Assembly: GCF_000429525.1 (NCBI RefSeq)
Contig: NZ_AUCA01000029.1
Location: 1-47,969, forward strand
DNA from: Alicyclobacillus contaminans DSM 17975
GTDB lineage: Bacteria > Bacillota > Bacilli > Alicyclobacillales > Alicyclobacillaceae
Reading direction: 5' to 3'
Length of the DNA: 47,969 nucleotides
The position numbers and the translations under genes were made by a program. The notes beneath the pieces were generated by a model. It was not told the origin of the DNA and ran no database searches. It was given only the letters and a program-made list of their open reading frames with translations. Positions 1 to 47,969 of this stretch are shown one piece after another. Every line of letters begins with the position of its first letter. Positions within the stretch are counted from its first letter, which is position 1.

Positions 1-269
1 CCGAGGGTTCTCGCCAACTGCTCATTCTTAGCTTCCAATTCCTTTTTCTCGGCTAATAGCTGTTGATACTCCTCGGCCGTTACATGAGTCGCAGGAGCCT
101 TGGGCTTCGACGCAGAGACATGGCCATTCTGCTTATACTCCCGCACCCAACGATTCACCACATTCGGCCGTATATCGTACTTCCTTGCAACGACGGCGCT
201 TGTCCCAGTCTCAAGACACTCCTGAACAACCTGCTGTTTAAACTGTGCCGAAAACTTCCGCCTAACCAT
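1..269 (-). CDS. IS3-family transposase OrfA (partial)
   Basis: This is the N-terminal 89 codons of a small helix-turn-helix protein that in IS3 elements is fused by frameshifting to a DDE transposase (OrfB) and recognises the IS ends. The visible protein starts MVRRKFSAQFKQQVVQECLE and continues with a VVARKYDIRPNVVNRWVREY helix-turn-helix. A heptad-rich EEYQQLLAEKKELEAKNEQL segment follows, matching the leucine-zipper dimerisation helix of OrfA proteins. The ATG at 269 has a perfect AGGAGG seven bases upstream. The C-terminus and OrfB lie beyond the left edge. The family assignment is firm; the IS subgroup is not determined. Confidence 0.85.
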   Translation of the reverse strand, partial: MVRRKFSAQFKQQVVQECLETGTSAVVARKYDIRPNVVNRWVREYKQNGHVSASKPKAPATHVTAEEYQQLLAEKKELEAKNEQLARTL

Positions 270-317
270 TGAACAACCTCCTGTATCTAGTGTCCTACAG
301 ATCCAGGGTTCTGTCCA
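1..317 (-). mobile_element. IS3-like insertion element, left end (runs off the window)
   Basis: The element lies on the minus strand and only its first ~317 bases are in view. Its outer end is probably the TGGACAGAACCC motif (minus strand, from about 317), followed within 50 bases by the orfA ribosome binding site and start. Just outside this end, the reading frame of an IS21 istA gene begins abruptly, with an in-frame stop at 321-323, so the element appears to have inserted into that older IS21 copy. The exact terminal base and any target duplication cannot be set because the other end is outside the window. Confidence 0.7.
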
Positions 318-323
318 ATCTGA

Positions 324-2074
<1,751 letters not shown>

Positions 2075-2090
2075 TTCAACGCCGCTGGGT

Positions 2091-2134
2091 GGGTCAAAAG
2101 TAACCCGGCGAAACGGGTCAAATTAAATCCGGCG
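2091..2134 (+). repeat. IS21 right-end terminal repeats (2 copies, 24-base period)
   Basis: Two related 20-mers lie at 2091-2110 and 2115-2134. Both begin GGGTCAAA and end CCGGCG, with the second starting 24 bases after the first. They lie between the istB stop and the right end at ~2140. Multiple short direct repeats at each end are the known IstA binding sites in IS21-type elements. Confidence 0.75.
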
Positions 2135-2151
2135 TTGACAACATTCATACT

Positions 2152-2198
2152 GCAAAAACTTTTAGGGGACGCCCTGCGAACGGATAGTCCCCTAAAAG
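2152..2198 (-). terminator. Rho-independent terminator of lysP
   Basis: A perfect 12-base inverted repeat lies at 2159-2170 and 2187-2198 (CTTTTAGGGGAC and its complement). On the minus strand it is followed at once by TTTTTGC. It sits 70 bases past the lysP stop, in the right orientation to end that transcript. Confidence 0.85.
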
Positions 2199-2266
2199 TC
2201 GGTTGGTATGGCGATGGATTCTCCACTACACAGTCCCATTGTCTTGGGTCTTGTTTAGTAAGAGAC

Positions 2267-3736
2267 TTACAGATGACTATCAAAATCACATTCCTGTAAA
2301 GGAACAATCTTTGTCTTTTTGACGAACTTGTAGCCTAACCACAGCGCGATGAACAATGGAATGCTGATGTAGGTCGCCACGACCCCTGCCCAATGAATGG
2401 CTCCTCCGGTGAAGCCACTATAATCCTGTCCAATGATGACAGTAGTACACAACACCAAAGCGAAAATGGGACCAAACGGATACCATTTTGCTCGATAAGC
2501 CAATTGTTCTAAGTCTCTACCTTGTGCCACATACGCCTTTCTAAAACGATAATGGCTGATGGCGATTCCCAACCAGACCAAGAAGCCACTAAGTCCAGAG
2601 GCGTTTAACATCCAGGTATACACGACCCCATTACCATACAAGGACGATAGAAATGCAGCGAACCCAATAAGAATATTTACGTATAGAGCATTCATTGGAA
2701 TACCACGGCCATTGACCTTTCGAAATAGTCTCGGCGCTTTCCCGGTTGTTGCCAATGCCCACAACATGCGAGTCGAAGCATAGAGCGCTGAATTACCGGC
2801 GGATAGTACAGCAGTAAGAATGACAGCATTCATGACGGACGCAGCCAGTGCGAGTCCAGCTCGCTGGAATACAAGAGTAAACGGACTGATGGCAACATTG
2901 TCGACGCTGGCCTTCAATAAATTCGGGTCGGTATACGGAATCAACATTCCAATGATGAAAATGGTAAGGACATAGAAGATCAGTATGCGCCAAAATACTT
3001 GGTTGATGGCTTTGGGGACATTTCTTGCAGGGTTTTCGCTCTCACCTGCGGCAAGTCCGACCAATTCAGTGCCTTGGAACGCGAAACCAGCGACCAAGAC
3101 GGTACTGAAGATGGCAAGGACACCACCGTGAAAAGGCGTTCCTCCAAGTGTGAATGTATGAAAACCGACGGGGTGACCATTGAAAATGCCAATAATCATC
3201 AATACACCAACGGCGAGAAACGCCAAAATGGTCACCACTTTAATACCGGCAACCCAGTACTCGCCCTCTCCATAGCCCTTTACAGATATCACGTTCAATA
3301 AAAACAACAAAGCTAAGAAAATTGCACTCCACAGAATGGAAGAGCTGTTGGGAAACCAATACTTCATCACCAGAGATCCGGCCGACAGCTCAGCAGGAAT
3401 GGTGATGGCCCAGTTGTACCAATAGTTCCAACCCAAGGCGAACCCTAAAGCAGGGTCAACAAATCTCGAAGCATACGTCTCGAATGAGCCTGATACCGGC
3501 AGAAAGCTCGCCATTTCACCAAGGCTGGTCATCACGAAATACACCATGACGCCCACGACGAAGTAAGCGAGTAATGCACCGCCGGGGCCGGCTGTACTGA
3601 TGGAGGACCCGCTCGCCACGAATAGCCCTGTTCCGATGGCACCACCAATGGCAATCATGGACAGATGTCTAGATCTCAAGCCTCGGTGCAATGATTCACT
3701 GCTTCTGTTGTCCGTTTCCGAAGTATGTCGTCCCAT
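2267..3736 (-). CDS. lysP: Lysine-specific permease LysP (APC superfamily)
   Basis: This is a cytoplasmic-membrane proton symporter for L-lysine. The 489-residue protein has about 12 predicted membrane segments. It carries the amino acid permease signature GGAIGTGLFVASG in helix 1, the GSFETYASRFVDPALGFALG block and GTELVGLAAGESENP, all closely matching the E. coli LysP pattern as I recall it. The independent evidence is upstream: a lysine riboswitch and terminator at 3801-4040, which is what a lysine importer should have. The ATG at 3736 is preceded by GAGGAGG. It ends in a strong terminator next to the IS21 right end. A related basic amino acid as substrate is the only real alternative. Confidence 0.9.
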   Translation of the reverse strand: MGRHTSETDNRSSESLHRGLRSRHLSMIAIGGAIGTGLFVASGSSISTAGPGGALLAYFVVGVMVYFVMTSLGEMASFLPVSGSFETYASRFVDPALGFALGWNYWYNWAITIPAELSAGSLVMKYWFPNSSSILWSAIFLALLFLLNVISVKGYGEGEYWVAGIKVVTILAFLAVGVLMIIGIFNGHPVGFHTFTLGGTPFHGGVLAIFSTVLVAGFAFQGTELVGLAAGESENPARNVPKAINQVFWRILIFYVLTIFIIGMLIPYTDPNLLKASVDNVAISPFTLVFQRAGLALAASVMNAVILTAVLSAGNSALYASTRMLWALATTGKAPRLFRKVNGRGIPMNALYVNILIGFAAFLSSLYGNGVVYTWMLNASGLSGFLVWLGIAISHYRFRKAYVAQGRDLEQLAYRAKWYPFGPIFALVLCTTVIIGQDYSGFTGGAIHWAGVVATYISIPLFIALWLGYKFVKKTKIVPLQECDFDSHL

Positions 3737-3800
3737 CTTCTACGAGTGCCTCCTCATCGGTTTCATGTCGACGATAAGTGAGAACCTTAGGATGAGAGCA

Positions 3801-3830
3801 AAAAAGCCTTGAGCATTTCACTCAAGGCTG
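3801..3830 (-). terminator. Riboswitch-controlled terminator in the lysP leader
   Basis: On the minus strand a 9-bp stem (AGCCTTGAG with CTCAAGGCT, plus coordinates 3806-3814 and 3822-3830) is followed by a run of six T. It sits between the lysine aptamer and lysP, so lysine binding would be expected to favour this stem and stop transcription. Confidence 0.9.
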
Positions 3831-3864
3831 GCAAGACCCACGTTTGTAAAACGAGTGTCGTAGC

Positions 3865-4040
3865 AAAGAATGATAGCTCTCCACAAATCCTTGTGGCAGT
3901 GCTGCACATATTCTGTGCAACCCCAGCTGTACCGTGTGAAAGCGCCCACGATACGCTTCGGCAGCATTTCCTTTCCTATCACTTCATCGCCGCTTTCACT
4001 CTGTGATAGTACTCTTAAAGGCTGCGCCTCTATCCTAATT
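3865..4040 (-). ncRNA. Lysine riboswitch (L-box)
   Basis: Read on the minus strand, the leader contains the L-box core blocks in order: GATAGAGGCGCAGCC, AAGAGTA, GTGATAGG, TGCCGAAGCG, then CTGGGGTTGCACAGAAT, GCAGCACTGCCAC and a closing GAGAGCTATC that pairs back to the 5' GATAG. Lysine binding to such aptamers stabilises a downstream terminator, present here at 3801-3830. A possible promoter lies upstream, with TTGACG at 4083-4088 and a poor -10. The remaining bases up to 4175 show nothing further. Confidence 0.92.
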
Positions 4041-4175
4041 ATTCACTTATACTTCGATAGTATTTCCGAGAGATGCGTTGTGCGTCAATGTTAAATATTT
4101 CTTGAGGTATCCCTGTAAATATACATGCGGGCAATGACATGCCACTTTCACAGCACTATCTTATGAAATAAGACA

Positions 4176-4218
4176 GTAAAAATACCGTGCCCATGCTTCT
4201 GTCCATTGGCACGGTATT
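4176..4218 (-). terminator. Terminator of the CBS-domain gene
   Basis: An 11-bp perfect stem (AATACCGTGCC at 4181-4191 with its complement at 4208-4218) is followed on the minus strand by TTTTTAC. It lies 75 bases past the stop of the CBS-domain gene; nothing is seen in between. Confidence 0.85.
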
Positions 4219-4291
4219 CACGGGACATGTGCTTGTTTTGCACCTCAAAGCGGAATCCATTCGGTGTGCGTCACCGCGCGGTTTCCGGCGG

Positions 4292-4753
4292 TCAAGGGCG
4301 CAGTCCCTGCTCGCGGAATCCGCGGTACAATGTCCCCAAGACTGCTTTCCGAGTCAGCAGGCCGACAAATTTGCCCGCGTCGTCCTCGACGCACAGAAAC
4401 GGCTGGTTTATCATCAATTCCACCGCCTTGAGCATCGATTCCCCACTGTGAATCCTGGGAACTTCGCGACTCATGACGGATTCCACAGTCTGGTCGTGCA
4501 GCGAATCCATTTCGTACCCGTTGAGACCAGCCACAGCGTTCATGATCAAGTTGGTGTGAATGGTGCCCTGGACAACCGACGCCCTATCCAACACCGGTAT
4601 GGCGGAGTAGCCGGAGTTCGTCAACACGAGCAGCGCATGATCCAACGTATGAAACGGACTGACAATGGCGACATTGTCAGCGCGAATCATGAGTGAAGTC
4701 ACTGGGCGCAGCACAAGCTCGGCAATGCGGTTCTCCGTCAAAAACGTCCACAT
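4292..4753 (-). CDS. Two-CBS-domain protein, CbpB/YkuL type
   Basis: The 153-residue soluble protein is made of two CBS domains, adenine-nucleotide-sensing modules. The first (about residues 15-75) contains TLDHALLVLTNSGYSAIPVLD. The second (about 80-145) contains VMSREVPRIHSGESMLKAVE and LCVEDDAGKFVGLLTRKAVL. This layout and size match Bacillus YkuL and Listeria CbpB, which in Listeria binds c-di-AMP and links it to the stringent response; that role here is inference from family resemblance. I start at ATG 4753, preceded by AGGGGAAGG. An alternative GTG at 4813 has no ribosome binding site. It has its own terminator and appears monocistronic. Confidence 0.75.
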   Translation of the reverse strand: MWTFLTENRIAELVLRPVTSLMIRADNVAIVSPFHTLDHALLVLTNSGYSAIPVLDRASVVQGTIHTNLIMNAVAGLNGYEMDSLHDQTVESVMSREVPRIHSGESMLKAVELMINQPFLCVEDDAGKFVGLLTRKAVLGTLYRGFREQGLRP

Positions 4754-4927
4754 CCTTCCCCTAACGCAGCGGCACTCAGAGATTCTGCGTGCCACAATCC
4801 CAGACCCTTGCACGCTCTATTTATTGTACCGCATTCCCCTGGGGAAGGCACTTGTGGTCATCGCGGAGAATCCACTTGAACTCCGTCTCATCCCGGAGGA
4901 AATTCCATGACCCGTTTGACGTTTGCC

Positions 4928-4967
4928 CACAACAAACAGCGCCAGAGAGGCATCCTCCGGCGCTGTT
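4928..4967 (-). terminator. Terminator of the qox-cta cluster
   Basis: A 9-bp perfect stem (AACAGCGCC at 4935-4943 and GGCGCTGTT at 4959-4967) is followed on the minus strand by TGTTGTG. It lies just past the ctaA stop at 4975. The T tract is short, so termination may be incomplete. Confidence 0.65.
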
Positions 4968-4974
4968 GATCACA

Positions 4975-5994
4975 TCACACGTGTGCGACCCGGCGTGCCT
5001 TGGCACCGGCAGGGTCTTCCGAGCCGAAGCGTCGCTTCGGCTCGGGCAGCGAACGAACACAGACCGAGCACATGCTCGCAAACATGAACGTGACAATGGT
5101 AACGTGGATGAGAAACGCGGTCAGGCTCAACTCTGTGTAAATCAACAGCCAACCGCTGAATGCCTGCAGAACCACCAGAATCAGAGACGTGCGGCACTGA
5201 CGGAACAGTCGCGGATACGCATCCCGCATCCGGTATGATTTCACCGTCAGCAGCACCATGAACAGCAGCAATCCGAGCGCCAGTGACCGGTGCGTCACAT
5301 CGATGATAAACGCAACACCGGCGTGTTGATACGTCTCAGTGGGCAGCGGCCAACCCTGAAACCGACCACCGGCTCCCGTGCTGGCCACGTACGCGCCGAA
5401 ATAGATGGCGAACAGGAGATACGGCAGCGTGAACCACGCCCATCTGGCAAACGCCTTGTCCGGCAATTCACCGCGCAGGGCCGGACGTGCTTCCGGGCCT
5501 CCGCTCTGATCAATCTGTCCAATCGTCTGTGTCAAACACAGGACCGCACCGAAGGACACCAGAGCAATCCCCATGTGCGTCGCCGTCACCGCGGGCGGAT
5601 TCACGAACAACACGGCCATGGCACCGAGCGCGGCTTCCGCCAACACGAACAGTACGGCCACCGAAATGAACACCTTGACCTCCACATAGGCCCGGTACCG
5701 GCGCCACGCCCACACCGACACCGTCACCAGGAGCACCATGAACACAAACACGACCGCCCGGTGCGTGAATTCAATCGCGGCCGCCTGTTGCCAATGAGCC
5801 GGCAGGAGACCATTGGAGCTGAACGGCCACGCCCGCCCCATACCCTCCGACGAGTTGGTGCGCGTATCGATGAACCCCATGGTGTTCACGAAAAACTCCA
5901 ACACGAGCGTGACCACGGCCAACCAATAGACAGCGCTCCGTCGGTGGCCAGCCGTCTCCTTGGCAGGCGACTGGGCCGACAATGTATTCCGCAT
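4975..5994 (-). CDS. ctaA: Heme A synthase CtaA
   Basis: CtaA oxidises the C8 methyl of heme O to a formyl group, making the heme A needed by the oxidase encoded upstream. The 339-residue membrane protein has about eight hydrophobic helices and the four expected heme-ligand histidines in IEFTHRAVV, VTATHMGIA, IDVTHRSLA and FLIHVTIV. The ExxH motif (EFTH) in the first extracellular segment is typical of CtaA. An extended start (TTG at 6030) would overlap ctaB. I prefer ATG 5994, five bases after the ctaB stop, although no clear ribosome binding site precedes it, so coupled translation is likely. It is the last gene of the cluster, followed by a terminator. Confidence 0.88.
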   Translation of the reverse strand: MRNTLSAQSPAKETAGHRRSAVYWLAVVTLVLEFFVNTMGFIDTRTNSSEGMGRAWPFSSNGLLPAHWQQAAAIEFTHRAVVFVFMVLLVTVSVWAWRRYRAYVEVKVFISVAVLFVLAEAALGAMAVLFVNPPAVTATHMGIALVSFGAVLCLTQTIGQIDQSGGPEARPALRGELPDKAFARWAWFTLPYLLFAIYFGAYVASTGAGGRFQGWPLPTETYQHAGVAFIIDVTHRSLALGLLLFMVLLTVKSYRMRDAYPRLFRQCRTSLILVVLQAFSGWLLIYTELSLTAFLIHVTIVTFMFASMCSVCVRSLPEPKRRFGSEDPAGAKARRVAHV

Positions 5995-5998
5995 GGCT

Positions 5999-6919
5999 TT
6001 ATACAAGGGTGCCCACCACCATTCCGGCAAACATCAACGGCAGATACATCAGTGAAGCGAAGAACGTGCGCCTCACCCAGACGGTATCGCAGTCCGGCTC
6101 GCGATACATCTTCCATGTCACCCAGAGGAATCCCCCACCGACGACAATGGAGCATACCAGGTAAATCCAGTGGAACGGTGCGCTGAAGTACAGAGCCAAG
6201 CCGGTCAACCACAGCGCCAGTGCGTATCCGAGCGACTGTACTTTCGTGGCGCGGACCCCGCGCACCACCGGCATCATCGGTACGTTCGCCCGCCGATAGT
6301 CCTCGTTCTTCAGGAGCGCCAGCGACCAAAAATGGGGTGGCGTCCAGAGAAAGATGAGGCCAAACATCAGCCACGCGGCGATGCTCACATGTCCGGTCAC
6401 CGCGGACCACCCCATCAATGGCGGCACCGCGCCAGCTCCTCCGCCAATCACGATATTTTGCGGGGTGCTGCGCTTCAGCCACATGGTGTACACCACCGCG
6501 TAGTACACGAATCCCGCCGCCGACAGCACCGCGGTCATCGGGTTCAGCCACACGGTGCACACCACCACGGACAGCACGCCGAGACACAGCCCGAAAATCA
6601 GCGCGGACCGAGCCGGAACGATGCCCGCCGGAATGGGCCTCTGGGCCGTCCGTTTCATAATCCGGTCAATATCGCGGTCATACCACATGTTGATGGCGGC
6701 CGATCCGCCCGAGGACAATCCCAGTCCCACCACCAACGCGATGATCACGTGCCAGCCGGGCCAGCCGCGCGCGGCAACGATGGCCGCGCAAAACGCGGTC
6801 AACACCACGAATGCACTGATGCGCGGCTTGGTCAACTCCACATACGCTTTGACCACCGTCCACACGGACGCCTGCCCCGCTGTCTTGACCGCCAACGATT
6901 CTGCTCTTGCTATCGCCAT
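5999..6919 (-). CDS. ctaB: Protoheme IX farnesyltransferase CtaB (heme O synthase)
   Basis: CtaB attaches a farnesyl group to heme B to form heme O, the substrate of CtaA. The 306-residue protein is of the UbiA prenyltransferase type with about nine membrane segments. It has the Asp-rich prenyl-diphosphate motif NMWYDRDIDRIMKRT near residues 85-100 and the second motif YRRANVPMMPVVRG near 215. The ATG at 6919 has GGAGG eight bases upstream; the in-frame GTG nine bases earlier overlaps that site and is less likely. It lies between qoxD and ctaA on the same strand, consistent with supply of heme A to this oxidase. Confidence 0.92.
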   Translation of the reverse strand: MAIARAESLAVKTAGQASVWTVVKAYVELTKPRISAFVVLTAFCAAIVAARGWPGWHVIIALVVGLGLSSGGSAAINMWYDRDIDRIMKRTAQRPIPAGIVPARSALIFGLCLGVLSVVVCTVWLNPMTAVLSAAGFVYYAVVYTMWLKRSTPQNIVIGGGAGAVPPLMGWSAVTGHVSIAAWLMFGLIFLWTPPHFWSLALLKNEDYRRANVPMMPVVRGVRATKVQSLGYALALWLTGLALYFSAPFHWIYLVCSIVVGGGFLWVTWKMYREPDCDTVWVRRTFFASLMYLPLMFAGMVVGTLV

Positions 6920-6989
6920 CCGCCACACCTCCTTCCCAGTATGCTCAAAAAGCCGGGACGTCTATGTGCGCTGCTTCACATTTGGCGAT

Positions 6990-7020
6990 GAACGGCTGAT
7001 GCATTTCCGCTCAGCCGTTC
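6990..7020. repeat. Perfect inverted repeat between qoxD and ctaB
   Basis: GAACGGCTGA at 6990-6999 is repeated inverted at 7011-7020 with an 11-base loop. There is no T tract on either strand. It may be an RNA-processing or partial-attenuation hairpin that sets different levels of the oxidase and heme genes; this is inference. Confidence 0.5.
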
Positions 7021-7044
7021 ACCAACCGACGCTCAGTACTCCGC

Positions 7045-7374
7045 CTACTGAACCTGATAGCCGAAGGACATAATCCAAATGGACGCGCCGATGAAAATGA
7101 TGGCGAAGAAAAACCCAATCGACAGAATCACAGTCTGGTACGCCGGACCGTTGCCGTCTCCGTGCGTGAAGTGCATGAACATGAACAACTGGACGAAGAT
7201 CTGCAGCACCGCGCACAGCAGAATGCCGATGACGAGCGGCGTCGGTTTCCACACGTGATCCAGAACCAGCCACAGAGGAATGACCGTCAACACCAGCGAC
7301 AAGATAAACCCAATCACATATTGCCACGGAAACGAAGGCGTCGCGTGCGCCGTGGACGGATGTTGACCGGACAT
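7045..7374 (-). CDS. qoxD: Quinol oxidase subunit IV (QoxD/CyoD type)
   Basis: This is the small subunit of a heme-copper quinol oxidase, with 109 residues and three hydrophobic helices beginning near residues 15, 42 and 75. The family pattern is visible in VIGILLCAVLQIFVQLFMFM followed by HFTHGDG. It probably assists assembly and is not catalytic. The ATG at 7374 overlaps the qoxC stop by one base (TGATG), so translation is coupled. An upstream in-frame start would lie inside qoxC and lacks a ribosome binding site. Confidence 0.88.
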   Translation of the reverse strand: MSGQHPSTAHATPSFPWQYVIGFILSLVLTVIPLWLVLDHVWKPTPLVIGILLCAVLQIFVQLFMFMHFTHGDGNGPAYQTVILSIGFFFAIIFIGASIWIMSFGYQVQ

Positions 7375-8024
7375 CACATCACCCCCATCAGATAGACGAC
7401 CGTGAACAGGAACACCCACACGACGTCAAGGAAGTGCCAGTACATATTCACGATGAACACCTTGCGCGCCGTGATGGGATTGATACCGAACCGCACCAAC
7501 TGGATGATAATCCCTGTCATCCACAGAATACCGAGCGACACGTGGCAGCCGTGCGTCCCGACCAGCGTGAAGAACGCCGACAGGAATGCGCTGCGCTGCA
7601 GCGTCGCGCCGTCCATTGCCATGTGCACAAACTCTTTGACTTCCAATCCCACGAAGGAGAGACCCAGCAGCACCGTGACAATCAGCCAGCCCACAACCCG
7701 GTTCCGTTTGTCGCGGTGCATCTCAAAAGTCGCCAAGCCACCGGTGAAACTACTCGTCAACAGAATGAACGTCTCAGCCACGAAACTTGGGATGTCAAAC
7801 AGCTCTTTTCCCGTCGGTCCGCCGTCCACGTGCGAACGGAGCACGATGAACGTGGCGAACAGACAGGAGAACAGAATCAAGTCCGTCGCAAGAAACACCC
7901 AGAAACCGAGAATCTTCAGGGCACCGTCTTCGGTCTGGTACTCCACTGGCCGATCCGGATAGTCCACGTGGATGTGGCCGGCGCCGTGGTGGTTTTCTGC
8001 AGGAGCGTGTGCTGTTGTCGTCAT
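7374..8024 (-). CDS. qoxC: Quinol oxidase subunit III (QoxC/CyoC)
   Basis: This is the 216-residue subunit III of the aa3-type quinol oxidase, with five predicted membrane helices. Typical features are LGFWVFLATDLILFSCLFAT in the first helix, the TLVGTHGCHVSLGI motif in the fourth and NMYWHFLDVVWVFLFTVVYL at the C-terminus. A His-rich N-terminal tail precedes helix 1. The ATG at 8024 follows GGGGAGG and overlaps the qoxB stop by four bases (ATGA), so the two are coupled. The next gene is the subunit IV gene. Confidence 0.92.
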   Translation of the reverse strand: MTTTAHAPAENHHGAGHIHVDYPDRPVEYQTEDGALKILGFWVFLATDLILFSCLFATFIVLRSHVDGGPTGKELFDIPSFVAETFILLTSSFTGGLATFEMHRDKRNRVVGWLIVTVLLGLSFVGLEVKEFVHMAMDGATLQRSAFLSAFFTLVGTHGCHVSLGILWMTGIIIQLVRFGINPITARKVFIVNMYWHFLDVVWVFLFTVVYLMGVM

Positions 8025-9985
8025 CCTTGCAACCTCCCCAGTGCCGATTCGGTATGAATCACTTCATCGACCGGAATGTAATAGTCGGTGTCGTACTCAA
8101 AGGACCTCCGGAACAGGCAGTACGCAATGCCGATACCCGCGATGACGTCCATCGGCACCACGCCAAACGTCAGTCCCAGGCCGAGTACAAAGAACCACAG
8201 CGACAGGATGAACGGACGTCCGGAATTCTTCGGCATATGAATGGGCTTGAGCTCGTCCTTCGCCGGCAGGAAGTCCGCCTTGCTCAGCTCGCCCTGTTTT
8301 GCCAGCCACCATGCGTCGCGCCCTTGGATGGTCGGAATGGTGGCGAAGTTATAGTGCGGCGCAGGCGACGGCAGCGACCACTCCAGCGTGCGGCCATCCC
8401 ACGGATCGCCGGTCAAATCCCGTTCGCCGTACTTGATGCTGTAGATGATCTGCCAAACCATGAACACGAAGCCAATGCCCATCAGATACGCGCCGATGGT
8501 CGAAATGAAGTTTGGCACCGTCCAACCAAGGCCGGACGGATAGGTGTAGATGCGGCGCGTCATCCCCATGAAGCCGAGCGCGTACTGAGGCAGGAAACAG
8601 ACGTAAAAGCCGATGTTGAAGAACCAGAACGCCCACCGACCCAACCGCTCGTTGAGCAGGAAGCCAAACATCTTCGGCCACCAGTAGTACATTCCGGCCA
8701 GCATGCCGAACACGGTGCCGCCAATCAACACCTGGTGGAAGTGCGCAATCAAGAAATAGCTGTTGTGATACTGGTAGTCCGCCGGAGCCACCGCCAGCAT
8801 CACGCCCGTGGCGCCGCCGATGGCGAAGCACGGAATGAACGCAATGGCCCACATCATCGGCAGACTCATGCGAATCCGGCCGCGGTACATGGTGAACAGC
8901 CAGTTGAACACCTTGACCCCCGTCGGAATGGCAATCACCATCGTGGCGATGGCGAAGAACGTGTTGACATCCGCGCCGGAGCCCATCGTGAAGAAGTGAT
9001 GAACCCAGGTCAGGAAACCGACGATGCTGATGGCCATCAGCGCAAACACCATCGATCCGTACCCAAACGTCGCCTTCTTCGAGAACGTCGAAATCACTTC
9101 GGAGAAGATGCCGAACGCGGGCAGAATCACGATGTACACCTCGGGGTGACCCCAAATCCAGAACAGGTTAATGAACATCATAGGATCGCCGCCGTGCAGA
9201 ATCGTGAAGAAATGCGCACCGAGCGCACGGTCCAGCAGCAGCAGCGCCAACGCCACGGTCAATGCCGGGAAAGCGAACAAAATCAGAATGCAGGCGGCCA
9301 ATACCGACCAGGTGAACAGCGGCATCCGCCACAGCGTCATTCCCGGCGCGCGCATCTTCAGGATGGTCACCAAGAAGTTGATGCCGGTCGCGATACTCCC
9401 GATACCGGAGATGGACAGCGCCAACAGATAGTAGTTTTCGCCCGGCCCATTGCTGAAGCCAAGCTCCGACAGCGGCGGATAGCTGGTCCACCCAGCATCC
9501 GGCGAACCGCCAATCACGAACGAGATGTTCAACAACAGAGCGCCCAGGAAGAACATCCAAAAGCTAATCGCGTTCAGATACGGATATGCGACGTCGCGCG
9601 CGCCGATTTGCAGCGGCACAGCGATGTTGAACATCGCGAAGATGAACGGCATGGCCATGAACAGAATCATGATGGTGCCATGCGTCGTAAAGATCTCATC
9701 GTAGTGTTCCGCGTCCAGAAACGTCATGTTCGGCAGCGCCAGTTGCGTGCGCATCAACTCCGCGTCGACACCGCCGCGGAACAGCATGAGCAGCGCCGCA
9801 ATCAAATACATAATGCCAATCTTCTTATGGTCCACGGTCGTCAGCCACTCACGCCACAGCCAGCCCCACTTCCGGAACTTCGTGAGCGCAAAGACGATGG
9901 CGACGGAGACCAGGACAATCATCACGTCAGAGCCCAGAATCATGGGTTCCGTGATAAAAATTCCCCAATGCGGAATTGGATTCAC
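8021..9985 (-). CDS. qoxB: Quinol oxidase subunit I (QoxB), catalytic heme-copper core
   Basis: This membrane subunit carries low-spin heme A and the heme a3-CuB centre that reduces oxygen to water and pumps protons. The 654-residue protein aligns end to end with Bacillus QoxB. Ligand motifs are visible: FTTHGTIMILFMA (low-spin heme His), WGHPEVYIVILPAFG (CuB His and the cross-linked Tyr), WVHHFFTMG (two CuB His) and AHFHQVLIGG (heme a3 and low-spin heme His). The residue after the HFH ligands is Gln; E. coli CyoB has Asn there and Bacillus QoxB has Tyr. The start is GTG at 9985 after AGAGGGGG. It sits between qoxA and qoxC in one operon. Confidence 0.95.
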   Translation of the reverse strand: MNPIPHWGIFITEPMILGSDVMIVLVSVAIVFALTKFRKWGWLWREWLTTVDHKKIGIMYLIAALLMLFRGGVDAELMRTQLALPNMTFLDAEHYDEIFTTHGTIMILFMAMPFIFAMFNIAVPLQIGARDVAYPYLNAISFWMFFLGALLLNISFVIGGSPDAGWTSYPPLSELGFSNGPGENYYLLALSISGIGSIATGINFLVTILKMRAPGMTLWRMPLFTWSVLAACILILFAFPALTVALALLLLDRALGAHFFTILHGGDPMMFINLFWIWGHPEVYIVILPAFGIFSEVISTFSKKATFGYGSMVFALMAISIVGFLTWVHHFFTMGSGADVNTFFAIATMVIAIPTGVKVFNWLFTMYRGRIRMSLPMMWAIAFIPCFAIGGATGVMLAVAPADYQYHNSYFLIAHFHQVLIGGTVFGMLAGMYYWWPKMFGFLLNERLGRWAFWFFNIGFYVCFLPQYALGFMGMTRRIYTYPSGLGWTVPNFISTIGAYLMGIGFVFMVWQIIYSIKYGERDLTGDPWDGRTLEWSLPSPAPHYNFATIPTIQGRDAWWLAKQGELSKADFLPAKDELKPIHMPKNSGRPFILSLWFFVLGLGLTFGVVPMDVIAGIGIAYCLFRRSFEYDTDYYIPVDEVIHTESALGRLQG

Positions 9986-10003
9986 AGCGTCTTCCCCCTC
10001 TCG

Positions 10004-10960
10004 TCATTGCCCAGAATCGGAGTTGCCCATGTCCATGTTGGACATGTCCATCGAACCGGAGCTGTTCCCCGTGCTGTCCGACGCTCCCGGCATCTGTTGT
10101 TTGTACATGTATTGCCCGCCGTTCTGCATGACCACGTCATTGAACAGACCGGGCGGATACGAAGAGTACGACTGTTGCTTCGCCAGGCTGTCCTGCTTCA
10201 ACTGGTTGTACCCCGCCATGGTCAGCGCCGGCGATGAGGACTTGACCTGGTTCACCCAGTTGGTGAAGTCCGCCTCGGACATCGAGTTGACTTTGAAATT
10301 CATGTGCGCGAAGCCCTCTCCGCTGAAGTTCGCGCCATATCCGCTGTACGTTCCCGGCTTGTCGGCCTGCAGCCACAGCCGCATCGCCATGCCCGGCATG
10401 GTGTATTCCTGACCACCCAACTGCGGAATCCAGAACGAGTTCATCGGCGCGTCCGACGTCAACTCAAACTGCACCGGCACGCCGGTCGGAATGTTGACGT
10501 AGTTCACCGTCGCGATTTTTTGATCCGGATACTCGAACAGCCACTTCCAGTTGAGAGAGACCACCTGAATGGTGATGGGTTTCACGTTGTTCTCAGGGGG
10601 CTTGGTCAACGAAAACGTCGTCTTTGCCGTGAACGCCCCGAGGATGGCAATGATGATGATGGGAATTCCCCACCAGACGATTTCCAACTTCTTGCTGTCC
10701 ACCCACTGCGGGGAGTACGGCGCGTTGTTGCCCGGCTTATCCCGATATCGATACACAATGACCGCAAGCAAAATGAGAACAGGAATGACAACAATGGCAA
10801 CCAAAATGGTCGACAGAATGATGAGATGAAGTTCCGTCTTCGCAACCGGTCCAACCGGATTGAACACCACGTATTCCGGACTGCAACCAGTCAGAAGAAC
10901 CGCCATCGCGGCAACCATCGTAGCGAGTTTGCCGAAATGCGGAGGAAATCCTCGTTGCAC
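10004..10960 (-). CDS. qoxA: Quinol oxidase subunit II (QoxA), lipoprotein
   Basis: This is subunit II of the menaquinol oxidase, anchored outside the membrane. With the GTG start at 10960 (preceded by GGAAAGGAG) the protein has 318 residues. It has a short signal peptide ending in the lipobox LLTGC (Cys26), two membrane helices at about 45-70 and 93-113, and a cupredoxin-fold domain. The CuA-ligand cysteines of cytochrome c oxidases are absent: the equivalent stretch reads GYGANFSGEGFAHMNF. This marks a quinol-oxidising enzyme. The C-terminus ends in a Met/Asp/Ser-rich tail (MDMSNMDMGNSDSG). An upstream ORF extension to 11074 lacks a ribosome binding site and would bury the signal peptide. 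Confidence 0.92.
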   Translation of the reverse strand: MQRGFPPHFGKLATMVAAMAVLLTGCSPEYVVFNPVGPVAKTELHLIILSTILVAIVVIPVLILLAVIVYRYRDKPGNNAPYSPQWVDSKKLEIVWWGIPIIIIAILGAFTAKTTFSLTKPPENNVKPITIQVVSLNWKWLFEYPDQKIATVNYVNIPTGVPVQFELTSDAPMNSFWIPQLGGQEYTMPGMAMRLWLQADKPGTYSGYGANFSGEGFAHMNFKVNSMSEADFTNWVNQVKSSSPALTMAGYNQLKQDSLAKQQSYSSYPPGLFNDVVMQNGGQYMYKQQMPGASDSTGNSSGSMDMSNMDMGNSDSGQ

Positions 10961-11035
10961 TGCCCTCTCTCCTTTCCTAGCAGGAATCGCAATCTCTCTC
11001 AGGCTGTTCGGGTTCACCGATCCCTCATTCGTCGG

Positions 11036-11051
11036 TGTGACAAACGTCACA
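11036..11051. promoter_or_regulatory. Fnr/CRP-family palindrome upstream of qoxA
   Basis: TGTGA-CAAACG-TCACA is a perfect match to the TGTGA-N6-TCACA site of the CRP/FNR family, the form used by Bacillus Fnr. It lies 76 bases upstream of the qoxA start. A weak -10-like TATGCT (minus strand, 11070-11075) sits just upstream of it, so binding here would probably repress the oxidase when oxygen is scarce (inference). Confidence 0.6.
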
Positions 11052-11108
11052 ACGAACCTTGCAAACCACAGCATACGCCCCCTTTTCGGCTCATGCCAGC
11101 GCGTTTCG

Positions 11109-11145
11109 ACACAAATTCACGATCTGGTCACAATGCCGTTCACAA
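11109..11145 (-). promoter_or_regulatory. Tandem TTGTGA-like repeats (ResD-like) upstream of qoxA
   Basis: On the minus strand TTGTGA occurs at 11140-11145 and 11128-11133, TCGTGA at 11117-11122 and TTGTGT at 11109-11114. The first three are spaced 12 and 11 bases apart. Bacillus ResD binds TTTGTGAAT-like direct repeats at about one helical turn and controls aerobic cytochrome genes including ctaA. The array lies roughly 35-75 bases upstream of the possible -10 at 11070-11075. The assignment rests on pattern only. Confidence 0.45.
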
Positions 11146-11228
11146 TCCTGTCAAATTGGCGCACAATATAGGAAGAAAAATAGAATGATGGCTGGCCCGA
11201 AGGGCTCAGCAACGAGGAGGAGGTTCCT

Positions 11229-12437
11229 TTGCCCAATTCATCGTACGACGTCATCATCCTCGGCGCCGGCTCCATGGGGCTGATGGCTGGATTGTACCTG
11301 GCCAGGCGCGGACAGTCCGTCCTGCTGCTGGACACCTGCGAACCCCCTCACAGCTTCGGCAGCCACCACGGCGGCACCCGCCTGCTGCGGGTCGCCTACG
11401 GCGAAGGAACCGCCTATGTCCCACTGGCCCTTCGCGCCCGCCAGTTGTGGTTGGAACTCGAAGCGGAGCACCGCCATTGGCTGTCCGAATCCCCCGCGCA
11501 CATCTCCAGTCAACCTGAAACCGCCACGCTGTTCGCTCCCATCGGCGTGTTGAATGTGATGCCCCGCCACAGCTCTGCGCTCCGTGAGATTGAGAATAGC
11601 GTCCGCACGCACGACCTTCCCGGCGCTACGCTCGACGCGGAGGAAGCGATGCGGCGGTGGCCAGGACTCGCCCTGTCCTCGGACATGCTGGCTCATTTCG
11701 ATCCGCTCGGCGGCGTGCTCTTCAACGAACGGGCGCTGCTGGCGGGCAAACGACTGGCTTTGGCCGCCGGGGCCGACGCCCGCTTTGAAGGCCATCTGGA
11801 TGCGTTGCACCTCCACCATGACGGCGTCAGCATGGTGTGGAGCGGTGCGGCGTTGTCCGCGAAGCAGCTGCTCATCTCTGCCGGAGCCGGATCGGCTGCG
11901 TTATTGCAGCGCTTTATCCCAGACTGGGCCGTGCCCTTGCAGCCCACCCGCAAGGTGTTCGCGTGGTACCACCCGGCTGACGATGAACACGCGTCGCGCT
12001 ACACCGCACCGTCTTTTCCCGGGTTCAGTTTTGAAACGGACGCGGGTTGGTTCTACGGCTTCCCCGATTTCGGCGAGGGGGTGAAGGTGGGGCGGCACGA
12101 TGGTGGTACGCCCTGCACGCCCGCCACCGTGGACCGCACGTTCCACGCCGGCGGCGCGGAAGACGAAGAGCTGCAGACCTTTCTGCGGCGGTTCCTCCCC
12201 GGCGCCGCGGGTCCGCTGCGGGAGGGCAAGGTCTGCATGTACACCATGACACCGGACGAACATTTCGTGATAGACCGCCATCCCACGCATCCACACGTGT
12301 TTCTGGCCACCGGTTTTTCCGGCCACGGATTCAAGTTCGCATCGGCCGTCGGCGAAGCGTTGGCTATGTGGCTGTGCCAGGAAACGCCGTTGGTGGACCT
12401 GAGCCCATTTTCCGCGCGGAGATTCAGCCGCACTTGA
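11229..12437 (+). CDS. solA: Monomeric sarcosine / N-methyl-amino-acid oxidase (MSOX/MTOX family)
   Basis: This flavoenzyme oxidatively removes methyl groups from N-methyl amino acids (sarcosine or N-methyl-L-tryptophan), giving formaldehyde, hydrogen peroxide and the amino acid. The 402-residue protein begins with an FAD-binding Rossmann motif, ILGAGSMG (10-17). It has GSHHGGTRLLRVAYGEG (44-60), and in VCMYTMTPDEHFVID the Cys336 that carries the covalent 8-alpha-S-cysteinyl FAD in this family. The start is TTG at 11229, after GGAGGAGG. The gene is divergent from qoxA. Its formaldehyde product can enter the folate one-carbon pool, and folD is the next gene downstream. Exact substrate cannot be told from sequence; the symbol solA is a family label. 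Confidence 0.82.
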   Translation: MPNSSYDVIILGAGSMGLMAGLYLARRGQSVLLLDTCEPPHSFGSHHGGTRLLRVAYGEGTAYVPLALRARQLWLELEAEHRHWLSESPAHISSQPETATLFAPIGVLNVMPRHSSALREIENSVRTHDLPGATLDAEEAMRRWPGLALSSDMLAHFDPLGGVLFNERALLAGKRLALAAGADARFEGHLDALHLHHDGVSMVWSGAALSAKQLLISAGAGSAALLQRFIPDWAVPLQPTRKVFAWYHPADDEHASRYTAPSFPGFSFETDAGWFYGFPDFGEGVKVGRHDGGTPCTPATVDRTFHAGGAEDEELQTFLRRFLPGAAGPLREGKVCMYTMTPDEHFVIDRHPTHPHVFLATGFSGHGFKFASAVGEALAMWLCQETPLVDLSPFSARRFSRT

Positions 12438-12463
12438 TTTGTGCTGAATCGGATTGTTATCAT
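12434..12463 (+). promoter_or_regulatory. Possible sigma-A promoter for the ZTP leader and folD
   Basis: TTGATT at 12434-12439 and TATCAT at 12458-12463 are separated by 18 bases. The -35 overlaps the stop codon of the preceding oxidase gene, and the ZTP aptamer begins 31 bases after the -10. Confidence 0.5.
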
Positions 12464-12493
12464 CAAAAGGGAGACATACTGAATCGGTAAACC

Positions 12494-12595
12494 CTGTCGC
12501 ATGACTGGCGGACACAGTGGAGGTAAACCACGGGGGAGTGCGACAGTTTGAAAGCCGGCCGCCTGGGCGCATGGATGTGACGCCTGGGCGGCCTT
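12494..12595 (+). ncRNA. ZTP riboswitch (pfl motif)
   Basis: The leader carries the pfl-motif consensus: an outer stem CTGTCGCA (from 12494) pairing with TGCGACAG (ending 12546), internal blocks ACTGGCG and CCACGGGGGAG, and the diagnostic CCGCCTGGGC of the 3' subdomain at about 12559-12568. This RNA class senses ZTP/ZMP, which accumulates when 10-formyl-tetrahydrofolate is short, and commonly precedes folD, as here. A second GCCTGGGCGGCC at 12582-12593 folds back on the first copy and may form the switching stem. Only a weak T-rich stretch follows, so the mode of control is unclear. Confidence 0.9.
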
Positions 12596-12664
12596 GTCGT
12601 GATTTTGGAACATTTCAGGATGAAGAACGCCCGGAGATTCCAATTCAGAAGGGAGCCTGACCCC

Positions 12665-13546
12665 ATGACCATCTGCCTCAAGGGACGGCCCGTGACGGAG
12701 CCGCTGCACAAACACATCCGCGCGGAAGTCGCGAGACATAAAGCGAACGGTGTTACGCCCAAAGTTGTCACGCTGTTGGTGGAAGGCGACCCCGCGTCTC
12801 TCTACTACGCGCACATAAAGCAGCGTCTGGCTGAAAAGTTGGGCATCTGCTTCGAACTGATTCGCTTTCCCAGCCGGGTTCACAGCCGAGAGATATTGCA
12901 AACGATTCGTAGGTTGAATGAGAATGCGGCGGTTCACGGCATCATGTTGGAATTGCCGCTACCGCCCTACCTGCCCACGCGCGAGATCATTGACAGCATT
13001 TCGCCGCTGAAAGATGTGGACGGGTTGACCCCGTTCAATCGCCAGGCCAACCTGACTGGCCAGCCGGGCATTTACCCGGCAACTCCGCAAGCCTGTCTCC
13101 GGCTGGTTGCGCATTATGGGTACAGTGTGTCCGGAAAGCACGTCGCGCTCATCGGCTGCGGTCAAACCGTAGGCATGCCGCTGTTGCACCTGCTCCTCCG
13201 AGAGAATGCGACGGTGACCGCCTGTCATGCCGGTACAGCGGACATCGCCCACCACGTGAAGCAGGCGGACTTCGCATTTGTCGCCGTCGGCAAGCCAAAC
13301 CTGTTGACGCCGGACATGGTGCATCCGCAGTTGGTGGTGGTGGACGCCGGGATTAACGAAATTGAAGGCGGCCGCATTGTCGGGGATGTGGCGCCGGAAG
13401 TGGCGGGCTGTGTGGCGGCGCTGTCCCCCACCCCGGGCGGCGTTGGTCCTGTCACCACCGCACAGTTGTTTCTCAATCTCCTGCGCGCCATCGAACTTCA
13501 ACAGGTGGATAAGGAGCGAGAAACAGTTCCGGCCGCGCGCCTCTGA
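12665..13546 (+). CDS. folD: FolD-type methylenetetrahydrofolate dehydrogenase/cyclohydrolase (divergent)
   Basis: FolD converts 5,10-methylene-THF to 10-formyl-THF in the cytosol for purine synthesis. The 293-residue protein keeps the catalytic Y48-x3-K52 pair, LELPLP, KDVDGLTPFN and the C-terminal TPGGVGPVT. The nucleotide site is unusual: the normal GRSxxVG reads GCGQTVG (164-170), and the CHSxT strand end reads CHAGT. Loss of the Arg and Ser that usually handle the NADP phosphate suggests altered coenzyme preference (inference). ATG 12665 follows GGGAG; an in-frame GTG at 12599 would start inside the riboswitch region. The ZTP riboswitch upstream strongly supports the folate role. Confidence 0.88.
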   Translation: MTICLKGRPVTEPLHKHIRAEVARHKANGVTPKVVTLLVEGDPASLYYAHIKQRLAEKLGICFELIRFPSRVHSREILQTIRRLNENAAVHGIMLELPLPPYLPTREIIDSISPLKDVDGLTPFNRQANLTGQPGIYPATPQACLRLVAHYGYSVSGKHVALIGCGQTVGMPLLHLLLRENATVTACHAGTADIAHHVKQADFAFVAVGKPNLLTPDMVHPQLVVVDAGINEIEGGRIVGDVAPEVAGCVAALSPTPGGVGPVTTAQLFLNLLRAIELQQVDKERETVPAARL

Positions 13547-13657
13547 GCGGGGCCCGGCCGGAAACCTGTGGGTTCATGCGCTCCGTGCGCCCTCGTACAT
13601 TGCATAGCAAGCCCCACACGCCACCCATGCTTCGCCGCGGCGTGCAGGGGCCACGAC

Positions 13658-14455
13658 TCATCGCCACTCGGCCAACTGCTCTGCCACCATCTCCCCGACC
13701 AACTCCACCACGCCTGGATGGACGCCGAGGGGACGCGAAATACGGGTCTGCACGGACGTCTCCGCCACCCCCGCCTGTGCCAAGCCACGCTCCACTCGCT
13801 CGGGCAGGGTCCGCGTCAAATACCCTTGGAACCACAGATACGGCCATACCCAGATGGACCGCTCACCGTCCGCCACCACGCGCGCGAGCACCGTCTCCAG
13901 CATAACCCCGGTCCCAGCGAGATAGGCAGTTTCCAGTCGACGAATGCCGTATCGCTCCTGCGCGCGACGAGCTATCGTCTCAAACATCGCCTGCGCCTGT
14001 TCATCGCGGCTGCCCCGGCCGACAAACACCACCGTGCCGGACGCGTGCCGAGTGAATCCTGTCTGCTCGAGCCGTTCGTACGCGACGTCGAGTAACGCGT
14101 CCTGATGGCCCAGCGGTGGTGTCATACGCACGGCCACGCCGTCCAACAGCCCCTGCGCGGACGCTAATTCATGGGGAATGTCGCGCTTCAGGTGCCCAGC
14201 GGCAAACAAAAAAATCGGAACCAGCAGCAATCGGCTGGCTCCGTCCGCTCGACACGCGCGAACCCCCTCAACCACATCCGGCCGGGCCAACTCCAGGTAG
14301 GCGTGGTGCACAGACACCGGCAGAGCCTCGGATTTGGCTTCAAGGATGTGCCGCGCATGCGCCATGGCAAGATCCTTGAGTTGCAGAAATTCCGCCTGGC
14401 CTGCGGGATTGCGGGTGCCGTGCCCGAGAAAGAGTACAGACGTGCGCACAGTCAT
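13658..14455 (-). CDS. sirB: Sirohydrochlorin ferrochelatase SirB/CbiX type
   Basis: This enzyme inserts Fe2+ into sirohydrochlorin to make siroheme, the cofactor of the CysI sulfite reductase encoded two genes upstream. The 265-residue protein has two related CbiX-like halves. The first contains LFLGHGTRNP (His12) and LLLVPIFLFAAGHLKRDIP (His88), the metal-binding histidines of the family. The second half begins near GTVVFVGRGSRDEQ with Arg replacing the His. ATG 14455 overlaps the cobA-hemD stop (ATGA) and follows GGGGG. Cobalt chelatase activity is the alternative, but no cobalamin genes are present and the sulfite-reduction context favours siroheme. It is the last gene of the sulfur cluster. 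Confidence 0.85.
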   Translation of the reverse strand: MTVRTSVLFLGHGTRNPAGQAEFLQLKDLAMAHARHILEAKSEALPVSVHHAYLELARPDVVEGVRACRADGASRLLLVPIFLFAAGHLKRDIPHELASAQGLLDGVAVRMTPPLGHQDALLDVAYERLEQTGFTRHASGTVVFVGRGSRDEQAQAMFETIARRAQERYGIRRLETAYLAGTGVMLETVLARVVADGERSIWVWPYLWFQGYLTRTLPERVERGLAQAGVAETSVQTRISRPLGVHPGVVELVGEMVAEQLAEWR

Positions 14456-15834
14456 CCCCCCACGCCACCTGCGACGAGCGGCGCGCGACTGCAGTTGCTG
14501 TCGGCAAGCCAGTTATGAATAATCCTTTGTGCAAACGGGGTGGCGGACTCCAAAGCGTCGAATCCTCCCGCGAGCCACTCCTGGGTCCGCGCATCCAACG
14601 AACGCCCGGCGACCATGGTCCAGGGCAGGCATCGAATCCGAACATCTCGTGAAGCCGCGGTCTCTTCCGCAGCGTCCGGATGGTCGGAGAACACAGGAAC
14701 AGAACGGTCCTGAAGCGTGGAGTTCACAATCCCAGCGAGTTCACCATCCCCAGGCGCCCAATCCGGCACAATCCCCTCCTGCCGCAGGGCTGCGTCTGCA
14801 GCTTCAGTTTTGGCGGAGAACCGCACGTTGGCCAACTTTCGCACATCCAGTCCCGCCGCGCGCCATGTCCTGAAGAAGCACGCCACCCCGAGCGCCGTGT
14901 GGAATTCCCACACGGCCGGCGCATTCGCGCTTTCCAAAACGGCGTTCGCCAGCGCGGCGGACTCCAGCGTCATCACATCCTCCACCGCCAGTGCGACCGT
15001 TTCCGCGCCCAGCATTTCCAGTTGCACAGCCAGGTCGTCGGCGGCCCGCCGAGTTTCCGCCGCCGCCACCAAACGGCGCCCAAACAGCGGTTGGGCTTCC
15101 GCCCACTGCAGCGTTCTCCGCTCTGCCACCACAGGGCCGACGACGATACAGGCCGGCGCCTGAAACTGCTTCGCGCGCACCTTGTCGACAATGTTCGCCA
15201 ATGTGCCGTCCAGGGTTTCCTGCTCTGCACGCGTGCCCCATCGAACCAGCGCCACCGGGGTTTCTGCCGGTTTTCCGTGCTGCAGCAACTCATCCACAAT
15301 TCGCGGAAGCTGCCGGACGCCCATCAAAATCAACAGGGTGCCGTCCAGAGTCGCCAGCGCGCCCCAGTCCGGCCCCTCTTCACCTGCTGGACGATGCCCC
15401 GTCACCACCGTGAAAGAGGGCGATACCGAGCGGTGCGTCACAGGAATGCCCGCATACGCGGGTGCGGCAATCGCCGAAGTGACGCCCGGCACCACCTGCC
15501 AGGGAATGCCGCTCGACGACAGTGCGGCCGCCTCCTCACCCCCTCGTCCGAAGACGAACGGGTCTCCGCCTTTCAGCCGAACCACCGTCTTTCCCGCGCG
15601 GGCGAGTCGGACGAGCAGAGCGTTGATCTCCTCCTGCGGCAGCGTGTGCGCAGCCGCCGCCTTGCCGACATCAAACCACTCGGCGTCCGGCCGCGCATAC
15701 CCGAGCAAGCGCGGTGAAACGAGGCGGTCGAACACGATGGCGTCCGCCTGTTCCAAACACCGCTTGCCTTTGACCGTCAACAGCCCGGGATCGCCCGGCC
15801 CTGCGCCGACCAGGTACACGCAACCGATGGGCAT
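14452..15834 (-). CDS. cobA: Fused uroporphyrinogen-III C-methyltransferase / uroporphyrinogen-III synthase
   Basis: Residues 1-245 form a SUMT domain that methylates uroporphyrinogen III twice to precorrin-2, the siroheme precursor. Visible motifs are VYLVGAGPGDPGLLT, VVRLKGGDPFVFGRGGEEA, the GVTSAIAAPAYAGIPVTHR block and LLILMGV. Residues ~250-460 are a diverged HemD-like domain with FGRRLVAAAETRRAADDLAVQ at its start and weak conservation afterwards, so its synthase activity is less sure. Such CobA-HemD fusions are common in Bacillota. ATG 15834 follows AGGAGGGG. The gene lies between cysI and sirB. No separate precorrin-2 dehydrogenase (SirC) gene is in view, so that step must be supplied elsewhere. 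Confidence 0.88.
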   Translation of the reverse strand: MPIGCVYLVGAGPGDPGLLTVKGKRCLEQADAIVFDRLVSPRLLGYARPDAEWFDVGKAAAAHTLPQEEINALLVRLARAGKTVVRLKGGDPFVFGRGGEEAAALSSSGIPWQVVPGVTSAIAAPAYAGIPVTHRSVSPSFTVVTGHRPAGEEGPDWGALATLDGTLLILMGVRQLPRIVDELLQHGKPAETPVALVRWGTRAEQETLDGTLANIVDKVRAKQFQAPACIVVGPVVAERRTLQWAEAQPLFGRRLVAAAETRRAADDLAVQLEMLGAETVALAVEDVMTLESAALANAVLESANAPAVWEFHTALGVACFFRTWRAAGLDVRKLANVRFSAKTEAADAALRQEGIVPDWAPGDGELAGIVNSTLQDRSVPVFSDHPDAAEETAASRDVRIRCLPWTMVAGRSLDARTQEWLAGGFDALESATPFAQRIIHNWLADSNCSRAPLVAGGVGG

Positions 15835-15886
15835 GGAATTCCCCTCCTAAGCAAACATTCCTCCGACGCCCCTGTCGTTGCGGTCA

Positions 15887-17587
15887 TCAGCTGACGGAAA
15901 GGGTCTCCAGCGCGTGCAGCCGATCAAACCCCACGCGGTGGCAGTAATCCCCAAACCGTTCACCGGGCTGCCGTTCCGCCGCATAGGCCTGCAACAGAGG
16001 GCGCAAGGTCGATGCGAGCTCCGCCAGCGGAACCATTTCCTTGAACAGCGTGTTCATACGGCTGCCGTCGGGGCTCGCTCCGAGAAACACGTCGTATTTG
16101 CCAATGACTCGGCCCACAAAGCCGATTTCCGCGATGTACGGGCGGGCGCATCCGTTCGGGCAGCCGGTCATGCGCAGGCTCACAGGCGTGTCGCCGAGCC
16201 CCAGTTCCTGCAGCATCGCTTCGAATTCGCGAATTACCTTCGGAAACACCCGTTCCGATTCCGCGATGGCCAACCCACAGGTTGGCAGCGCCACACAGGC
16301 CATGGACTCGAGCCGCGACGGCGGAAGTTCCTCCGCCAGCGGTACACCCGCGCCGCGCAAAATTTCTTCGATTTCCCGGACCTGTGATTCCGTCAGTTCC
16401 GACAGAATCATATTCTGCTGTGTGGTGAGTCGAATCACCGGGCGGTACTTTGCCACAATGTCGCGAAGCAGCGACTTCAACGGCACTGCGGCCGTATCGC
16501 GCAGCCGCCCGTTCTCCACGAAAATGCCGATGTACGCCTTGCCGGACTCATCTCGGTGACTACCCAGATGGTCCGCGGACGATTCCCACTTCAATTCGCG
16601 CGGAGGCTGCAGTTCACCGCCGTAGTAGGCTTCCACCTGTCTGCGGAACCAGTCCAGTCCGCGTTTCTCAATCAGATATTTCATGCGCGCGAATTTTCTG
16701 TCCACGCGATTTCCGTAGTCGCGCTGCACTTTCACAATCGCTGTGCAGACATCGAGCAGCTGCGCCCGCGTGACAAACGCCAGCGGCTGGCCGAGCGCCG
16801 GATGCGTGTTCTTGTCGCTCGCGGTCCGCCCCATGCCTCCCCCGACAATCAGCGTGTAACCGGCCACCGCGTCACCGTCGCGATGCGCCACCACACCGAT
16901 ATCATGGGAGTACACGTCGCAGCAATTGTCTCCTTCGTACGTGAACGCTATCTTGAACTTGCGCGGCAGGTAGGTCCGGCCATACAGCGGCTCTTCCTCC
17001 GCATCGTTCCCCAAATCGACCTTTTGTCCATCCAGCCAGATTTCGTGATACGCGTTCGTTTTCGCCGACACTGCGTTGACCACGGAGAGCAAATCCTCGC
17101 GCACCTGGTCGTAAAAGGCCCCGTGATGCGGTGCGGCGCAGCAAACCGTGTTCCGCACCTGGTCGCCGCAACCGCCGAGCGTTGTCAGCAGAACTTCGTT
17201 GATGCCGCGGATGGTCTCTTTCAAATTGCTCTTCAGAATGTAGTGAAGTTGGAACGTCTGGCGCGTGGTGATGCGCAGGCTGCCGCCGCCGTACATGTCT
17301 CCCAGCCGATCGAACTGCAGATATTGATCCGCATTCAACACGCCGCCCGGGATGCGCGCGCGCACCATCATCGTGTACGCGCGCTCCTTCCCTTCTTTCT
17401 TCAGGATCTTGCGCAAATCGCGGTCGTCCTGCTGGTACACCCCGTGGAACTTGAGCACCTGAACGTTCTCTTCCGAAAAGTGCGTGGTCCCATCCTGCAG
17501 CGCCTCGGCAATCGTTCCGCGAAGGTGACGACTGTCGGCTTTAATTTGCTCCACCTTGGACAACTTCTGAACATCCTGCTCAGACAC
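15887..17587 (-). CDS. cysI: Sulfite reductase hemoprotein CysI
   Basis: CysI reduces sulfite to sulfide in the cytosol with six electrons, using coupled siroheme and a [4Fe-4S] cluster. The 566-residue protein has two ferredoxin-like/siroheme repeat halves. The four cluster-ligating cysteines are all present: C431 and C437 in CVALPTCG, and C476 and C480 in [16 protein letters not shown]. Siroheme-contacting basic residues appear in [14 protein letters not shown] and [10 protein letters not shown]. The GTG start at 17587 overlaps the sat stop by eight bases and follows GGAGG. No CysJ flavoprotein partner is encoded nearby, so the electron donor (a CysJ elsewhere or ferredoxin) is open. Confidence 0.93.
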
Positions 17588-18749
17588 CCATCTTCACCTC
17601 CGCGAGTCCTTCAATCAGGACGTCCGCCACCTCCGGCCGCGTGAACTTCGGAGAGGGGCGTTCACCGGATCGCAAAATCTGGCGAACCTTCGTCCCGCTC
17701 AAAATGTATCTGTACTGCGCGTCATGCGGACAGGTCTTTTCCGAAGCCATCCCGTCGCACTTCTCGCAGTAAAAACTGTTCTCGAAAAACATCGGTTGAA
17801 TGCCCAGCTCTTCCGGTGAGAAGTTGCGGAAAATGTGCTGCGCGTCATACGTGCCGTAATAGTTGCCAACGCCCGCGTGATCGCGCCCTACGATGAAGTG
17901 GGTGCAGCCGAAATTCTTCCGCACCAGCGCGTGGAAAATCGCCTCACGCGGTCCCGCGTACCGCATCGCCGCCGGGTATACCGCGAAGAACACTCGGTCT
18001 TTGGGATAGTACAAATCGAGCAATACCTGATAACTCCGCATCCGGACGTCCGCCGGAATGTCATCCGCCTTCGTCTCACCCACCAGCGGGTTGAGGAACA
18101 GGGCGTCGACCGTTTCGAGGGCGGTCTTCTGGATGTACTCGTGCGCCCGGTGGACGGGATTCCGCGTCTGAAATCCCACCACAGTCCGCCAGCCCCGCGC
18201 TTCGAAGGCGGCTCGGGTCTGAACCGGATCGAGATAAAACTCAGCAAATTCCTCCGGCTGCTTGCGATTCAACAAGGTGATGGGCCCTCCCAGGTGGTAC
18301 CCGGGCTGCTTGAGCAGCCGCGCAACGCCCGGATGCGCCTCATCCGTTGTTCCGTACACGCCAGCCGCTTCAAACCGCTTGTCGGCAGCGTACACATCCT
18401 CCACCTGCAGGGTTCCGTACGTCACACCGTCCTCGCCGACCAGCGCCACGGTCTCGCCCACTTTCACCGACTTGGCGACGTCCTCCGGCACCGGAAGGGT
18501 CACCGGAATACTCCAGACCAACCCGTTCGCCAACCGCATTTCCTCAACAATCCGTTTCCAGTCCTCCTCGTTGGCAAAGCCCGTGAGCGGAGAAAACACG
18601 CCAACGCCAATCAACTCCAGATCCGAGCGCGTCCAGTTGCTGATGATGATTTTTCGCAAACCGGCCGCTTCACGGAGGGCTTCCGTCCGAGCCTGCCCCG
18701 TCAGCTGCCGTTGAACCAGTTGTCCACCATGTGGCGCAATCAAACCCAT
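17580..18749 (-). CDS. sat: Sulfate adenylyltransferase (ATP sulfurylase)
   Basis: Sat activates sulfate with ATP to adenosine 5'-phosphosulfate (APS), the first step of assimilation. The 389-residue single-polypeptide enzyme has an N-terminal PUA-like region and the catalytic nucleotidyltransferase domain. The latter carries [11 protein letters not shown] (ATP and sulfate contacts, near residue 194) and [12 protein letters not shown] (near 290). C-terminal cysteines in [10 protein letters not shown] and KTCPHD resemble the zinc site seen in some homologues. There is no C-terminal APS kinase domain. ATG 18749 follows GGAAGGGG. The end overlaps cysI, so the two are translationally coupled. Confidence 0.95.
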
Positions 18750-18810
18750 GTCGAAAATCCCCTTCCGTGGCCTTCTTGCACAGGTACTCGCCTGTACGGA
18801 TGTGTGAACC

Positions 18811-18826
18811 GTTATGTGTTTATAAC
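18811..18826. promoter_or_regulatory. Palindrome upstream of sat
   Basis: GTTAT-GTGTTT-ATAAC is a perfect 5-6-5 inverted repeat in the 84-base gap between the TSUP gene and sat. A second short palindrome, CAGGT-ACTCG-CCTG, lies at 18781-18794. Spacing and AT-rich arms resemble LysR-type operators, some of which control cys genes, but no regulator is encoded nearby. Confidence 0.3.
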
Positions 18827-18833
18827 AAGTCGC

Positions 18834-19619
18834 TCACTTGGCGAGCAAATTCCAACTCGACCAACCGAGCATCATGACGATGGCGGTTTGCACAGCCCAT
18901 TCGGGCATTTTCAACGTCATTCTGCTGCCAACCAAAATACCGGGGATGGATCCGCACAGCAGCATGAGGACCATGCCCAAATCGACGTTTCCGAACATCA
19001 GGTGGGCCAGGCCGCCCACGCCCGTGACCAACATACCCTGCAGGATATCCGTCCCCACCAACTTCGCGGCAGAAATTGGGTACAGCAAGCCGAGCAGCGC
19101 CACATAGAGGCTGCCGCTGCCGACGGACGTCATTCCGACCACCGCCCCCGCCACCAATCCAAACCCCGCCAACCGCCAATGGCGCTGTGGACGGGCCGCT
19201 GGGTCGTGCTCCTGTGCGGCGGCCACCCCTCGCTCTCGTGCGAACCACCGCCAAACCATCGCGGCGAGCGCCAAAATGTAGACAACCCCCAGCATTCGGC
19301 CGACGACGGTATTCACTTCCTGTGCGGGATAGTAGTGAATGAGGAGCCCAATCACACCCGCGCCGAGCAGAGCTCCCGGCACACTGCCGAGCGCCAGCCA
19401 GCGAAACGCCACAAAGTCCACGGTTTTCTGATAAATGTGCTGAATGGACCCCACCACCTTGGTGATGGAGGAATACATCAAATCTGTCCCCACAGCGACC
19501 GTGGGATGCATGTGCAAAAGGAGAACCATGAGGGGAGTCATCACTGACCCGCCGCCCATGCCAGTGAGTCCAATCAGCCCGCCGACAACGAAACCGACCA
19601 GTGCAATTTTGATATCCAA
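18834..19619 (-). CDS. TSUP/TauE-SafE family membrane transporter
   Basis: The 261-residue integral membrane protein has about eight hydrophobic helices arranged as two similar halves. The TSUP signatures are GLIGLTGMGGGSVMTPLM near residue 15 and VAGAVVGMTSVGSGSLYVALL near residue 150. Members move sulfur-containing anions such as sulfate, sulfite or sulfoacetate. Its place between cysH and sat makes uptake of sulfate or export of excess sulfite likely (inference). The TTG start at 19619 follows GGGGGAT. No CysP-type PiT transporter or sulfate ABC genes are nearby, so this may be the cluster's sulfate entry route. Confidence 0.85.
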   Translation of the reverse strand: MDIKIALVGFVVGGLIGLTGMGGGSVMTPLMVLLLHMHPTVAVGTDLMYSSITKVVGSIQHIYQKTVDFVAFRWLALGSVPGALLGAGVIGLLIHYYPAQEVNTVVGRMLGVVYILALAAMVWRWFARERGVAAAQEHDPAARPQRHWRLAGFGLVAGAVVGMTSVGSGSLYVALLGLLYPISAAKLVGTDILQGMLVTGVGGLAHLMFGNVDLGMVLMLLCGSIPGILVGSRMTLKMPEWAVQTAIVMMLGWSSWNLLAK

Positions 19620-19699
19620 CAGTCATCCCCCATCCACAACACCGTGCGCCCCACTTTCGGGGGGATTGTCACCTCAGGCGCAGTGGGTTGTCGGCGTGG

Positions 19700-20407
19700 T
19701 TATTTGTGCAGGCCGCATTCGGTCTTGGCGAAACCGGCCCAACGGCCACTGCGCGGATCGGCCCCCGGTTCCACCGGTTTGGTGCAGTGCAGACATCCGA
19801 TGCTCGGGTAGTTTTGGTCGTGCAGAGGATTATACGGAACATTCTGCGCGCGAATATAGGTCCACACGTCATCCTGCGTCCAGCGAACGAGCGGATTGAC
19901 CTTCACCAAATGGAACTTGGCGTCCCATTCGAACACTTTTGCGTTCGCCCGGGTCGGCGCCTGATCGCGGCGGATACCGGTGATCCAACCGTCGAATTTC
20001 GCCAGCGTTTCGGTCAACGGCTCCACTTTGCGCAGGTTGCAGCATTGGTTCGGATCGCGAGACCACAGCGCTTCTCCGTACAACTTTGCCTGCTCTTCGA
20101 GGGTCAGTTTCGGACGCACCCGCAACAGATTGGGAATCCCGTACTTTTCTTTCGCCCGGTCAATCAGGTCGTAGGTCTCCTGAAACAGAACGTCGGTGTC
20201 CAGGTAAAACACGGTGGTCGCAGGCGCAATGTTCATCAGCATGTCGAGCAGAACCATATCTTCCGCACCGAAGCTGCAGGCAAACGCGATATTGGGAACC
20301 TCGCGAACGGCGGTCTCCAGAATTTTTTCAGGGCTCGCGGTCTCCAACGTGTCCGCCAAACGCGCAATCGTCTCTGTATCCAAAACGCCGGTCGTCAATG
20401 CAACCAC
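19700..20407 (-). CDS. cysH: Assimilatory APS reductase (CysH family)
   Basis: The enzyme reduces activated sulfate to sulfite with thioredoxin. The 235-residue protein has the PP-loop region ACSFGAEDMVLLDM and the LDTDVLFQETYDL block. It also has the paired-cysteine signature of [4Fe-4S] APS reductases: C122-C123 in NQCCNLRKVEP and C205/C208 in IGCLHCTKP. The catalytic C231 is in KTECGLHK. The cluster cysteines, with no APS kinase gene in the window, indicate APS and not PAPS as substrate. The start is GTG at 20407; TTG at 20398, better spaced after GAGGTGG, is possible. It is the first gene of the sulfate cluster. Confidence 0.9.
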   Translation of the reverse strand: MVALTTGVLDTETIARLADTLETASPEKILETAVREVPNIAFACSFGAEDMVLLDMLMNIAPATTVFYLDTDVLFQETYDLIDRAKEKYGIPNLLRVRPKLTLEEQAKLYGEALWSRDPNQCCNLRKVEPLTETLAKFDGWITGIRRDQAPTRANAKVFEWDAKFHLVKVNPLVRWTQDDVWTYIRAQNVPYNPLHDQNYPSIGCLHCTKPVEPGADPRSGRWAGFAKTECGLHK

Positions 20408-20448
20408 CTCATCTTCGGATGTTTACTATCACAAATTATCTGACTGAC

Positions 20449-20478
20449 ATCGTACTGTTGAATTGTCTGGTTTGTCAA
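20449..20478 (-). promoter_or_regulatory. Possible sigma-A promoter of the sulfate cluster
   Basis: On the minus strand TTGACA (20473-20478) and TACGAT (20449-20454) are 18 bases apart, placing a start about 35 bases upstream of cysH. It is the only good -35 in this gap. Confidence 0.55.
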
Positions 20479-20597
20479 TCGGAATTTGTGTAAAAACACC
20501 GCAGTATCGCACGTACCGGGTCATTTGACGCATCATTGAACGCGCAAATCGCGCGAGGAAAAATCCGACCTCCGTGCACTCCATTGACAGCGTTTCA

Positions 20598-20626
20598 TTG
20601 ACGAAAAATACGGGCAATGATATAGT
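20598..20626 (+). promoter_or_regulatory. Sigma-A promoter of the metI-metC operon
   Basis: TTGACG at 20598-20603 and TATAGT at 20621-20626 are separated by exactly 17 bases, and the SAM-I aptamer begins 28 bases later. Confidence 0.75.
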
Positions 20627-20653
20627 TTCATCAACATCCAATTAAATCGGTGA

Positions 20654-20766
20654 AACTCTTATCCAGAGCGGCGGAGGGACTGGCCCAATGAAGCCCAGCA
20701 ACCACCGGTTACCCGGAGAGGTGCTAATTCCTGCAGGCAGCGCAAGCGGCCTGAGAGATGAGAGGA
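20654..20766 (+). ncRNA. SAM-I riboswitch (S-box)
   Basis: All S-box blocks are present: CTCTTATCCAGAG, GCGGAGGGACTGGCCC, AATGAAGCCCAGCAACC, GGTGCTAATTCCTGCAGG and CCTGAGAGATGAGAG, whose end pairs with the 5' CTCTTATC to close P1. GGAGTG just after the aptamer can pair with CACTCC of the downstream terminator, giving the expected antiterminator. SAM would therefore stop transcription of metI-metC. Confidence 0.95.
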
Positions 20767-20792
20767 GTGCCTTTGTCTGCGTCCGCTTGACG

Positions 20793-20818
20793 AACCCACT
20801 CCCTCGGGAGTGGGTTTT
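20793..20818 (+). terminator. SAM-responsive terminator before metI
   Basis: AACCCACTCC pairs with GGAGTGGGTT around a CTCG loop and is followed by TTTT. It lies between the S-box aptamer and the metI ribosome binding site. Confidence 0.9.
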
Positions 20819-20879
20819 CACTTCTCCAAATGGTTGCTCTGGAAAGGTCCCACCCAGTTCCACAGGAGGGCTTAGAACC

Positions 20880-22046
20880 ATGCATATCGACACCCGATGT
20901 TCACAGGCTGGCAACCGCAGAGATCCGTTGACGGGGGCCGTCTCCACCCCCATTCACCACGCCACCACGTATGCGCATCCCGCACTCGGCGCGTCCACCG
21001 GGTTCGATTACACCCGCACGCTCAACCCCACCCGCCTTGTTCTGGAAGAAACCATCGCCTCACTGCACGGCGGCGCGCGCGGCTTCGCGTTTGCGTCGGG
21101 CATGGCCGCCATCGACGCGCTGGCGCGCTTGTTCCAACCGGGAGATCACGTCCTTCTGTCCGATGATCTGTACGGAGGAACCTACCGACTGTTTGAGCAG
21201 TTGCTTCGTCCGCTCGGCATTGATGCCACATACGTGAACACCTCCGACGTGCGCATGGTGGCGGAGCATCTGCAGGCCAACACCCGCGCCGTGTTTGTGG
21301 AAACCCCGAGCAATCCCACGCTGAAGATCACCGACATCCGAACCGTGGCCGATTTGGCTCACCGGCACGGCGCCTGGCTCATTGTCGACAACACGTTCAT
21401 GACGCCGTACTTCCAGCGTCCGCTGGAACTGGGCGCGGACATTGTGGTGGAATCTGCCACCAAGTATCTGGGTGGACACAACGATGTCCTCGCGGGTACG
21501 CTGGTCGTTCGGTCCGAAGACCTGGCGGAGAAACTGTATTTCATCCAAAATTCCGTGGGCTCGGTGCTCGGCCCTCAGGATGCTTGGTTGTTGCTGCGCG
21601 GACTGAAGACGCTCCACGTGCGCATGGATCGACACGAATTCAACGCCCGCAAGTTGGCGGATTGGCTGAACCAACACCCGTTGGTGTCGCGCGTGTACTA
21701 TCCGGGACAGGCGGATCACCCGGGGCGGGAAGTGCACGCCCTGCAGGCGGGCGGATTCGGCGGCATGATTTCCTTTGAAGTACCCGACGCAGCGTGGGTC
21801 GCGCCCCTGCTTGCCAATCTTCAGGTGATCACGTTTGCCGAGAGCCTCGGCGGCGTGGAGTCCTTGATGACCTACCCGGCGCGCCAAACGCATGCGGACA
21901 TCCCGGAATCCATCCGTCAGCGGCTCGGCGTGACGGACACACTGCTGCGACTCTCGGTGGGACTGGAGAACGTGGATGACCTGATAACCGACCTGAATCA
22001 AGCCCTTCAAGTTGCCGTGCAAGGAGTGATGAGTCATGAGGCCTGA
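20880..22046 (+). CDS. metI: Cystathionine gamma-synthase / O-acetylhomoserine thiolyase MetI
   Basis: This PLP enzyme of the Cys/Met metabolism family makes cystathionine from an acylhomoserine and cysteine; Bacillus MetI can also use sulfide directly. The 388-residue protein has the PLP lysine K195 in ESATKYLGGHNDVLAG, the conserved DYTRTLNPTR active-site segment, FASGMAAIDA, and the ETPSNPTLKITD and LIVDNTFMTPY blocks. ATG 20880 follows GGAGG. The SAM-I riboswitch upstream ties it to methionine supply. It overlaps metC by 11 bases. MetI and MetC types are hard to separate by sequence alone; gene order supports this assignment. Confidence 0.88.
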   Translation: MHIDTRCSQAGNRRDPLTGAVSTPIHHATTYAHPALGASTGFDYTRTLNPTRLVLEETIASLHGGARGFAFASGMAAIDALARLFQPGDHVLLSDDLYGGTYRLFEQLLRPLGIDATYVNTSDVRMVAEHLQANTRAVFVETPSNPTLKITDIRTVADLAHRHGAWLIVDNTFMTPYFQRPLELGADIVVESATKYLGGHNDVLAGTLVVRSEDLAEKLYFIQNSVGSVLGPQDAWLLLRGLKTLHVRMDRHEFNARKLADWLNQHPLVSRVYYPGQADHPGREVHALQAGGFGGMISFEVPDAAWVAPLLANLQVITFAESLGGVESLMTYPARQTHADIPESIRQRLGVTDTLLRLSVGLENVDDLITDLNQALQVAVQGVMSHEA

Positions 22047-23175
22047 CACCCTGGCTCTGCATACGGGCGTGGAATTTTGCCCGCACACCGGTGCGGCATC
22101 GGTGCCCATCTACCAGACGTCCACCTTTCATTGGTCGGATTTGGATCAGCCCCCTGATTTCGACTACGCGAGGTCGGGCAACCCGACCCGTGCTGCCTTG
22201 GAGCGGGCGGTGGCCGAGTTGGAAGGTGCGCGTCACGGTTTTGCATTCAGTTCAGGAATGGCGGCCATCACCGGTGCGCTGCTCACGCTGCCCGCCGGCA
22301 GCCACGTCATTGCGTGCGAGGACGTGTACGGAGGCAGTTACCGCGCGCTCACCCAGGTATTTCGCCGCCTTTCCATCGAAACCACGTTCGTCGACGCCAC
22401 CGACCTGGACCAAATCGCCCACGCCATTCGTCCAAACTCGCGCGCGCTGTATCTGGAGACGCCATCCAACCCCAATCTACGCATCACGGACCTTTCTGGC
22501 GCCATCCAAATCGCGAAGGCGCATGGGCTGATGACGATTGTGGACAACACGTTCATGTCTCCCTATCTGCAAAACCCGCATCAATTCGGGGCAGATGTGG
22601 TGGTGCATTCGGCGACGAAGTTCATCGGCGGCCACTCGGATGTCATCGCCGGTGTGGCCACCTGCCAGGACGATGCGCTGGCGTCGGAAATCTACCTCAT
22701 TCAAAATGGTTTTGGCGCCGTGCTCGGTCCCCACGACAGTTGGCTCCTGCTGCGCGGATTGAAGACGCTGCCCCTGCGCATGCGCCAGAGCCAGGAGAGC
22801 GCGGCGCGCATCGCCGCGTATCTCCAGCAGCACCCGAAGGTGCAGCGCGTGTTCTATCCGGGACTGCCTGACCATCCCGGCGCGGACATCCACCGGCGTC
22901 AGGCGCGCGGCCCCGGCGCCGTACTCTCGTTCGACATCGGCGGAGCGAACGAGGTGCGAGAATTCTCGAAACGCCTTCGACTGCCGCTGTTCGCCGTTAG
23001 TCTCGGTGCCGCCGAGACCATTCTCTCCTATCCCGCGCGCATGTCCCACGCCGCCATGCCGCAGTCGCAACGGGACCACCTCGGCATCTCCGACGGCCTG
23101 CTCCGACTGTCGGTCGGTGTTGAAGCTGTGGAGGATTTGCTCGAAGATTTGGACAGCGCGCTACACGCGCTGTGA
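22036..23175 (+). CDS. metC: Cystathionine beta-lyase MetC
   Basis: This cytosolic PLP enzyme splits cystathionine into homocysteine, pyruvate and ammonia. The 379-residue protein is a paralogue of the preceding gene. Its PLP lysine K195 is in HSATKFIGGHSDVIAG, and DYARSGNPTRAALE, FSSGMAAITG and TIVDNTFMSPYL are conserved. ATG 22036 follows AAGGAG inside the metI coding end, so expression is coupled and shares the S-box. Position as second gene of a metI-metC pair is the main reason for choosing beta-lyase over gamma-synthase. A strong terminator follows 6 bases after the stop. Confidence 0.87.
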   Translation: MRPDTLALHTGVEFCPHTGAASVPIYQTSTFHWSDLDQPPDFDYARSGNPTRAALERAVAELEGARHGFAFSSGMAAITGALLTLPAGSHVIACEDVYGGSYRALTQVFRRLSIETTFVDATDLDQIAHAIRPNSRALYLETPSNPNLRITDLSGAIQIAKAHGLMTIVDNTFMSPYLQNPHQFGADVVVHSATKFIGGHSDVIAGVATCQDDALASEIYLIQNGFGAVLGPHDSWLLLRGLKTLPLRMRQSQESAARIAAYLQQHPKVQRVFYPGLPDHPGADIHRRQARGPGAVLSFDIGGANEVREFSKRLRLPLFAVSLGAAETILSYPARMSHAAMPQSQRDHLGISDGLLRLSVGVEAVEDLLEDLDSALHAL

Positions 23176-23180
23176 ATGAA

Positions 23181-23215
23181 AAACACTGCCCCCTGCGCGG
23201 GACAGTGTTTTTTTT
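23181..23215. terminator. Bidirectional terminator between metC and mtnK
   Basis: AAACACTGCCCC (from 23181) pairs with GGGACAGTGTTT (to 23210) with one mismatch, followed on the plus strand by more than eight T and on the minus strand by TTTTT. It serves the two converging operons. Confidence 0.9.
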
Positions 23216-23220
23216 GCACC

Positions 23221-24426
23221 CTATTCCACAGTCAAGGTGCACGTATCCAACAGCGCCAGCACATCGTCCACGCGCTCAACCATGGACCGCGCTCGAATCA
23301 GCCGTTGCCCCACCTGCAGCGCCAGCACTTCCGCCTGGTGTTTCTCTTCCGCCGGAAGGGAATCAAGGTCGGCCACATGGGCCAGGCCAATGACGCGCCG
23401 AATCATTTTACATCCGGCAAAACCCGTGGCGTCCTGCAGCAGTTGTTGCAAGAACGTATCCAGTAAATAAGGAAAGTGCGGGAATGCCCCGCTGCCCGCT
23501 TCCTCATACAGGCGCCGGAACGTCTGTGTAAAAGTGGTCCACAGCTCCCGAATCGCCGTGCGGATCCACTGCAAAAAGGCCGCATCCTGCGCCCGCCGCT
23601 GATGCGCACAGTAGCTGAGCAGCAAATTCGCCACCACCGCACCAATATCAAATCCCATGGGTCCGTAGAAAGCAAACTCCGGGTCAATCACCTTGGTTGC
23701 GTCAGCCCGCACCATGATGCTGCCGGTATGCAGATCGCCGTGCACGAGTGCCTGCGCCTCGGTCATGAACTTGTACTTGAGCTGAAACACCTCCCCCAAC
23801 AGCACGCGATCCGCGCGCAGACGCTGGACCGTCTGTTCAATCTCCGCATCATAGTGGTTGTTGGAGTGGTCGTAATACGGTTCGGTGAACACCAAGTCCT
23901 CCGTGATTTTGCACAGCTCTGGATTCAGGAACTTCCCCACCATTTCCTTTTTCTTGGACGGCGCGAGTCCGAAATCGGACGTCCAAAACAGCGTCATTGC
24001 CAGAAAATGCGCGATGCCACGCGCAAATCGGGGATAGATGGTCGCGCGCATCAAGCCCTTGCGCAGGACCTCAAACCCCTTCAGGTCTTCCATCACGGTT
24101 GCCGCCAGTACGGGGTCGTAGTGATAGACCGCTGGGACCCATTCCTGACACAGTTGCCCCTGTATCTTCAACGCCTCCGCTTCAATGCGCGACCGCTCCA
24201 GCGTCAACGGCATGGCGCTTCCGACAACGCGCGCATAGGGCAGCGCCTGTTTAATAATGACACTGCGGCCTGATTGGCGACTCTCCACGCGAAATACCAG
24301 GTTCAGATTTCCATCTCCGATTTCCGTTGCCTGTAAGGTGTCCTCTGCAGCAAATAGCCCAAGCTGCCTGCAATAAGTCACCGCATCCGCTTCGGTCAGT
24401 GCAGTGTACGTGTTCCACGTCGTCAT
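23221..24426 (-). CDS. mtnK: S-methyl-5-thioribose kinase MtnK
   Basis: MtnK phosphorylates 5-methylthioribose (MTR) to MTR-1-phosphate, the entry of free MTR into methionine salvage. The 401-residue protein has the aminoglycoside-kinase-like fold. EIGDGNLNLVFRV forms the nucleotide loop, VIIKQALPYAR the ATP-binding lysine strand, LVHGDLHTGSIMV the catalytic Asp loop and VIDPEFAFYGPMGFDIGAV the metal-binding Asp with the family-specific tail. ATG 24426 is nine bases after AAGGAGG; the ATG at 24435 directly abuts that site. It is the last gene downstream of a sugar ABC transporter on the same strand. The isomerase mtnA and later salvage genes are not in the window. Confidence 0.93.
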   Translation of the reverse strand: MTTWNTYTALTEADAVTYCRQLGLFAAEDTLQATEIGDGNLNLVFRVESRQSGRSVIIKQALPYARVVGSAMPLTLERSRIEAEALKIQGQLCQEWVPAVYHYDPVLAATVMEDLKGFEVLRKGLMRATIYPRFARGIAHFLAMTLFWTSDFGLAPSKKKEMVGKFLNPELCKITEDLVFTEPYYDHSNNHYDAEIEQTVQRLRADRVLLGEVFQLKYKFMTEAQALVHGDLHTGSIMVRADATKVIDPEFAFYGPMGFDIGAVVANLLLSYCAHQRRAQDAAFLQWIRTAIRELWTTFTQTFRRLYEEAGSGAFPHFPYLLDTFLQQLLQDATGFAGCKMIRRVIGLAHVADLDSLPAEEKHQAEVLALQVGQRLIRARSMVERVDDVLALLDTCTLTVE

Positions 24427-24496
24427 GACCGCCATCCTCCTTGACCATCCCCTGTAGGACCTCCCTTAGCAGCCACGGCTGCATAGCCTGAAACTG

Positions 24497-25519
24497 CTAG
24501 GCCAATCTGCGAGTCTTTTGCGTATAACTGAAAATCAACGCCACAACCAAGACAATGCCTTTGAAAATGTCCTGCGCGGTGTAAGAAATATTCAGCATCG
24601 TCGCGCCATTGAGAATCACTCCGAGGAAGAAGGCACCGACCAAGGTCCCGATGGCGTTTGGTTTACCGATGCCGAACACCGACAGGCCAATGTAGGTGGC
24701 TGTGACTGCGTCCAACAAATACGGAGAACCGGCCAGCGTCTCGCCCGCGCCTAGCCGCGCGGTCAGCAGCACGCCGCCAAAGGCAGCAAATCCGCCGGAC
24801 AGGATATAAGCCAATGCTTTGTAGCGTTTGACCCGAATGCCGGTCAAATACGCGGCCAACTCGTTGCCTCCGATGGCGTACATGTTCCTGCCTGCGCGCG
24901 TATACGTCAGAAACCAGTGCGCCAGCCCCGCGCCGAGCACCAAAAGGAACAGCGGAATCGGAATATGCCACAGAGATCCTTGCGACAGTGCCATGAATGA
25001 TTTCAGGATGACCCCGGGGGCCGTCGTTCCGTTGGCCATCGGCATGTTCGAATAAATGTTGGTGCCTTGACTGTAGGTCAACTGCAAGCCCTGGACCACA
25101 AACAGGGTGGCCAACGTAGCCAGAATATCCGGCAGGCGCAAGTACACAATGAGCAGGGCATTCAAAATGCCCACCGCCAGGCCTGCCACCAACGGCACCA
25201 GCACGGCCACCAACGTGAGCTGGCGATTCCAAACCATCAGCCCGGCAGCCAGAGCCCCAGAAAAGCTGGCGACGCTGCCGATGGACAAATCAAACCCGTT
25301 GACCGCCAGGGAGAACGTGACGCCCAGCGCAATGAATGTCGTAATCGTGATGGAGCGGATAATGTCCGAGAAATTGGCCGCGGTCAGAAAGCCCGGGCAG
25401 GTCACCGCAAAAAACACAATGACCAGTAGAATGAAGATCAGAGTACCGTAGCGTTCGAGAAACTTGCCCCAGGTCAACTGTCGTTGTCCGCCCCATTCCG
25501 CTTCAATGTTCACCGACAC
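24497..25519 (-). CDS. Ribose-type ABC transporter permease (probable methylthioribose uptake)
   Basis: This membrane subunit of a monosaccharide importer has 340 residues and about ten hydrophobic helices, and belongs to the RbsC family. Diagnostic stretches are ALGVTFSLAVNGFDLSIGSV, LPDILATLATLFVVQGL and YAIGGNELAAYLTGIRVKR, the last being the cytoplasmic coupling segment. The GTG start at 25519 follows GGAGG and overlaps the ATPase gene by 17 bases. The next gene on the strand is mtnK, 70 bases away, so the imported sugar is probably methylthioribose (inference from context). Confidence 0.85.
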   Translation of the reverse strand: MSVNIEAEWGGQRQLTWGKFLERYGTLIFILLVIVFFAVTCPGFLTAANFSDIIRSITITTFIALGVTFSLAVNGFDLSIGSVASFSGALAAGLMVWNRQLTLVAVLVPLVAGLAVGILNALLIVYLRLPDILATLATLFVVQGLQLTYSQGTNIYSNMPMANGTTAPGVILKSFMALSQGSLWHIPIPLFLLVLGAGLAHWFLTYTRAGRNMYAIGGNELAAYLTGIRVKRYKALAYILSGGFAAFGGVLLTARLGAGETLAGSPYLLDAVTATYIGLSVFGIGKPNAIGTLVGAFFLGVILNGATMLNISYTAQDIFKGIVLVVALIFSYTQKTRRLA

Positions 25520-27002
25520 GGAGATATCCTCCCCCCGTTGCCATTTTCAACACTTCATGCTCACTGACATCCGCGTTGTACTCCGCTGCCACCGTTCCTT
25601 GGTACAGCACCAAGAGCCGGTCGCTCATGCCCAAGACCTCCTCGATTTCAGAGGAAATGAGCAGAATGGCCGCCCCGCGTTTCGCCAGCGCGGTCATCAG
25701 CCGGTAAATCTCCGTCTTGGCGCCGACGTCAATCCCTTTGGTCGGCTCGTCGAAGATGAACACCTGTCCTTTTAGCCCAATCCACTTTCCAAGCGATACC
25801 TTTTGCTGATTCCCACCGCTCAGCCAGCGCACCGGTTTGTCCAGGCTGCTCGTCACCAACCGCACCTGTTCAGCCAAATCCCGCGCCAACGCCTTGACCC
25901 GGGCTTTGCGCACCCAACGGCTGTCATCCGTAATGGACAGGTTCACGGTGCAAGATTCATCGACAAATACGCCCTGCTGTCTTCTCTCCTCCGGTATCAT
26001 GTACATGCCAAGCTGCACAGCTTGATGGGGATGACAGATTTGACGCGCTACACCACCGAGTCGGATGGTCCCCGCCAGCGGCTGCGTCACACCGTACAAG
26101 GCATGCGCCAGTTCCGTCTTGCCGGCACCAACCAGACCCGTGATGCCGAGAATCTCACCGGCACGCACGGCGAAACTGACCCCGTGCACCCCCGGTGCTC
26201 GCAAGTTCTCGACTTCCAACAGGACTTCCCCCGGCGGCACTGGCGTTTTGGGATAATACGCAGCCAGCGATTCGGACAGCATGCCTTGGACCACGCGCTG
26301 GTGCAATTCCGCAGGCGGTGTGCCGGCTACATCCAGCGTGAACACCCGCTGCCCGTCACGCATCACTGTCAGCCGGTCTGCCAATGCGAACACTTCGTTC
26401 AGCCGGTGCGATATGTAGAGGACGGTCAAGCCTGCGTCCCGCAAATGGCGCAGCATGGTATGCAGCGCCTCAGCTTCGGCCGTGCCCAGGGAGGCCGTGG
26501 GCTCGTCCAATATCAACACCTTCGCCTGCCTACCCAAAGCCCTGGCGATGACGATCAGTTGTTTTTCTGCCAGCGACAGCATATGTACTGGCGTGCGTAC
26601 ATTGCCATGCCAGCCCACCACCGCCATCCACTGCTTGGCCGTGTCATATAACTTGGACCAACGAATCCACCGTGGCCCCGTCGCCCGTAGGAACAGGTTC
26701 TCCGCCACGCTCAGAGTGGGTACGAGCACCGTGTCCACTTCTTGGTAGACCGTGGCGATGCCCAAGGCTTCGGCATCCTCTGGGGAGGTGATCTCAACGG
26801 CCTTGCCTTCAAACTCCATTTGGCCCGCATCCTTCGCAATGCTGCCTGAGAGAATCTTAACCACCGTGCTTTTGCCGGCGCCATTGGCGCCAACCAACGC
26901 ATGAACCTCCCCCTTTCGAAATTCCAAATCCACATTTTTCAGCGCGTGTACACCCGGAAAAGTCTTACTGATTCCATGCATCGCCAGAATCGGTGATTCC
27001 AT
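25503..27002 (-). CDS. Ribose-type ABC transporter ATPase, two ABC domains
   Basis: This RbsA-like protein of 499 residues powers the importer from the cytoplasmic face. The N-terminal domain has Walker A GANGAGKST and Walker B VLILDEPTAS, with a modified signature LSLAEKQ. The C-terminal domain has the degenerate Walker A GLVGAGKTEL usual for this family, a normal LSGGNQQK signature and VFIFDEPTKGIDVG. ATG 27002 follows AAAGGGGG; an in-frame GTG 18 bases upstream overlaps that site. It is co-transcribed with the binding protein upstream and the permease downstream. Confidence 0.9.
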   Translation of the reverse strand: MESPILAMHGISKTFPGVHALKNVDLEFRKGEVHALVGANGAGKSTVVKILSGSIAKDAGQMEFEGKAVEITSPEDAEALGIATVYQEVDTVLVPTLSVAENLFLRATGPRWIRWSKLYDTAKQWMAVVGWHGNVRTPVHMLSLAEKQLIVIARALGRQAKVLILDEPTASLGTAEAEALHTMLRHLRDAGLTVLYISHRLNEVFALADRLTVMRDGQRVFTLDVAGTPPAELHQRVVQGMLSESLAAYYPKTPVPPGEVLLEVENLRAPGVHGVSFAVRAGEILGITGLVGAGKTELAHALYGVTQPLAGTIRLGGVARQICHPHQAVQLGMYMIPEERRQQGVFVDESCTVNLSITDDSRWVRKARVKALARDLAEQVRLVTSSLDKPVRWLSGGNQQKVSLGKWIGLKGQVFIFDEPTKGIDVGAKTEIYRLMTALAKRGAAILLISSEIEEVLGMSDRLLVLYQGTVAAEYNADVSEHEVLKMATGGGYLRVGEH

Positions 27003-27041
27003 CTGTCCGCCCCCTTTCACCGCGACATCTCTCCTGTTGCC

Positions 27042-28178
27042 TCAATGTTTTAACAGGCTCTGCAAAGCCGGCGTCAAGCCGATGTTGTTCTGGTCGGGAT
27101 ACGCCTTCTCAAACCACGCATGAATGGATTCGTTGGTTGGCGCGTTGTCCTTTGTCATTAAAGCCCCTGGTAACAGATAGTAACGGGGCACCGGTTGGTC
27201 ATAGGCGGCAGCAACAGCGAAACGGGTGGCGACAACGCCATACTGATACACATCCGTACCGGCGGAAGCCATCCACGTACTGCCGCTCTGGCGCATCTTG
27301 GCCACATCCTGCGTGCTCAGGTCAATGGAATAAACCGGAACCGTCCGATGCAACGCCTGAATCGCTTGTTCCGCCCCCAGAGCGAACTGGTCCCAAGACG
27401 CCCAGACTGCCTTGATATCATTCGGATGCGCGCGCAATACGGCTTCCATGCGACTCATGGTGTCCGAGATGGTGGTATTGGTGGCGTCGCCGAACTGAGC
27501 CACCACGTGGATGTCGGGATATTCAGACTCCATGACCTTGAGAATTTTCATACGCTTGTCCATCGGCGCGTATCCACCCACCCAAATGACCACAATGTTG
27601 CCCTGACCATTGATGTCTTCCGCCATTTTTTCAATGGACAACAGCGCCAAATCATAATCGTCCTGTCCGAGTTGCGATGTCAGACCTGGCACGTTAATGG
27701 TCACATCCGAGGTGATGACCTTGATGCCTTGGGCAATGGCCTTTTCCACTTCGGGTTTCAGCGCATCCGCATCGCCGTGGTTGACAATGATGACGTTCGG
27801 CTTCTGTTGAATCACAGCGTCCAATTGGGACACCATTTGTTCACGATTGTGCTGCGCGTCTGTGGTGATGAGTGTCGCCCCGAACGCGGACGCCGTCGCT
27901 CGAATGCCGGACAAAAACTGTGCGGACCATTCGTCGTCGGTGTACTCAGAGACCACGGCGATTTTCGTCGGTTTCTTTTCCAGCACTACGGAAGACGATG
28001 GCGTGGATTGGCTGTCGGTGGATGTTGTGGCGTTCGCTGCGGCACCTGCGGCCACCGCGTTTTGCTGGGCCGTGGCGTCCTGGGTGCCATTGACGGATTG
28101 CTGCAGACTGCAGCCGGCCAAGAGCAGGGATAGGCCCAAGACCATTCCCAGTCCTGTCGATTTCCCGAATGTGCGCAT
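27042..28178 (-). CDS. Sugar ABC transporter substrate-binding lipoprotein (probable methylthioribose)
   Basis: This extracellular receptor of the importer has 378 residues. It starts with a lipoprotein signal, LSLLLAGC with Cys23, and an Ala/Thr/Ser-rich linker to about residue 70. A periplasmic-binding-protein type 1 domain (RbsB-like) follows, including KIAVVSEYTDDEWSAQFLSG, PNVIIVNHGDADALKPEVEK and AVWASWDQFALGAEQAIQ. The ribose-binding pattern is only loosely kept, consistent with a modified pentose. ATG 28178 follows AAGGGGG. It is first in an operon with the ATPase, the permease and mtnK, driven by a strong promoter at 28311-28338. Confidence 0.87.
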   Translation of the reverse strand: MRTFGKSTGLGMVLGLSLLLAGCSLQQSVNGTQDATAQQNAVAAGAAANATTSTDSQSTPSSSVVLEKKPTKIAVVSEYTDDEWSAQFLSGIRATASAFGATLITTDAQHNREQMVSQLDAVIQQKPNVIIVNHGDADALKPEVEKAIAQGIKVITSDVTINVPGLTSQLGQDDYDLALLSIEKMAEDINGQGNIVVIWVGGYAPMDKRMKILKVMESEYPDIHVVAQFGDATNTTISDTMSRMEAVLRAHPNDIKAVWASWDQFALGAEQAIQALHRTVPVYSIDLSTQDVAKMRQSGSTWMASAGTDVYQYGVVATRFAVAAAYDQPVPRYYLLPGALMTKDNAPTNESIHAWFEKAYPDQNNIGLTPALQSLLKH

Positions 28179-28292
28179 CTTACTTTTCCCCCTTGCTGTG
28201 TCTTTACTTCCACGGCTCTCCGCACAACAACTGGCTGATGCGGCGCTGTGACAAGACGCGTCAACCCGTAACCCCGACGTTCTTGGACACGC

Positions 28293-28338
28293 TCGACGTG
28301 GTTACGTCGAATTATAAAAGAGTATTCCAATCTGTCAA
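28293..28338 (-). promoter_or_regulatory. Sigma-A promoter with adjoining operator-like palindrome
   Basis: On the minus strand consensus TTGACA (28333-28338) and TATAAT (28311-28316) are separated by 16 bases. Immediately downstream of the -10 is a perfect palindrome, TCGACGT-AACC-ACGTCGA (28293-28310), covering the expected transcription start. This is the geometry of a repressor operator; the regulator is not in view. About 115 bases of leader remain before the binding-protein gene. They contain no S-box or other RNA class that I recognise. Confidence 0.75.
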
Positions 28339-28398
28339 TAGGTATTTAATTGCGCGAAAAGTGCGGACTGTGACGCTGCCGCTCACACAGAATTTGTC

Positions 28399-28427
28399 TT
28401 GACTTACCGCCCGATTCACGGTACACC
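28399..28427 (+). promoter_or_regulatory. Possible promoter of uppP
   Basis: TTGACT at 28399-28404 and TACACC at 28422-28427 are 17 bases apart, 60 bases before the uppP start. The -10 is poor. Confidence 0.35.
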
Positions 28428-28486
28428 CTTAACGTGGGCTGTACATACATCACAGCGGCTGCAAAGGACAGAAAGGATGGTTCAGC

Positions 28487-29332
28487 GTGCTTTGGTTGCA
28501 GGTCGTCATCACCGCCATGGTGCAAGGCGTTACTGAACTATTCCCGGTCAGCAGTGTGGGACATGCCGTCATTTTGCCGTACGTCCTCGGCTGGACCAAT
28601 ATCTCGGATTCCGATCAGTTCTTGCCGTTCGTCGTCATGCTGCATTTGGGCACCGCGCTCGCCCTCCTCTGGTACTTCCGCAGGGATTGGATTGCCCTCA
28701 TCGGCTCCCTCTTCCAATCTCGCCGCGGACACGTGAAGCGGCAGGAGAATTTCCGACTCCTGATGCTCATTGTGGTGGCCACCATTCCGGCAGCCATCAT
28801 CGGGAAACTGCTGGAAAACAAATTTCGCGAGCTGTTTCCTTCCGCGGTCTCTGCCTCCCTGTTCCTGATGATCAACGGGGTGATATTGCTGATTGCGGAC
28901 AGGCTTCGCCGCAAAGCAGGCACCGGACAAATTTCGCGGATGTCCTACGGGCGCAGTTTCATCATCGGCGTGCTGCAGGCGTTCGCCCTCATTCCTGGCA
29001 TTTCCCGATCCGGCATCACCATGACCGCCGGTCTCGCCACGGGGCTCACATACGAAGAGGCCGCGCGCTTCAGCTTCCTGTTGGCCACGCCGGTGATTCT
29101 GGGCGCCGCGGTGGTGGAAATCCCGAAGGTGCTGCACGCGCACGCGACGGACATGTTGATGTACGGTTTGGTCGGCGGCGTGCTGGCGGCGGTGTTCGCG
29201 TATCTGACCACGGTGTTCCTGATGCGGTACTTCCGCACACAAGAGGTTCGTGCGCTGCGTCCATTCGCACGCTACTGTCTGATTGTGGGTGCGCTGGTGT
29301 TCATTCTGGCCGTCACCGGCATTCACCTGTAA
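28487..29332 (+). CDS. uppP: Undecaprenyl-diphosphatase UppP (BacA family)
   Basis: UppP removes a phosphate from undecaprenyl diphosphate at the membrane, recycling the lipid carrier of peptidoglycan synthesis; extra copies give bacitracin tolerance. The 281-residue protein has about eight membrane helices. The two catalytic motifs are present: QGVTELFPVSSVGHAVILP near residue 14, with the essential Glu and His, and PGISRSGITMTAGLATGL near residue 172. The first motif differs somewhat from the usual QGxTEFLPVSSxGH. The GTG start at 28487 follows AGAAAGG. It stands alone between the divergent ABC operon and a convergent chemoreceptor gene. Confidence 0.9.
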   Translation: MLWLQVVITAMVQGVTELFPVSSVGHAVILPYVLGWTNISDSDQFLPFVVMLHLGTALALLWYFRRDWIALIGSLFQSRRGHVKRQENFRLLMLIVVATIPAAIIGKLLENKFRELFPSAVSASLFLMINGVILLIADRLRRKAGTGQISRMSYGRSFIIGVLQAFALIPGISRSGITMTAGLATGLTYEEAARFSFLLATPVILGAAVVEIPKVLHAHATDMLMYGLVGGVLAAVFAYLTTVFLMRYFRTQEVRALRPFARYCLIVGALVFILAVTGIHL

Positions 29333-29384
29333 CTCGAGGACGCCGAGCGTTCCCCTTGGGGACGCTGGGACACCTCACCATGGC

Positions 29385-29432
29385 AAAGCGGGTAGTTCAG
29401 GCGAAGAAACCCTCGCCCGAACTACCCGCTTT
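29385..29432. terminator. Long inverted repeat between uppP and the chemoreceptor gene
   Basis: Two 20-base arms (29385-29404 and 29413-29432) pair with a single G-U-type mismatch around an 8-base loop. T tracts are short on both sides (TTTCC and TTTGCC). The position between two converging genes suggests a shared terminator. A smaller hairpin, from about 29346 to 29365, lies just before it. Confidence 0.6.
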
Positions 29433-29449
29433 CCGCTCATCGGAAGTGA

Positions 29450-31204
29450 TTACTGCTTCTCGAGCACAAACCGGCCGACCAACGCCCGTAACCTGTCTGC
29501 CATCTGACTGAGCGATGTCGCAGAGGACGACACCTCCTGCATGGCGCTCGATTGCTCCTCACTGGTCGCCGACAGGGTTTCCATGGCGGTGGCGGTCATG
29601 GTTGTGACCTTCAGAACGCCGTCCATCGCCGCGCTCAATTGACTGGTTTCCTGCGTGATCTCGTCGACGGCCTGCGTCACGGCGCCCATTTGCGTGGACA
29701 CGGTCGCCACCACTTCCCGAATCCGCTCGAAGGACGTTCCCGCCGCGCTGACTGTATGTACTCCGTCATCCACTTCGGAATGGCATTGCCGCGTGTACGC
29801 CAATACCTGATGGATGCCCGATTGAATGGACTGGATGAGTTCCGCAACCTGTTTGGCGGAATCGGAAGACTGGTCTGCCAACTTCTTCACTTCGCTGGCC
29901 ACCACCGTGAAACCGCGTCCGTGTTCCCCCGCGCGGGCCGCTTCAATCGCTGCGTTCAGCGCCAACAACTGAGTCTGTCCCGCAATGCTTTCCATCGCGT
30001 CGACAATCCGGCCAATGCGGTTGGACTGCTCCTCCAGTCCGCTCACCACACGCTCCAGTTGTCCCACCGCCCCTTGAATCGAGTGCATTTGTTGCACCGC
30101 TTGACCGATGGACAGATGCCCGCCCTCGGTGACCTCGTCCGCATGAACGGCCACGGACGAGACCATCCGCGCGCTGTCCGCGATGTGCGCCATGCGCTCC
30201 GTCACCCCGGCCACTCGCGCCGTGCCGCCTTCCACCGTGGCCACCTGCTCACGCGCACCCACGGCTACCTGTTCAATCGTGAGACTCACGTGTTCCGCGC
30301 CGCGGCTCCCTTCCTCCGCGATGGTGCTCATGTTTTCGGCGGCCGAGGCCATCAGGGCGGAGGTGCGTTCCGCTTCAGAAATCAGCGACCGCAGCGAAGT
30401 CACCATTTGATTGAAGCCCATGGCCAACTGTCCCAGTTCATCTCCGGTCTTCACTTCCGCCAGTTGACTGAGGTTCCCATCTCCCACTTTGCGAGCCAGG
30501 CCCACGAGATCGCTGACGGCGCGTTTCATGCGATGAGACAGCAGCCAGGACAGGGCGAGTGTCAGCACGAGGACCACCAATCCCACCAGTACAGCTTCCG
30601 TGCGCAGGGAGTTTTCCTCCGCCAACAGGCTCTGCAAAGGAATGCCAATGAACCACATGCCGATAATCTGCATCTTCTCGTCGCGAATCGGTACGTAAGC
30701 CGTCTCGTACCGTGCACCGAGGATGGTCTCCTGTCCTGTGAACACTTTGCCCTGTTTGAGCACCGTATTCACCACGGCTGCAGGTGCCCGGTCTCCGACA
30801 GCAAATTTTTCACCTTTCTGCAAAGATGTGGCCACCCGCACATCGCTCTGGAACAGTCCCACCGCATCGCCGGTTTCCGCGCTGATTTCCTGCATCACCG
30901 AGGCGTTGTCGTTGAAGACCAACGAACCCTTCCATAACTTTCCGTTAATAATTTGCCAATTCCCGTTGAATTGGTTGTCTATGAGGGTCAAACTCACCTT
31001 GGCGTCTGAGGCGAGTTTGTTCTCGCTGGACTTCACAATCACACCCTGGGCTGTGTGGACGCCGAGGACGCCCACGATCAGAATGGAGATGAGTACAATG
31101 AACGTGAACGGAATCATGAGCTTGTACTGAATGCTGAAATTCTGGAATCGCCGCATGCGTTTCCCCTGCGCCAACTCCGGGTGTTCCAGATCTTGCTGCT
31201 TCAC
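29450..31204 (-). CDS. Methyl-accepting chemotaxis protein
   Basis: This transmembrane chemoreceptor signals to CheA/CheW. With the GTG start at 31204 (after AAAGGAG) it has 584 residues. TM1 is at about 32-51, an extracellular single-Cache-like sensor at about 52-200 (containing [21 protein letters not shown]), TM2 at about 204-223, then HAMP and a long coiled-coil signalling domain. The signalling tip is well conserved in [19 protein letters not shown] and the following [18 protein letters not shown]. The ligand cannot be predicted. The longer ORF start at 31288 has no ribosome binding site. No other chemotaxis genes are nearby. Confidence 0.9.
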
Positions 31205-31397
31205 CAACGCCACTCCTTTGAAATTTTCCTGAGTCGGGCTTCGGGATGTTAGCCAATCCTTCCGATCACAGCACTTCCTCCCAACCAATGATCACTTCAA
31301 ACCTAGCGGACGAGTGTGTAGTTCCAGTGAGTGCATTGTAAATTGTTTGTGAAGAACGTAAACGGCGTGTCAATCCCACCCATGAACGCCGCAGATC

Positions 31398-31434
31398 CAT
31401 AAAGAGGGCCGCCCGCGGTGATACGGGCAGCCCT
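31398..31434 (-). terminator. Terminator of the spore coat genes
   Basis: AGGGCTGCCCG pairs with CGGGCGGCCCT (one G-U pair) on the minus strand and is followed by CTTTAT. It lies 45 bases past the stop of the second coat gene. Confidence 0.8.
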
Positions 31435-31478
31435 GTGGACAAAGATAGGTTCTGTTCTGTGGACAATCCGTCGCTTCA

Positions 31479-31850
31479 TCACATCGTCGTTGCATTTGTG
31501 GAAAACGGAAACTGCGTGGCGTATTTCTGAAATTGTTGCTGAGCCTGCTGAATCTTTTGCGGCGTTTCGGCTTCGAGCTTGTACCAGCCTTTTTGAAACA
31601 TGACATTGTAAGCGTCTCGCGCCGCCTGGTGGCTCTCGTTGAGAATGGTCATGATCTGACGGTGCAGGGCGTCGTGGCTGGCTTCGCGCGCCGCCGTATT
31701 AAAGCTGTCGGTCAGATACTTTTCGGTCGCCAACACATCATTCAGTCGATCCCGGTCGTTCATTTGCGGTCCCTTGACCTTGGGTTCGTTGGCAGGTTTC
31801 GGATTCTGAATCACCCGTGCCTGGGCGTTGTTTCCATTTTGTGCTTGCAC
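31479..31850 (-). CDS. CotF-family spore coat protein
   Basis: The 123-residue protein has a disordered Asn/Gln/Lys/Pro-rich N-terminus of about 38 residues followed by a CotF-type helical domain. The domain includes MNDRDRLNDVLATEKYLTDS, DALHRQIMTILNESHQAARD and YNVMFQKGWYKLEAET. CotF proteins are small components of the endospore coat, which supports a spore-forming host. The GTG start at 31850 follows GAGAGGAGGGG. The longer ORF up to 32174 runs antiparallel to nothing else but overlaps the upstream coat gene in another frame, so it is rejected. It is transcribed with the next gene upstream, 14 bases away. Confidence 0.87.
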   Translation of the reverse strand: MQAQNGNNAQARVIQNPKPANEPKVKGPQMNDRDRLNDVLATEKYLTDSFNTAAREASHDALHRQIMTILNESHQAARDAYNVMFQKGWYKLEAETPQKIQQAQQQFQKYATQFPFSTNATTM

Positions 31851-31864
31851 GAAGGCCCCTCCTC

Positions 31865-32155
31865 TCACTGCATCGCCGCCGTCTGCGGTTGTTGGTTGAC
31901 AGCTGTGGGCTGACACTGCTGCAGCAGGAGGTTGTAATGACGTTGGTGCAGCCGGCCGATTCTGTCCAAACATGCACGCACGTCCGGATCGGAACACTCC
32001 TGTGCGTAATGAGCGCATTTCTTCATCGCAATCAATTCCCACGACATGGCATCCTTCAGATAACTCAGATCTTTTGCGGTGATCACGTGAGGCGGCGTTT
32101 GCATCAGCGGCTGTGCCGCCTGCGTTGCCCCCGACGACTGTGTTTGCCCTTGCAT
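31865..32155 (-). CDS. Small CotF-like spore coat protein
   Basis: The 96-residue protein has a Gln/Ser/Thr-rich N-terminus and a compact helical segment, ITAKDLSYLKDAMSWELIAM followed by KKCAHYAQECSDPDVRACLD, ending in a Gln-rich tail. The DLSYLKDAMSWELIAMKKC pattern is that of the short coat proteins often paired with a full CotF gene. The three cysteines may cross-link in the coat (inference). ATG 32155 follows GGAAAGGAGGG. It precedes the larger CotF gene in a two-gene operon. Confidence 0.8.
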   Translation of the reverse strand: MQGQTQSSGATQAAQPLMQTPPHVITAKDLSYLKDAMSWELIAMKKCAHYAQECSDPDVRACLDRIGRLHQRHYNLLLQQCQPTAVNQQPQTAAMQ

Positions 32156-32240
32156 TGCGCTCCCTCCTTTCCAAAGCATACTTAGCTTGCCTGTTCCCCG
32201 TTTCAATTATCCCCTTCAGGGGAGGTCTGCGATTGGAGAC

Positions 32241-32464
32241 TTATTCACAAACTCATCCACATCTCCTGTGCAAAACTGTGGATATGTGCGTAACTCTGTG
32301 TATAACTGTGTGGCTTACCCACATTCCATCCCCAACTCCTCGGCCTTCTGTGCGCAAAAACATCGTCCCAAGCGCTCCACTCAACCAATCTCCCTGTGGA
32401 CAACTTATCCACAACACGAAAAGCAGGCGGGTCCCGCCATAGGGCGGGCTCCGCCTGTGGATAC
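32241..32464. promoter_or_regulatory. DnaA-box cluster in intergenic DNA
   Basis: Three 9-mers match TTATNCACA perfectly: TTATTCACA (32241-32249, plus), TTATACACA (32297-32305, minus) and TTATCCACA (32405-32413, plus). Six more differ from the consensus at one position: 32253-32261, 32277-32285 (minus), 32285-32293 (minus), 32315-32323, 32395-32403 (minus) and 32456-32464 (minus). Nine boxes in 224 bases is far above chance. No replication gene is near. Bacillus chromosomes carry such clusters away from oriC, where they bind DnaA and restrain initiation; I infer a similar role. Confidence 0.7.
32424..32457 (-). terminator. Hairpin after the aldo/keto reductase gene
   Basis: CAGGCGG and CCGCCTG enclose a second stem, CCCGCC-ATAG-GGCGGG, with a two-base internal loop. 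On the minus strand it is followed by CTTTTCG, making it a likely terminator of the gene ending at 32475. It lies within the DnaA-box cluster. Confidence 0.7.
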
Positions 32465-32474
32465 GCTGTATGCT

Positions 32475-33377
32475 TCATTGATGCTGTTCATATCGCTGAG
32501 GCTTCAACAGTGACGTCAACGCGGCCACTTCGTCCTGGTGCAGAGGACCATCCCAGTGAGCTTGCAGAATTTCCGTCCACTGCTCCCGTGTGCGCGCACC
32601 GGGGATGGCCACCGCCACTGCCGCGTGGTGCAGGCTGTAGCGCAGCGCCAGCGATGCCAGGTGATCTACACCCCCCGCCACTTCCGCGAGGCGCGCGCGC
32701 AGCGTTCGCAATTCCGCCGCCGAATAGTCGAGGAATCCTGCATCGTCGGTCCGGCCGCGAGCGGTCAGCCAGCCCCTGCCGAGCGATCCCCGCGCAATCA
32801 CGGAAATCCCGGCCGCCAGCACGTGGTCCAGCACGTCCTCCTCCGGACGTCTGTCCAAAATCCCGTACTGCGTCATCAGCGTCGCGATGCTCGACCGCTG
32901 CGCGTACTCGCGGATCACGTTTGGCCGAATCGACGAGATGCCGTACGCGCGAATGTACCCTGTGGTCTTCAACTGCTCAAACGCGTCGATGATGTCGTCC
33001 ATCTCATCATCCAACGTTCCGCCGTGCAGTTGGTATAAATCAATGTAATCGGTCTTCAGCCTTCTCAGGCTGTCCTCCACCGCCTGCAGGATGTACGCTT
33101 TCGACGGCCCCCAGTACCAGCCCGGCTTCCCTGGCTCCCATCGGTTTCCGACCTTCGTGGCAATGATCACCTCGTGACGGCGCCCCTTGAGCGCTTCGCC
33201 GAGCCACATTTCATTCGTCCCCTGGCCGTACAGATCCGCGGTATCAAAGAAGTTCACGCCGGCGTCCAGCGCCAGATGCACCAGTTCGGCCGCCGTCTGC
33301 GCATCCGGAAATGACATGCAGCCAAGCCCCAACGGATGAACCCACAACTGCGTGCTTCCCAACCGCCGCTGCTCCAT
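32475..33377 (-). CDS. Aldo/keto reductase
   Basis: This NAD(P)H-dependent oxidoreductase of the (alpha/beta)8-barrel AKR superfamily has 300 residues. The catalytic tetrad can be placed: Asp and Tyr in VNFFDTADLYGQGTNE, Lys in VIIATKVG and His in YIDLYQLHGG. The C-terminal VAVAIPGARTREQW is the coenzyme-phosphate loop. ATG 33377 follows GGCGGAGGG; the ORF extension upstream would run into thiE. It starts 28 bases after the thiE stop on the same strand and may be the fifth gene of the thiamine operon. A thiamine-related role is not shown. Substrate unknown. Confidence 0.88.
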   Translation of the reverse strand: MEQRRLGSTQLWVHPLGLGCMSFPDAQTAAELVHLALDAGVNFFDTADLYGQGTNEMWLGEALKGRRHEVIIATKVGNRWEPGKPGWYWGPSKAYILQAVEDSLRRLKTDYIDLYQLHGGTLDDEMDDIIDAFEQLKTTGYIRAYGISSIRPNVIREYAQRSSIATLMTQYGILDRRPEEDVLDHVLAAGISVIARGSLGRGWLTARGRTDDAGFLDYSAAELRTLRARLAEVAGGVDHLASLALRYSLHHAAVAVAIPGARTREQWTEILQAHWDGPLHQDEVAALTSLLKPQRYEQHQ

Positions 33378-33405
33378 GTGTGCATCCCTCCGCCACCGTT
33401 TGGCT

Positions 33406-34059
33406 TCAGTATATCGGAGCTGCGGCTCGCACAACACCACACAAATGGGAGGCTGCACGACGAGGGTCTTCCGCCAGCATCACCGCGGACACCACGGCCA
33501 CGCCGCGCGCACCCGCACGCACCACATCGGCGGCGTTGTCGGCCTGGATGCCGCCGATGGCGACCACGGGAATCTGCACCGCCCGCGCGATATCCCGCAG
33601 CACGTCCATGCCGCAAACTTCCGCGTCGTCTTTCGATGTCGTCGGAAACACCGCGCCCACACCCAGGTAATCCGCGCCATCCCGCTCGGCTTGCAGAGCT
33701 TCCTTGAGCGATCCGGCCGAAACGCCGATCCACCGATCCCCCATCAGGCGCCGCGCGTCCAGGCAGGGGATGTCCGACTGCCCTATGTGGACGCCGTCCG
33801 CGTCCGTGACCAGGGCGATGTCCACGCGGTCGTTCACGAAATAAAGTGCCCCCGCCTCCCGCGTGATGGCGCGCACGGCATGCCCCAGTTCCACAAACCG
33901 GCGGCCATCCTCCTGTTTGCGGCGCAGCTGCACCGCGGTGGCACCGCCCGCGACCGCTTCCCGGACCGCGCGAAGCAGGCGCTCCGTGTCATTGCCTTCG
34001 TCGGTGACCACGTACAGCGCCAGGCGTGTCTGGAGTTCCCGCCACCGCTCCCGCGTCAT
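33406..34059 (-). CDS. thiE: Thiamine-phosphate synthase ThiE
   Basis: ThiE joins HMP-pyrophosphate and HET-phosphate to thiamine phosphate. The 217-residue TIM-barrel protein has LALYVVTDEG at the first strand, AVQLRRKQ (diphosphate contacts), FVNDRVDIALVTDADGVHIG, GADYLGVGAVFPTTSKDD and the C-terminal phosphate loops VVAIGGIQ and GVAVVSAVM. ATG 34059 is nine bases after GGAGGGG, which lies inside the thiM end; a TTG six bases earlier is too close. It is the last biosynthetic gene of the TPP-controlled operon. Confidence 0.93.
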   Translation of the reverse strand: MTRERWRELQTRLALYVVTDEGNDTERLLRAVREAVAGGATAVQLRRKQEDGRRFVELGHAVRAITREAGALYFVNDRVDIALVTDADGVHIGQSDIPCLDARRLMGDRWIGVSAGSLKEALQAERDGADYLGVGAVFPTTSKDDAEVCGMDVLRDIARAVQIPVVAIGGIQADNAADVVRAGARGVAVVSAVMLAEDPRRAASHLCGVVRAAAPIY

Positions 34060-34061
34060 CG

Positions 34062-34880
34062 TCAAATCCCCTCCATGACGGAGATATTCGCCTGCCGATT
34101 GACCTCGTCCGACGTCAAATGGTACAGCGCGTCAAACAGGCGCGCCTGGAAGGTGCCCGGCCCCGCGGCATCCACTGCGGCGTGCTCTCCGGCCACATTC
34201 AGACAGGTCACCGCGGCCATCGCCGCTTCGGCATATGTGGAGACATCGCTGCCCCGCGGAACCACGCCGACAAACCCGCCGAGCAGCGCCGTGAGCATGC
34301 ATCCGGAGCCCGTGATGGAAGCCAGCAGCGGATGGCCGTTGGCCAGGCGCCACACGGTCTCGCCGTCCGTCACCAGATCCTCCGCCCCGGTGGCCACCAC
34401 CACCGTCCGGTGCGCTTTGGCGTACGCCTTCATCGCCGCCGGCAGAGCCGCGCTGGCTCCAGCCGAATCCACCCCGCGCACTTCACCCCCGCAGCCGAGA
34501 AACACACCGACTTCGCCGGCGTTGCCGCGCAGCACCGTGAAGTGCATCGCATCGCCGAGTCGCTGCGCCGCCTCGGAGCGGAACGGTGTCGCGCCAATGC
34601 CGACCGGATCGAACACAATCGGCACCTGATGCGCGTTGGCAGACTGCCCTGCTTTCACCATCACATCGAGGATGGCGGACGAAATGGTTCCCATGTTCAG
34701 CGCCAAAGCGCTGGCAATCCGCGCCATGTCCGCCACTTCCTCCGGCGCGTCCGCCATCACCGGCGACGCCCCCGCCGACAACAGGACATTCGCCGCAATA
34801 TTGGTCACCACGATATTCGTGATGTTGTGCACCAGCGGCCGCTGTTCACGCACCTGTTCCAACCAATATCCCAAATTCAC
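34062..34880 (-). CDS. thiM: Hydroxyethylthiazole kinase ThiM
   Basis: ThiM phosphorylates the thiazole moiety (HET) for salvage into thiamine. The 272-residue ribokinase-like protein has PLVHNITNIVVTNIAANVLL at the N-terminus, SAGASPVMADAPEEV, IVFDPVGIGATPFRSE and the C-terminal ASITGSGCMLTALLGGFV with the catalytic Cys/anion hole. The GTG start at 34880 follows GGAGGAG and overlaps the thiD stop (GTGA). A longer ORF reaching 35330 runs inside thiD in another frame and is not real. No thiG or thiazole synthesis genes are here, so this operon salvages thiazole. Confidence 0.93.
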   Translation of the reverse strand: MNLGYWLEQVREQRPLVHNITNIVVTNIAANVLLSAGASPVMADAPEEVADMARIASALALNMGTISSAILDVMVKAGQSANAHQVPIVFDPVGIGATPFRSEAAQRLGDAMHFTVLRGNAGEVGVFLGCGGEVRGVDSAGASAALPAAMKAYAKAHRTVVVATGAEDLVTDGETVWRLANGHPLLASITGSGCMLTALLGGFVGVVPRGSDVSTYAEAAMAAVTCLNVAGEHAAVDAAGPGTFQARLFDALYHLTSDEVNRQANISVMEGI

Positions 34881-35815
34881 GCAAATCTCCTCCATTCCCG
34901 AGATGCTGCCGCATCTTCGTGCCAATTGTCGCCATCCCACACGTAGAAACCGCCCGCCACAGGGTTGAACGAAGCCGGGACGGGCACGGAGTGATTGGTC
35001 GGCCCGTGCCCCGTTCCCACGTCCCAGCCGACGCTGCCGGCGATGGCCCGCGACACAAACGCCTTGCCCGCCGCAATGGCGGCCAGCGGTGCCGCGCCGC
35101 TGGCCAATGCGGCGGCCACCGCCGCCGAAAAGGTGCAGCCGGTGCCATGGGTATTCTCGCTGATCACGCGGGGCGCGGCGAAATACGTGAACTGCTCCTC
35201 GGTGTACACCACATCCACGGACAGGTCCCATCGACCCGTGGCCGACATTCCATCCGAAGGCGCGTGGCCCCCCTTCACCACCACGACCTGCGAGCCAAAG
35301 CCGGCAATTCGGCGAGCGGCTTGATGGCACGCCGCCCAGTCGGCCAACCGCTCGCCGTACAGGACCTCTGCCTCCGGCACGTTCGGCGTGACCACCGCCG
35401 CCAACGGCAGCAGGGTTTGCCTCAAGGCCTCCGTGGCATCGGCGGCCAACAACCGATGGCCGCCCTTTGCGACCATCACCGGATCCACCACCAATGGCAC
35501 CCGCGGCTGACTTTGCAGGAAATCCGCGACAGCCCGGATAATGGCCGAGGACGCCAGCATCCCCGTCTTGACGGCGTCCGGTCGCAGATCCGTAAACACC
35601 GACGTCAATTGTTCGAGCACAAAGGACACAGGCACCTCGTGCACCGCCTGCACCCCGGTGGTGTTCTGAGCGGTCAACGCCGTGAGCACAGACATGCCAA
35701 AAACCCCGAATTGGTGCATCGTTTTCAAATCCGCCTGGATTCCGGCGCCGCCGCCGCTGTCACTCCCGGCAATGGTCAGCGCACGGACCACGTGCCCCTT
35801 CTCCGTCATCTGCAT
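34877..35815 (-). CDS. thiD: Hydroxymethylpyrimidine (phosphate) kinase ThiD
   Basis: ThiD phosphorylates HMP twice to the pyrophosphate used by ThiE. The protein has 312 residues, longer than the usual ~270, the extra length lying in the C-terminal quarter after the catalytic motif. Ribokinase-fold motifs are [20 protein letters not shown] (HMP and phosphate binding), [15 protein letters not shown] and [20 protein letters not shown] (anion hole and catalytic Cys). ATG 35815 is eight bases after GGGGGG. It lies 32 bases after tenA and overlaps thiM by four bases. The C-terminal extension ([20 protein letters not shown]) has no assigned role. Confidence 0.92.
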
Positions 35816-35847
35816 CTCGTCATCCCCCCATCTCTGTTGAACTCCGT

Positions 35848-36528
35848 CTATGCTTGCTCCGCCAGCGCCCACGCCTGCTGGCGCCAGGCCATGTCAAAAA
35901 ATTCATACTCCAACTGGCAACTGGTGAGAAACGCGCGGCGCATGGAAATCCGCTCCCTTTCTCCCGCCTGTTCCGCCAATTCGTCCAATCGTGCCAAAAC
36001 ATCCCGCAGGCTGTCTTGCATCGCTGGACTGGCGTAAAATCGCATCCAGTCGTAAAAGCGGTGCGCGGGCGTTGGCCGCACCGATGCGCAGAGACGCTCC
36101 GCCACATCGACGTACATCCAGTGGCATGGGAGCACGGCAGCCAAAATTTCCCCTAGGCTACCCGCGTACGCCGTTGCCAGCAGGTGCTGCGCGTAATGGT
36201 GGGCGGACGGTGACCATTCCGCCGACGGCAGGCTGGCGTAGTCCTGTCCGGCTGCTCGGCAGAGATTCTCGTGCGCCGTGGATTCGCCGGACAACACCAC
36301 CGCCAGCCGTTCATGGAAGAATCGCATTTCCGCCAGATCCCGCGACTTTGCCAGGGCCAATCCGTACACCTTCGCGTACGTTTGCAGATAGCGGACATCC
36401 TGTTGCACATAGTGCAGGAGCGCTGCGGGCGGCACATTCTCGCAGGCAAGCCCCTGTACGAACGGATGCTGATAGACCGCGTCGAACAACGGTGCCGCCT
36501 CACTGCGCAAAGCGCTCGTAAACGACAT
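35848..36528 (-). CDS. tenA: Thiaminase II / aminopyrimidine aminohydrolase TenA
   Basis: TenA hydrolyses aminopyrimidine breakdown products of thiamine to recover HMP. With ATG 36528 (after AAAAGGAGG) it has 226 residues, and the catalytic cysteine in LPCHWMYVD falls exactly at position 135, with Asp44 in QQDVRYL, both as in Bacillus TenA. The C-terminal EYEFFDMAW supplies the other active-site acid. It is the first gene after the TPP riboswitch. Together with ThiM and ThiD it makes the operon look built for salvage of both thiamine halves. Confidence 0.94.
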   Translation of the reverse strand: MSFTSALRSEAAPLFDAVYQHPFVQGLACENVPPAALLHYVQQDVRYLQTYAKVYGLALAKSRDLAEMRFFHERLAVVLSGESTAHENLCRAAGQDYASLPSAEWSPSAHHYAQHLLATAYAGSLGEILAAVLPCHWMYVDVAERLCASVRPTPAHRFYDWMRFYASPAMQDSLRDVLARLDELAEQAGERERISMRRAFLTSCQLEYEFFDMAWRQQAWALAEQA

Positions 36529-36566
36529 AAAAAACAGCCTCCTTTTCAACATCGGGAGGCCGCTTG

Positions 36567-36612
36567 GGGAAAACGGAGCAGGTCGGTGCAGTCACCCGTC
36601 CCCACCTGCTCC
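36567..36612 (-). terminator. TPP-responsive terminator before tenA
   Basis: On the minus strand GGAGCAGGT and ACCTGCTCC form a perfect 9-bp stem followed by GTTTTCCCC. It lies directly after the TPP aptamer and 40 bases before tenA. Confidence 0.85.
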
Positions 36613-36616
36613 ACGC

Positions 36617-36698
36617 CACTTTCCTACGCTGGTATTACCCAGTTCAGGTGCTAAGGGTCCAAGGTTTCCCTTGTCTCAGCAGTGCAGCTCCCCTAGTG
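36617..36698 (-). ncRNA. TPP riboswitch (THI element)
   Basis: On the minus strand the aptamer begins CACTAGGGGAGCTGCACT, continues GCTGAGAC, then ACCCTTAGCACCTGAACTGG, and closes with GTAATACCAGCGTAGGAAAGTG. These are the standard pyrimidine- and pyrophosphate-sensor helices. TPP binding is expected to favour the terminator at 36567-36612 and shut off tenA-thiD-thiM-thiE. Confidence 0.96.
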
Positions 36699-36759
36699 GC
36701 CTGTGCCATGTTCAGTTGTTGTCTGTACCATATCACGGATTGCGCACGTTGGGTAGAGG

Positions 36760-37731
36760 TCAGCGCAATCGATATTCCGCAAACGGTTCACGGTACACAA
36801 ACGCCCGGCTCCACTCGTCCAGTGTTTGCAGCGTCTCCGGGGTCAGGACCAGATCCACGCTCTTCACGTTCTCCTGCACCTGTTCCGGACGCGTTGCGCC
36901 CACGATGATGGTGGAGACCGCCGGCTGCTCCATCAGCCACGCCAGCGACACCGCGCCCGCCGTGGTGTCCAATTCCTCGGCCAGCCGCGCCACCTTCGCG
37001 CCCAGCAACACCCGCTGTTCATCCAACCGCTTGGCGAAATTCGGGTCCTTTTCCGCGCGCGATCCGGCCGGTTTCCCACCCCCCGCGTACTTGCCGGTGA
37101 GAATCCCGCCGGCCAGCGGAAAATACGGAATGATGCCGATGCCCTGATCCACACACAGCGGCACCAGTTCCCGTTCAATGGTCCTGTCGGCCAGGGAATA
37201 GCACGGTTGGATGGAGACGAACCGGTTGAGTCCGAGCCGTTCCGACACACCGAGCGCCTTCATCAACTCCCAGGCCGCGTAGTTGGAGGCGCCGATATAC
37301 CGCACCTTCCCCTGCCGCACCATGTCGTCGAGCGCGCGGAGCGTTTCCTCCAGCGGCGTGTGCGGATCGAACGCGTGAATCTGATACAGGTCCACGTAGT
37401 CCGTCTGCAGACGCCGCAGGCTGCCCTCGAGTTCCCGCATCAGGTGCACCCTTGATCCGCCTCGTTCATTCGGACCTTCGCCGCGAGGCATGCCCGCCTT
37501 CGTGGCCAGCACCACTTCTTGGCGACGCCCAGCGAGCGCTTCGCCGATGATCTGTTCCGACATCGTGTTTGTATAAATGTTGGCAGTATCAATGAAGTTG
37601 ACGCCCGCGTCGAGGGCGGCGTGAATCACCTGAATGGAAGCCGCCTTGTCCGCGCGGCCGCCGAACGCGTTGGTTCCAAGCCCCAGTACGGACACTTCCA
37701 ATCCACTCTGTCCCAGCCGACGATACTGCAT
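36760..37731 (-). CDS. Aldo/keto reductase
   Basis: This is a second AKR-superfamily oxidoreductase, with 323 residues. The tetrad is visible: Asp/Tyr in VNFIDTANIYTNTMSE, Lys in VVLATKAG, His in VDLYQIHAFD. The C-terminal STIIVGATRPEQVQENVKS binds the coenzyme. It resembles the general-stress YhdN/IolS-like branch more than the first AKR in this window. ATG 37731 is nine bases after GGAGGG; another ATG nine bases upstream abuts that site. It lies upstream of the TPP riboswitch but is separated from the thi genes by it, so the two are probably independent units. Substrate unknown. Confidence 0.88.
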   Translation of the reverse strand: MQYRRLGQSGLEVSVLGLGTNAFGGRADKAASIQVIHAALDAGVNFIDTANIYTNTMSEQIIGEALAGRRQEVVLATKAGMPRGEGPNERGGSRVHLMRELEGSLRRLQTDYVDLYQIHAFDPHTPLEETLRALDDMVRQGKVRYIGASNYAAWELMKALGVSERLGLNRFVSIQPCYSLADRTIERELVPLCVDQGIGIIPYFPLAGGILTGKYAGGGKPAGSRAEKDPNFAKRLDEQRVLLGAKVARLAEELDTTAGAVSLAWLMEQPAVSTIIVGATRPEQVQENVKSVDLVLTPETLQTLDEWSRAFVYREPFAEYRLR

Positions 37732-37911
37732 CGTTCGCATCCCTCCAACCTGCGTGGTCCCTGTTTCCCCTCCAGCATAACGAAACCGGGTTTGCGTTGG
37801 CAAACACCACCACCCAGCATCCGTGCGCCATGCCGGGTGGATACGCTGACCGGTCGTGATTGGGATGTGACACATCGCTGTGGGTGGATCATCGCCACGT
37901 CCATCTCCCGC

Positions 37912-38130
37912 GCGCATATCAAACCGCGTGCGCCCTGGATTGTCCACGAACAGGCCGTACGGTTGCTCGCCCCCGGTGTGGATGAGAAAGGGACGGACAC
38001 ATACAGCGCGTCCGTTTCCGGGTTGTGCGGCGCGTACACGTCCGAGTTCCACATGGTGTACGCCTCCCCCTGTTTGTCGAGAAACCCAGGCTTCTCGCCC
38101 AACCCGTAAAATGGTCTGTCGGCGCAGCGT
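37912..38130 (-). pseudogene. Relic of a GH31 alpha-glucosidase, frameshifted
   Basis: On the minus strand one frame reads FYGLGEKPGFLDKQGEAYTM then WNSDVYAPHNPETDALYVSVPF (about 38111 to 37986). A different frame continues PYGLFVDNPGRTRFDM (to about 37915), with the switch near 37990. This is the N-terminal-domain pattern of GH31 alpha-glucosidases, which runs without break in intact members. No start, catalytic domain or downstream sequence remains; about 70 codons of an ~800-residue enzyme survive. The rest of the 792-base gap between the AKR gene and the permease (37732-38524) holds only the cre-like and promoter sites listed separately. Confidence 0.8.
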
Positions 38131-38332
38131 GCTGGACGTTCAGTGCCTGTGTTCCATCTATCTTGCATAGGTTTCATACGCACCCTGGCTGCGTCCGCGT
38201 ATGGAAACGGGGAAAACGGGCATGTTAACCACGTATTCGAACGCAGCGTCAGCGAAGACGTGCTCCAGAACAAACATTATGCTGGATTCTTGTGATTCAG
38301 TTCTATGTGTAAATTTAGCAAACATATGGAAT

Positions 38333-38346
38333 TGAAAACGCTTACG
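38333..38346 (+). promoter_or_regulatory. Candidate cre site (CcpA)
   Basis: TGAAAACGCTTACG matches the catabolite-responsive element consensus at all but its last position. It lies about 90 bases upstream of the gabP promoter and 200 bases from the GH31 relic, so it may serve the permease or be a leftover of the lost sugar gene. Confidence 0.5.
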
Positions 38347-38432
38347 ATTGCGGTTAAAATATCGGTCATAGTCTAATTGAAATTTTCTCTCGCCGCGAAT
38401 TGGAGGTGCGTGAATGCAGAAAGGTTTGACTA

Positions 38433-38441
38433 TGGTATAAT
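38433..38441 (+). promoter_or_regulatory. Extended -10 promoter of the GabP-type permease
   Basis: TGGTATAAT is a consensus extended -10 hexamer. No good -35 is spaced to it. It lies 83 bases before the permease start. Confidence 0.6.
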
Positions 38442-38524
38442 GATTTATCTCGGAGTTACAGTTTGATAATATTTTCGTTGTTTATGCATGAATCTACCCA
38501 CTTCCCCGAAAGGAGGAGCTTGTT

Positions 38525-39895
38525 GTGAGCCAACAGACGCTCAAAAAGGATCTGAAGATGCGTCATATGACCATGATCTCGTTGGGCGGAGTCATTGGCG
38601 CAGGCCTCTTCGTCGGCAGCGGCGCTGTGATTCAGACCGCAGGTCCTGCGTCCGTCATCTCCTACGCCCTGGCCGGACTGCTGGTGATTCTTGTCATGCG
38701 AATGCTGGGGGAAATGGCCGTGGCGAAACCGACCCTCGGTTCATTCGCCGCTTATGCGCGAACCGCGCTGGGAGATTGGGCCGGTTTTATTGTCGGATGG
38801 CTGTACTGGTACTTCTGGGTCATTGTGGTTGCCGTCGAAGCAACGGCTGGAGCCAAAACGCTGGAAAACTGGCTATTGCCCGGCGTTCCCCTGTGGGTAT
38901 TGACGGTCATCCTTCTGTTCCTGTTGACCCTGACAAACCTGATTTCCGTTCGCTCTTATGGGGAATTTGAGTACTGGTTCGCATCCATTAAAGTAGCGGC
39001 GATTATCCTGTTTATTATTGTCGGTGCGCTCTATGTGCTGGGCCTGTGGCCGCACGCGCATATGGATTTCAGCAATCTGACAAAGCACGGCGGATTTGCG
39101 CCATTTGGTGTCGTAGCTCTGTTCGCCAGCGTAACCACGCTGATTTTCTCGTTCTTCGGTTCTGAGATTGTGACCATTGCCGCATCCGAATCTGCGGAAC
39201 CGCGTCAGGCGGTGGCCCGCGCAACCAACTCAGTGATCTGGCGCGTGTTGGTGTTTTACATCGGATCTATTTTCTTGATTGTCACGATTCTCCCGTGGAA
39301 TGACAAAGCCGCAATGGTCAGTCCGTATGTAAGCGCTTTGCGCGTGATTGGCATTCCTGGTGCCGCGTGGATCATGAACTTGGTGGTACTCACGGCCGTG
39401 TTGTCGTGCCTGAACTCCGGGCTCTACACCGCTTCGCGAATGCTGTTCGCCCTGGCCGATTCCGGGGATGCGCCGAAAGCCCTGGTCGCCACGAACGAGC
39501 GCGGTGTACCGGTGCGCGCCATCCTGTTCTGCATGCTGGTGGGATATCTGTCGGTGGCGATGGACTACCTGTCGCCGAACACCGTGTTCCTGTTCTTGCT
39601 CAACTCGTCCGGCGCGGTCGGCCTGTTCATCTACCTGCTGATTGCCGTCTCCGAACTGCGCATGCGGCGGCAGTTGGAGAAAACGGAGCCGGATTCCTTG
39701 CGCGTCCGCATGTGGGCGTATCCGTTCCTGACCTGGTTGAGCATCCTTGCGATGGCCGCGGTCATCATTTCGATGGCGTTCACCGCGTCTGACCGCTCTC
39801 AGTTAATCCTGAGCCTGGTGAGTGTGGTCATTCTGCTCATCCTGTACGCCATCAAGCGTACGGCACAGGGCAAGTCGAACCAACAAGCGGCATAG
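38525..39895 (+). CDS. gabP: GABA-permease-type amino acid transporter (APC superfamily)
   Basis: This membrane proton symporter has 456 residues and about 12 helices. The N-terminal ISLGGVIGAGLFVGSGAVIQ, the GWLYWYFWVIVVAVEATAGA block, SYGEFEYWFASIKV, and NSGLYTASRMLFALA resemble Bacillus GabP closely. It is distinct from the LysP at the left of the window. The GTG start at 38525 is eight bases after AAAGGAGG. It is convergent with an aspartate decarboxylase gene, so a role in aspartate/alanine transport cannot be excluded. No GABA aminotransferase genes are nearby. Confidence 0.8.
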   Translation: MSQQTLKKDLKMRHMTMISLGGVIGAGLFVGSGAVIQTAGPASVISYALAGLLVILVMRMLGEMAVAKPTLGSFAAYARTALGDWAGFIVGWLYWYFWVIVVAVEATAGAKTLENWLLPGVPLWVLTVILLFLLTLTNLISVRSYGEFEYWFASIKVAAIILFIIVGALYVLGLWPHAHMDFSNLTKHGGFAPFGVVALFASVTTLIFSFFGSEIVTIAASESAEPRQAVARATNSVIWRVLVFYIGSIFLIVTILPWNDKAAMVSPYVSALRVIGIPGAAWIMNLVVLTAVLSCLNSGLYTASRMLFALADSGDAPKALVATNERGVPVRAILFCMLVGYLSVAMDYLSPNTVFLFLLNSSGAVGLFIYLLIAVSELRMRRQLEKTEPDSLRVRMWAYPFLTWLSILAMAAVIISMAFTASDRSQLILSLVSVVILLILYAIKRTAQGKSNQQAA

Positions 39896-39911
39896 ACAAA
39901 CCCGCATCATC

Positions 39912-39945
39912 AACAGGGGGGGCAACACGGCCCCCTGTTCCTTTA
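39912..39945. terminator. Bidirectional terminator between gabP and asdA
   Basis: AACAGGGGG (39912-39920) pairs perfectly with CCCCCTGTT (39931-39939) around a 10-base loop, followed by CCTTTAC. It lies between two converging genes. Confidence 0.7.
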
Positions 39946-39965
39946 CTTCCGGTCCACCAGCGGAC

Positions 39966-41600
39966 TCAACCGTCTGTGGCATTTCTCCATTCCGCCACAT
40001 AGCGCTCCAGCGTCCGGTGCAGCGCTTTCCCGATTTCACCGTACGCGTCGTCATCCAGGTTCGCCAGTGAGACGCGCACCGACCACGCTGGGCCGTAAAA
40101 CCCCCCGCCGTTCAACAGTACAATCGAAGCCTGTTCAGCCAGCCGAAACAACACATCCACTGGCTCATAGTTGGCCTTCAAATACGCCGTGAACGCGTCG
40201 CCGTAATGTAGCCGGGCCCATTCACCGAGATCGAACTCCGTATAGTAATGAGCGCTGTACGGCACTTCGGGCACCGGCAGTCCCAGCCCATCATACAGTC
40301 GCTTCAACCGACGGATGCAAATGTCTCGCGTCTGTTGCTTGTACCGGTTCTGTTCGTCGAGCAGGGCGAACGCCGAGAACAGCGTCATCTGCACCTGCTG
40401 CGGCGTAGACAGACCCGCCGTATGATTGAGCGCAACCTGTCGGCTGTCCGCGACCAACCGGTCCATGAAGCGCAGCTGTTCGGGATCCATCGTCAAGGAA
40501 GCGTATCGGCGGTTCAAATGCTGTTTGACCGCCTCCGGCAACTGTCGCAGGTGCTCGTCAAACACATTGTCCTCGGCCGCCGCAATTACGCCGAGCCGCC
40601 AGCCTGTCACACCAAAATACTTCGAGTACGAATACACACCGACCGTATTGTACGGCAGCGCGGACAACAGGGACCGAAAATGCTCCGTAAACGTGCTGTA
40701 CACATCGTCCGTGACAATCATCAGATCCGGATGGTGAATGCGCACCGTCTGCACCAGGTATTCCAATGCCTCCGGCGCCAGCGCGACGGACGGTGGATTA
40801 CTCGGATTCACCAAAAACAGCGCTCGAATCCTGGGATCTTTCAGCTTGTCCAACTCTTCACGCGGGTATTGCCAGGTGTGTGATCCGTCCTTGGCCCGCC
40901 CCGACGCGTGAATCCACACCACATCAAAATCGTATTGCGGCAATTGTGGAATTTCCACATACGGCGGGAAGATGGGGACCATCATGGCCACTTGATCTCC
41001 CGGATTCAGCAAATGGTTGGCCCGCAGCGTTTCAAATAAATAACACATCGCAGCCGTTGCCCCCTCCACGGCGAACAACTGCAGGGGCACTGCCGGCGCA
41101 TTCCCGAACAATTCCTGCACCAGGTAATCGCGAACCACCTGCTCCGCATGCGTCAACATCCGGTCGGGCATAGGGTAATTGTCCCCAACGATGCCGTCAA
41201 CCAGCTCGTGCACCCAAGCGTCGGGCCGGAATCCTTTGCGTTCAATGGCCCATTCCACCACGCGCAGCAGCAGGTCCATGCCGGGCAATGAGCGCCCCGC
41301 CCCGCGCGCAAACGCAAAAAAACGCTCGGCAATCCCTTCCGCCGCCGGTTTGCCGGCCAGATCCCGTTCGTTCCACGTCCGCCGACATTCCTGCAGCGCA
41401 AAGTAGCCCAGCGCAAAAAACGATTCGCGGGGTGTGGCCGCAATCCAGTTGGGATTCCCCCGCCCCGCGTCCAGCATGGCACGCGCGCTCTTTTCTTCCC
41501 CCGAATTCGCCAATTCAATCAACCGATTTTTCAGCTCAAACGGACTGACGCGTTCGTAGGCCCGTTCCATCTCCCGTCGGTGAATCGGTTCCTTCGCCAT
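39966..41600 (-). CDS. asdA: Aspartate 4-decarboxylase / aspartate aminotransferase AsdA
   Basis: This PLP enzyme converts L-aspartate to L-alanine and CO2, with aminotransferase side activity. The 544-residue protein is longer than ordinary aminotransferases, as typical of this family. A distinct N-terminal segment contains AGRGNPNWIAATPRESFFAL. The PLP lysine is in GVYSYSKYFGVTGWRLGV, the pyridine-binding Asp in MIVTDDVYSTF and a substrate Arg in YGPAWSVRVSLANLDDDAYG. ATG 41600 follows GAAGGGGG. AsdA genes are often paired with the aspartate:alanine antiporter AspT, which is absent here; the only nearby transporter is the convergent permease. Confidence 0.88.
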   Translation of the reverse strand: MAKEPIHRREMERAYERVSPFELKNRLIELANSGEEKSARAMLDAGRGNPNWIAATPRESFFALGYFALQECRRTWNERDLAGKPAAEGIAERFFAFARGAGRSLPGMDLLLRVVEWAIERKGFRPDAWVHELVDGIVGDNYPMPDRMLTHAEQVVRDYLVQELFGNAPAVPLQLFAVEGATAAMCYLFETLRANHLLNPGDQVAMMVPIFPPYVEIPQLPQYDFDVVWIHASGRAKDGSHTWQYPREELDKLKDPRIRALFLVNPSNPPSVALAPEALEYLVQTVRIHHPDLMIVTDDVYSTFTEHFRSLLSALPYNTVGVYSYSKYFGVTGWRLGVIAAAEDNVFDEHLRQLPEAVKQHLNRRYASLTMDPEQLRFMDRLVADSRQVALNHTAGLSTPQQVQMTLFSAFALLDEQNRYKQQTRDICIRRLKRLYDGLGLPVPEVPYSAHYYTEFDLGEWARLHYGDAFTAYLKANYEPVDVLFRLAEQASIVLLNGGGFYGPAWSVRVSLANLDDDAYGEIGKALHRTLERYVAEWRNATDG

Positions 41601-41685
41601 GATGACACACCCCCTTCAATGCGCATCGCCGTCCTATCGGAGATAGTATGGGCGAAATCGCCAGGGGGTATGTCGCAGAACGCGG

Positions 41686-42066
41686 TTAGGAAGCCGTTAC
41701 GGCCTCCTCCACCTTCTTCAGAAAACGTATGAACTCATGCGTTTCGTCCTGCCTGGGCAACCCTTTCAAGCGAATGGTGCCCTGCGCCTTCGGATCAATC
41801 AAACTAACAATCAATAAGTCCTCAAAACGCACGCCCTCCGGCTTGCAGAGACACGCGGCCACCTCTGCGGCCACTCGCCGATTCGGAGTCACCGAAATTT
41901 CCACCGTCACTTCGTATGCTCGTTCCGTCTGCCGGCTCACCACTCGGGTTGCGCCGGACCAATGGAACGATCCCGCCTCCTCCACGAAGGGATGAGCCTG
42001 CTTTTTCAACGCCTTTTCCAGAATTCGTTTTTGCACATCCAGTCGAACCATCGCTGTCTTCAACAC
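41686..42066 (-). CDS. Conserved-looking small protein, unknown function
   Basis: I do not recognise this 126-residue soluble protein. It has a basic N-terminal helix (MVRLDVQKRILEKALKKQ) and a central strand-rich part (TERAYEVTVEISVTP, RFEDLLIVSLID). The end is acidic-helical (DETHEFIRFLKKVEEAVTAS). No signal peptide or membrane segment is seen. The GTG start at 42066 follows AAGGA with good spacing; ATG 42051 is an alternative without a site. It lies between asdA and the HPr gene on the same strand, with a hairpin separating it from HPr. Codon use looks like its neighbours, so I think it is a real gene. Confidence 0.65.
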   Translation of the reverse strand: MLKTAMVRLDVQKRILEKALKKQAHPFVEEAGSFHWSGATRVVSRQTERAYEVTVEISVTPNRRVAAEVAACLCKPEGVRFEDLLIVSLIDPKAQGTIRLKGLPRQDETHEFIRFLKKVEEAVTAS

Positions 42067-42164
42067 CCCGTAATCCTTCGCGCCCGCCTTTCGGCACGCG
42101 CCTGTTTACGATATCTTGAGCAGTCCGTTCACAACCAACTGCCCGCAGTTTGCCAACGCACACA

Positions 42165-42202
42165 ATGAAAGCGGGTCCCCCGGTCTGATGAGGGCACCCG
42201 CT
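42165..42202 (-). terminator. Probable terminator of the HPr gene
   Basis: AGCGGGT and ACCCGCT, with a further G-rich/C-rich pairing inside, form a hairpin followed on the minus strand by TTCATTG. The T tract is weak. It lies 30 bases past the HPr stop. Confidence 0.55.
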
Positions 42203-42231
42203 GCCGTGTTCTTCAATGGTTATGGGAATGC

Positions 42232-42489
42232 TTATTCCTCTTTGCTCACGAGTGCCGTCAGCGCTTCCACGGCTTCCTGTTCATCCGATCCGTTGGCTCG
42301 AATGGTCACTTCCAAACCCGGGCTCACAGCCAAACTCATCAGGCCGAGAATGCTCTTCGCATCCACGGACTTGTCGCCCTTTTCCACGGTGATCTGGCTG
42401 CGGAAGGAATTGGCCAGCTTCACGAATTCCGCAGCTGGGCGGGCGTGCAGCCCCTGTTTGAGTTTCACAACGACCTGCTTCTCGTACAT
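42232..42489 (-). CDS. ptsH: HPr-family phosphocarrier protein
   Basis: The 85-residue protein carries phosphate between enzyme I and sugar-specific PTS components, and in Bacillota acts with CcpA in catabolite control. With ATG 42489 (eight bases after AGAGG) the active His in QGLHARPAAEF is exactly residue 15 and the regulatory Ser in DAKSILGLMSLAV is residue 46, which supports this start. His15 separates it from Crh, which has Gln there. No ptsI follows, unlike the usual ptsHI pair, so a mainly regulatory, Crh-like role is possible. It is divergent from odhA. Confidence 0.88.
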   Translation of the reverse strand: MYEKQVVVKLKQGLHARPAAEFVKLANSFRSQITVEKGDKSVDAKSILGLMSLAVSPGLEVTIRANGSDEQEAVEALTALVSKEE

Positions 42490-42733
42490 TTCTCGCACCT
42501 CTTTTCACGTCCACTTTCCCTCCTATATTACCACGCATCGATGGACGACGGTGAGTCCACCGCGCCGTTTTGTGAAGTCTGGAAACAGCGGAATTTTCGA
42601 CAAGAATCGTTCTCAGAAAGTGATACATTTCATCGAAATCGGGCATTGGCGTGTCTTCCCGCAAGATATTAGGATCTACTGTAGCTGGAGATTCTAAAGA
42701 AGATCAATCCATTCATCAAAGAGGGGTTGTACT

Positions 42734-45580
42734 GTGGAGGACAACGCAACAGCACAGACTGGAACGCAGTTCTGGCAAGACTTTTACGGCCCCAACCGCG
42801 GTTACATTCTCGAGCTGTACGAACAGTTCGTGAGTGATCCGAATTCGGTGGACGCGGAAACACGGGCACTCTTTGAACAGTATGGCAGCCCGGCCGACTG
42901 GACCGTTGCGGAACAGGCTGGAGTAACCGGTTCCATCCAAGGGCCCGTCAACGTTCTGAGCACGGATTTCGCACGCAAGCTGGTGGCCGCCACCGACTTG
43001 GTGCGCAACATCCGGAACTACGGACACTTGGCCGCGCATATCGATCCGCTCCGCGAACCGGAACACACCCCGATTCTGGAGCTTTCCTACTACGGCCTGA
43101 CGGAGGCGGATTTGGCGGCGTTGCCGGCGTCGCTCATCTGGTCGAACGCGCCTGCAAACGTGCACACGGGCTTGGATGCGGTTCGGCGGCTGAAGGAAAT
43201 CTACTGTGACGGATTGGCCTACGAATTCAGTCAGGTCACCGACGTCGAGGAGCGCAAATGGCTCGACGAAATGGTCGAGTCGAATGAACTGCATGCCGGT
43301 TATTCGGCTGCGGAAAAGCGCGACTTGCTGCACCGACTAACTGAGGTTGAATCGTTTGAGAAATTTTTGCACCGCACGTTCGTCGGGCAAAAGCGATTCT
43401 CCATTGAGGGCGTCGACGCCATGGTGCCCATGCTCGACAAGCTGATTGAACTGTGCGCGGAGTCCGGCATCCGCAACGTGATGATTGGCATGGCCCATCG
43501 CGGGCGTTTGAACGTGTTGGCGCACGTATTACGAAAACCGTATGAGAAGATTTTTGCGGAATTCCACGGATCGCCCAATAAAGAACTGGTTCCGTCCGAA
43601 GGGTCCACCGGCATCAATCACGGATGGACCGGCGACGTGAAGTATCACCTGGGCGCGAACAAGGTGATTGGCGAGGGGACGCAGGTGGAAGTCCGCATCA
43701 CGCTCGCGAACAACCCGAGTCACCTGGAGTTCGTAAACCCAGTCATTGAAGGCTATACTCGCGCTGCACAAGATGATAGAAGCCAGGGCGGCGCTCCGGT
43801 GCAGGATGTTCAAAAGGCGCTGGCGGTCCAGATTCACGGCGACGCAGCGTTCCCAGGAGAAGGCGTGGTAGCCGAAACGCTGAACCTGTCTCGGTTGCGT
43901 GCGTATCGGACGGGGGGCACGGTGCACATCATTGCCAACAACCATCTGGGATTCACGGCGGAGGAGGACGAAGGACGGTCCACCCGCTACGCCAGCGACT
44001 TGGCCAAGGGCTTTGAAATCCCGGTGGTGCACGTGTCTGCGGATAATCCGGAGGCTTGCCTGACCGCCATCCGGTTGGCGCACTTGTATCGCGAGAAGTT
44101 CCACAAGGACTTCCTGATTGACCTGGTGGGTTACCGGCGCTGGGGCCACAACGAAGGAGACGACCCAGCTCCGACGCAACCGTTGCTCTACCAGAAGATC
44201 ACCGAACATCCAACGGTGCGTACCCTGTACGCCAACGCGCTGGTGTCGACCGGCGTGCTGAGCGACGCGGAAGCCGCGACGATGGAGGAAGCGGTACTGC
44301 AGAAATTGAAAGACGCGTATGCCAAGGTCGGCGAGATCACGGAGGAAAATCCGTTTGCCGACTGGGTCGAGACGGAAGTGGAACCGGCGCAGGTCCCGCT
44401 CGACACGCTGAAATCCATCAACGAAGCGTTGCTCTCGTTCCCATCCGACCTGCACGTGTATCCGAAGCTGCAGCGCATTCTGGAACGACGCCGAGGTGCG
44501 CTGGACGAAGGCGGCAAGGTGGACTGGGCTCTGGCGGAATCGCTGGCGTTCGCCACCATCCTCTCCGAGGGTACGCCGATTCGCCTGACGGGCCAGGATT
44601 CGGAACGCGGCACGTTTGGCCACCGACACCTGGTGCTGCACGATGTGAACGACAACCACGAATTTGTGCCGCTGCAGGCGCTGCCGCACGCCAAGGCGTC
44701 CTTCACGGTGCACAACAGTGCACTGTCGGAAGCCGCGGTGCTGGGCTTTGAATACGGCTATTCGGTGTATGCCGACAACGCGCTCGTACTGTGGGAAGCA
44801 CAGTTCGGTGATTTTGCCAACACCGCACAGGTATTGATTGACCAGTTCATCTCGGCGGGCATCTCCAAGTGGGGCCAGTCCTCCGGTTTGGTGATGCTGC
44901 TGCCACACGGCTATGAGGGGCAGGGACCGGAGCACTCCAGTGCCCGACTGGAGCGTTATCTGCAATTGTCCGCGCAGAACAACTGGGTGGTTGCCAACGT
45001 GACCTCCGCGGCTCAGTACTACCACCTGCTGCGTCGGCAGGCCGCAAGCCTCGGCAGGACCGCTCGTCCGTTGGTCATCATGACTCCGAAGAGCCTCTTG
45101 CGGAATCCGAAGGCGATGTCGAGCCCGGAGGCCTTCAGCGACGGACGATTCCAACCCGTGTTGAAGGATGCGCGGAACCTGAAGCCAAAAGACGTGAAGC
45201 GATTGATTCTGTGCAGCGGCAAGGTCGCGGTGGACCTGGACAACGCGATGGAGAAAGCGAAGGTGGACATCACCGACATCGCGGTCGCGCGGATTGAACA
45301 ACTGTATCCGTTCCCTGAGGAACAGATTCAGGAAGTCATCGCTGCCTACCCAAGCCTGAAAGAAATCGTCTGGCTGCAGGAAGAACCCCAGAACATGGGC
45401 GCGTGGTTCTACATGCAACCGCGGTTGCAGGCCCTGCTGCCGAGCCGAGTGAAGTTGCGCTATGTGGGCCGCCCTGAACAAGCCAGCCCGGCGGAGGGAC
45501 ACGCGCCGGATCATAACGCGGAACAAGCACGCATCCTGAACGAAGTACTGCAACCGACACTATCTGCTGTCTTACAGTAA
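42734..45580 (+). CDS. odhA: 2-oxoglutarate dehydrogenase E1 component (OdhA/SucA)
   Basis: This is the thiamine-diphosphate-dependent E1 of the TCA-cycle 2-oxoglutarate dehydrogenase complex, which decarboxylates 2-oxoglutarate and passes succinyl to E2. The 948-residue length matches Bacillus OdhA. Motifs are [20 protein letters not shown] at the N-terminus (E2-binding type), [35 protein letters not shown] (ThDP/Mg site), [12 protein letters not shown] and the C-terminal [10 protein letters not shown]. The GTG start at 42734 follows AGAGGGG. The odhB gene starts 14 bases after the stop. Its cofactor links it to the thi operon in this window. Confidence 0.95.
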
Positions 45581-45594
45581 GGGAGGCTTTCACG

Positions 45595-46896
45595 GTGAGT
45601 GAAGTTAAGGTACCGGAACTTGGAGAATCGATTGTTGAAGCCACGGTCGGCACGTGGTTGAAGAAAGTGGGCGATCCGGTCGAAGCCGGCGAAGCCCTCG
45701 TGGAACTGGAAACCGACAAGGTGAATGTGGAAGTCATGGCGGAAGAGGCGGGTGTGCTGCAATCCATCGTCAAGCAGTCCGGGGAAACGGTCAACATCGG
45801 CGAGACGTTGGCTGTGATTGGCGCCGCCGGTTCTGCCCCGGCTCCGGCGGCAGCAGCGGCCAGCACTGCGGCGGCACCCTCCGCATCGTCGGCTGCGGCT
45901 TCAGTGGCGACAGCACCTGCGCCGGCGCCTGCCGCACCGGCAGCGACGCCAGCAGCAGCCGCACCCGCTGCAGAGGCGGCCGAAACCGGGCCCGTCCGCG
46001 CAACGCCGGCCATCCGTCGGGCTGCGCTCGAATTCGGGGTCGATTTGAGCAAGGTCCACGGCACCGGCGAGAATGGCCGGATTGAACTGCGGGATCTCCT
46101 GGCCCATGTGACGCCTCCGGCTTCCGCGCCGGCAGCACCCGCAGCGCCGACGAAGCCAGCACCGGCACCTGCTGCGACAACGGCCGTGGGGTCCTTCCGC
46201 GAAGAGGAACGGGTACGCATGTCGCGCCGCCGCGCCACCATCGCGAAGCGGTTGGTGGAAGCACAACACACGGCCGCCATGCTCACCACCTTCAACGAAG
46301 TGGACATGACCGCCATCTTGGAAGTCCGCAAGCGCCGCAAGGACGCGTTCAAGGAGAAGCACGGTGTGGGCCTTGGCTTCATGTCATTCTTCACGAAGGC
46401 AGTGGTCGGAGCGCTGAAGGCATTCCCGCTGTTGAACGCCGAAATTCAAGGTGAAGACCTCATCATCAAGAAGTACTATGACATCGGCGTCGCTGTGGCG
46501 ACCGAAGGTGGGCTCGTGGTTCCAGTGGTTCGCAACGCGGATCGGCTGAGCTTCGCCGAGATTGAACGGGAAATCGCCACCCTCGCGAAGAAAGCGCGCG
46601 AGAACAAGCTCAGCCTGCAGGATCTGCAGGGCGGTACGTTCACCATCACCAACGGCGGCGTGTTTGGCAGCTTGATGTCCACGCCGATTCTGAACGCGCC
46701 GCAGGTAGGTATCCTCGGTATGCACGGCATCAAGGAACGTCCGGTGGCCGTCAACGGCCAGGTTGAAATTCGGCCGATGATGTACATCGCACTGTCCTAT
46801 GACCATCGCATTGTTGACGGCGCCGAAGCTGTGCAGTTCCTCGTCAAGGTGAAGGAGCTCGTGGAGGACCCAGAGTCTCTGTTGATTGAAGGCTGA
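45595..46896 (+). CDS. odhB: Dihydrolipoyllysine succinyltransferase E2 (OdhB/SucB)
   Basis: This is the core E2 of the 2-oxoglutarate dehydrogenase complex. The 433-residue protein has one lipoyl domain (residues 1-77, lipoyl lysine K42 in [11 protein letters not shown]) and a very Ala/Pro-rich linker. A peripheral-subunit-binding domain follows at about 138-172 ([18 protein letters not shown]), then a second Ala/Pro linker. The catalytic domain carries the active-site motif [15 protein letters not shown]. The GTG start at 45595 follows GGGAGG. No E3 (lpd) gene follows; as in Bacillus it is probably shared with the pyruvate complex. A strong terminator ends the operon. Confidence 0.95.
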
Positions 46897-46960
46897 TTCT
46901 CTCAGCCGTGATTCCATGCCACCCCCGGGTACCCAGCATATGCTCGGGGGCCCGCTGCCC

Positions 46961-47002
46961 AACAGCTCCGTGGACCAGCACCCGCGGAGCTGTTGTTTTT
47001 TT
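46961..47002 (+). terminator. Terminator of odhAB
   Basis: AACAGCTCCG (46961-46970) pairs perfectly with CGGAGCTGTT (46985-46994), followed by GTTTTTTT. A second hairpin, ACCCCCGGG with GGGGG, precedes it at about 46921-46950. Confidence 0.92.
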
Positions 47003-47056
47003 ATTGCCCAGGGCTTACAGGAGCCTCACTTCGCCCCATACGATTCAACGAATGCT

Positions 47057-47354
47057 TCAAACGGGCAACGATGTCCATACCAAACGCCCCTGGTCCTTCC
47101 AGACAAGCAGGCTGCCGAGGATCTGAGCATTCATACCCGGCAGCGTGTAGTACGTTCCGGTTTTCAAGTCGTACACCTGCGGATCTCCCGAATTTTCACC
47201 TATCCAAGCCACAAAGCGCGCGTTTTGCGAAGGAAAATAAACGCCGGTTCCATCCGGAGACAATTGGTAGACTGCCTTATCTCCTTTTCGGTATAGGTAC
47301 ACCGGATAGGGTGCCGGATTGTCTGGGCCATTGGGCGCAGATTGGTAATCATCT
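47057..47354 (-). pseudogene. 3' remnant of an unidentified gene cut by IS21
   Basis: The minus-strand frame is open from the IS21 end at 47355 to a stop at 47057, giving about 98 C-terminal residues. It reads APYPVYLYRKGDKAVYQLSP, VYFPSQNARFVAWIGENSGD, PQVYDLKTGTYYTLPGMNAQ and LVWKDQGRLVWTSLPV. Repeated aromatic strands such as ARFVAWIG and SLLVWKD with DLKTGTYYTL turns resemble TolB/WD40-like beta-propeller blades. The N-terminus is lost at the IS boundary; a GTG at 47302 has GGAGA-poor surroundings and no ribosome binding site. The original function is unknown. Confidence 0.6.
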
Positions 47355-47358
47355 TGTC

Positions 47359-47390
47359 AATGGCCAGTTTCGTTTCGACACAAATGGCCA
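47359..47390 (+). repeat. IS21 terminal repeats (AATGGCCA, 24-base period)
   Basis: AATGGCCA occurs at 47359-47366 and again at 47383-47390, 24 bases apart. The other IS21 element in this window shows the same spacing, consistent with IstA binding sites spaced by helical turns. Confidence 0.6.
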
Positions 47391-47417
47391 CTTAAATCCG
47401 TCAGAAGTGGTCAAGTG

Positions 47418-47969
47418 CTAGAGACTCGCGTTCACCCCTTTCATGCGGTAGCTGTCACCGCTGAATGTGAATACGGACACGTGGTGCAATAGGCGGTCCA
47501 GCGTGGCACTGGCCAGTGAGAGGTTCGGGAAGAGCGCTCCCCACTCCTCAAACGGCCGGTTGCTTGTCACAATCAGGCTCTGGCGCTCGTAGGCGTTCGA
47601 AACCAGCTGGAAGAGGTGGTTTCCGGCAGTGTCGTCCATCGGTAGGTAGCCGAGTTCGTCGACGACGATGAGATCGAGCTTTCCCAGAGCTCGTAGTTTC
47701 TGCTTTACAGTACCGTCCGCCATCGCTGCGTAGAGGTTGTCAATCAAATCCTGTGCCGTCGTGAACAGAACATCCTTGCCCTGTACCGCGGCCTTGTAGG
47801 CGAGCGCCATCGCAATGTGCGTTTTACCCAGACCTGGTGGACCAAGCAGCACGACGTTCTCATGGTTCTCAACGAACCTCAGGGTCTCCAGTTCGAGAAT
47901 CTCGCGTTTTGGAACACTGGGCTGAAATGCGAAGTCGAACTCAGACAATGTCTTGTGCCCAGGGATTCT
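47418..47969 (-). CDS. istB: IS21 helper ATPase IstB (partial at the right edge)
   Basis: The C-terminal 183 codons of an IstB AAA+ ATPase are present. The frame is open to the last base of the window, so the N-terminus is missing only because the sequence ends. Walker A is GPPGLGKTH, Walker B LIVVDELGYLPMD, followed by SLIVTSNRPFEEWG and TLDRLLHHVSVFTFSGDSYR. The leftmost visible TTG (47948) is an internal codon and not a start. It is clearly diverged from the intact IstB at 1295-2074. The partner istA would lie to the right, outside the window. Confidence 0.93.
   Translation of the reverse strand, partial: RIPGHKTLSEFDFAFQPSVPKREILELETLRFVENHENVVLLGPPGLGKTHIAMALAYKAAVQGKDVLFTTAQDLIDNLYAAMADGTVKQKLRALGKLDLIVVDELGYLPMDDTAGNHLFQLVSNAYERQSLIVTSNRPFEEWGALFPNLSLASATLDRLLHHVSVFTFSGDSYRMKGVNASL

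Follow-up and report, generated by a model that had tools for sequence, protein, structure and literature searches.

In Bacillus subtilis, the regions most strongly bound by DnaA outside oriC lie upstream of ywcI/vpr, trmE, ywlC, sda/yqeG and yydA and downstream of gcp and ydiF, as given in the parts of PMC4447404 used here; Table 1 of that paper assigns 4–11 sites to each of the six strong regions. According to the sections of the review PMC5295017 drawn upon here, B. subtilis lacking the six extra-origin clusters initiates replication early, and this is partly relieved by a single cluster put back at various places, although the same review also voices doubt about these clusters. DnaA is in addition a known transcription factor in this organism (sda, ywlC, vpr and others; PMC4447404).

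The window analysed in this work is the whole 47,969-base contig C28 of the Alicyclobacillus contaminans draft genome (3,272,318 bases in 111 contigs). As in the B. subtilis clusters, several DnaA boxes are found in it on both strands of a short non-coding region away from dnaA, and in similar number. Ten boxes within one mismatch of the DnaA box TTATNCACA were located in this region, three of them perfect (32241+, 32297−, 32405+) and seven with one mismatch (32253+, 32267−, 32277−, 32285−, 32315+, 32395−, 32456−). A preliminary description of this DNA had counted nine; its three perfect boxes were right, whereas the one-mismatch boxes number seven and not six. The coordinates of the features are collected in Table 1.

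Table 1. Features of the A. contaminans DnaA-box cluster and its surroundings (window positions unless another locus is named)
Feature	Position	Strand	Basis or remark
DnaA-box cluster, 3 perfect + 7 one-mismatch TTATNCACA	32241..32464	both strands	box scan, shuffles, genome rank
Conserved core array, 83 bases, 7 boxes	32241..32323	-	orientation towards coat operon: - + + + + - -
Back-to-back box pair, 10 bases apart, TGTGGACAA-C-TTATCCACA on +	32395..32413		box scan
Outermost one-mismatch box	32456..32464	-	shares two bases with outer arm of reductase-side hairpin
G+C-rich inverted repeat followed by short T run, likely intrinsic terminator of aldo/keto reductase gene	32422..32457	-	consensus matches only
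Coat operon gene 1, 96 aa, no Pfam or NCBIfam match	31868..32155 (ATG at 32155)	-	ORF and family search
Coat operon gene 2, Coat_F domain protein (PF07875)	31479..31763	-	Pfam; start set at MNDRDRLN methionine, true start may be further upstream
Aldo/keto reductase gene (PF00248), ends just outside cluster	32475..33458	-	Pfam; GTG start mechanical, true start probably further downstream
A. contaminans tsaD cluster	L118 (G000:C12:64900-65033)		other family loci: L117, L119, L120, L127-L153

The cluster occupies a 319-base gap (32156–32474) with the 3' end of the reductase gene on one side and, on the other, the start of a two-gene coat operon on the same strand. These flanks had been named as a spore coat operon and an aldo/keto reductase gene, and the Pfam matches of Table 1 agree with both names. 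The hairpin on the reductase side probably serves the reductase gene as terminator. A scan of positions 31700–33000 against Rfam gave no match up to an E value of 1. Small ORFs across the boxes (the main ones of 109, 108, 77 and 54 aa) were judged spurious because they traverse the repeated boxes. A minor box group is present at the downstream end of the coat operon (31434–31505) and consists of two TTGTCCACA boxes 24 bases apart plus one TTTTCCACA; unlike this end, the downstream coat-operon end of the A. pomorum locus (L002) showed no boxes in the box scan.

Dinucleotide shuffles of the 319-base gap yielded 0.23 boxes on average and never more than 5, so that none of 2000 reached 10. Perfect TTATNCACA boxes amount to 54 in the 3,272,318 bases of the genome: 8 lie in two groups flanking dnaA, 3 at the coat cluster and 43 elsewhere without any group of three, and about 0.0001 triplets would be expected from these 43. 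Outside oriC, the coat cluster is the only group of at least three perfect boxes in the whole genome. When boxes with up to one mismatch were counted, the richest 300 bases contained 10 at the coat cluster, 11 at oriC and a maximum of 2 in a background made of 20 stretches of the same genome (393,428 bases, 12% of it). Packing far above background, which is expected of the B. subtilis type of extra-oriC cluster, was found here, for the one-mismatch boxes against this 12% sample. The preliminary description had proposed ranking box density along the genome, and the locus indeed ranks next to oriC, over the whole genome for perfect boxes and over the 12% sample for one-mismatch boxes. It is improbable that the boxes arose by chance or from base composition, or that they serve an unrelated regulator. 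Single one-mismatch boxes are common in the A. contaminans genome and DnaA binding at this locus is a prediction, but the shuffles, the genome rank and the kept spacing described below argue against chance, and the boxes at oriC of A. contaminans or of its congener have the same motif and include four of the seven variants with one mismatch (TCATCCACA, TTTTGCACA, ATATCCACA and TTGTCCACA).

The origin of the same genome was found on another contig, C40, which encodes RecF, DnaN, DnaA, Jag and MnmE. Its groups of perfect boxes, at 8031–8124 and 9651–9947 (one of five boxes, the other of three), flank dnaA and are located between dnaA and dnaN and upstream of dnaA, in the bipartite layout of the B. 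subtilis oriC (PMC5295017, parts used here). Since dnaA, dnaN and recF are on C40 together with box groups of their own, the coat cluster lies outside oriC. This confirms the earlier statement that it does not look like oriC; the accompanying statement that no dnaA, dnaN, rep or par gene is near was also correct for the 26 window proteins scanned with Pfam, which were drawn from a list of 43 non-overlapping ORFs, some of them spurious. Weak Bac_DnaA side matches were given by two IstB-type ATPases at the window ends. Pieces of an IS21-type transposase and IstB are present near both ends (462–2074 and 47418–47948) and perhaps explain the contig breaks there.

Compared with its own oriC, the coat cluster has the same box consensus and shares one-mismatch variants with it, but it has neither an adjoining dnaA or dnaN nor an AT-rich unwinding element. 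The best 40 bases at the cluster reach 62% A+T (65% in A. pomorum), in contrast to 78–80% between dnaA and dnaN. The DnaA-trio motif was also searched for. No trio run was present at the coat cluster; one was found in the dnaA–dnaN region of A. pomorum and none in that of A. contaminans, so this feature does not decide, because the A. contaminans dnaA–dnaN region itself is without it. A former or additional origin of replication, or what is left of the origin of an integrated plasmid, would account for a box number near that of oriC, and the weakness of the trio test leaves this reading some room; we nevertheless regard it as highly improbable, given the low A+T content at both loci, the lack of rep or par among the 26 scanned proteins and the gene order, which runs collinear with the congener on the side of the reductase and thi genes. 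At an origin an adjoining dnaA, dnaN or rep gene would be expected, and the cluster has none beside it. Two weak matches to plasmid records were obtained, both inside the reductase gene. As to nearness to oriC, a trait of the B. subtilis type of cluster, the relatives examined give no uniform picture: the distance between dnaA and odhA, which lies about 10 kb from the cluster in the window, differs among their genomes, and the position of the coat gene relative to dnaA varies as well (in G024, for example, the coat gene is at 3.93 Mb and dnaA at 2.49 Mb).

For the analysis of conservation, the locus was compared with that of A. pomorum DSM 14955 (G001); two species of the genus were in the sample, so that conservation is read from one comparison. 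Gene order on the A. pomorum contig C9 largely follows that of the window, but inverted, and the window segment 23221–31288 (about 8 kb beyond the coat operon) has no clear counterpart in that contig. The gene for the 96-aa protein precedes the Coat_F gene in both species alike. Upstream of the A. pomorum coat operon there are 12 boxes, 3 of them perfect, and a VanY gene (PF02557) lies between the reductase gene and the cluster. The possibility that cluster and coat operon had together been relocated to different surroundings was rejected on the reductase side, where the A. pomorum reductase gene is in place with VanY in between.

Six core boxes match one to one between the two species, with the orientation − + + + − − towards the coat operon and start-to-start steps of 18, 12/13, 8, 24 and 12 bases, as measured on the unaligned sequences. 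Within the 24-base step A. contaminans carries an additional box, and A. pomorum has one more at the coat end. A back-to-back pair with the same orientation and 10-base step is present upstream of the core in both, at 80 bases from the first core box in A. contaminans and at 165 in A. pomorum. In the aligned core, 47 of the 53 columns that belong to a box in both species are identical, versus 7 of the 25 columns in no box (Fisher P 1.5e-7), a contrast that is flattered because the boxes drive the alignment; the columns between the boxes look random. Conservation in close relatives, which the preliminary description had proposed to check and which is to be expected of an extra-oriC cluster, was thus found in the one congener, where six boxes keep their order, orientation and spacing.

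The kept spacing would be equally compatible with a DnaA complex whose role is more specific than passive titration. A cluster that actively altered the state of DnaA, by ATP hydrolysis as datA does or by the nucleotide exchange on DnaA exerted by DARS, both in Escherichia coli, would explain why six boxes have a fixed order, orientation and spacing across two species. We consider this quite improbable: steps of 9 and 12 bases recur in the tsaD cluster described below as well, so that the geometry by itself may be due to no more than cooperative binding, and in B. subtilis no regulator of DnaA-ATP conversion has been identified according to the sections of the review used here (PMC5295017). 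The coat cluster resembles datA in that DnaA boxes are grouped in non-coding DNA away from oriC and could reduce initiation. For datA, IHF is required and DnaA-ATP hydrolysis is promoted (PMC5295017, same sections); the comparison made here covers box grouping and place relative to oriC.

A further question is whether the cluster controls the coat operon, since the preliminary description had suggested that the boxes may regulate the adjacent spore genes. In that case DnaA bound to the cluster would couple late spore gene expression to the amount of DnaA or to its nucleotide state. DnaA acts in this way at the B. subtilis sda promoter, where DnaA boxes likewise lie near a sporulation-related gene. 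In both species the cluster is upstream of the coat operon, and it stays there despite the VanY gene that separates it from the reductase gene in A. pomorum. In the latter, a fair candidate for a sporulation-type promoter was found 62 bases before the start codon, and 25 of 300 shuffles of the last 150 bases were as good as this best match. A CANACTA-like −10 element, as in the sporulation-sigma consensus, recurs upstream of the coat genes of several relatives (read by eye), and the same shuffle test in three of their coat loci gave 108/300 (L004), 0/300 (L006) and 13/300 (L010). Gene control is, moreover, an established role of DnaA in B. subtilis (PMC4447404, parts used here). Against this, no sigma-70-like promoter was found for the coat operon of A. 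contaminans, and its best sporulation-type match was no better than shuffles, 175 of 300 of which did as well. From the nearest box to the coat start codon there are 94 bases in A. contaminans versus 202 in A. pomorum, and this varying distance weakens the case for a coat-gene switch. Boxes held at a kept distance near a promoter, as in a site of the sda type, were hence not found, and no cluster is present within the 1500-base flanks of yqeG, the gene at the sda locus, in the two Alicyclobacillus species. The same coat gene occurs in 19 other family genomes without a comparable array, and a promoter seems dispensable for sites of this kind, to judge from the tsaD cluster, which lies behind the 3' end of a gene. 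DnaA control over the coat operon is therefore unlikely, and less likely than a DnaA sink; the suggestion that the boxes regulate the spore genes found no support in the box distances or in the A. contaminans promoter search. Distinctly unlikely, too, is a broader reading in which a genus-specific DnaA nucleoprotein site of fixed geometry at the coat operon changes DnaA activity (in a datA- or DARS-like manner, in a Bacillota) or reports the replication state to late sporulation genes.

The distribution of the array was followed in the coat loci of the family. The first coat gene, that is the gene for the 96-aa protein, has relatives at an E value of 0.001 or better in 21 of the 41 family genomes, some of the matches being weak. 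Within the 700 bases upstream of it, the richest 300 bases contain 10 boxes in each of the two Alicyclobacillus species. No comparable array was present in the 21 other coat loci (19 family genomes): 20 of them have 0 or 1 box, and a weak second match in G026 has 3. In a scan of 64 coat loci, including named relatives of other families, no other comparable cluster appeared, the best locus outside the genus scoring 5 (L051) versus 13. The coat-operon cluster is thus a genus-level feature on the present sampling. The 20 leading B. subtilis regions given in PMC4447404 likewise include no position beside a Coat_F operon. The A. contaminans cluster is therefore a known kind of site at a new, so far genus-specific, position, and it differs from the B. 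subtilis clusters in being known from its sequence, with binding and effect predicted.

The gcp (tsaD) cluster of B. subtilis itself has a counterpart in A. contaminans. A DnaA-box cluster just 3' of tsaD was found in 33 of the 41 family genomes by two criteria: at least three boxes within 300 bases downstream (23 of 31 genomes), or two perfect boxes lying no more than 300 bases from where the tsaD match ends (all 10 of the other genomes, with positions compared by hand). The eight genomes missing it are G017 (2 boxes), G018, G019, G031, G034, G036, G037 and G040; among these, G031 has 1 box and a perfect pair about 0.8 kb away, and in G037 only 105 bases of contig are available. The cluster comprises 6 boxes in about 110 bases in A. 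contaminans and 3 boxes in A. pomorum, and the recurrent 9- and 12-base box steps are frequent among the tsaD clusters of the family. In the complete genome G004 it lies between the 3' ends of tsaD and of an ABC ATPase gene (two ABC_tran domains plus ABC_tran_Xtn), which is the same layout as that of B. subtilis gcp/ydiF, YdiF being presumably an ATPase of this ABC_tran/ABC_tran_Xtn type. In Alicyclobacillus, by contrast, the neighbouring gene looks cysteine-synthase-like, as judged by eye on its translation. The idea that the coat cluster replaces a lost tsaD cluster was rejected, the latter being present in both species.

Other positions were also surveyed. In both Alicyclobacillus species, no box cluster was found within about 1500 bases of the Sua5/YwlC gene. 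A. pomorum has a further group of three perfect boxes (G001:C10, L069:6629-6731), which adjoins a gene for an EamA transporter and is some 1.6 kb away from serS; the closest EamA homologue in A. contaminans, whose orthology is unsure because the identity is 49%, showed no such group next to it. In G004, G007 and G009 (L101:3101-3220, L104:2958-3063 and L105:2974-3079) a box cluster is located inside an ORF for a HAD-type phosphatase (Pfam on L105 only), adjoining a RuBisCO-like gene (MtnW-like, by eye) about 120–330 kb from dnaA. More extra-oriC clusters were observed in the family beside further genes, at L106:2973-3025 (APH-family), L108:2866-2993, L111:2829-3035 (folE), L112:2857-2949 (proC) and L114:2918-3184. 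G024 has two box groups 1.3 Mb apart (L073:4430-4482 and L076:3645-3697) with partly duplicated neighbouring ORFs, perhaps a duplicated element.

Extra-oriC clusters are thus widespread in the family genomes; one position, that at tsaD, is probably ancestral, and others differ between genera. The presence of a gcp/ydiF counterpart in 33 of the 41 genomes indicates that such clusters belong to the lineage and that the coat cluster is a genus-level addition. A site of this type, if present here, had been expected to be new for this lineage. This holds for the coat-operon position, which was found in this genus only, and not for the clusters as such, which are normal in the family and of which the tsaD one is common with B. 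subtilis (PMC4447404, parts used here).

We therefore favour, with a probability of about 0.6, the reading of this stretch as an extra-oriC DnaA-box cluster of the B. subtilis kind, a DnaA-binding and titrating sink that would delay or steady initiation. The likeness to the B. subtilis clusters already seen in the preliminary description stands, in view of the rank next to oriC and the boxes in the congener; from the B. subtilis precedent we infer its function, that is DnaA binding, and titration rather than local gene control. All ten boxes would be bound by DnaA, and the box steps of 8, 10 and 12 bases make cooperative binding probable on the core array of 83 bases. The cluster would then act as a sink, keeping DnaA from oriC and lowering free DnaA, and this sink would delay or steady replication initiation, as has been reported for the six B. 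subtilis clusters together.

Ten boxes in an arrangement kept in the congener point to a site that probably soaks up DnaA and helps to time chromosome replication. The results suggest that extra-oriC DnaA-box clusters are a lasting part of genome design in the family, with the tsaD (gcp) position common to B. subtilis and others, such as the coat cluster, found in single genera. This combination of one shared position and several single-genus positions makes it testable whether replication timing is set by the location of the sinks or only by their total number.
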